A stretch of 32,051 nucleotides of DNA, taken from an uncultured beta proteobacterium (lineage in GTDB: Bacteria > Pseudomonadota > Gammaproteobacteria > Burkholderiales > Burkholderiaceae_C). Both the position numbers and the translations under genes were made by a program. The stretch spans positions 1-32,051 of the forward strand of contig CAIPBW010000171.1 of the NCBI GenBank assembly GCA_903863395.1. Direction: 5' to 3'. The notes under the pieces are model-generated. The model made no database searches. It saw only the letters and a program-made list of their open reading frames with translations, and was not told the origin of the DNA. Positions 1 to 32,051 of this stretch are shown one piece after another (within the stretch, counting starts at the first letter, position 1; every line of letters starts with the position of its first letter).

Positions 1-1077
1 GGCATACAACACGCCCAGGTTGTGCTGGGCCCAGGCGTGGCCCTGGGTTGCCGCCAAGGTGTACCAGTGCAGTGCCTGCGCGTGGTTTAGCTCGCCAAGC
101 GCATACTGGGCGGCTGCATCGCCCAGCTCTGCGGCCCGTTGGTAAGCCTCCAAAGCGAGGGCATCGTCCTGCGCCACGCCCTGCCCCTGGGCGTACATCA
201 GACCCAGGTAGTAATGGGCTGGCGCAAGCCCCTGTTCGGCCGCCGCCTGGTAGCACTCCAGCGCCTTGGCAAAGTCCTGCTCGCCCCCGAGCCCATCGGC
301 ATACAACACACCCAGATTGAACTGGGCATCGGCGTCGGACTGCGCGGCGGCCAACTGGAACCATTCGCGCGCAAGCGCATGGTCAAGCTCGACCCCCTGG
401 CCATTGGCATGCATGACGCCCAGGTTGTACTGGGCCGATGCATCCCCCTGGTCGGCGGCCAGGCGATACCACTTGAGCGCCTGCTCGTTGTCTTGCGCGG
501 TGCCAAGTGCACTGGCGAACATATAGCCCACACTGAACTGCCCATAGGCATGGCCCTGCCCGGCAGCCAGCTGGTACCACTTGAGGGATTGCTCCAGATC
601 TTGCTCAACGCCTTCGCCCTGGGCATACATGAAACCCAAATTGAACTGCGCCGTGGCGTCGCCCTGGTCTGCAGCCAGGCGGAACCACTTCATGGCCTGC
701 GCGTAGTCCTGCTCCACGCCTTGGCCATTGGAATACATGAAGCCCAGATTGGTTTGCACCTCGGCCAAGCCTTGGGTGGCGGCCAACCGGTACCAATGGA
801 AGGCTTCGGCAAAATCGAGCTCCACGCCTTGCCCATTGGCGTACATGAAGCCAAGGTTGTATTGGGCGGGCGCGTAGTCCTGCTGTGCTGCCAGACGATA
901 CCAGCGCAGAGCTTCGGCGTAATCCTGCTTGACGCCATGCCCATTGGCGTGCATGAAGCCAAGGTTGTTTTGGGCTGCAGCGTAGTCCAGTGTTGCCAGT
1001 GGCCGGCAAATTCTCAGGGCGTGGGCGTAGTCGCCCCGGCTGTAGGCTGCATCGGCTTCGTCGAGCAAACTTTTCAT
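1..1077 (-). CDS. Sel1-repeat protein, 3' end beyond window (partial)
   Basis: Helical-repeat protein, presumably a cytoplasmic scaffold for protein-protein contacts; the partner is unknown. The visible 359 codons start MKSLLDEADAAYSRGDYAHA and then carry about ten 36-residue Sel1 repeats of the form A.AQ.NLG.MYA.GQGV.QD...A..WY.LAA.QG. The ninth visible repeat is shortened, losing the middle of the motif. The frame is still open at base 1, so the C-terminus is missing. I chose ATG at 1077 because an in-frame stop lies at 1099-1101 and no earlier start exists. There is no signal peptide, unlike the Sel1 protein at 27196-27681. It is the last visible gene of the five-gene operon beginning at 5166, and it resembles the first gene closely in repeat sequence. 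Family assignment is certain; function is not. Confidence 0.9.
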   Translation of the reverse strand, partial: MKSLLDEADAAYSRGDYAHALRICRPLATLDYAAAQNNLGFMHANGHGVKQDYAEALRWYRLAAQQDYAPAQYNLGFMYANGQGVELDFAEAFHWYRLAATQGLAEVQTNLGFMYSNGQGVEQDYAQAMKWFRLAADQGDATAQFNLGFMYAQGEGVEQDLEQSLKWYQLAAGQGHAYGQFSVGYMFASALGTAQDNEQALKWYRLAADQGDASAQYNLGVMHANGQGVELDHALAREWFQLAAAQSDADAQFNLGVLYADGLGGEQDFAKALECYQAAAEQGLAPAHYYLGLMYAQGQGVAQDDALALEAYQRAAELGDAAAQYALGELNHAQALHWYTLAATQGHAWAQHNLGVLYA

Positions 1078-1098
1078 GATGCGGCCACTACCACTTTC

Positions 1099-1314
1099 TT
1101 ACGCCGGATGGTGCGCCGTGAGAAACGCCGCATGCTGCGCTGTGGCGTGGTCACGGTGGTGGGTGGAATCCACCCTGGGGCCATGGGACTGGTGCAAGGG
1201 CCACAGTTCCTTGTGCGCCGCACTGGCACGGTGGGCAAGATGGACTTGCAGCACATGCTGCGCGCTGGCTGCCTGGTGCTGCACGGTGTCTTTCGGGGGA
1301 TCGGGGTTTTGCAT
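1099..1314 (-). CDS. small His-rich ORF (71 aa), hypothetical
   Basis: Possible 71-residue protein starting MQNPDPPKDTVQHQ, with 13 histidines and no recognisable domain. Support is indirect. Its codons mostly end in G or C like those of its neighbours, an AAGG lies eight bases before the ATG, and it fills the gap between the stop of the Trp-repeat gene (1337) and the start of the Sel1 gene (1077) with about 20 bases on each side. The frame also opens further upstream with a TTG at 1350. A competing frame ends at 1074 and overlaps the Sel1 start as ATGA, but I find no good start for it. The stretch could also be a non-coding spacer. Confidence 0.4.
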   Translation of the reverse strand: MQNPDPPKDTVQHQAASAQHVLQVHLAHRASAAHKELWPLHQSHGPRVDSTHHRDHATAQHAAFLTAHHPA

Positions 1315-1336
1315 GGGGGAAACCTTGTCTGCCAAC

Positions 1337-2737
1337 TCAGGCGACTCCAAACGTCAAAGCCATGGCCTCGGAAACGGGGGCAGAACGAACGCCTTCGATC
1401 TTAATCAATAGTTCCCCCACTTGCTCCTTTGAAAGGCTGCAAATCTCGAAATCTTGATGTGCTGCAACCAGCGCCGGGTAGCACGATGCTTGAAATTGTT
1501 CGAACAATTCCGTGCTCCAAACAATCTGGCTGCAAGCGCTCAACTGTGCCCAGTTCAGCCTTTGGTCACACGCCTCAATCAGTTCCGTGCTCCAAGGTAC
1601 GCCGCCATTTTGGCTGATACTCTCCCAGTCCCAGCGCTCCTGGTAACGCGCAAGCAACTCGGCGCTCCAGTGCAGCGCCGCATTGCCACTGAGCCGCGAC
1701 CAGTCCCAGCGCTCCTGGTAACGCTCCAGCAATTCGACACCCCAGGGCAAGGCGGCGTTGCCGCTAAGTTGCTCCCAATCCCAGCGCTCCCGGTTGCACT
1801 CCAGCAGCTCAAGCGTCCAGGGCACAGCCGCATTGGCACTTAGCCGCTTCCAGTCCCAGCGCTCCTGGTAATGCGCCAGCAACTCAGCATTCCACGGCAG
1901 CGCCGCGTTGGCGCTCAGACGCTCCCAGTCCCAGCGCTCCTGGTAATGCGCCAGCAACTCAGCATTCCACGGCAGCGCCGCGTTGGCGCTCAGACGCTCC
2001 CAGTCCCAATGCCCCAGGTGACGCGCGACCAATGCCAAGCTCCAGGGCAGCGCCGCATTGCCAGAAAGACGGCCCCAGTCCCAACGCTGCCGATGCTGTT
2101 CCAGCAACTCCGCGCTCCAGGGCAGCGCGGGGTTGCCACTAAGCCAGGCAAAACTCCAGCGCGCAGAGAACCGCTGGATCAGATCGATGTTCCAGGGCAA
2201 AGAGGGATTGGCGCTTAAACCGGCCCAATCCCAGCGGTCGACGTAGTTTTCGATCAGTGCTGTGCTCCACGCCAGGCCCGCATGCCAACTCAGCCAGGCC
2301 CAATCCCAGCGGTCAACGTAGCGCTCAACCAGTTGAAAGTCCCACGGCAAACCGGTATTTCTGCGCAAGCGCGCCCAGTCCCAGCGGTCCTTGAAGTGCT
2401 CAATCAGTTCGACGCTCCAGTGCCACCCGGCATCGGCACTCAACCGGGCCCAACCAAGCTTGGAGCCCATGCGCTCCAGAGCGCAAGGGCTCCAGGCAAT
2501 GGCGCGGTTGCTGCCCAGCAGTTTCCAATCCCATTGGTCACCATGGTGCTCAATCTGCTGTGCTGTCAGCGGGTAGTGGCGCTGCACGCATTGGAAGTAC
2601 AGCTCCGGCTGGCGCTCAAAGAACTGCATCAGCTCGCTCTGGTGCAGGCTGGCCAGCGTTGTCTGCACGATATCGCAGCGCCGCACCAGCGCGCTGGAAA
2701 GCTGGTTTGCAGACGCGACGGGAATGAGTGCGCTCAC
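1337..2737 (-). CDS. protein of fourteen 25-residue Trp-rich (WDW) repeats
   Basis: I do not recognise a named family. The 466-residue product has a 68-residue N-terminal part, fourteen perfect-length 25-residue repeats (residues 69-418) and a 48-residue tail. The repeat consensus is WDW..LS.N.ALPW..ELLE.Y.ER: each unit has an aromatic WDW corner, an Asn, an LPW corner and one amphipathic helix. That pattern suggests a solenoid used for binding. The start is taken as GTG at 2737. It overlaps the TGA of the preceding gene as GTGA and has AGGA ten bases upstream. A longer ATG frame (2875) would overlap the neighbour by over 140 bases. No signal peptide or membrane segment is visible. Divergence between repeats is greatest at both ends, as usual for repeat solenoids. 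It is the third gene of the Sel1/J-domain operon. Confidence 0.85.
   Translation of the reverse strand: MSALIPVASANQLSSALVRRCDIVQTTLASLHQSELMQFFERQPELYFQCVQRHYPLTAQQIEHHGDQWDWKLLGSNRAIAWSPCALERMGSKLGWARLSADAGWHWSVELIEHFKDRWDWARLRRNTGLPWDFQLVERYVDRWDWAWLSWHAGLAWSTALIENYVDRWDWAGLSANPSLPWNIDLIQRFSARWSFAWLSGNPALPWSAELLEQHRQRWDWGRLSGNAALPWSLALVARHLGHWDWERLSANAALPWNAELLAHYQERWDWERLSANAALPWNAELLAHYQERWDWKRLSANAAVPWTLELLECNRERWDWEQLSGNAALPWGVELLERYQERWDWSRLSGNAALHWSAELLARYQERWDWESISQNGGVPWSTELIEACDQRLNWAQLSACSQIVWSTELFEQFQASCYPALVAAHQDFEICSLSKEQVGELLIKIEGVRSAPVSEAMALTFGVA
1859..2010 (-). repeat. near-identical 75-bp tandem duplication inside the WDW-repeat gene
   Basis: Plus-strand bases 1861-1935 and 1936-2010 are identical except for their last two bases. 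They encode repeats 8 and 9, which are identical at protein level. The other repeats are clearly diverged, so this is a recent unit duplication and shows that the array can change copy number. Confidence 0.9.
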
Positions 2738-3978
2738 GCCTGCATTTCCTGTGAAAACTGATTTAACTCCGTCATGTAGTGCTGCATTGCCGCCTTCAGA
2801 CGCTTGGCCTGCTGCGCGAACCACGCGTTCCAATCCGGCTTCGAACTGAGCTCTTTCCAACTCTTGCTTTGCCACACCGCAGCCAACTGTCGGTTTCGTT
2901 GCGCCAGCGTCTGCTGCAACTCGGCCAAGCGCTGTTGCAGTTGCTGCTTCGGATCAATGGCAGCCGACTCGACCCTGACACCCAGGCCGGTTTCAATGCT
3001 GCCCCGCAACTTCTGCAAGCCCGCAAGGTCGCTGTTCTGAAACGTGGTTTGCAACTGCTGAAAGTACCCTTGTGCGTGGCCCTTGTCCTCTTCGCGGACA
3101 CGATCGGGGTGGCACTGCATCGCCAGTTTGCGGTAGAGATGCTTGAGTTCACGCTGTTGCACCGGGTCGAGTTGCTCGGGTGCGACTTCACTGGCCTTGG
3201 CCGAGCGTGCCTCTTCGTAGTCGCGATACACGTCGTCTGCGGCTTGCGCCTGCTGGCGCTGCAAATCGTCCTGCTGGTGCTGGTACTGGGCATGGAGGTA
3301 GCGGCGCTTGAGGTCAAGGTAGCGCCGCATCAGGTCGCCAATGGCCAAATCCTGCTGGTGGTCGAACAGATGAATCTGGCGGTGAATATCGGCAATTTCG
3401 GTTTCAATCGCAACGACTCTGGCCTCGGTCATGCGAATATGCAAGCGCATTTCTTCGAGTTGCGCATCCTCGTACACGCTCAACGCAGCGCCCTGGCTCT
3501 GCCCTGCATCGCTTGAAACTTCCTCGAATCCGGTAGTCTGCGGGGTGTCACCGACCAGTGCCAGGAAACTGCGGCGCACGTAGTCTGCAATCTCGCCGTC
3601 GTGCTGCACCAGGATGGAGACCCGCGTATCGCCATCCTGAACGGCCGTCCACTGAAAATCGCCGCTGACCACCGTGAAGTCATCAATCAAACACACCGAT
3701 TCATCGCCGTCCGTGGGAATCTGCGGCAACCAGTACAGCGTTGCCCCTAACGCCGTGAGGCGCTCCCAGGCATTGGACGCGTGGCGGTTGGCGGTGCAAT
3801 CGGCAAGAACCAGTGCTACGCACACGCCCCGGCGCTGGCAGGCCACCAGCGCTTCAAACAAATCCCGGTCGGTAAACTCTTGCACCATCACTCGCACGCT
3901 GTGCCGGGCAGAGGCCAAGTGCCGTGCAATCGCGCTCGGGATTGCGGAAAAATGGGCTTCAACTTGCAAGGGCTGCAT
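2734..3978 (-). CDS. degenerate PLD-like domain fused to coiled coil and J-domain
   Basis: A 414-residue fusion. Residues 1-147 resemble one half of a phospholipase-D-like fold: a strand/helix start (HSVRVMVQEFTDRDLFEALV) and a late motif LIDDFTVVSGDFQWT, which sits where active enzymes have HxKx4Dx6GSxN. Only the Asp (99) and Gly (106) remain; the His and Lys positions are Asp92 and Ser94, so catalysis is unlikely. Residues 165-260 are a charged, Gln-rich coiled coil. Residues 272-325 are a J-domain-like segment, LKHLYRKLAMQCHPDRV, with the HPD tripeptide at 290-292 that in J-proteins stimulates Hsp70 ATPase. The C-terminal 75 residues are again helical. It starts six bases after the upstream Sel1 gene and its TGA overlaps the next GTG. 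Role inferred: recruiting DnaK to something bound by the Sel1 or WDW partners. Confidence 0.8.
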   Translation of the reverse strand: MQPLQVEAHFSAIPSAIARHLASARHSVRVMVQEFTDRDLFEALVACQRRGVCVALVLADCTANRHASNAWERLTALGATLYWLPQIPTDGDESVCLIDDFTVVSGDFQWTAVQDGDTRVSILVQHDGEIADYVRRSFLALVGDTPQTTGFEEVSSDAGQSQGAALSVYEDAQLEEMRLHIRMTEARVVAIETEIADIHRQIHLFDHQQDLAIGDLMRRYLDLKRRYLHAQYQHQQDDLQRQQAQAADDVYRDYEEARSAKASEVAPEQLDPVQQRELKHLYRKLAMQCHPDRVREEDKGHAQGYFQQLQTTFQNSDLAGLQKLRGSIETGLGVRVESAAIDPKQQLQQRLAELQQTLAQRNRQLAAVWQSKSWKELSSKPDWNAWFAQQAKRLKAAMQHYMTELNQFSQEMQA

Positions 3979-3984
3979 CGTGCT

Positions 3985-5166
3985 TCAGTCCAGATCAACG
4001 AGATTGCGCTTCTGGCAGTCGCGTGCCATCTTTTGCGCCTGCGCAATTTGTTGCGCCGTCATTTGTTTGGCCACCAACTCGCGCCCGTTCAGGGCGTCGG
4101 GATTGCCCGCTGCTGCGGCGATGTTGAACCACATATGGGCGCGCTCATACTCCTGCAGCGTGCCCTGGCCGTTGGCGTACATCCATCCAAGATCGACCTG
4201 CGCCGGCGTAGACCCCTGCGCGGCTGACAGGCGGAACCACTTGACGGCCTCCACATAGTCCTGGACCACGCCATTCCCGCCCTGGTACATCAGGCCCAGA
4301 CTGTGCTGTGCAAGCCGATCGCCCTGCGCCGCAGCCAATTCGAACCAGCGCAAGGCCTGGCTATAACTTTGGGCAACACCCTGGCCGTTGGCATGCATCA
4401 CGCCCAGGTTGAACTGGGCATCAGCATCACCCTCAGCCGCCGCCAGGTGGTACCACTTGAGCGCCAGCGCAAAATCCGGCTCCCCGCCCTGCCCGGTGTG
4501 GTACAGCAAGGCAAGGTTGACTTGGGCAATGGTGTCACCCTGCTCGGCCGCCAGGCGATACCAGCCCAGCGCCTGTTCGCGGTTTTGCGCCACTGCACGG
4601 CCGCTCGCAAACAGCACGCCCAGGTTGTATTGCGCCGCCGCTATTGCCTGATCAGCCGCGGCCTCAAACCATTTGGTAGCCTGCTGTTCGTCGCGCTCAC
4701 CGCCCAAACCGTTAAGCAGCATGAACCCCAAGTTGAACTGGGAGCGTGCATGGCCCTGGTTGGCCGCCTGTGTATACCAATGGCGCGCCTGCAGATCGTC
4801 TTGGGCCACTCCTTTTGCCGTGGCGTACATCACCCCGAGCGCGTACTGCGCGTCGGCCGAGCCCTTGGCCGCTGCGAGTTGGTACCAGGTGAGGGTCTGG
4901 GACAAATCCTGGGTGACGCCTTGCCCCTGAGCGTACATAACGCCCAGATTGAGCTGCGCGGGCTCATAACCGCTTTGCGCCGCCAAGCCGTACCATTTGA
5001 GCGCTTCGTGGTAGTCCTGCTCTACGCCTAGACCATTGGCGTACATGAAAGCCAGATTATTTTGCGCGACGGCGCAGTCAAATGCGGGAGCAGGCTCCCA
5101 TGCAGGCAGCGTCGCAGAGGGTGCGCCAGCCTGTTTCATGGACAGATCTTCAACTAAACTGTTCAC
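3985..5166 (-). CDS. Sel1-repeat protein (nine repeats)
   Basis: First gene of the minus-strand operon. The 393-residue protein has a short N-terminal region, nine consecutive 36-residue Sel1 repeats (for example AQNNLAFMYANGLGVEQDYH) and a 38-residue Lys/Gln-rich helical tail. Sel1 repeats are paired antiparallel helices related to TPR and act as adaptors. No signal peptide or membrane segment is present, so it is probably cytoplasmic. I take GTG at 5166 as start because GAGGA lies five bases upstream; the internal ATG at 5139 has no comparable ribosome site. Its repeats closely match those of the protein at 1-1077, suggesting duplication with the two other genes in between. Function unknown. 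Confidence 0.88.
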   Translation of the reverse strand: MNSLVEDLSMKQAGAPSATLPAWEPAPAFDCAVAQNNLAFMYANGLGVEQDYHEALKWYGLAAQSGYEPAQLNLGVMYAQGQGVTQDLSQTLTWYQLAAAKGSADAQYALGVMYATAKGVAQDDLQARHWYTQAANQGHARSQFNLGFMLLNGLGGERDEQQATKWFEAAADQAIAAAQYNLGVLFASGRAVAQNREQALGWYRLAAEQGDTIAQVNLALLYHTGQGGEPDFALALKWYHLAAAEGDADAQFNLGVMHANGQGVAQSYSQALRWFELAAAQGDRLAQHSLGLMYQGGNGVVQDYVEAVKWFRLSAAQGSTPAQVDLGWMYANGQGTLQEYERAHMWFNIAAAAGNPDALNGRELVAKQMTAQQIAQAQKMARDCQKRNLVDLD

Positions 5167-5274
5167 TGCTTTCCTCGTGACTGAGCGTGTATTTTCATCT
5201 TACCCTGTTATCATCAGCAAAGTAACAAGAGTGTCGCCGTGCTTGCTACAGTTTTGTACGTTTCTGATGGCGAC

Positions 5275-5291
5275 GCAACAGTTTGTGCCAA
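5275..5291 (-). promoter_or_regulatory. sigma-54-like -24/-12 site with off-by-one spacing
   Basis: The minus strand reads TTGGCACAAACTGTTGC, with a good TTGGCAC -24 half and TTGC -12 half, upstream of the Sel1 operon and beside a sigma-54 activator gene. The GG-to-GC spacer is 11 bases where functional promoters have 10, so it may be inactive or coincidental. Confidence 0.3.
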
Positions 5292-5357
5292 TGCTGAGTC
5301 CCACGTTTGACCAAGGTAAGCCCTTAAATTCAATTTTCGAAATATCGGAACGCCGCG

Positions 5358-6458
5358 TTGAACAACAAATACTCTAAAAACTCGCTTGCATTTATAGGGG
5401 AAAGCGACGGAGTGCGTGCACTGCGCAAGATCATTCCGGCTGTGGCGATTTCCAGTTCGACGGTGCTGATCACCGGTGAAAGTGGTACCGGCAAAGAGAT
5501 CGTTGCGCGTTCTTTGCACATTCAGTCCAACCGCTCCGACGGCAATTTCGTCCCCATCAACTGCGCGGCCATCCCCAAGGAACTGCTGGAGAGCGAACTT
5601 TTCGGACACAAAAAGGGTGCCTTCACCGGAGCCATCACCGACAAGATCGGGCGCTTCGAGCTGGCCCACGGTGGCTCGATCTTTCTGGATGAAATCGGCG
5701 ACATGTCGATGGACATTCAGGTCAAGCTGCTGCGCGTGCTGCAGGAAAAGACCATTGACCCGCTGGGCTCGGTGCGCACCATTCCAATCGACGTGCGCGT
5801 CATCGCCGCCACCCACCGCGACCTGGAAAACGAAATCAAGGAAGGCCGGTTTCGCGAAGACCTTTACTACCGGCTCAACGTCATCCCCTTGAACACGCAG
5901 CCACTGCGTGAACGCGCCAGTGACGTGCCCATGCTGCTTTCGCATTTTTCCAAAATTCATGTGGCGCCCGATCAAGATCCGATCACCTTCTCACCGGACT
6001 TCGTCCGCGCCCTGCAGGAATACGCCTGGCCGGGAAATGTGCGCGAGCTCTCCAACCTGATTGACCGATTCAGCACGCTCTTTGCTGGCCAGTGCCTCGA
6101 ATTGGGGTCGCTCCCCGCCAGCCTGCTGCCCAGAGGTCTGGCTGCCATACAAAGCGCCAGGCTCGCCGCTGGCGGCTCGGGCGAAGTGCGCGCGCCCAGC
6201 CCACTTGCAGCCGTGGTCGACGAGGCGGATTCCGGCGTCAGCGAGGTCGAGAAAATCACCATGCTTTCCCAGGCGCTGCCGATTCTCCCGCCCGAGGGCC
6301 TGTCTCTGAAGCACCGCCTGGCGGAAATTGAGCGCGATCTGATTTCCCAGGCGCTGAGCCGCACCAACGGAAATATTTCGCAAACGGCACGCATTTTGAA
6401 TCTTCAGAGAACAACGCTGATCGAGAAAATTCAAAAGTTCGGGCTGCGGCCGAGCTGA
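5358..6458 (+). CDS. sigma-54-dependent activator, FleQ/FlrA-like, lacking N-terminal domain
   Basis: A 366-residue bacterial enhancer-binding protein that would remodel sigma-54 RNA polymerase. The AAA+ domain begins almost at residue 10: Walker A GESGTGKE (40-47), the sigma-54 contact loop GAFTGA (87-92), Walker B SIFLDE (107-112) and the LYYRLNV/PLRER region. A C-terminal Fis-type helix-turn-helix occupies 339-360. The ending [13 protein letters not shown] resembles the RTTLVEK helix of the flagellar master regulators FleQ/FlrA rather than typical NtrC members. FleQ itself is about 490 residues with an N-terminal FleQ domain; that part, or any receiver, is absent here. The start is a TTG at 5358, since an in-frame stop lies at 5325-5327. 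It is divergent from the Sel1 operon and converges on the flagellar operon's last gene. The likely target is the sigma-54 promoter before flhA. Confidence 0.88.
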
Positions 6459-6486
6459 TCGCCCGGCCCACGGCCAGATGCTGGCA

Positions 6487-7383
6487 TCAGGGTTTTTCGC
6501 CAGCCGCAGCGGCTGGAGACGTTCTCGGATATTGAACCAGGCGCTCACGCGGCTTGGGCGCAACCGGTGGCACAGCACTGGGCTGTGAACCACTGGGTGC
6601 GGTTTCGGTCGCAGGACGCTCCTTCATGTGCTTGGCCATCTCCTCCAACTCGCGGCGAATGCCTCCCGCATCGGGCAAGCTGCCTTGCAAGCGCTGGATT
6701 TGCGTTGACACCGCCTTGGTGGAATTGCTTTGCTGCGACAGTTTTGAGTTGATGTCCTCGAGCAGTCTGAGCATCTCTTTGCCCTTGTCTTCCGGGGGCT
6801 TGGGTTTGGTTTCGGACGCGGCCTGGATGCTCTTGATCACTTCGTCGATGCGCAGTTCCAGCTTGGCTTGGTTGTTACTGATGACATCCTGCTTTTGCGA
6901 AACATCCTTGATGATGTCGCTCACCGAATCAAACAGACTGACCGAAGAGTCCATGGTGATCACGCGTTTGCCTACCGCCAGAATCATGGAGTCGAGTTGC
7001 GAGACCCGATCCTGAAGACGAAAACTCAGGAAGGTAAACAGGCCCAGCGCCAGCACCAAGACGCCGCCAAACACGCCCAGCAGGATCTTGTTCATCTTCT
7101 GCTGGGACAGCGTTGTGGTCATCAGTGCCGCAGCGGCCTGGTGCATTTCCATGCCTGCTTTGGCCGCCAATGCCGCGCTGCGTGTGGCCAGTTCGGCCGA
7201 ATCGAAGATCGCCGACTTAAGTTCCTCGGCCATGAACGCGTCGTCGGCCAGTGACGCATCGCTGGCTGCTGGCTCGGTTACGACGGGCTCGCTCGGTGTT
7301 GGTGCGGCTGGCGCAACTGGCGCGGCCGGTGCCGCAGCACCAGTGTGCTCAGCTTCAGCATGGGGAGTGGTTTCTGTGGTCAT
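6487..7383 (-). CDS. membrane-anchored coiled-coil protein at end of flagellar operon, unknown
   Basis: I do not recognise this 298-residue protein. It has an Ala/Pro-rich N-terminus (1-45), a helical cytoplasmic stretch, one strong membrane segment (about 98-121) with no signal-cleavage look, and a long outside or periplasmic region. That region is predicted to be coiled coil (122-260) and ends in a Pro-rich tail. It is the last gene of the fliK-to-flhB run, 39 bases after the preceding small gene, and converges with the sigma-54 activator. A structural or scaffolding role at the flagellated pole is plausible because of the company it keeps, but nothing in the sequence proves it. Confidence 0.75.
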   Translation of the reverse strand: MTTETTPHAEAEHTGAAAPAAPVAPAAPTPSEPVVTEPAASDASLADDAFMAEELKSAIFDSAELATRSAALAAKAGMEMHQAAAALMTTTLSQQKMNKILLGVFGGVLVLALGLFTFLSFRLQDRVSQLDSMILAVGKRVITMDSSVSLFDSVSDIIKDVSQKQDVISNNQAKLELRIDEVIKSIQAASETKPKPPEDKGKEMLRLLEDINSKLSQQSNSTKAVSTQIQRLQGSLPDAGGIRRELEEMAKHMKERPATETAPSGSQPSAVPPVAPKPRERLVQYPRTSPAAAAGEKP

Positions 7384-7422
7384 AGGGTCACCTGGAGTTG
7401 GGGTCCGACTGCTTGCTCAGGT

Positions 7423-7833
7423 TCAAATGCCTGCATTCATCAACTTCTCAAGTTCGTTGAGTTTCGCGCGCACCTTGTCGTTTTCTATTTTCAAATGAAT
7501 CAGGCGCGCCGGGAAATCCATCTCCGGTTGAACCTTGGCAACAACAACCGGCGCAGGCTTTTCCTCGACGGGCATGGGTGCAGCCACTTCGACAACTGCC
7601 GGCGCTACAACGTCCAAGGTCGGTTCGACCCCATGTGGCGTGGCAATCGGAGGTGGAACTTCTACGCGTCGGTCGTTAAAGGATTCCGCGGCATGGAAGG
7701 AATCCGGCTCGACGTACAACTGCTCAACGATCATTGAGTGTGCTGCAACCGCCTTCTTCTTGGCCGGTTGGTTGGTGTCTTCTGCGCCTTCTGCGCTGGG
7801 GTCCTGATTGCGGACAAATTGAGATTCAGCCAT
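7423..7833 (-). CDS. small Pro/Val/Glu-rich protein of flagellar operon, unknown
   Basis: A 136-residue soluble protein with a charged N-terminus, a low-complexity Pro/Val/Ala middle (about 60-100) and a helical C-terminal 35 residues (LIHLKIENDKVRAKLNELEK) that look like a short coiled coil. Its ATG overlaps the TGA of the preceding DamX-like gene by one base (TGATG), so translation is probably coupled. No family recognised. The low-complexity linker plus coiled coil fits an adaptor between the two membrane proteins encoded on either side. Confidence 0.72.
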   Translation of the reverse strand: MAESQFVRNQDPSAEGAEDTNQPAKKKAVAAHSMIVEQLYVEPDSFHAAESFNDRRVEVPPPIATPHGVEPTLDVVAPAVVEVAAPMPVEEKPAPVVVAKVQPEMDFPARLIHLKIENDKVRAKLNELEKLMNAGI

Positions 7834-9242
7834 CAGTTTTTCTCCTTGCGTTTTGCCGTACCGGTATCGGCGGGTGGTGGTGGAGTCAACTGCTCCTTGA
7901 TGGATAGCGCTGTGCGAACCCGCACATCCTTGGGAATGCCGCCGCGCTCGATAAAGCGCCCGACCTCGGCAGCCGAATCAAACGGGCCCGACACCATGAC
8001 GTATTGGGGTGACTCCTGGTTGGGCACATAGGTTGCAACCAATTGCACATTCGTCAACTCAGGATGCCGACGCATCCAAAGCACGGCCTCCTGGTAGTTG
8101 GAAATGGCAACATGCTGGATCAGCAGCGTATCGCGGGGCATCTTTTCGATCCATGACTGACCCGCGGACACGTCCAGCGGCAGATTGAACGCTTTCTCCT
8201 GGACATCTGCCTTGATCGCCCCGGCCGCATCGGGGGCCTTGTCGGAAGCATTCGGAGCGCCTGCCGCGACAGGCACCGCGCTGCTGGGCACCAGCGGCGC
8301 AACGGCAGCGGCTGCAGTGGATGAGTCGATTGCTGGCACCTGCGTGTTGCCCGGTTTGGCCGCGCTACTTTCGCCCGCCATGGGGTTGTTGCCGGAGAAC
8401 AGCGCTGCCCAACTCCAATTGAGCCGCGACCCGGCTGAGGAGACGTGGAACATGGCCGTCAACAGGAACGAAATCGTCAGCATCCCAACGCCCGCAAGAA
8501 TCCAGCGCCAAGCCGCGCGCCTGGAAAGCACTTGCTCCGTCTCTGGCGCTGCTGCTTGCGCCGCCGCAGCCGGCGCTGGCGTTGCAGCCGGTGCCGTGGG
8601 TGGTGAAACAGGATCGGGCTGAGAGGGCCTGGCAGCCGCGAGGGACAACTTCTTCAACAAAGCCTTGACTGCGCCTTCGCGCCCCTCCACCCGGGCTTCT
8701 TCCAGCATGCTCTGAGCCTGTTCGGGCGTCGGCGGCTCGATTTCCCAGGTCAAGATACTGCGTCCAAAAGAACTCAGCAGACCGGGTTTCTTGCTCGCCA
8801 CCGTCATCAGCAGAACGACGCGAATATTGGCTGCAGGAAAATGTTGCACCAGGCGCGCCAGTAGTTCTACCTCATGGTCTGGCAGCGCGCTGGTGTCGTG
8901 CACGATCCAGATGCGCGGCGCCGCCACGGCAACCTTGCCATCCATCGCATCTTGTATCGAGCTGTTGACCAGCACTTCGTTGAAGCGCGCCAGCAAGGCT
9001 TCCGGGCTGGCCGGGAAATAGACTTCAACCGCAAAGTCGGGCGCCACCTGGCGCAAGCGCGCAAGCAGCATGGTGTTGTAATGGTCAAGGATTGCTTCGT
9101 GGGTGCTGACCAGCGACAAACTCCTGCCATCAAGCGTCAGGGCAGCAACATAGCCCTCGAGTCGCAAGCGATCGACCGACCGAAAAAAGAACGGCGGTGA
9201 ATTCGAGATATGGTCTTCTGCCGTACGTAGCGACATGTTCAT
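7833..9242 (-). CDS. DamX/ExeA-like membrane protein with SPOR-like C-terminus
   Basis: The 469-residue product starts in an ATGA overlap with the flhB stop. Residues 20-200 look like an ExeA/DamX-type ATPase fold: a Walker-B-like RIWIVHDTSAL (110-120) and a following VVLLM strand. No Walker A is present where it should be (around 35-48), so ATP hydrolysis is doubtful. A Pro/Ala linker follows, then a membrane helix (about 246-266), another Ala/Pro linker and a C-terminal domain (363-448). That domain has the pattern of SPOR domains, which bind denuded peptidoglycan, including YVMVSGPFDSAAEVGRFI. DamX-like proteins act at division sites or poles. Here the location right behind flhB suggests a flagellar positioning or cell-wall anchoring role (inference). 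Confidence 0.7.
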   Translation of the reverse strand: MNMSLRTAEDHISNSPPFFFRSVDRLRLEGYVAALTLDGRSLSLVSTHEAILDHYNTMLLARLRQVAPDFAVEVYFPASPEALLARFNEVLVNSSIQDAMDGKVAVAAPRIWIVHDTSALPDHEVELLARLVQHFPAANIRVVLLMTVASKKPGLLSSFGRSILTWEIEPPTPEQAQSMLEEARVEGREGAVKALLKKLSLAAARPSQPDPVSPPTAPAATPAPAAAAQAAAPETEQVLSRRAAWRWILAGVGMLTISFLLTAMFHVSSAGSRLNWSWAALFSGNNPMAGESSAAKPGNTQVPAIDSSTAAAAVAPLVPSSAVPVAAGAPNASDKAPDAAGAIKADVQEKAFNLPLDVSAGQSWIEKMPRDTLLIQHVAISNYQEAVLWMRRHPELTNVQLVATYVPNQESPQYVMVSGPFDSAAEVGRFIERGGIPKDVRVRTALSIKEQLTPPPPADTGTAKRKEKN

Positions 9243-10402
9243 GGTGATGCGCCCTGTTTCGAAACGAGGTGACCGTCTGTATCAAACAGCATGGACGCCG
9301 GAACCTTCGGAGCCGGTCTGGCCATGGGTGCCATACCGGGTTGAACTTGCCCCAAACCAAAGACGTATGCAATGACCTGGGCCACTGCAAAGTAGAGTGC
9401 ATCCGGAATCGGTTGATCCAGATTGGTGGTGAAATACAGCGCACGCGCCAGTTCCGGCGCGGCAAAGATCTCCACGCTGTGGTTCTTGGCTTCGGTACGG
9501 ATGCGCAAGGCCATGTGGTCGGCACCTTTGGCCAGCAAAATGGGGGCACCGTCAGAAGTGGGATCGTAGGAAAGCGCAACCGCAAAGTGTTCGGGGTTGG
9601 TGATGATGACGTCGGCCTCCTTGACCTTTTGCATCATCCGGACGTTGGCCACCTCGCGCTGGCGCCTGCGAATCTGGGCCTTGACTTCGGGGCGACCTTC
9701 GGTGTCTTTCATCTCGTCTTTGATTTCCTGCTTGGTCATGCGCAGGCGCTTGTTGTAGGTGTAGCGCTGATACGGCACATCGATCAAGGCGATGAACACC
9801 AGGCTAAAGGTGAGCCATAACGCTGCCTCGCTGATGAGTGAGCCCGCAAGGGAAAGCCCGGGCTTCAACGACATCGAACCCAGCAGCAGCAGTTCTTCAG
9901 AATGTTTTTCCACCTGCATCCACAGAACCACCGAAACGATGGAAACCTTGAGCAGGGATTTGAGCAGTTCCACCGCCGCCGTGGGTCCGAACATCCTCTT
10001 GAAGCCCGACATCGGGCTGAGCTTGGAGAATTTAGGCATGAGCGCATCGATGGAGAAGATGTACCCCCCGGTGGCACCCGCCGAAAGCACCGCCACCACC
10101 AGGACCACCAGCATCACCGGCAACAGCAACATAAAGGCATGCGTCAACTGGCTGGCAAATACCGCTGGCAAAAGCGCCGGCGTTTCCATCAGCTTGCGGT
10201 CGAACGTGAACCCGGCCGAAAAATAGCCCGCCAACGACGTCATCAACGTACCCCCCATCATGAAGAACATGGTGGTGGCAGCCAGCGTGACCGCAGCGGC
10301 GGAGAGTTCGACCGAGCGCGCAACTTGGCCTTCGTCACGCGCGCGACGCAGCCGCCGCGCGGTCGGTTGTTCGGTGCGTTGGGAGCTGTCGTCGTCAGAC
10401 AT
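9239..10402 (-). CDS. flhB: flagellar export switch protein FlhB
   Basis: Component of the flagellar type III export gate. It switches the substrate from rod/hook to filament after autocleavage of its cytoplasmic domain. The 387-residue protein opens with the family signature EQPTARRLRRARDEGQV, has four membrane segments, and a cytoplasmic C-terminal domain from about residue 212. The self-cleavage motif is Asn-Pro-Glu-His at 269-272, at exactly the standard numbering but with Glu in place of the usual Thr; the Asn-Pro bond that is cut is retained. A Pro-rich tail extends past the domain. It lies 15 bases after fliR and overlaps the DamX-like gene by four bases, so it is within one operon. 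Confidence 0.97.
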   Translation of the reverse strand: MSDDDSSQRTEQPTARRLRRARDEGQVARSVELSAAAVTLAATTMFFMMGGTLMTSLAGYFSAGFTFDRKLMETPALLPAVFASQLTHAFMLLLPVMLVVLVVAVLSAGATGGYIFSIDALMPKFSKLSPMSGFKRMFGPTAAVELLKSLLKVSIVSVVLWMQVEKHSEELLLLGSMSLKPGLSLAGSLISEAALWLTFSLVFIALIDVPYQRYTYNKRLRMTKQEIKDEMKDTEGRPEVKAQIRRRQREVANVRMMQKVKEADVIITNPEHFAVALSYDPTSDGAPILLAKGADHMALRIRTEAKNHSVEIFAAPELARALYFTTNLDQPIPDALYFAVAQVIAYVFGLGQVQPGMAPMARPAPKVPASMLFDTDGHLVSKQGASP

Positions 10403-10417
10403 TTTGATAGCCCCCGT

Positions 10418-11188
10418 TCATTGGATGCCCACCACGCTGCGCACTTGCACAAAGCCCTGCATCCAGAGCCACTGAATGCGTGCGGCGATACTGGGCAAGG
10501 CAAGCATCAGGACAGCAAAGCCCGCCACAATCATGGCCGGGAATCCGACCGAGAAGATGTTCAGACTCGGTGCCGCACGCGTGGCAACACCCAGACCAAT
10601 GTTGATAAACAGCAGCGTCACCATGACCGGCAAGGCCGTTAACACCGCACCCATGAATATCATCGAACTCCAGGTCACCAGATGGGCCCACGCTCCCTGG
10701 CTAACCAAAGGCGCGCCAATGGGCATGCTGGTAAAGCTTTCGATCACCAGGCCGAGCAAGAGCGCGTGCCCGCCCAGGCCGACAAAGATCAGGGTCGAAA
10801 GGATGAGAAGAAACTGCGCCAACACCGGGACGTTGCCCAGATTCGGGTCGATCATGTTGGCAAAAGACAGGCCTACTGCGTTGGAAATCGACTGGCCTGC
10901 CACCAGCAGGGCAGACGTGACCACCTGCAACGTCAGACCCATGAGCAAGCCGATGGCAATCTGGTTGAATATCTCCACTGTGCCCTCGGCGGAGACCGGG
11001 TCAATGTGGGGCCAGGTGTGCAGGGGATAAACCAGCCAGGTGAGTGACAGTGCCAGCAGAATGCGGATTCTCAGGTTCAGTGCACGCAAGGAGAAAATGG
11101 GCGCAGCCATCAACAGGGCCGATATTCTCAACATCGGCCAAAGGAACGAATAGAACCGTTCGACAATATCTGCTGCGAGCAGATTCAT
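10418..11188 (-). CDS. fliR: flagellar export gate protein FliR
   Basis: Inner-membrane component of the FliPQR export gate. The 256-residue protein has about six hydrophobic segments and typical family stretches, including LRISALLMAAPIF near the N-terminus and GLSFANMIDP in the middle. Length is normal. It is 18 bases after fliQ and 15 bases before flhB in the conserved order fliP-fliQ-fliR-flhB. Confidence 0.97.
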   Translation of the reverse strand: MNLLAADIVERFYSFLWPMLRISALLMAAPIFSLRALNLRIRILLALSLTWLVYPLHTWPHIDPVSAEGTVEIFNQIAIGLLMGLTLQVVTSALLVAGQSISNAVGLSFANMIDPNLGNVPVLAQFLLILSTLIFVGLGGHALLLGLVIESFTSMPIGAPLVSQGAWAHLVTWSSMIFMGAVLTALPVMVTLLFINIGLGVATRAAPSLNIFSVGFPAMIVAGFAVLMLALPSIAARIQWLWMQGFVQVRSVVGIQ

Positions 11189-11206
11189 GGTGCGCGCCCT
11201 TGCTAC

Positions 11207-11476
11207 TCAATTGAACAGGGTCGGAATGCGGTGCAGAATGCCGCGCGTGTAGTCCACCAGCATGCCGAGTTGCCAACCGCCCACGATCGACAAGGTGATG
11301 GCCAGTGCTGCCACCTTGGGAATGAAACTCAGGGTGGCCTCGTTGATCGAGGTGGCTGCCTGGAAAATGCCAATCACCAACCCCACCGCCAAGCCCACGC
11401 CCAGCAAGGGTGCCGAGATGATGACCGTCATCCAGAGTGCCTGATGCCCCAGATCCACCACGGTTGCAATGTCCAT
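11207..11476 (-). CDS. fliQ: flagellar export gate protein FliQ
   Basis: Small inner-membrane component of the FliPQR gate: 89 residues with two membrane helices. The conserved core GLAVGLVIGIFQAATSINEA (residues 27-46) is intact. It starts ten bases after the fliP stop. Length and context are canonical. Confidence 0.97.
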   Translation of the reverse strand: MDIATVVDLGHQALWMTVIISAPLLGVGLAVGLVIGIFQAATSINEATLSFIPKVAALAITLSIVGGWQLGMLVDYTRGILHRIPTLFN

Positions 11477-11486
11477 TGTCAGCCCC

Positions 11487-12221
11487 TTACGTAGTTACAA
11501 AACTGGCGGCCAGAGAACCCATCACCAGGCTCCAGCCATCCACCAGAACAAATAGCATCAGCTTGAAGGGCGTCGATATCATCATGGGCGAGAGCATCAT
11601 CATGCCCATGGACATCAGCACACTGGCGACGATCAGGTCAATCACCACAAACGGGATGTAGATCAGAAAGCCGATGGAAAAAGCGCTCTTGAGTTCGGAC
11701 GTGATAAAGGCTGGCACCAGGGTGGTAAACGGAACCGCCTCGCCCCCTGCCACCTCGCCCTTGTGGGCCATTTCCATGAAGACGGCGATATCGTCTTCGC
11801 GGGTCTGCTTGAGCATGAAGCCACGGATGGGCTCCTCGGCAGCGGCCAGCGCCTTGTCAAAACTCATGCCCTGGTGCAAGTAGGGTTGCAAGGCGTTCTG
11901 GTACACGTCGTTGAGCACCGGCGACATGATGAACAGCGTCAGGAACAGCGACAGGCCGACCAGCACCGCGTTGGGCGGGGTTTGCCCGGTGCCCAGTGCC
12001 TGGCGCAGGATCGACATCACCACAATGATGCGAACAAAGGAGGTCATCATCAGCAACAGTGACGGCAGCAAGGTGATGGTCGTCATCAACGCCAGCAACT
12101 GCAGCGACAGGCTGTACTGCGTGTCCTTTCCAATGCCGGTGACGTTGACCATGGGCAGGCCTTGCGCCAGGGCTGCCACAGGTGCGATCAGGACAGCAGC
12201 GAGAATGAGTTTACGCAACAA
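11487..12221 (-). CDS. fliP: flagellar export gate protein FliP
   Basis: Core of the flagellar export gate. The 244-residue protein has the cleavable-type signal peptide typical of FliP (MLRKLILAAVLIAPVAALAQ) and family motifs MTSFVRIIVVMSILRQALGT and PNAVLVGLSLFLTLFIMSP. The C-terminal pair of helices ends with MMLSPMMISTPFKLMLF. Its start overlaps the fliO stop by 11 bases, suggesting coupled translation. Confidence 0.98.
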   Translation of the reverse strand: MLRKLILAAVLIAPVAALAQGLPMVNVTGIGKDTQYSLSLQLLALMTTITLLPSLLLMMTSFVRIIVVMSILRQALGTGQTPPNAVLVGLSLFLTLFIMSPVLNDVYQNALQPYLHQGMSFDKALAAAEEPIRGFMLKQTREDDIAVFMEMAHKGEVAGGEAVPFTTLVPAFITSELKSAFSIGFLIYIPFVVIDLIVASVLMSMGMMMLSPMMISTPFKLMLFVLVDGWSLVMGSLAASFVTT

Positions 12222-12510
12222 GGTCGCTCTCCGGTGCTGCTGGCGTGTCGTCCCAATGGCCCAGCGCAGTAAATTGACCTGCCGTGATGCCCACCAAAAC
12301 TTCTTTGGAACCTACGCGCAGCAGGGATATTTTTTGACGTGGGCCAATGCTGATGGTCTCCAACAACTGCAGTCGACTGCCTGATTGCTGCACCCTTTGC
12401 ATTCCCTTTAACCGCCGCAGCAGCCACAGCAGCCCCAGCAGGAGCGCCAGCACCAACGCCATGCTACCGATGTAGCGAAACCAATCGAATCCCATGGCAC
12501 CGGTTGACAT
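12211..12510 (-). CDS. fliO: flagellar assembly protein FliO
   Basis: Small bitopic membrane protein that helps FliP assemble. Starting at ATG 12510 it has 99 residues: a membrane helix (about 10-29, RYIGSMALVLALLLGLLWLL) followed by a basic segment and a beta-rich cytoplasmic domain with LLETISIGPRQKISLLRVG. I prefer this ATG, seven bases after the fliN stop and preceded by AGGCGA, over an upstream in-frame start inside fliN. Sequence is poorly conserved in this family; position between fliN and fliP makes the call firm. Confidence 0.93.
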   Translation of the reverse strand: MSTGAMGFDWFRYIGSMALVLALLLGLLWLLRRLKGMQRVQQSGSRLQLLETISIGPRQKISLLRVGSKEVLVGITAGQFTALGHWDDTPAAPESDLVA

Positions 12511-12517
12511 GATTCGC

Positions 12518-12826
12518 CTAGAGATTCTTGATGCGCTCGGTCGCGGGGACAACGCGTGTCAGGCGGACACCGTAGCGCTCATTGACCAGTACCACCTCGC
12601 CCTGTGCGACCACCGTGTTGTTGACCAGCAGGTCCAAGGGCTCACCGGCAAGGCGGTCGAGTTCGACCACGCTGCCTTGGGTCAGGCGCATCAGATCCTT
12701 GATCTTGATCTGGGCGCGCCCCACCTCGAAGGACAGGGTAACGCTGATGTTTTGAAGCACATCCGAATTGATCTGATTGGGATCGGTGGCTGTGGCGACA
12801 CTGCTGTCTGTGGTGGTATCGTTCAT
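12518..12826 (-). CDS. fliN: flagellar C-ring protein FliN
   Basis: Switch-complex subunit forming the lower C-ring and export docking site. The 102-residue protein has a short polar N-terminus and a complete SpoA/FliN domain (about 28-95) with GEPLDLLVNNTVVAQGEVVL and the ERYGVRLT ending characteristic of the family. It is 18 bases after fliM. Length is shorter than E. coli FliN (137) because the acidic N-terminal extension is reduced. Confidence 0.97.
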   Translation of the reverse strand: MNDTTTDSSVATATDPNQINSDVLQNISVTLSFEVGRAQIKIKDLMRLTQGSVVELDRLAGEPLDLLVNNTVVAQGEVVLVNERYGVRLTRVVPATERIKNL

Positions 12827-12844
12827 TTCAGTCTTCCTGGTATT

Positions 12845-13837
12845 TCATTGCGCGCCCGGCACGACGGCGCGCTCAATCTGGACCGCTGTCTGCGTACCCA
12901 AGCTGCCGACATGCACATCAAAGGCATGGATGCCGTTGACATTCATGGACGCCAAATCGGGCTTCTTGAAATGCAGAACATCGCCGACCTGCATGGCTTC
13001 GAGTTGGCGCAAGGTGATGGGCAAGGTTCCAAAGATGACGCTGGCCTGCAGACAGGCTTCGCTCACCGCGCTGTCCAACTGGTCGTACCACTGTTTGTCT
13101 GATTCCTCGTTGCCTTCACCGGTCTGCACGCGGCTGCTGAGCAGTTCGCGCACCGGCTTGAGCGAGGCGTAGGGATTGACGAAGTCGATAAACCCAAGCG
13201 TCTTGGCCGTGCCTTCGGTCTCAAACCGGCTCACAACGACGAGGTCGTTTTCGTCAGCTATTTGGGCGAATTGCGGATTGATTTCGGAGCTCACCAGCTC
13301 GAAGTCGATGCCCAGCAAGGGAGACCAGGCGTCTTTCAGGGTTCTGAACGAGACATCCAGAATCATCTTGATGATGCGGGTTTCCGTCGGTGTAAACATG
13401 CGCCCGGGCGACAGGTTACCCACAGCGCCGCTACCAAAGCCGCCAAAGAAACTCACCAGCGAGCTAAACACAATGCTCGGGTCGATGACGACCAGCGAGT
13501 AGCCTCTGAGCGGATTCATTCGCACCACGTTGACCGACAGCGGCGCGTTCAGGCCCTTGATGTAATCGCCAAAACGGACGATCTGCACCTTGGTGGAGTT
13601 GATACGCGGACTGGTTCGCAAGACCTCCATCAAACTCAGTCTGAAGAGGCGGATGAAACGCTCGTTGATCATGTCGATCGACGAGACATTCACCCCCAGG
13701 TTGCTGTTCTCGGTTGCCAGGTCATGCTTCTTGACCCGCGCAGCAGTGTTGAAGCCCGTGTCTACCGCGATGGAGCCGTCATTGACGCCCTCGGTGAGCG
13801 CCGACATCTCTTCGGGACTGAGCAGGTTGTTGGCCAT
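12845..13837 (-). CDS. fliM: flagellar motor switch protein FliM
   Basis: C-ring subunit that binds phospho-CheY and controls rotation direction. About 330 residues. The N-terminus LLSPEEMSAL matches the CheY-binding helix in position. The middle domain includes FFGGFGSG and RMFTPTETRIIKMILD, and the C-terminal SpoA domain follows. I chose ATG 13837; a TTG at 13846 three codons earlier is the only alternative before the fliL stop region. Neither has a strong ribosome site. Confidence 0.97.
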   Translation of the reverse strand: MANNLLSPEEMSALTEGVNDGSIAVDTGFNTAARVKKHDLATENSNLGVNVSSIDMINERFIRLFRLSLMEVLRTSPRINSTKVQIVRFGDYIKGLNAPLSVNVVRMNPLRGYSLVVIDPSIVFSSLVSFFGGFGSGAVGNLSPGRMFTPTETRIIKMILDVSFRTLKDAWSPLLGIDFELVSSEINPQFAQIADENDLVVVSRFETEGTAKTLGFIDFVNPYASLKPVRELLSSRVQTGEGNEESDKQWYDQLDSAVSEACLQASVIFGTLPITLRQLEAMQVGDVLHFKKPDLASMNVNGIHAFDVHVGSLGTQTAVQIERAVVPGAQ

Positions 13838-13866
13838 CGCAATCAAAATTCGTACGTCAGGCAGCT

Positions 13867-14580
13867 TTATTGCACGATGAACGAGGTGAAGTGAACTTCT
13901 TCAATGCCACCAAAGTCCTCGTACTTCTCAATCAAGCCGTTCATGGCATCACGGATGCGCACTGCCAAATCCTTGCGGAAATCGGGCTTGGCTATATCAG
14001 CCTCGGTAGTCACACGCATCACGTCCATGACCACAGAGCGGATCGCAAACTCGTGCTTCTTGACGTTGGTGACAACGCGCTCGTCATAGCGCGTCATGAT
14101 GGCAATCTGCACCGACATCACCTTGCGTGAACCCGATACATTGACCAGAAATTCGCGCTCAAGCTGGTGGTAGGTGTACTCAAAGCGTGCCTGTTCGGGC
14201 GACTTGGACTTCATCTTTCCGCCAGGACCGTCTTTGCTGGCCTTCTTGGGGGCACCATGGGCATCGGCTGCAGGGGCACCATGTGGATCGGCAGCGGGTG
14301 CACCGTGGGCATCGGCTTTGGGTGCGCCGTGGGCGTCCGCAGCAGGTGCGCCGTGGGCATCGGCCGCAGGCGCTCCGTGGCCGCCACCGCCGCCAGCTTC
14401 AGCGTCGAGCATTTCATCGGCCGAGGGTGGCGGCTTGTGTGAAAACTGACCGGTAGCAAACAGCGTCCCGACCACAGCGCCCACGACAAGAAGCAGCACC
14501 ACCACCACGGCGATGATGATCATCACAATGGGTTTCTTGCTTTTCGGTTTTTCTTCCGGGGTAGGAGTTTCTTCAGCCAT
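13867..14580 (-). CDS. fliL: flagellar basal body-associated protein FliL with His-Gly-Ala-Pro repeat linker
   Basis: Single-pass membrane protein that surrounds the stator and supports motor torque. The 237-residue product has a basic cytoplasmic tail, a membrane helix (18-42) and the conserved periplasmic domain (about 128-237, including FLVNVSGSRKVMSVQIAIM and the usual ending FTSFIVQ). Between them is an unusually long linker made of six eight-residue repeats starting HGAP (residues 68-115), which accounts for the length above the usual 150-180. GAGG precedes the ATG. It follows fliK by 41 bases. Confidence 0.96.
   Translation of the reverse strand: MAEETPTPEEKPKSKKPIVMIIIAVVVVLLLVVGAVVGTLFATGQFSHKPPPSADEMLDAEAGGGGGHGAPAADAHGAPAADAHGAPKADAHGAPAADPHGAPAADAHGAPKKASKDGPGGKMKSKSPEQARFEYTYHQLEREFLVNVSGSRKVMSVQIAIMTRYDERVVTNVKKHEFAIRSVVMDVMRVTTEADIAKPDFRKDLAVRIRDAMNGLIEKYEDFGGIEEVHFTSFIVQ
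14248..14379 (-). repeat. 24-bp coding repeat array in fliL (HGAPAADA units)
   Basis: Six in-frame copies of an eight-residue unit, HGAPAADA with variants KADA, AADP and KKAS, fill the periplasmic linker of FliL. The 24-bp period and high identity make this a likely variable-number tandem repeat. Confidence 0.85.
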
Positions 14581-14621
14581 GTAACACCTCGTCTTTACGA
14601 ATCAAATCAATGCACACACCA

Positions 14622-16793
14622 TCAAGCCAGGACGTCGAGCCCATCGGATGCGGTCGAAGTACTCCCTAAGGAATTCACACCGGATACCACTTCGCCTTCG
14701 TCGCTTCGGCTGGCGCCCGAGGATCCTTTGAAAGATCTTCCGGGTGTCGGATTTCCGTCACGTTTGCTGGTCTGGTCTCCGCCTACCCATACGTTAGCAA
14801 CAGACATGCCAGACTGCGCCAGTGCGTCCTTGAGTCGCACAGCACCTTGAAGAATGAGGTCGCGCGTCATGCCGTTATCAGAGGAAAACGAGGCGTCCAG
14901 GGCACCCGCATGCATGGCCAACGCCACGTCGATACGTCCCAAGGCCTCGGGTTTTAGACGCAACTCCAGCTTCCACTCGCCGCGCTCGATTTGCGAGAGC
15001 ATGCGTTCACCCAGTGCCTGCCCGACGCGATCGGCCAACTGCTGGTATTGCGCGCTACGCTGGGTAGCCAAGTCTCTTTCTGACAGTGGCTCCGCGCCAG
15101 AGCCTGTGGCCGGATTGAGCGCAGCCGGTTTGCCCGATTCTGCGGGGACGGTGTTGAACGCCACCCCTGCCCCATTGGTGTCTGAAGCCGGGGAGATGAA
15201 GCTGCTCTCCACACTCTCCAACAGTGTGGAAGGTGCATCAATGGTCAGCGTTTCCCAGGGTTTGTCCAGGGTTGTATGCGCCAGGTCTGTGCTGCTGGCC
15301 ACCGACGAAATCGCGGACCAACGCGCCTTTTGGGAACTGCCCGACATCAGCGCAAGACGCCGCGTAATCTCCTGACTTTGAACGTCCATCCGTACCCGCA
15401 TGGCAACTTGCATCACCTCATCGGAACTCGCGGACACAGGGTCGGTAACCACCGTGCTGGACGGCTTGACCACTGGCTGCGACTGGGCATCAATTTGCAT
15501 GGAAACCAGGGACGCAATCAGTGGATCGACGGGCTTGGCCAATGGAATCGGTGCCGGTGCCATCGGAAGTTCTGTGGCCTGCGCGCGGCTAGTATTGACT
15601 GAGCCAACAGAATTCAAGGCCACAGGTGCACCCTGATCGGCAACGTTGGGCTTCACCGGCGCTGGCGACACCTCCGCCTGTGACAAAGGTGGGGCCACCA
15701 TACCCAGCGCAGCCGCCAGACCCAAGGCAATCCTGATAGATTCTTCTGCGGCACTTTGCTCCTGCGCCTGAGCCAGGGAATCAGCCTGTGTATCTGGCTG
15801 CGTCGACACCTTTGGCGCGACCGATGCCTGGGCGGGTCGGCCGTTTGACGGAGCCGTCGGTGCCAGGTTCAAGGCGACTTCTGTGGCGTTCAGTGAGGCA
15901 CTTGACTCGGGCAATTTGCTCGGCAATACACCGCCTTTTCCCGCCGAGGGTGGGGCCGAGGGTAAAGCCGACAGCTGGGCCCGCTGCAAACCTGCAGGCA
16001 AAGCCCCTGCCTGCGGCATTGGAGGCAGATCAAGGGGGTCTGCCAGGGCACCGGCGGTGCTTGGAACTGCAACTGGCGCCGGTTCAAGAATCGAACCCGC
16101 CAAGCCGGTGAGCGCACTCAAGCTGCTGACGGTACTTGGCACAGCGGCTGACTTGGGCTCTGGCGCCCGACCCAGCAAATCTGCCAGCGTCAGGGTGCTG
16201 TCCACCACCGCCTGGGGCGGGTATTTTCCGGTAAGTTCGGTCGGGCCCGGGGCGGCTTCTGCAACCGTACTCCCAAAGAGGGTTCTGACCGCCTCTTCAT
16301 CCAAACCCTGGGCGCGCGCAAAGGACGCCAGGCTGTTGAGGTCGGGCAAAGGCGCCGCCGTCGTGATGAGATTCATCTTCGGCCCGATGGAGACCAGTTG
16401 CAAATCGACCTGAGCGGACGCCGGAGCGGCAAGATCTTGCCGCAGCTGCCCCATCATCTGACCGTTGAACAGGTCCGCAAAGCCGGTCTTGGCGGGTGGC
16501 ACGCTTACTGCTGGATTGCCTTGTGCAAGCGCGTCCCACGAGGAAGCAGATTGATTGGCAACCGTAAAAAATTGATTTGCATCCACAGCTGTTTGCCCTT
16601 GAAGGTAGCGCCATCGTGGCGGAGGCCAAACACCATGCAAGAAGCGTGACTGGACAGGATTTGCCGCTCTGGTGCCGCCCGCTCTGGCGACCGGCCCCGT
16701 GTCAAAAATGGATGGCATGGAGCTTGCGTTAAAGCCATGCAGATTTCCATCCAACCCTGTAATCGAGCCCTCAAGCCCGCTTAAACGACCCAT
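14622..16793 (-). CDS. fliK: flagellar hook-length control protein FliK
   Basis: Exported molecular ruler that ends hook growth by acting on FlhB. The long Ala/Pro/Ser-rich body is typical of FliK. The C-terminal hook domain (about residues 590-680) shows WKLELRLKPEALGRIDVALA and later RLKDALAQSGMSVANVWV. The start is uncertain. The longest frame begins at ATG 16793, exactly opposite a possible flhA ATG at 16792. An in-frame GTG at 16586 (VDANQFFTV) is an attractive alternative, because the first 69 residues look like translated spacer and overlap the flhA promoter. First gene of the minus-strand flagellar operon. Confidence 0.9.
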   Translation of the reverse strand: MGRLSGLEGSITGLDGNLHGFNASSMPSIFDTGPVARAGGTRAANPVQSRFLHGVWPPPRWRYLQGQTAVDANQFFTVANQSASSWDALAQGNPAVSVPPAKTGFADLFNGQMMGQLRQDLAAPASAQVDLQLVSIGPKMNLITTAAPLPDLNSLASFARAQGLDEEAVRTLFGSTVAEAAPGPTELTGKYPPQAVVDSTLTLADLLGRAPEPKSAAVPSTVSSLSALTGLAGSILEPAPVAVPSTAGALADPLDLPPMPQAGALPAGLQRAQLSALPSAPPSAGKGGVLPSKLPESSASLNATEVALNLAPTAPSNGRPAQASVAPKVSTQPDTQADSLAQAQEQSAAEESIRIALGLAAALGMVAPPLSQAEVSPAPVKPNVADQGAPVALNSVGSVNTSRAQATELPMAPAPIPLAKPVDPLIASLVSMQIDAQSQPVVKPSSTVVTDPVSASSDEVMQVAMRVRMDVQSQEITRRLALMSGSSQKARWSAISSVASSTDLAHTTLDKPWETLTIDAPSTLLESVESSFISPASDTNGAGVAFNTVPAESGKPAALNPATGSGAEPLSERDLATQRSAQYQQLADRVGQALGERMLSQIERGEWKLELRLKPEALGRIDVALAMHAGALDASFSSDNGMTRDLILQGAVRLKDALAQSGMSVANVWVGGDQTSKRDGNPTPGRSFKGSSGASRSDEGEVVSGVNSLGSTSTASDGLDVLA
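16662..16677 (-). promoter_or_regulatory. possible sigma-54 promoter for the fliK operon
   Basis: The minus strand reads CGGCACCAGAGCGGCA, with GG and GC ten bases apart as required. The -24 half is good (CGGCAC) but the -12 half (CGGCA) departs from TTGC. It would fit a fliK start at 16586 and would pair with the clearer site driving flhA in the opposite direction. Confidence 0.3.
16713..16728 (+). promoter_or_regulatory. sigma-54 promoter upstream of flhA
   Basis: TGGCATGGAGCTTGCG matches the sigma-54 consensus TGGCACG-N4-TTGC at all but one position. GG (16714-16715) and GC (16726-16727) are exactly ten bases apart. Predicted transcription start is about 16739, 50-90 bases before flhA. 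A FleQ-like sigma-54 activator is encoded at 5358-6458. Confidence 0.75.
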
Positions 16794-16827
16794 GACCGCA
16801 CTGGCCCTGTCATCTATTCGACATCAC

Positions 16828-18906
16828 ATGTCGAAATTCAACTACACCGACCTGAGCATCCCGGCTCTGGTGTTGTTGATCATGGGCATGCTGGTACTGC
16901 CCTTGCCGGCGTTCTTGCTGGATGTGTTGTTCACGTTCAACATCACGTCGGCCGTTCTCATCATCATGATTGCCATCGGCACGCGCAAGCCCTTGGATTT
17001 CTCGTCATTCCCTTCCGTTTTGCTGTTTGCCACCATGCTGCGGCTGGCGCTCAACGTCGCATCCACCCGCGTCATCCTGGTCAACGGCCACGAAGGCCAC
17101 GACGCCGCCGGCAAGGTGGTTGCGGCATTCGGGGAATTTGTGATCGGCGGCAACTATGTGGTGGGCTTCATCATTTTTGCCATCCTGATGGTGGTCAATT
17201 TTGTCGTGGTCACCAAGGGCGCTGGGCGGGTGTCCGAGGTCAATGCGCGCTTTACGCTGGACGCCATGCCGGGCAAGCAAATGTCCATCGATGCCGACCT
17301 CAACGCCGGTGTGATAGACCAGGAAACCGCCAAGCGCAGGCGTGCCGAACTGGCCCAGGAGTCCGACTTCTTTGGCTCCATGGACGGCGCATCCAAGTTT
17401 GTCAGCGGCGATGCCATCGCCGGGCTGCTGATCCTGATCATCAACCTGATCGGCGGGCTTGCCGTGGGGATTGGCCAGCACGGCCTGTCACTGAGCGAAG
17501 CCGGACGGATCTATTCCCTGCTGACCATCGGTGACGGCCTGGTGGCGCAAATCCCATCGCTGCTGTTGTCCCTGGCCACCGCCATCGTCGTCACCCGCGT
17601 CACGACCGCAGAGTCGATGACCGAGCAGGCCGGAAGCCAGTTGGGCAACCCTTCGGCGCTGTTTGTCACCTCCAGCATCATCGCCATCCTTGGCATGGTT
17701 CCGGGCATGCCGCATCTGGTATTTATCACTCTTGCCGCGCTTTCGGCAGGGTTGGGAATAGTCGCCCTGCGCAAGCAAACCGGGCTCAGTGCCCCCAGCG
17801 CAGCAGAAGCGGCGGCCAGCGCCGCACTGGAACAACCCAAGGAATTGGAATGGGACGACCTTGACCAGGTTGACCTGGTCGGCCTGGAAATCGGCTATGG
17901 CCTGATTCCCCTGGTCAACCCGGAAACGGGCGGTCAGTTGATGACGCGCGTCAAAGGCGTACGCAAGAAACTATCGGCAGAGCTGGGCTTCCTGATCCAG
18001 CCGGTTCGCATCCGCGATGCGCTCAGCATCGACCCCGACAGCTACCACATTGTCTTGAAGGGCGTCATCCGTGGACGCGGCAAGATCAAGGTGGGTCGCG
18101 AGATGGCGATCAATCCGGGGCAAGTCTATGGCGTACTGGAAGGCATTCCCACCCAGGAGCCTGCCTTCGGCCTTGACGCGGTGTGGATTGAACCGTCGCA
18201 GCGCGACCACGCCCGCACCCTGGGCTACACTGTGGTGGATGCCACCACGGCCGTTGCCACCCACCTGAACAAGGTTCTGCGCGACAACGCTTCCGACCTG
18301 CTCAGCCACGATGAAGTGCAGCAGTTGCTTGACAAGCTGTCCGCCAAGTCGCCCAAGCTGGTGGAAGATCTGGTCCCTGGAAAACTATCCCTGGGTGTTC
18401 TTACCCGCACGCTGCAAAACCTGCTCAACGACTCGGTTTCCATCCGTGACATGCGCACCATTGTCGAAACCCTCTCCGAGGTCAGCGCGCGTACGCAGGA
18501 CCCTGAACAGCTCACCTCGATGGTTCGCCCCCGTCTGGGCCGGATGATCGTGCAAGGCCTGGTGGACGAGAAGAATGTGCTGTCGGTCATGACCCTGGAC
18601 CCCTCGCTTGAGCAACTCCTGCACAACGTGCTGCAGCAAAACTCCCAGGTACCGGGGCAAAGCGTGGTGATGGAGCCGGGCCTGGCCGAGCGCCTTTTTG
18701 GCGCGCTGCGCGAGGGTGCCAAGGCCGTCGAAGAGCAAGGCCAATCCGCTGTATTGGTGGTCTCGCCCGCAATTCGGCCCTGGCTTGCCAAAGCGGTTCG
18801 CTACCGCGTCAACGAATTGATGATCCTTTCGTACAGCGAAATTCCGGATGACCAGGCAGTCAAGGTCATTCACACCGTTCACGCCGAGCCCAAGACCACG
18901 TCCTAA
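16828..18906 (+). CDS. flhA: flagellar export protein FlhA
   Basis: Export-gate protein that couples proton-motive force to export and docks chaperone-substrate complexes. About 692 residues from ATG 16828 (MSKFNYTDLSIPALVLL), with an alternative ATG at 16792. The N-terminal half has about eight membrane segments. The conserved cytoplasmic FHIPEP loop is represented by FTLDAMPGKQMSIDADLNAG and AKRRRAELAQESDFFGSMDG, followed by KFVSGDAIAG. The C-terminal cytoplasmic domain runs from about 350 to the end. Neither start has a clear ribosome site. It heads a plus-strand run flhA-flhF-flhG-fliA with a sigma-54 promoter upstream. Confidence 0.97.
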   Translation: MSKFNYTDLSIPALVLLIMGMLVLPLPAFLLDVLFTFNITSAVLIIMIAIGTRKPLDFSSFPSVLLFATMLRLALNVASTRVILVNGHEGHDAAGKVVAAFGEFVIGGNYVVGFIIFAILMVVNFVVVTKGAGRVSEVNARFTLDAMPGKQMSIDADLNAGVIDQETAKRRRAELAQESDFFGSMDGASKFVSGDAIAGLLILIINLIGGLAVGIGQHGLSLSEAGRIYSLLTIGDGLVAQIPSLLLSLATAIVVTRVTTAESMTEQAGSQLGNPSALFVTSSIIAILGMVPGMPHLVFITLAALSAGLGIVALRKQTGLSAPSAAEAAASAALEQPKELEWDDLDQVDLVGLEIGYGLIPLVNPETGGQLMTRVKGVRKKLSAELGFLIQPVRIRDALSIDPDSYHIVLKGVIRGRGKIKVGREMAINPGQVYGVLEGIPTQEPAFGLDAVWIEPSQRDHARTLGYTVVDATTAVATHLNKVLRDNASDLLSHDEVQQLLDKLSAKSPKLVEDLVPGKLSLGVLTRTLQNLLNDSVSIRDMRTIVETLSEVSARTQDPEQLTSMVRPRLGRMIVQGLVDEKNVLSVMTLDPSLEQLLHNVLQQNSQVPGQSVVMEPGLAERLFGALREGAKAVEEQGQSAVLVVSPAIRPWLAKAVRYRVNELMILSYSEIPDDQAVKVIHTVHAEPKTTS

Positions 18907-18930
18907 ACCTAGCTACAAGAGATTCATTCC

Positions 18931-20190
18931 ATGGAACTCCAAAGAATATTGGCACCCGACACCCGCAGCGCCACCGACAAGGCCACGGCCCTGTTTGGTC
19001 AGGACGTGCTGGTCATTTCCAACCACCGCGTCAATGGGCAAACCGAATTGGTCATCGCGGTCGATATCCATGAGCAGCTCTCGCAGGTGCGCCAGGACCT
19101 GGCCGTGCGCCCTCAGTCGGACTTTGGCGAGCAGTTGGCACGCTCGCAGCAGCAACTCAGCCCCGCCAAGGACAAAAGCGCGCGGGAACCGAATTGGCAA
19201 ACCAATGAAGATGAACGTGACTACCTGCGGGGTCGCGAAATCGTCGACCTGGTGCGCGACGAACTCGCCGCCATGCGGCGCGAATTCAACCTCGGACAAC
19301 AAACCGCCGCCTGGCAAGCCAGCCTGACACCGGCGGCCGAACTGGTACCGCTGTTTACCGCACTCACCGACGCGGGCATGCCCACGGGCTTGCGCACGCT
19401 GCTGCTCGACACCATCAAGGACATCCCCACCGAACAGGAAGCTATTACTGCCATCCAGAACCAGCTCAGCCACAGCCTGGCACGGCCCTCAGCGCCGATG
19501 CCGCAGAAAGGCGTGCACCTGATTGCCGGGCCCACGGGAGCGGGCAAGACCACGATGGCCGCCAAGATTGCCAACGACGCGGCGGCCAAAATTGGCCAAA
19601 AGGGCGTAGCCATCATCAATTACCAGGATCTGCGCTTTGGTGCCTGGAGCCAAACCCAGATGCTCTCAGCCCAGATCGGCGTGGATTGCTTCCGTGCCGA
19701 CGACGCGGCCACGTTACGCCTGCTGCTCAACGAGCTCTCGCAGCGCAGCCTGATCCTGATTGATACCCCCGGAGTGCAAATGGGCGCCCGCGTCGCAGAA
19801 GTGATGAGCGTCTGCCCAAGCTGCAAATGCCACGCCATCGTGCCCGCCGACGCCTCGTCGGCAACGCTCAAACGCGTGCTCCAGGCACCTGCCGCCAAGT
19901 GGGACAGTTTGATGGTCAGCAAAATGGACGAGTCGTCCCAACCATGGCCTCTGCTGGAGTTTATGTGCCATAATTCTTTGAGGATATCCGCAGGGAGTGA
20001 TGGCGATCACATTGGCAATTTGAAGCACGACCTGACTACGAATTCGTTGCTTTGCAAGGCTATCGCAAACTTCTCGCATGTAGCTGCGCAACCGATGCCC
20101 GCAGACATGGAACTTCAGGTTGAGGCGGTCGCATCACAAAGAATATTTATACCGAGTACCCCCAGAAGTATTCGGGGACCGTTCAACTGA
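18931..20190 (+). CDS. flhF: flagellar SRP-type GTPase FlhF
   Basis: GTPase of the signal-recognition-particle family that marks the pole for flagellar assembly. The 419-residue protein has an N-terminal basic/variable region, a helical N-domain, and a G-domain with P-loop GPTGAGKTT (200-208), NYQDLRFGAWSQTQML (G2 region), DTPG (278-281) and SKMDE (330-334, in place of the usual TKLDE). It begins 24 bases after flhA. Presence of FlhF with FlhG points to polar rather than peritrichous flagella. Confidence 0.96.
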   Translation: MELQRILAPDTRSATDKATALFGQDVLVISNHRVNGQTELVIAVDIHEQLSQVRQDLAVRPQSDFGEQLARSQQQLSPAKDKSAREPNWQTNEDERDYLRGREIVDLVRDELAAMRREFNLGQQTAAWQASLTPAAELVPLFTALTDAGMPTGLRTLLLDTIKDIPTEQEAITAIQNQLSHSLARPSAPMPQKGVHLIAGPTGAGKTTMAAKIANDAAAKIGQKGVAIINYQDLRFGAWSQTQMLSAQIGVDCFRADDAATLRLLLNELSQRSLILIDTPGVQMGARVAEVMSVCPSCKCHAIVPADASSATLKRVLQAPAAKWDSLMVSKMDESSQPWPLLEFMCHNSLRISAGSDGDHIGNLKHDLTTNSLLCKAIANFSHVAAQPMPADMELQVEAVASQRIFIPSTPRSIRGPFN

Positions 20191-20210
20191 AATAAACCGA
20201 TGGTAGACAC

Positions 20211-21029
20211 ATGAATAAGCCTGTGCGTACGGAAGTCATAGGCATCGCCAGTGGCAAAGGTGGCGTGGGGAAAACCACGATAGCGGTCAACCTGGCGATT
20301 GCATTGCGCCAAAAGGGATATCGCGTCATGCTGTTCGACGGGGATCTGGGGCTGGCCAATGCCCAGATCGCCATGGGCTGCACCTGCCCCTATAACCTGG
20401 GCCACTTTTTAAGCGGTCAAAAAACCCTGCAGGAAATAACCGTGATGTCGCGCCACGGCGTGCTGTTGATCCCGGGCTCATCGGGTGCCATGGAAATGGC
20501 GGCCCTGTCGGAATTGCAGGCATCACGAATTGTCCAGGCGTTCAGCGCCCTGGATGACGAACTGGACTTCCTGATTGTGGACATGGCCGCTGGAATATCA
20601 CCCTCGGTTCTGTCTTTTATGGCAGCCTGCCAGCGCCGCTTCATCGTGGTTCGCGACGACCCCTCCTCGATTGCCGATGCCTATGGCACGATCAAGGTGC
20701 TGATCCAGAACTACGACCTCAACGAGATCTATCTGATACCCAATGCGGTCAGCAGCCAGGCCGAAGGCCAGGGCCTGTCCAAGCGCATCAACAACGTCTG
20801 TGCCCAGTTTCTCAATTACACCACCCGGTACTTGTGTTCGATCGAAAACGACGAACTGATACTGGCAGCCCACAAGCGCTATGAACCGGTGATGGAGTTT
20901 GCGCCGCGCAGCGGCGCTGCCCGCGACTTCAACCGCTTGGCCGACGCGAGTTGCGAACTGCCGGAAATCAACCAACTGTCGGGTGGCATGCAGTTCTTTG
21001 TGGAACGGTTAGTGAGATTCAGGGCTTAA
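20211..21029 (+). CDS. flhG: flagellar number regulator FlhG (FleN), MinD-type ATPase
   Basis: MinD/ParA-like ATPase that limits flagellar number by antagonising FlhF and, in pseudomonads and vibrios, the FleQ/FlrA activator. The 272-residue protein has the deviant Walker A KGGVGKTT (16-23), the family motif DGDLGLANAQI (43-53) and Walker B-like FLIVDMAAG. The N-terminus is short: I do not see the DQAxxLR helix with which some FlhG proteins stimulate FlhF GTPase. It lies 20 bases after flhF, and a FleQ-like partner is encoded in the same window. Confidence 0.95.
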   Translation: MNKPVRTEVIGIASGKGGVGKTTIAVNLAIALRQKGYRVMLFDGDLGLANAQIAMGCTCPYNLGHFLSGQKTLQEITVMSRHGVLLIPGSSGAMEMAALSELQASRIVQAFSALDDELDFLIVDMAAGISPSVLSFMAACQRRFIVVRDDPSSIADAYGTIKVLIQNYDLNEIYLIPNAVSSQAEGQGLSKRINNVCAQFLNYTTRYLCSIENDELILAAHKRYEPVMEFAPRSGAARDFNRLADASCELPEINQLSGGMQFFVERLVRFRA

Positions 21030-21034
21030 ATCGC

Positions 21035-21775
21035 ATGGCAGTGTCGACCCGCCTATACGAAGATGTTCACAACAACAGCGAAGCACTGGTGTTGGCGCAT
21101 TTGGGCATGGTCAAACGCGTGGCCCTGCACCTCAAGGTCAGAATCCCGCCTTTCATGGAGTTGGACGAACTGATACAGGTGGGCATGATTGGCCTGCTTG
21201 AAGCGGCACGCGCCTATATTCCTGCCAAGGGAATCGATTTCGAGAATTTCGCACTCAGCCGGGTACGCGGTGCCATTTTGGACGAAGTGCGGCAAATGTC
21301 TTTTCTTCCGCGATCGGCTACGGCGTTCAACAAGTCCGAAAACCAGGCCAACAACCACCTCTCTTCCGTGCTGGGCCGAGCCCCCACCCAAGCGGAACTT
21401 GCCGAACATATGGGCGATGACCTGGATGTATTCCAGAAGAAGCGGGGCAAAGCCAAGCGTTTTGAGACCTTTTCGATGGAAGTCATGGCCGATCAGGTGA
21501 TGAACATCGCCGACGAGTCCTCGCGCCAACCGGAAGTCATTTTTGAGCACAAAGAGTTCATGCAGGCCGTCACCAGCGCCATCGAGGAGTTGCCCGAGCG
21601 CGAGCATCTGCTCATGTCCTTGTACTACGTGGAAGAGCTCAACCTCAAGGAAATCGGCGAAACCCTGGGGGTGACCGAGTCCCGTGTGAGCCAACTCCTT
21701 TCCGCCACCGTGAAAAAGCTACGCGCCAGCCTGCAGATCGACCAGATCACGGCTGACAGGGCGCGCGCGTCCTAG
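21035..21775 (+). CDS. fliA: flagellar sigma factor FliA (sigma-28)
   Basis: RNA polymerase sigma factor for late flagellar genes. From ATG 21035 it has 246 residues. Region 2 includes ELIQVGMIGLLEAARAY and FENFALSRVRGAILDEVRQ, region 3 SSVLGRAPTQAELAEHMG, and region 4 LKEIGETLGVTESRVSQLLS. I chose this ATG five bases after the flhG stop, with AGGG about ten bases upstream. A longer frame into flhG is a shadow. A matching sigma-28 promoter is found 40-60 bases downstream, ahead of fliS. Confidence 0.97.
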   Translation: MAVSTRLYEDVHNNSEALVLAHLGMVKRVALHLKVRIPPFMELDELIQVGMIGLLEAARAYIPAKGIDFENFALSRVRGAILDEVRQMSFLPRSATAFNKSENQANNHLSSVLGRAPTQAELAEHMGDDLDVFQKKRGKAKRFETFSMEVMADQVMNIADESSRQPEVIFEHKEFMQAVTSAIEELPEREHLLMSLYYVEELNLKEIGETLGVTESRVSQLLSATVKKLRASLQIDQITADRARAS

Positions 21776-21813
21776 CGCCCACCGCGATTTTTCCGCTGTT
21801 TGGGCCGCTCGGC

Positions 21814-21840
21814 TCAAGTTTCTTGCTGATGGTCCGATTC
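21814..21840 (+). promoter_or_regulatory. sigma-28 (FliA) promoter upstream of fliS
   Basis: TCAAGTTT, an 11-base spacer, then TCCGATTC. This compares well with the FliA consensus TAAAGTTT-N11-GCCGATAA in both halves and has the exact spacing. It sits between fliA and fliS, about 40 bases before the fliS ATG. Confidence 0.65.
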
Positions 21841-21879
21841 CTTGCGTGTACAGGAATTCATCAGTAGGAGCTCAAAATC

Positions 21880-22296
21880 ATGCGTGTTCACTTCAAAGCC
21901 ATGGAATCTTATGGCCCAGGCAATGCCGCAGCGCAAGCAGCAACGGCTAATCGTGTTGACCTGATCCAGATGCTGTTCGATGGACTTCTTGAAAGTCTTA
22001 CCGCGGCCCAGGGCCACCTCCAGCGCGGAGCGATCCAGGAAAAAGGCAAGTGCCTCGCGCGCGCAAGCCGCATCGTGGTCGGCCTGCAAAGCTCTCTCGA
22101 CTTTGAAAAGGGTGGCGAACTGGCCCAGAACCTCAACGAGCTTTACAGCTACGTGACGCGCCGCCTGCTGCATGCCAACGCCCGCAATGACGCACAGGCG
22201 CTGTCCGAAGTGCTCGGGCTGATGGGTGACATTCGCCAAGCCTGGGCAGAGGTGCCCTCGCTCGTTCCACCGCAGATTCTCGGCACGCTGCACTGA
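21880..22296 (+). CDS. fliS: flagellin export chaperone FliS
   Basis: Cytoplasmic four-helix chaperone that binds flagellin before export. The 138-residue protein shows the family pattern: Y/GPGNAAAQAATANRVDLIQMLFDGLLESL at the start (quoted only in part as NRVDLIQMLFDGLLESL), LQSSLDFEKGGELAQNLNELYSYV in the middle (key part FEKGGELAQNLNELYSYV), and a C-terminal helix with LMGDIRQAWAEV. TAGGAG lies nine bases before the ATG and a sigma-28 promoter lies just upstream. No flagellin or FliD gene is in the window. Confidence 0.88.
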   Translation: MRVHFKAMESYGPGNAAAQAATANRVDLIQMLFDGLLESLTAAQGHLQRGAIQEKGKCLARASRIVVGLQSSLDFEKGGELAQNLNELYSYVTRRLLHANARNDAQALSEVLGLMGDIRQAWAEVPSLVPPQILGTLH

Positions 22297-22375
22297 GTCG
22301 GCGCCATCGACAACAAGTTCAGACCTACCCCCCCACGGCTGACTTGCATCGCCATCGCCACATTTAGGAACCATC

Positions 22376-23239
22376 ATGTTCGGCATCATCGGAATCGTGT
22401 TTTTGCTTGTCTGCGTGTTCGGCAGCTTTGTCGTAGGCGGGGGCAACATGAAACCGTTTATCCACGCGGCCCCGATTGAGGGCTGGTGTATTTTCGGCTC
22501 TGCCATCGGCGGCATGCTGATCGGCAACAGCGCCGACGTGGTCAAGGCGGTGCTCGCGGGCATTGGGCGCTGCTTCAAGGGCTCCAAATACCACAAGGAA
22601 GACTACCTCAACACCATCTTCTGCGTCTCCAAGGTCATGAAGACGCTCAAGTCCGAAGGTGCCGTGGCCCTGGAAGCCCACATCGAAACCCCCGAGTCCA
22701 GCGCCATCTTCAGCGAATACCCCAAGCTCTTGGCCGACCATGCCTTGCTGCACCTGATTACCGACACCGTGCGCTTGATGGTGGTCTCGCAAGGCACGCT
22801 CAGCCCGATGGCAGTGGAAGAAGTGATGGACACCGCCATCAAAACCCACCACCACGACGAACTCAAGGCCTCGGACGCCATTGCCACCCTGGCTGGCGCC
22901 TTGCCTGCGCTGGGGATTGTGTCCTGCGTGATGGGCGTGGTGAAAACCATGGACAACATTGACCAGCCACCCGCCATCTTGGGTGGCTTGGTGGGTGCGG
23001 CCCTGGTGGGTACGTTTATCGGGGTGTTCCTGGCTTACGGCTTTTTCGAGCCCTTTGCCAAGCGCTTGTCGCAAGTGATTGAAGACGAGTCCTGCATGTA
23101 CCACGTGGTCAAGCAAATCATCATCGGCACCATGCACGGGCATCCCATGCCACTGATTCTGGAAGCGGCGCGCGTGGCTATCAGCCACCACAACCAGCCC
23201 AGTTTTGCCGAAGTCTTTGACGGCATGCGAGGTAAGTAG
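22376..23239 (+). CDS. motA: flagellar stator protein MotA
   Basis: Proton-channel stator subunit that pushes on FliG. It has 287 residues, close to E. coli MotA (295), with four membrane helices. The cytoplasmic loop contains EGAVALEAHIETPESSAIFS and MVVSQGTLSPMAVEEVMDTA, and helices 3-4 contain ALPALGIVSCVMGVVKTM and LVGAALVGTFIGVFLAYGF. The ATG is preceded by AGGA. motB follows after two bases. I see no sigma-28 site directly upstream; transcription may come from the fliS promoter. Confidence 0.97.
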   Translation: MFGIIGIVFLLVCVFGSFVVGGGNMKPFIHAAPIEGWCIFGSAIGGMLIGNSADVVKAVLAGIGRCFKGSKYHKEDYLNTIFCVSKVMKTLKSEGAVALEAHIETPESSAIFSEYPKLLADHALLHLITDTVRLMVVSQGTLSPMAVEEVMDTAIKTHHHDELKASDAIATLAGALPALGIVSCVMGVVKTMDNIDQPPAILGGLVGAALVGTFIGVFLAYGFFEPFAKRLSQVIEDESCMYHVVKQIIIGTMHGHPMPLILEAARVAISHHNQPSFAEVFDGMRGK

Positions 23240-23241
23240 CC

Positions 23242-24234
23242 ATGGCTGATTCGGAAGAGTCCCCAAAAGCCCCGCCCGAGGCAGTACCCCCCACGGATGA
23301 GGCCAGCGCAGAAGGCGACAAGCCGGCGGTGCCGGAGGGCTTAGCGCCCATCATCGTCATCAAGAAGATTCAGGCCGGTCACGCCGGTGCCCACGGCGGT
23401 GCCTGGAAGATTGCCCTGGCGGACATGATGACGGCCATGATGGCTTTCTTCTTGCTGATGTGGATTCTGGGTGCCACCAACGAATCGCAGCGCAAGAGCG
23501 TTGCCGATTACTTCAAGCCCACCTCGCACAGCGAAGTCACGATGGGCAAGCTCGCCGGCTCCAACGGCATCATGGGCGGCAAGTCCATCATCGACACCGA
23601 CGGTTTTCCCTTCACTGCACGCCAAACTGCCCCGCTGCAGCGCCTGACGCCGCGCTCTGAAGGTGGTCCGACCGAGAACGACCCCTCGCCCAACAGCGAA
23701 AACGCCCGCGATAGCGACCAGATCAGCCAGGCCGAGAAGCGCAAGATTGTCGAAGAGGCCGACCAAAGCAACTTTGACAAGCTCGAAAAAGAGGTGAAGG
23801 AGCACCTTGCAGAGAATCCAAAGCTGGAAAAGATTCAAGACCAGGTGAAATTTGTACGCGAAAAGGAGGGCCTGCGCATCGAGATCATCGACAAGGCCGA
23901 CTTTGCCATGTTCGCCCTGGGTACCAGCCAACTCGAACCCAAGGCGCAAGCGCTGATCGAGGAAGTCTCTCGCTCACTGGCCAGCATGCCCAACAAGCTC
24001 AGCATTCGGGGGCATACGGACAGCGTAGCGTTCGCCAATTCACAAGGTCGCAATAACTGGTCGCTCTCGGCTGAGCGGGCAGAGTCAACACGCGCCTTGC
24101 TGGAGCACCGCGGTGTCGGCACGAAACGCTTCGCGCAAATCGAAGGCGTTGCAGACACCGATCCGTACAACCCCAACGATCCCAAAGATCCGCGTAATCG
24201 CCGCATCAACATCACGGTGCGCTACCGCGATTGA
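23242..24234 (+). CDS. motB: flagellar stator protein MotB
   Basis: Stator subunit anchoring the motor to peptidoglycan. The 330-residue protein has a long 50-residue cytoplasmic N-terminus and one membrane helix starting WKIALADMMTAMMAFFLLMW, in which Asp61 corresponds to the proton-carrying Asp32 of E. coli. A linker/plug region follows, then an OmpA-like peptidoglycan-binding domain (about 215-330) with LSIRGHTDSVAF and NRRINITVRYRD. The helix sequence is of the proton type. Translation is probably coupled to motA. Confidence 0.97.
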   Translation: MADSEESPKAPPEAVPPTDEASAEGDKPAVPEGLAPIIVIKKIQAGHAGAHGGAWKIALADMMTAMMAFFLLMWILGATNESQRKSVADYFKPTSHSEVTMGKLAGSNGIMGGKSIIDTDGFPFTARQTAPLQRLTPRSEGGPTENDPSPNSENARDSDQISQAEKRKIVEEADQSNFDKLEKEVKEHLAENPKLEKIQDQVKFVREKEGLRIEIIDKADFAMFALGTSQLEPKAQALIEEVSRSLASMPNKLSIRGHTDSVAFANSQGRNNWSLSAERAESTRALLEHRGVGTKRFAQIEGVADTDPYNPNDPKDPRNRRINITVRYRD

Positions 24235-24263
24235 CCCGTCCGCCCCTCAACCGGAGTCACGTT

Positions 24264-24962
24264 ATGGATGAGCCAGCAACACCGCCAGCGGTGCCGGAAA
24301 AATTGTTTACGTTTCAAGACTATCTCTTTCTGAGTTATCTTGCTTTTTGCATGTTCTGCGTGGCCTGGGTTGGGCGCATGGCCTACAACGAGGGCATGCA
24401 CAACGAGATCACCAAACGCAACGGTGAACAGTGGGCCAAATGGTTCACCGAAGCTTCCCCGGAACGTGTCAAACCCGACTTTGCGCTCGCGGCCTGCAGC
24501 ACCGCCGCGCCCCCGGTAGTCGCACCCGTGGCGGCCACCCCGGCAACACCCGAAACTGCGGCGACCAATCCAGCATCGGAGGTCCCCTCCGAAGCCACTG
24601 GGGGTGCCATCCCTGTGCCGGTTGAGCCAAAGCCGGTAGAGGCCGCACCTCCCGCACCGCCGGTAAAAGCCTGGGGACCGTGCCAGCAAGCTTTGACGGC
24701 CAAAGGCGGGCCGCTGGCCGACATGATCAATCCTTTTAGCAATCAGCCCGTTGCTTTGGTCGCCAAGTGCGACATGACCGACCGCTCTCTGGCTGGCGCT
24801 CTGGTTCTGGAAAAAATACAGAACACGCCGCCAGGTTCCGCCATCTCGACCATCACTTCGCAGTTGGTCGAAACCGACCCGATCGACCAGAAGATGCAAC
24901 TCCGGATCACGGTCTGCGACAAGGGTGCCTACCCGATTCGCATTGCCGAACTCGACTTCTGA
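24264..24962 (+). CDS. unknown single-pass membrane protein downstream of motB
   Basis: I do not recognise this 232-residue protein. It has a short cytoplasmic start, one membrane helix (about 20-40), then a charged helix, a Pro/Ala/Val linker (about 78-135) and a C-terminal domain of about 95 residues. Three cysteines (140, 169, 218) in that domain suggest a disulphide-stabilised periplasmic fold. The ATG at 24264 has GGAG upstream and lies 29 bases after motB. The next gene, an ion channel, starts ten bases after its stop. The topology (short inside, linker, outer domain) resembles MotB, FliL or TolA-type envelope spanners, so an auxiliary stator role is conceivable but unproven. Confidence 0.8.
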   Translation: MDEPATPPAVPEKLFTFQDYLFLSYLAFCMFCVAWVGRMAYNEGMHNEITKRNGEQWAKWFTEASPERVKPDFALAACSTAAPPVVAPVAATPATPETAATNPASEVPSEATGGAIPVPVEPKPVEAAPPAPPVKAWGPCQQALTAKGGPLADMINPFSNQPVALVAKCDMTDRSLAGALVLEKIQNTPPGSAISTITSQLVETDPIDQKMQLRITVCDKGAYPIRIAELDF

Positions 24963-24972
24963 GGAACGTACC

Positions 24973-26604
24973 ATGGAAACCGCCAACAACCTCTCCAAAA
25001 TTCATGGTTACAACAGCAAAGCGAACATATCGCATGACATGCCGGTCCGCAAATGGATCTACAGCTGGCTGCTCGACCCGACGGTGCCGGGCAACTACCA
25101 AAAATCCATTGACCGCTGGATTGCGATCCTGATCATCACCAACCTGATCGTGCTTTTGTTTGAGCACGTTCCAGCGATCTACGAGCCCAACAAAGTTCTG
25201 TTTCACGCCTTCGACGTATTTTCGGTAGCGATCTTCACCGTTGAATACTTCCTGCGGCTCTACCTGGCACCGGAAGACCACGAGTTCAAAGGCAAGGGGT
25301 ACTCCCACCTGCGCTATATCTTCAGCCCCTTTGCGCTGATCGACTTCATGGCAGTCGCCCCGTTCTACCTGCAAGCATTCATTCCCGTGGACCTGCGCAT
25401 GTTGCGGTTCTTGCGGCTGCTCAGAATCTTGAAACTGTTTCGGGTGCTGATTCCGGCCATTAAACAGTTTGTCATTGCCAATAAGGGCCGCACGTTCCGC
25501 AAAAAAGTGCATGCCTTGATATTCCCGAGCCCCTACGGTGGCGCCCTGCAAGGCATGTTTGACAACTTCATCGTGCTGTGGGTGGTGATCTCGGTGGTGG
25601 CCGTGGTGCTGGAGTCGGTGCAAAGCATCCACTACCACCTGAACCTGCAATTCATCATTCTTGATGCGGTAGCCGTGGGCGTTTTTACCCTGGAGTACAA
25701 CATGCGGCTGTTTTGCTGCGTGGAAGAACCGCGTTACCAGGGTGAAATTATGGGGCGGTTCAAGCAAGGCGGCGAGACCACCGCCATCATCGATCTGTTG
25801 GCGATCGTGCCCTTCTATCTGGAAGCCTTCCTGCACCACTTGTTCGACTTGCGGTTTTTGCGGGTATTCCGGCTGCTGCGGCTGCTCAAGCTCACACGCT
25901 ACACCGGTGCCACCAAGACCCTGACCCAGGTGATCGTGCGCGAGTGGCCCGTGCTTGCCGCATCGGCCTTCGTCATGATGCTGCTGGTGGTCCTTACCGC
26001 CAGCCTGGGCTACCTGTTTGAGCACGAGGCGCAACCTGACAAGTTCGAAAACATTCCCCAGTCAATTTACTGGGCCGTCATTACACTGGCATCGGTGGGT
26101 TACGGAGACATTTCGCCAGTGACCCCGATGGGGCGGATCATGACCATCGTGCTGGCGTTGTTGGGTATCGGTATCTTTGCCATCCCCGCGGCTTTGCTGT
26201 CCTCGGCCTTCAGTGATCAGTTGCGCATCGAACGCGAAACCCTGCGCGACGAGGTTTACCACATGCTCGCCGATGGAACCATTTCCGAGCATGAGGCGGA
26301 CAAGATCAACGCCGAAGCCAAACGCCTGCACTTGAGTGAAGATGAAGTCAAACGCATGATTGACAAGGCCAAGCGCGAGCGGGAATTAAAAGACGACGTC
26401 TCCACGCTTCCGATACACAAAATAGCGGCCACCCCGGAGCACGCGGTGGAGCACTTCAAGTTCATGCTCTCCCAGATCCGCCAGTTGGGCATCATGGCCG
26501 ACGCTGAAAAGTTCCAGGCCGCAGCCGTCAAGAATGACCGCCTGACGAGTACCGAAATGGCCCTGTGGCAACAGATTCAAGGAAAATCAGCGCCGCCTGG
26601 CTGA
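24973..26604 (+). CDS. potassium channel with two tandem voltage-sensor domains and one pore
   Basis: A 543-residue voltage-gated ion channel. Voltage sensor 1 covers about 48-160, and its S4 DLRMLRFLRLLRILKLFR carries R142, R145, R148, R151, K154, R157. Voltage sensor 2 covers about 198-310, and its S4 DLRFLRVFRLLRLLKLTR carries R294, R297, R300, R303, K306, R309. The two copies align across S2 (FTVEYFLRL/FTLEYNMRL) and S3 (IDFMAVAPFYL/IDLLAIVPFYL) with an offset of about 150 residues. A single pore follows: S5, selectivity filter TLASVGYGDI (371-380, the K+ signature) and S6. The cytoplasmic tail (415-543) is helical. Typical bacterial Kv channels are about 250-300 residues with one sensor. 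ATG 24973 has GAGGAA upstream. It is the fourth gene of the motA-motB run. Confidence 0.93.
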   Translation: METANNLSKIHGYNSKANISHDMPVRKWIYSWLLDPTVPGNYQKSIDRWIAILIITNLIVLLFEHVPAIYEPNKVLFHAFDVFSVAIFTVEYFLRLYLAPEDHEFKGKGYSHLRYIFSPFALIDFMAVAPFYLQAFIPVDLRMLRFLRLLRILKLFRVLIPAIKQFVIANKGRTFRKKVHALIFPSPYGGALQGMFDNFIVLWVVISVVAVVLESVQSIHYHLNLQFIILDAVAVGVFTLEYNMRLFCCVEEPRYQGEIMGRFKQGGETTAIIDLLAIVPFYLEAFLHHLFDLRFLRVFRLLRLLKLTRYTGATKTLTQVIVREWPVLAASAFVMMLLVVLTASLGYLFEHEAQPDKFENIPQSIYWAVITLASVGYGDISPVTPMGRIMTIVLALLGIGIFAIPAALLSSAFSDQLRIERETLRDEVYHMLADGTISEHEADKINAEAKRLHLSEDEVKRMIDKAKRERELKDDVSTLPIHKIAATPEHAVEHFKFMLSQIRQLGIMADAEKFQAAAVKNDRLTSTEMALWQQIQGKSAPPG

Positions 26605-26635
26605 TCTGAGCAGCCCCTGAAATTCAGGTACATTC

Positions 26636-27034
26636 GTGCCTGAAATGAACAAGGTACTTTTGCTGTTGTCCGCCGCCCTTGCCTGCAGTTCTGCCGGAGC
26701 TGCCTGGGTGGAGATCGGTGCCAACGAAACCGGCACGTTTTACGTGGACTACCCGAGCATGCAGCGCGACGGTGACATCGTGAAGATGTGGTACCTGGTC
26801 GATTTCAGAAAACCCCAGCTCGACAGCAACAACATTCGCTACCTGTCCTCCAAAGACCAGAGCGAGTACGACTGCAAGCAAGAGCGCTCACGCACGGTGT
26901 ACTACAACAACTACAGCGACAACATGGGCCGCGGAAGAATCACCTTCACGCTCAAGGACCCATTTCAATGGCGTCCCGCCGCGCCAGACACCATCGCCGG
27001 CGCCTTGCTGAAAATCGCCTGTACCAAGAAATAG
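26636..27034 (+). CDS. exported surface-adhesin E-like protein
   Basis: Small secreted protein with the pattern of the Adhesin_E family of betaproteobacteria: WVEIGANETGTFYVDYPSMQ then DGDIVKMWYLVDF, a Cys-containing middle and a conserved Cys near the C-terminus. A signal peptide is present (MNKVLLLLSAALACSSAGA, cleavage before AW). The start may be GTG 26636, with AGG eight bases upstream, or ATG 26645 three codons later; both keep the signal peptide. It is a single gene after the channel gene. The family's biological role is poorly defined despite the name. Confidence 0.75.
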   Translation: MPEMNKVLLLLSAALACSSAGAAWVEIGANETGTFYVDYPSMQRDGDIVKMWYLVDFRKPQLDSNNIRYLSSKDQSEYDCKQERSRTVYYNNYSDNMGRGRITFTLKDPFQWRPAAPDTIAGALLKIACTKK

Positions 27035-27195
27035 CCACCGCGGCCTAACGGCCTCGCGATGATGAGCGGGAGTAGCCTTGCGAGGATGAAAGGCTGTCAT
27101 TGCGAGCGAAGCCATCTGCCCCAGTGCCATCGGCACCCACATACCGCCTCGCATAAAACATCACTGCGGCACAAAACCGCAGCAACAGCTGCTAC
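27035..27195. other. intergenic spacer with one copy of a dispersed-repeat-like motif
   Basis: Lies between convergent genes. It holds an imperfect GC hairpin around 27043-27060 (GGCC-TAAC-GGCC) without a T-run, and at 27095-27117 the string TGTCATTGCGAGCGAAGCCA, which resembles short palindromic repeats scattered in many bacterial genomes. No ORF with support. Confidence 0.5.
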
Positions 27196-27681
27196 CTATT
27201 TGCAGTTCACAAACTTTCTCTGCTGGCACTCCATCGCCAACTTCTTGGCTTGGGCGAACTGGTCCAGGTTCAAAAGCTTTTCCACCTCGTCACGCTGCTT
27301 TGCGGCTTCTGCGTTCCCCGCGGCTGCGGCCAGATCGCTCCACATATAGGCGCGGACCAAGTCCCTCTCAACGCCTCGGGCATAGATGTACATGTAGCCC
27401 AATTTGTGCAGTGCCCGGGGTTCGCCCTGCTCCGCAGCCAACCGGTACCACTTGATAGCCGTCACATAGTCTTGCGGCACACCCTGGCCTTGCGCGTACA
27501 TGGCGCCCATGATCGACTGCCCCCTGGCTTCCCCGCGCAGGGCGACAATGCGCCACTTCTGGACGGCGGTAACGTAATCCTGTCGCTCGTAGGCGGAGTA
27601 ACCGTCTTCCCATTCACCGGCGTGGGCCGAAAAACAGACCAGCGTAACCAGAATCAGCAAAGCAAGAGACAGCTTTTTCAT
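27196..27681 (-). CDS. exported Sel1-repeat protein
   Basis: A 161-residue protein with a clear signal peptide (MKKLSLALLILVTLVCFSAHA), then a short lead-in helix pair and about two to three Sel1 repeats (AMYAQGQGVPQDYVTAIKWY is typical). A C-terminal helix with two cysteines follows. It is probably periplasmic or membrane-attached, unlike the cytoplasmic-type Sel1 proteins at the left end. Its C-terminal helix (AQAKKLAMECQQR) resembles the tail of the protein at 3985-5166, so they are related. One base separates it from the preceding gene (TGAGATG), indicating coupled expression. Confidence 0.9.
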   Translation of the reverse strand: MKKLSLALLILVTLVCFSAHAGEWEDGYSAYERQDYVTAVQKWRIVALRGEARGQSIMGAMYAQGQGVPQDYVTAIKWYRLAAEQGEPRALHKLGYMYIYARGVERDLVRAYMWSDLAAAAGNAEAAKQRDEVEKLLNLDQFAQAKKLAMECQQRKFVNCK

Positions 27682-27682
27682 C

Positions 27683-28213
27683 TCAAAACGGTGCCTTGAT
27701 CAGTTGCCCGCAATAGCCTTTGATGATTTCCAGCTTGCGCCCATCCTTCACCGTCAACTGGTCGATAAACTCGCCTGTATCACGGTCAAAGGTAAATTGC
27801 TCGCCGGTCACCATCGTGCCAAAACGCTCAAACATGGCGGGACGACTGACCATGACCTTGCTGCCTTTGACTGTGAGGGCACCCTTGCGCGACTCGGAAA
27901 TGGAAAATATGCCCTGGTACCAACCGGCCCCGGCCTTGTAGTCAATTCCGGCCGCGGCCATCTCCTTGTACACCTTGTGCTGCGCGTCCGGCGTGTCGCC
28001 AGGAACCGAATAGTTGAGGTCGCAGATCATCGTGATTTCCTCGTCCGCATATTTGGCCTTGCCCGCCCTCGCCCCTTGCTGCGCAGACTGGGAGTCAGCG
28101 CCCTTCAACCCGATCCATCCAGCGGCAAACATCAGGCCGAAAACAGCTACAAGCAAAACGGCCGTGCCCAGCGCTGCAATAAATGCGGTTCGAAATGTCT
28201 CGTTTTTTTCCAT
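27683..28213 (-). CDS. membrane-anchored protein of unknown function
   Basis: The 176-residue product is not a family I recognise. It has a short charged N-terminus, one membrane helix (about 9-32), a polar linker and an outer domain with two cysteines (one in EEITMICDLNY, one near the end in GYCGQL). It contains segments suggesting a beta-rich lipocalin-like or similar ligand-binding sheet (ALTVKGSKVMVSRP, GEQFTFDRDTGEFID). It is cotranscribed with the exported Sel1 gene, so the two may act together in the periplasm. Confidence 0.75.
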   Translation of the reverse strand: MEKNETFRTAFIAALGTAVLLVAVFGLMFAAGWIGLKGADSQSAQQGARAGKAKYADEEITMICDLNYSVPGDTPDAQHKVYKEMAAAGIDYKAGAGWYQGIFSISESRKGALTVKGSKVMVSRPAMFERFGTMVTGEQFTFDRDTGEFIDQLTVKDGRKLEIIKGYCGQLIKAPF

Positions 28214-28376
28214 GATGGTGTACTTTTTAGAAGAACTGCAGGGGGGGTGGCAAGAAAAACAGCGCTACCCGGTTACACCCACTACATCGGCACATCGTAC
28301 CGGGAATTTAGCCAGATACTCTGGTAATCTCAAGTTCGCCGCCCGATTCCTCCTCTGGCGTTGAAACACCACAGCA

Positions 28377-29198
28377 TTGAATCCACCCACCTTCATCATC
28401 AAATGGCCGCTGCCGGCACTGGCCGTGTGGGCCATGAGCTGGCTGGCCTACACCGTCTTGCTGGCCCAGGGCGTCTCGACCGTGGCCGCCGTGCTGCTGG
28501 CTTGCCTGCTCGGGCTGGGCGCAACTGCAGTGGCGCGCTGGAAGGGCTTTTCGCGCGCGCGCCAAGTCGCCCTGGTACTGGGCTTTCCCATTTCCGTGCT
28601 TTTGACCGGTATCACCGCCGCCAGCGCCTGGCTTTGGCTGCTGCCGTTGGCGCTGGCGCTCTTGGTGTACCCGGTTCATACCTGGGGCGATGCGCCGGTG
28701 TTTCCAACCCCCTTGCACGCCTTGCGGGAGCTACCCCACCACGCCAAGCTGCCCGACACTGCGCTCATTCTGGACGCCGGCTGTGGTGCCGGTGATGGCC
28801 TCAAGGCACTGCATCTGGCCTACCCCGCCTGCCGCTGCGTCGGCATCGAGTTCAGCCGCCCGCTGCGCGTGCTGGCGGCGCTGCGTTGCCCCTGGGCCCA
28901 GGTTCGCCTGGGCGACATCTGGCAAGACGACTGGCGCGCCTACGACATGGTCTATCTGTTTCAACGGCCCGAAACCATGCCGCGCGCGGTGGCCAAGGCC
29001 CGCGCAGAAATGCGCCCCGGTGCGTGGCTGGTCAGTCTGGAGTTTGCTGCAGCTGAACTGCAACCCACGGCCGTAGCCTATGCCAGCCCGCAGCGACCCG
29101 TCTGGATGTACCAAAGCCCATTTCAGGATCCCGCGCGGCCAACAGCCAAAAGGGGCAAGCGCCAATCGCGCAAAGAATTGGGTATAGTCACTAGATGA
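28377..29198 (+). CDS. membrane-attached class I SAM-dependent methyltransferase
   Basis: A 273-residue protein with three to four hydrophobic segments in its first 100 residues and then a Rossmann-type methyltransferase domain. The SAM-binding motif LILDAGCGAGDGLKAL is at 130-145, followed by VGIEFS (acidic motif II) and VRLGDIW. The tail is basic (AKRGKRQSRKE). The only possible start in frame is TTG at 28377, because a stop lies at 28362-28364; there is no clear ribosome site. The substrate cannot be told from sequence. Its stop overlaps the next ATG (ATGA), linking it to a CheY-like receiver. Confidence 0.82.
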   Translation: MNPPTFIIKWPLPALAVWAMSWLAYTVLLAQGVSTVAAVLLACLLGLGATAVARWKGFSRARQVALVLGFPISVLLTGITAASAWLWLLPLALALLVYPVHTWGDAPVFPTPLHALRELPHHAKLPDTALILDAGCGAGDGLKALHLAYPACRCVGIEFSRPLRVLAALRCPWAQVRLGDIWQDDWRAYDMVYLFQRPETMPRAVAKARAEMRPGAWLVSLEFAAAELQPTAVAYASPQRPVWMYQSPFQDPARPTAKRGKRQSRKELGIVTR

Positions 29199-29605
29199 AC
29201 AAGGAAACCAGCACCCCAACTCGCGCATCTGTGCGGCCCAAGGTCCTGATTGCTGACGACGGTGCCTATATCCGCCGCCTGCTCAACCTGCGCCTGGGCA
29301 ACCAGTACGAGATTATTGAAGCCGACGATGGCGTTGGCGCTTTGCGCGCGGTGGAGCTACACCTACCGCAGGTCGTTCTGCTTGACATCATGATGCCCGG
29401 CGAAATTGATGGGCTGCAGGTGCTCAAGGCCATCAAGGGTGACCCCCGTCTCAAGCACATTCATGTGGCGATGGTCACGGCACGCGGACAGACCAAGGAC
29501 GGCACCAATGCGCGCAAATGTGGTGCCGACGCCTATTTCGTGAAACCCTTCAGCCCGCGCGAAGTCGTGGCCTGGGTTGACAGCAAGCTGCCCGTGCAGC
29601 AGTAG
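29195..29605 (+). CDS. single-domain response regulator (CheY-like)
   Basis: Stand-alone receiver domain of 136 residues with a 14-residue leader. Conserved phosphorylation residues are all present: acidic pair D21/D22, phospho-acceptor D64 in VVLLDIMMPGEIDG, T95 and K117 in YFVKPFS. There is no output domain, so it acts by protein contact or as a phosphate relay. No histidine kinase is nearby. Its start overlaps the methyltransferase stop by four bases. It could serve the flagellar switch but is separated from the fli genes; that link is only a guess. Confidence 0.92.
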   Translation: MNKETSTPTRASVRPKVLIADDGAYIRRLLNLRLGNQYEIIEADDGVGALRAVELHLPQVVLLDIMMPGEIDGLQVLKAIKGDPRLKHIHVAMVTARGQTKDGTNARKCGADAYFVKPFSPREVVAWVDSKLPVQQ

Positions 29606-29671
29606 CACCACCCACTTCAACCCACCGAACACAGCCGTGTTCAGAGCCTCTTTGTTGACACAGGAAACCCC

Positions 29672-29899
29672 ATGCACAAGCTTCTCGCCACGCTCGTTAT
29701 CAGCCTCGGCACCATGACCGTCTTTGCCCAAGCTACGACGCCAGTGGCTCCTTCCGTTCCCGCCGCGCCCGCCGTAGCCCCTGCAGCCGCACCTGCGCCC
29801 AGCCCCGCAAGCACGACCAAGGCCACCAAGGCTTCCGCCCACAAGGTCAAGAAGGCGGCCAAGAAGCGCAGCTCCAAGAAACACGCAGCGAAAAAGTGA
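29672..29899 (+). CDS. small exported Ala/Pro/Lys-rich protein
   Basis: A 75-residue product with a signal peptide (MHKLLATLVISLGTMTVFA), a Pro/Ala/Val spacer and a strongly basic C-terminus (about half Lys/Arg from residue 50 on, ending SSKKHAAKK). AGGAAA precedes the ATG. Small basic periplasmic proteins of this look are common in Burkholderiales and have no firm function known to me. Its TGA overlaps the ATG of the following DUF192 gene (TGATG). Confidence 0.75.
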   Translation: MHKLLATLVISLGTMTVFAQATTPVAPSVPAAPAVAPAAAPAPSPASTTKATKASAHKVKKAAKKRSSKKHAAKK

Positions 29900-30375
29900 T
29901 GCCTGTCCGCGTCCCGGCCATGAAGCCCCTCCACGCGGCACTGCTCGCTTGCGCGGCGATTCTGTCCACCCCTGCCAGCGCGCAGGAAGGGCCGCAACTG
30001 AACTTGCCACGCGTGCAACTCACGGCGGGGTTTCACCAGATTGACACCCAGGTGGCGACCACGCCCGACGAACAGGCGCTGGGGCTCATGTTTCGCAAGG
30101 AGATGCCGCAGCACGAGGGCATGCTTTTCGTTTTTCCAAGCGCGCGCCAGCAGTGCTTCTGGATGAAGAACACGCTCATCCCCCTCACAGCCGCCTTTGT
30201 GGCAGACGATGGCACCATCGTCAACCTGGAGGACATGAAGCCTCAAACCACGCAGTCGCATTGCTCAAAGAAGCCAGTGCGATTTGTGCTCGAAGTCAAC
30301 CAGGGCTGGTTTGAAAGAAAAGGCCTCAAGGCCGGCACCAAACTCTCGGGACGACCTTTCGCCAACCCACAGTAA
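29899..30375 (+). CDS. exported DUF192 family protein
   Basis: Protein of about 158 residues with a signal peptide (MKPLHAALLACAAILSTPASA begins at an internal Met at 29920) and a DUF192 domain. The domain carries the family hallmarks GLMFRKEMPQHEGMLFVFP, CFWMKNTLIPLTAAFV and a late FVLEVNQGWFERKGLKAG. DUF192 proteins are small beta folds of unknown biochemical role. ATG 29899 overlaps the preceding TGA and suggests coupling; ATG 29920 is an alternative. Confidence 0.9.
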   Translation: MPVRVPAMKPLHAALLACAAILSTPASAQEGPQLNLPRVQLTAGFHQIDTQVATTPDEQALGLMFRKEMPQHEGMLFVFPSARQQCFWMKNTLIPLTAAFVADDGTIVNLEDMKPQTTQSHCSKKPVRFVLEVNQGWFERKGLKAGTKLSGRPFANPQ

Positions 30376-30425
30376 ACTGCAGCCACCGCCGGATTTCATA
30401 ACACCGATTCAAAGGACGACACCCC

Positions 30426-30671
30426 ATGGCTCTGTTCATTACCGAAGACTGCACAGCGTGTGACGCGTGCAAGCCGGTCTGCCCCAACGAAGCGATCCGC
30501 GCCGGAGACCCGCTCTACATCATCGACCCGGCGCGCTGCACCGAGTGCGTGGGCGCAGAAGACGAGCCCCAATGCAAGATCGTCTGCCCCGCAGACTGCA
30601 TTTCGCAGCATCCTGATTACCCCGAGACTGCAGACCAGTTGCTGCAAAAGTACGAACGCCTGCACAGCTAA
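30426..30671 (+). CDS. YfhL-type 2[4Fe-4S] ferredoxin
   Basis: An 81-residue electron carrier binding two [4Fe-4S] clusters: C9, C12, C15, C19 (TACDACKPVCP) and C38, C41, C50, C54. The eight-residue insertion between C41 and C50 (VGAEDEPQ) plus the C-terminal helix are marks of the YfhL/Allochromatium-type ferredoxins with low-potential clusters. AAGGA lies about ten bases before the ATG. It converges with boxA. Ferredoxins of this type are found with aromatic-degradation genes, but this one is on the opposite strand and may be independent. Confidence 0.94.
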   Translation: MALFITEDCTACDACKPVCPNEAIRAGDPLYIIDPARCTECVGAEDEPQCKIVCPADCISQHPDYPETADQLLQKYERLHS

Positions 30672-30686
30672 AGCGGCACCCAGGCT

Positions 30687-30705
30687 GGCCGGATGCGCTC
30701 TGGCC
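30687..30705. terminator. hairpin between convergent ferredoxin and boxA
   Basis: GGCCGGA and TCTGGCC pair (seven base pairs, one G:U) around a five-base loop, with only a weak T-rich stretch after it. Position between two convergent stops suggests a bidirectional terminator. Confidence 0.4.
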
Positions 30706-30715
30706 TAGTTTGGCG

Positions 30716-31990
30716 TCAGTAGGTTTCCAGGTGCAGGCGGCCCTGCGTCTTGAGCGCACTGGCCACCGTGTCCCACGACTGCCCCGCTTGCTGCGCCACG
30801 TCGCGCAGCGCCAGCACCACGCCCTCCTCCATGCTCTTGAGGCCACAGACAAAGAAGTAGGCGTTGGGGTCGGCCAGCAATGCAGCCAGGTCGGGCGCGC
30901 GCTCGCGCAGCAGGTCCTGCACGTAGCGCTTGGGTTGGCCCGGCGTGCGCGAGAACGCAAAGTTGATGTCGATGAAGTCCTTGGGCAGATTCTGCAAGGG
31001 CCCGAAATACGGCAAGTCTTCCTTGGTGCGTGCGCCAAAGAACAGCAGCAGTTTGCCTGCATCGAACTTGCCCGATTGCCGCAGACGGCGACGCCACTCG
31101 GTCATGGCGCGCATCGGGGCACTGCCCGTGCCGGTGCAGATCATGACAATGCTGGAGCGCGGGTGGTTGGGCATCAAGAAGCTCGCGCCAAACGGCCCGG
31201 TCACCTGGACCGTGTCGCCCTTTTGCAGGTCGCACATGTAGTTCGACGCCACGCCGCGCACCGGGTTTCCCTGGTGGTCTGCGAGCACACGCTTGACCGT
31301 CAGCGACAAATTGTTGTAACCCGGTCGCTCGCCATTGCGCGCGCTCGAAACCGAGTACTGCCGGGGATGGTGCGCGCGCCCCTGCTCGTCCACGCCGGGC
31401 GGAATTATGCCGATGGACTGCCCCTCGAGCACCGGAAACGGCATGGTTCCGAAATCGAGCACGATATGGTGCGTGTCGTACTCGCGCCCGACTTCGGTCA
31501 CACGCACATTGCCCGCCACTGTGGCGCTGATGAACGGCTGCGCAGCGCGTGGGCCGTAGAGGTTGGTGTAGGCGTGCGCGGCCGACCAGGGCGGCACGCT
31601 GCTGCCAAACGATGCACCGTGAAACACTGGTTCGAGCGCTGCATCGCTAAACCCGCTGGTTGTTTCCACCACGCTCGCTGGTGCAGGCTCGGCAGCCAGC
31701 CCGGCTTCTGCCAGTTGCTCGGCACTGAGCGCCTGGGGCAGTTCATCCCACAGAAACTGCTCACTGACCGAGTAGGCACGCGCGCGCGGCATGCTGCGCC
31801 AGTTGTCGATCGCCCCGGTCGGGCAAGGCGAAATGCAGTCCATGCACCGGTCGCACTTTTGCGCGTCCACCACGTAGTTGCGTGCGTCGTGGGTGATCGC
31901 ATGCACCGGACAAATGGCTTCGCAGGTGTTGCACCGGATGCAGATCTCCGGGTCAATCAGATGCTGCTCGATGGCGGTGGCTTCGGTCAT
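30716..31990 (-). CDS. boxA: benzoyl-CoA 2,3-epoxidase reductase component BoxA
   Basis: Reductase that passes electrons from NADPH to the diiron epoxidase BoxB in aerobic benzoyl-CoA degradation. The 424-residue protein has an N-terminal double [4Fe-4S] ferredoxin domain (C17, C20, C23, C27 and C46, C49, C52, C56), a linker, then an FAD/NAD(P)H oxidoreductase domain. That domain shows [12 protein letters not shown] (FAD), [15 protein letters not shown] (nucleotide) and [13 protein letters not shown], with the ending HLETY usual for ferredoxin-NADP reductases. It starts 11 bases after boxB, so the two are cotranscribed. Confidence 0.95.
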
Positions 31991-32001
31991 GGCGCTAAGG
32001 T

Positions 32002-32051
32002 TTAGTTGAATCGGACGTACTCAAAATCCACGGGCTGGCGGTTGATGCCCA
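32002..32051 (-). CDS. boxB: benzoyl-CoA epoxidase subunit BoxB, last codons only (partial)
   Basis: The minus strand at the window edge reads [15 protein letters not shown] followed by TAA (32002-32004), matching the expected C-terminus of BoxB, the diiron oxygenase of the box pathway. Identification depends mostly on the adjacent boxA; only 15 residues are visible. Confidence 0.75.

Follow-up and report, generated by a model that had tools for sequence, protein, structure and literature searches.

The window, by which we mean the whole stretch of 32,051 nucleotides analysed here, carries a gene for a K+ channel with two voltage sensors and a single pore, and directly before it a gene for a single-pass membrane protein, Orf3. 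The two-sensor, one-pore layout, the conservation of the gating charges and the pairing of orf3 with the channel are all observed across the related sequences. We propose, at roughly even odds (about 0.5), that the products of the two genes make up a single module which serves the flagellum, with the K+ gradient as a kind of battery that buffers the motor.

The two genes stand at the end of a flagellar run, flhA-flhF-flhG-fliA-fliS-motA-motB-orf3-channel, in which flhA was checked by PF00771 and the names flhF, flhG and fliA were read from the sequence. The four genes that close it follow each other on the + strand: motA (22376..23239, 287 aa), motB (23242..24234, 330 aa), orf3 (24264..24962, 232 aa) and the channel gene (24973..26604, 543 aa). 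These coordinates agree with the gaps of 2, 29 and 10 bases reported in the first-pass annotation, and the ribosome sites it described were found again, as a purine-rich stretch upstream of each of the four starts. By their family models both stator subunits are ordinary members of their own families; MotA matches PF20560 and PF01618 and passes the NCBIfam model TIGR03818 (MotA1) with 321.6 bits against a cut-off of 303.8 (3.6e-96), and MotB has the plug (PF13677 MotB_plug, 1.6e-17) and the OmpA domain (PF00691, 1.5e-13). Protons are presumed to be the coupling ion of this stator, as in the first-pass annotation. A single transcript across motA-motB-orf3-channel is plausible but unproven, since neither of the two short gaps contains a terminator-like site and a sigma-70-like promoter is missing in front of motA, orf3 and the channel, the sole sigma-70-like site found being located within the channel gene. 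Sigma-28-like patterns, searched with up to 3 mismatches, gave 7 and 8 matches, none of them before these same three genes. The order fliS-motA-motB-orf3-channel is repeated in other assemblies (L038, L039, L041, L042, and L049), and it is therefore not an assembly artefact.

The first-pass description of the last gene as a double-sensor K+ channel was borne out by Pfam, which detects two Ion_trans stretches (PF00520) and one Ion_trans_2 stretch (PF07885) in the protein. In an alignment of 57 sequences, the first voltage sensor covers residues 43-169 (25099..25479, + strand) and is followed by the second, which starts at about residue 190 and extends to 312 (25540..25908, + strand). The S4 segment of the first sensor carries R142, R145, R148, R151, K154, and R157, and its counter-charges are E91 in S2 and D124 in S3, all of them invariant in the 57 sequences. 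The second sensor shows the same degree of conservation in its S4 charges R294, R297, R300, R303, K306, and R309 (the last one nearly invariant) and in the counter-charges E241 and D274. The two sensors are 28% identical over S1-S3. The sole pore in the chain has the K+ selectivity filter TLASVGYGD at residues 371-379 (26083..26109, + strand), of which T371, S374, G376, Y377, G378, and D379 are invariant in the same set. After the pore there is a tail, helical in the structure model and presumably cytoplasmic (residues 419-543; 26227..26601, + strand), with a weak TerB/DUF533-like match that falls below the cut-off. The whole-chain model was of moderate confidence (mean pLDDT 75.3, lowest in the pore).

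By comparison with Kv channels, the second sensor and the pore match Kv7, Kv4, and Kv1 channels in sequence (KCNQ4 at 7.4e-26) and share their GYGD filter. In fold, channel residues 172-402 match Kv4, Kv1, and KCNQ, with a VIA Z of at most 16.8 and 197 residues superposed at an rmsd of 5.8. The Kv pattern of a basic S4 residue at every third position, with acidic partners in S2 and S3, occurs twice per chain, and where a Kv subunit has one sensor and one pore, this protein has two sensors and one pore. It differs from them in the additional complete S1-S4 in front, in its fixed partner Orf3 and in its bacterial host. Taking into account the extra S1-S4, ten membrane helices are predicted, and the channel, if it is a tetramer by analogy with Kv, would have eight voltage sensors around one pore. 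Two-repeat 6TM channels such as TPC or tandem Kv have two pore domains per chain, whereas a single filter was found here. On these sequence features the protein is Kv-like in its predicted working but lies outside canonical 6TM membership; its voltage dependence and K+ selectivity are predicted. Known multi-module channels have either a pair of 6TM repeats, each with its pore, or a 6TM plus a 2TM module (PMC7576140); the present protein is likewise multi-module, but with two sensors and one pore in the chain. Our search of open-licence papers found no published description of a two-sensor, one-pore channel, and literature searches on channels of Limnohabitans and of Polynucleobacter gave nothing useful.

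The first sensor might instead be a vestige, and the protein would then work as an ordinary Kv channel. No pore is attached to this sensor itself, and single-sensor paralogues do occur; against it, all six basic S4 residues of this same sensor and its two counter-charges are invariant in the 57 sequences, and we regard a vestige as improbable.

At least 80 double-sensor channel loci were collected (80 of 161 confirmed stretches), mostly from Burkholderiales, going by record titles, among the matches listed. The channel occurs in many freshwater bacteria. The channel looks like a speciality of this order, because only 2 out of 398 sampled Pseudomonadota genomes had a full double-sensor channel.

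Orf3 is the regular neighbour of the channel. Its AlphaFold model (mean pLDDT 88.8) shows one long helix, residues 17-67, and a small beta domain that would be located in the periplasm. Among 57 relatives the invariant residues are C78, C140, C169, C218, W137, N156, G178, and G37, and the periplasmic domain is probably stabilised by disulphides. No Pfam or NCBIfam model names the family in the 57 members searched. Scattered weak profile matches appear in single sequences, the commonest being TIGR00860, found in 4 of the 57 (best 0.00067) and absent from the protein of the window. The PDB profile search gave no useful match, and the fold search returned nothing at E 0.001 (best VIA Z 3.2), its weak matches being mainly to Ig/FN3-like domains, a widespread type of arrangement. 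Single-pass partners of voltage-gated channels are known in the auxiliary subunits of KCNE type, as in KCNQ1-KCNE1, and of CatSper type. The likeness of Orf3 to them is one of analogy only, with no sequence match or clear fold match; KCNE was not among the sequence matches of Orf3 to solved structures, and the fold matches were weak (Z at most 3.2).

The pairing of Orf3 with the channel was regular. At 71 of 80 loci among the matches listed, orf3 immediately precedes the channel gene on the same strand, and the median gap is 8 bases (75 loci among those matches). Five of the remaining nine, among the same matches, have next to no upstream sequence, and at the other four, with some upstream sequence (L050, L081, L100, and L102), a profile search detected no Orf3 either. 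Distances between Orf3 proteins and between the corresponding channels correlate with r 0.86 over 74 pairs, in raw values that include shared species history. When 250 genomes of the family were searched, Orf3 appeared in 4, the same 4 that have the long channel. It was also present at 16/16 orthologous double-sensor loci of Polynucleobacter and absent at two divergent channel loci of that genus (L137 and L138).

These data bear on the first-pass view of Orf3 as a protein with MotB/FliL-like topology. FliL and MotB have one N-terminal transmembrane helix followed by a domain, and the single-pass arrangement was indeed recovered in the model. If that likeness reflected function, Orf3 would be a stator or FliL-like accessory and the channel merely an unrelated next gene. 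However, Orf3 accompanies the channel at those 71 of 80 loci among the matches listed, mostly without motAB, and none of the 57 members has a FliL or OmpA profile (Pfam and NCBIfam, E up to 0.1 for FliL); we consider such an accessory very improbable. Because Orf3 goes with the channel and not with the stator, in position and in co-occurrence, and belongs to no named family, the sequences are best read as making it a partner or subunit that belongs to the channel rather than to the stator, and contact between the two proteins is predicted.

The first-pass annotation had taken the motAB-orf3-channel neighbourhood as the unit of interest. The same order does exist elsewhere, but motAB is adjacent at only 6 of 80 loci among the matches listed (L038-L042 and L049, with L040 and L041 from the same isolate), all with the order of the window as far as the contigs reach. 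This is therefore a local arrangement, and the conserved unit is orf3-channel; motAB-orf3-channel as a conserved unit was rejected, motAB being non-adjacent in the other 74. The same figures weigh on the first-pass idea that the channel is made together with motAB and reads or adjusts membrane potential at the motor. The tight, terminator-free spacing of the four genes (2, 29, and 10 bases), the recurrence of the order in those 6 loci, and motAB within 8 kb upstream at 5 of the 16 Polynucleobacter double-sensor loci are all consistent with it. Considering that motAB is not next to the pair at 74 of 80 loci among the matches listed, and that further flagellar genes also act as neighbours, we find a role specific to the stator unlikely.

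It was possible to see three arrangements of orf3-channel in flagellar clusters, one of them being directly after motAB. At L064 and L074 the pair comes after fliF-fliG-fliH-fliI-fliJ and a few more genes, and at L109 fliF, fliG, and fliI are upstream of it. At L114/L121 the order is flgK-flgL-motA-motB, a few genes, flhB, and then orf3-channel; flgK-flgL-motA-motB and flhB are likewise upstream of the pair at L122, L125, and L126, and motB with flhB at L123, the flhB and motB of these four further Polynucleobacter genomes being relatives of those of L114. Two small genes of L114 had been labelled flgM and flgN from position only; Pfam did not support these labels, and they were discarded as flagellar evidence. 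A grouping of loci according to the neighbour families they share did not separate them strictly enough for independent contexts to be counted. A recognised flagellar gene is near the pair at only 10 of 80 loci among the matches listed, some contigs being too short to tell, and the other loci have mixed settings with transport, urease and other genes, such as one with ureD and an ABC transporter.

The association with flagella was examined in the genus of G299 (Polynucleobacter sp. UB-Piko-W3, locus L114; 151 genomes), which is usable for this because flagella vary there. FlhA was above the cut-off in 49 genomes, the channel was present in 25 and both in 21, so that FlhA occurs in 21/25 carriers versus 28/126 non-carriers (Fisher p 7e-9). 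The four carriers without FlhA (G406, G427, G433, and G520) may be incomplete assemblies. The association persisted after adjustment for genome size (LR 34.0, p 5e-9), and microbial rhodopsin, taken as a control, showed no flagellar link in the 151 genomes (4/11 versus 45/140, p 0.75). A match to rpoB was found in 109 genomes, and the 105 with full rpoB were used for a tree, on which the channel changed 12 times and FlhA 24 times; 11 independent pairs gave on average about 7.4 concordant versus 0.2 discordant (median p 0.016). The double-sensor label leaves out G391, which has a divergent channel, 42% identical and without orf3, and G461, which has a single sensor, both with FlhA; the table for the 105 genomes reads 20, 2, 16, and 67 with these two and 18, 2, 18, and 67 without them. 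In the 54 near-closed genomes, defined by an rpoB contig longer than about 1.6 Mb, FlhA was present in 15/15 carriers versus 8/39 others (p 6e-8), the channel in 0/31 genomes without FlhA, and the independent pairs stood at 5.7 to 0 (median p 0.031). The channel lies 38-65 kb from flhA in 8 of these 15 carriers, 251 kb in one and more than 700 kb in 6, so physical linkage alone is not the explanation. With the FlhA proteins separated by eye into two score groups, the double-sensor channel was found in none of the higher group (n=14) and in 19 of the lower one (n=35; p 0.0002).

Outside this genus the co-occurrence of the channel and FlhA is not informative, flagella being too common. FlhA was found in 46 of 50 carriers (50 of the 80 loci among the matches listed) and missing in 4, which may likewise be incomplete assemblies, and this raw presence was rejected as evidence, as it is near the family background of 202/250 genomes. 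In genus g81 the channel (80/84) and FlhA (74/84) are both nearly everywhere, which leaves no contrast; carriers without FlhA occur there, such as G366 (96% complete). In Polynucleobacter, orf3-channel would have been acquired or retained along with flagellar genes, on the basis of few effective events, all in one genus. The interpretation offered in the first pass is partly supported, in a wider form, since co-inheritance with flagella and the three cluster arrangements point to the flagellum in general and not to motAB specifically.

The strongest competitor of the flagellar module is a general channel for membrane potential or K+ homeostasis, used by freshwater Burkholderiales without any particular relation to flagella; motile strains living in more variable water would need both, and flagellar adjacency would be due to chance. 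It would account for the 70 of 80 loci among the matches listed with no recognised flagellar gene nearby, for the g81 genomes, which almost always carry the channel and in several copies, and for the ordinary 6TM channels in a row behind the pair at L061, L066, L084, and others. It fits less well with the near-closed Polynucleobacter genomes, where no carrier among the 54 lacked FlhA (15/15), and with the tree-aware signal, the three separate flagellar placements and a rhodopsin control without link. We hold this general role to be possible, at clearly less than even odds.

As to precedents, NaVBP/NsvBa of alkaliphilic Bacillus has one sensor per subunit, and it is an Na+ or non-selective channel of alkaliphiles whose supposed role is ion supply for MotPS, unlike the K+ channel described here. 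By analogy this is the closest precedent, being likewise a bacterial voltage-gated channel tied to motility and to the flagellar ion cycle; blockers of this channel cut swim speed and increase tumbling in B. pseudofirmus (PMC4225499).

The flagellar module of orf3 and the channel would act by motor tuning through membrane potential. Depolarisation, for instance under motor load or de-energisation, would move the sensors and open the pore. By general electrophysiology, an open K+ channel lowers the membrane potential at low external K+, and this would protect the drive of the motor. Since the equilibrium potential of K+ would lie far below the resting one in dilute fresh water, K+ would exit and the potential that drives the stator would be restored, the K+ gradient serving as the motor's buffer battery, and Orf3 would determine how the channel gates or where it is placed.

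To our knowledge, what most voltage-gated K+ channels of bacteria do is not known. Since the channel is co-inherited with flagella and has a fixed partner, swimming assays can now be used to test its role, and a single pore with two intact sensors offers a new layout for studying how sensor and pore are coupled. More tentatively, the pair may be a K+ channel complex dedicated to the bacterial flagellum, with eight voltage sensors around one pore and a single-pass periplasmic subunit, which uses the K+ gradient to hold the membrane potential for the motor or signals the motor's energy state; if true, it would parallel in function the channels found in the flagella of sperm.

In the window, the gene of the double-voltage-sensor K+ channel is followed immediately by one for an Adhesin_E family protein (PF16747; 26636-27034, + strand). 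Behind it, on the minus strand, lie the genes of a Sel1-like protein, assigned by eye (27196-27681), and of a 176-aa protein with a hydrophobic stretch at its N-terminus (27683-28213), for which no Pfam family was matched. In L039-L042, which share the window's motAB order, genes from the clusters of these two proteins are located directly behind the channel and on its strand. Where the pair formed by the channel and orf3, the gene of its single-pass membrane neighbour, follows fliF-fliG-fliH-fliI-fliJ (L064 and L074), a gene from the cluster of the 176-aa protein precedes orf3, and L064 also encodes, between fliJ and the pair, a protein whose carbonic anhydrase domain is of the eukaryotic type (PF00194; 7278-8621). 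In L099, L104, and L108, orf3-channel is preceded by two divergently oriented genes, one for a sensor kinase and one resembling a response regulator gene; the DUF4118 domain of the kinase, which is also present in KdpD, was checked in L104. Elsewhere in the window (1337-2875, minus strand), a 512-aa protein is built from a Trp-rich repeat unit (ERWDWxRLSxNAALPW) that spans about 20 residues and occurs many times.

In several loci (L118, L119, L061, L066, L084, and others), the double-sensor channel is immediately followed by a row of additional 6TM channel genes, whose products have about 300-340 aa; a single stretch can hold up to five channel genes. L118 and L119 contain a second double-sensor paralogue, and this paralogue has no Orf3 next to it. 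The channel relative of L120 (G177:C6:60223-61701) is broken or misassembled, since it is split over two overlapping reading frames.

Among the sampled genomes of Polynucleobacter, the profile scores of the flagellar marker FlhA form a higher and a lower group, a pattern that suggests the presence of two flagellar systems in this genus. The channel co-occurs with the lower-scoring FlhA group only.
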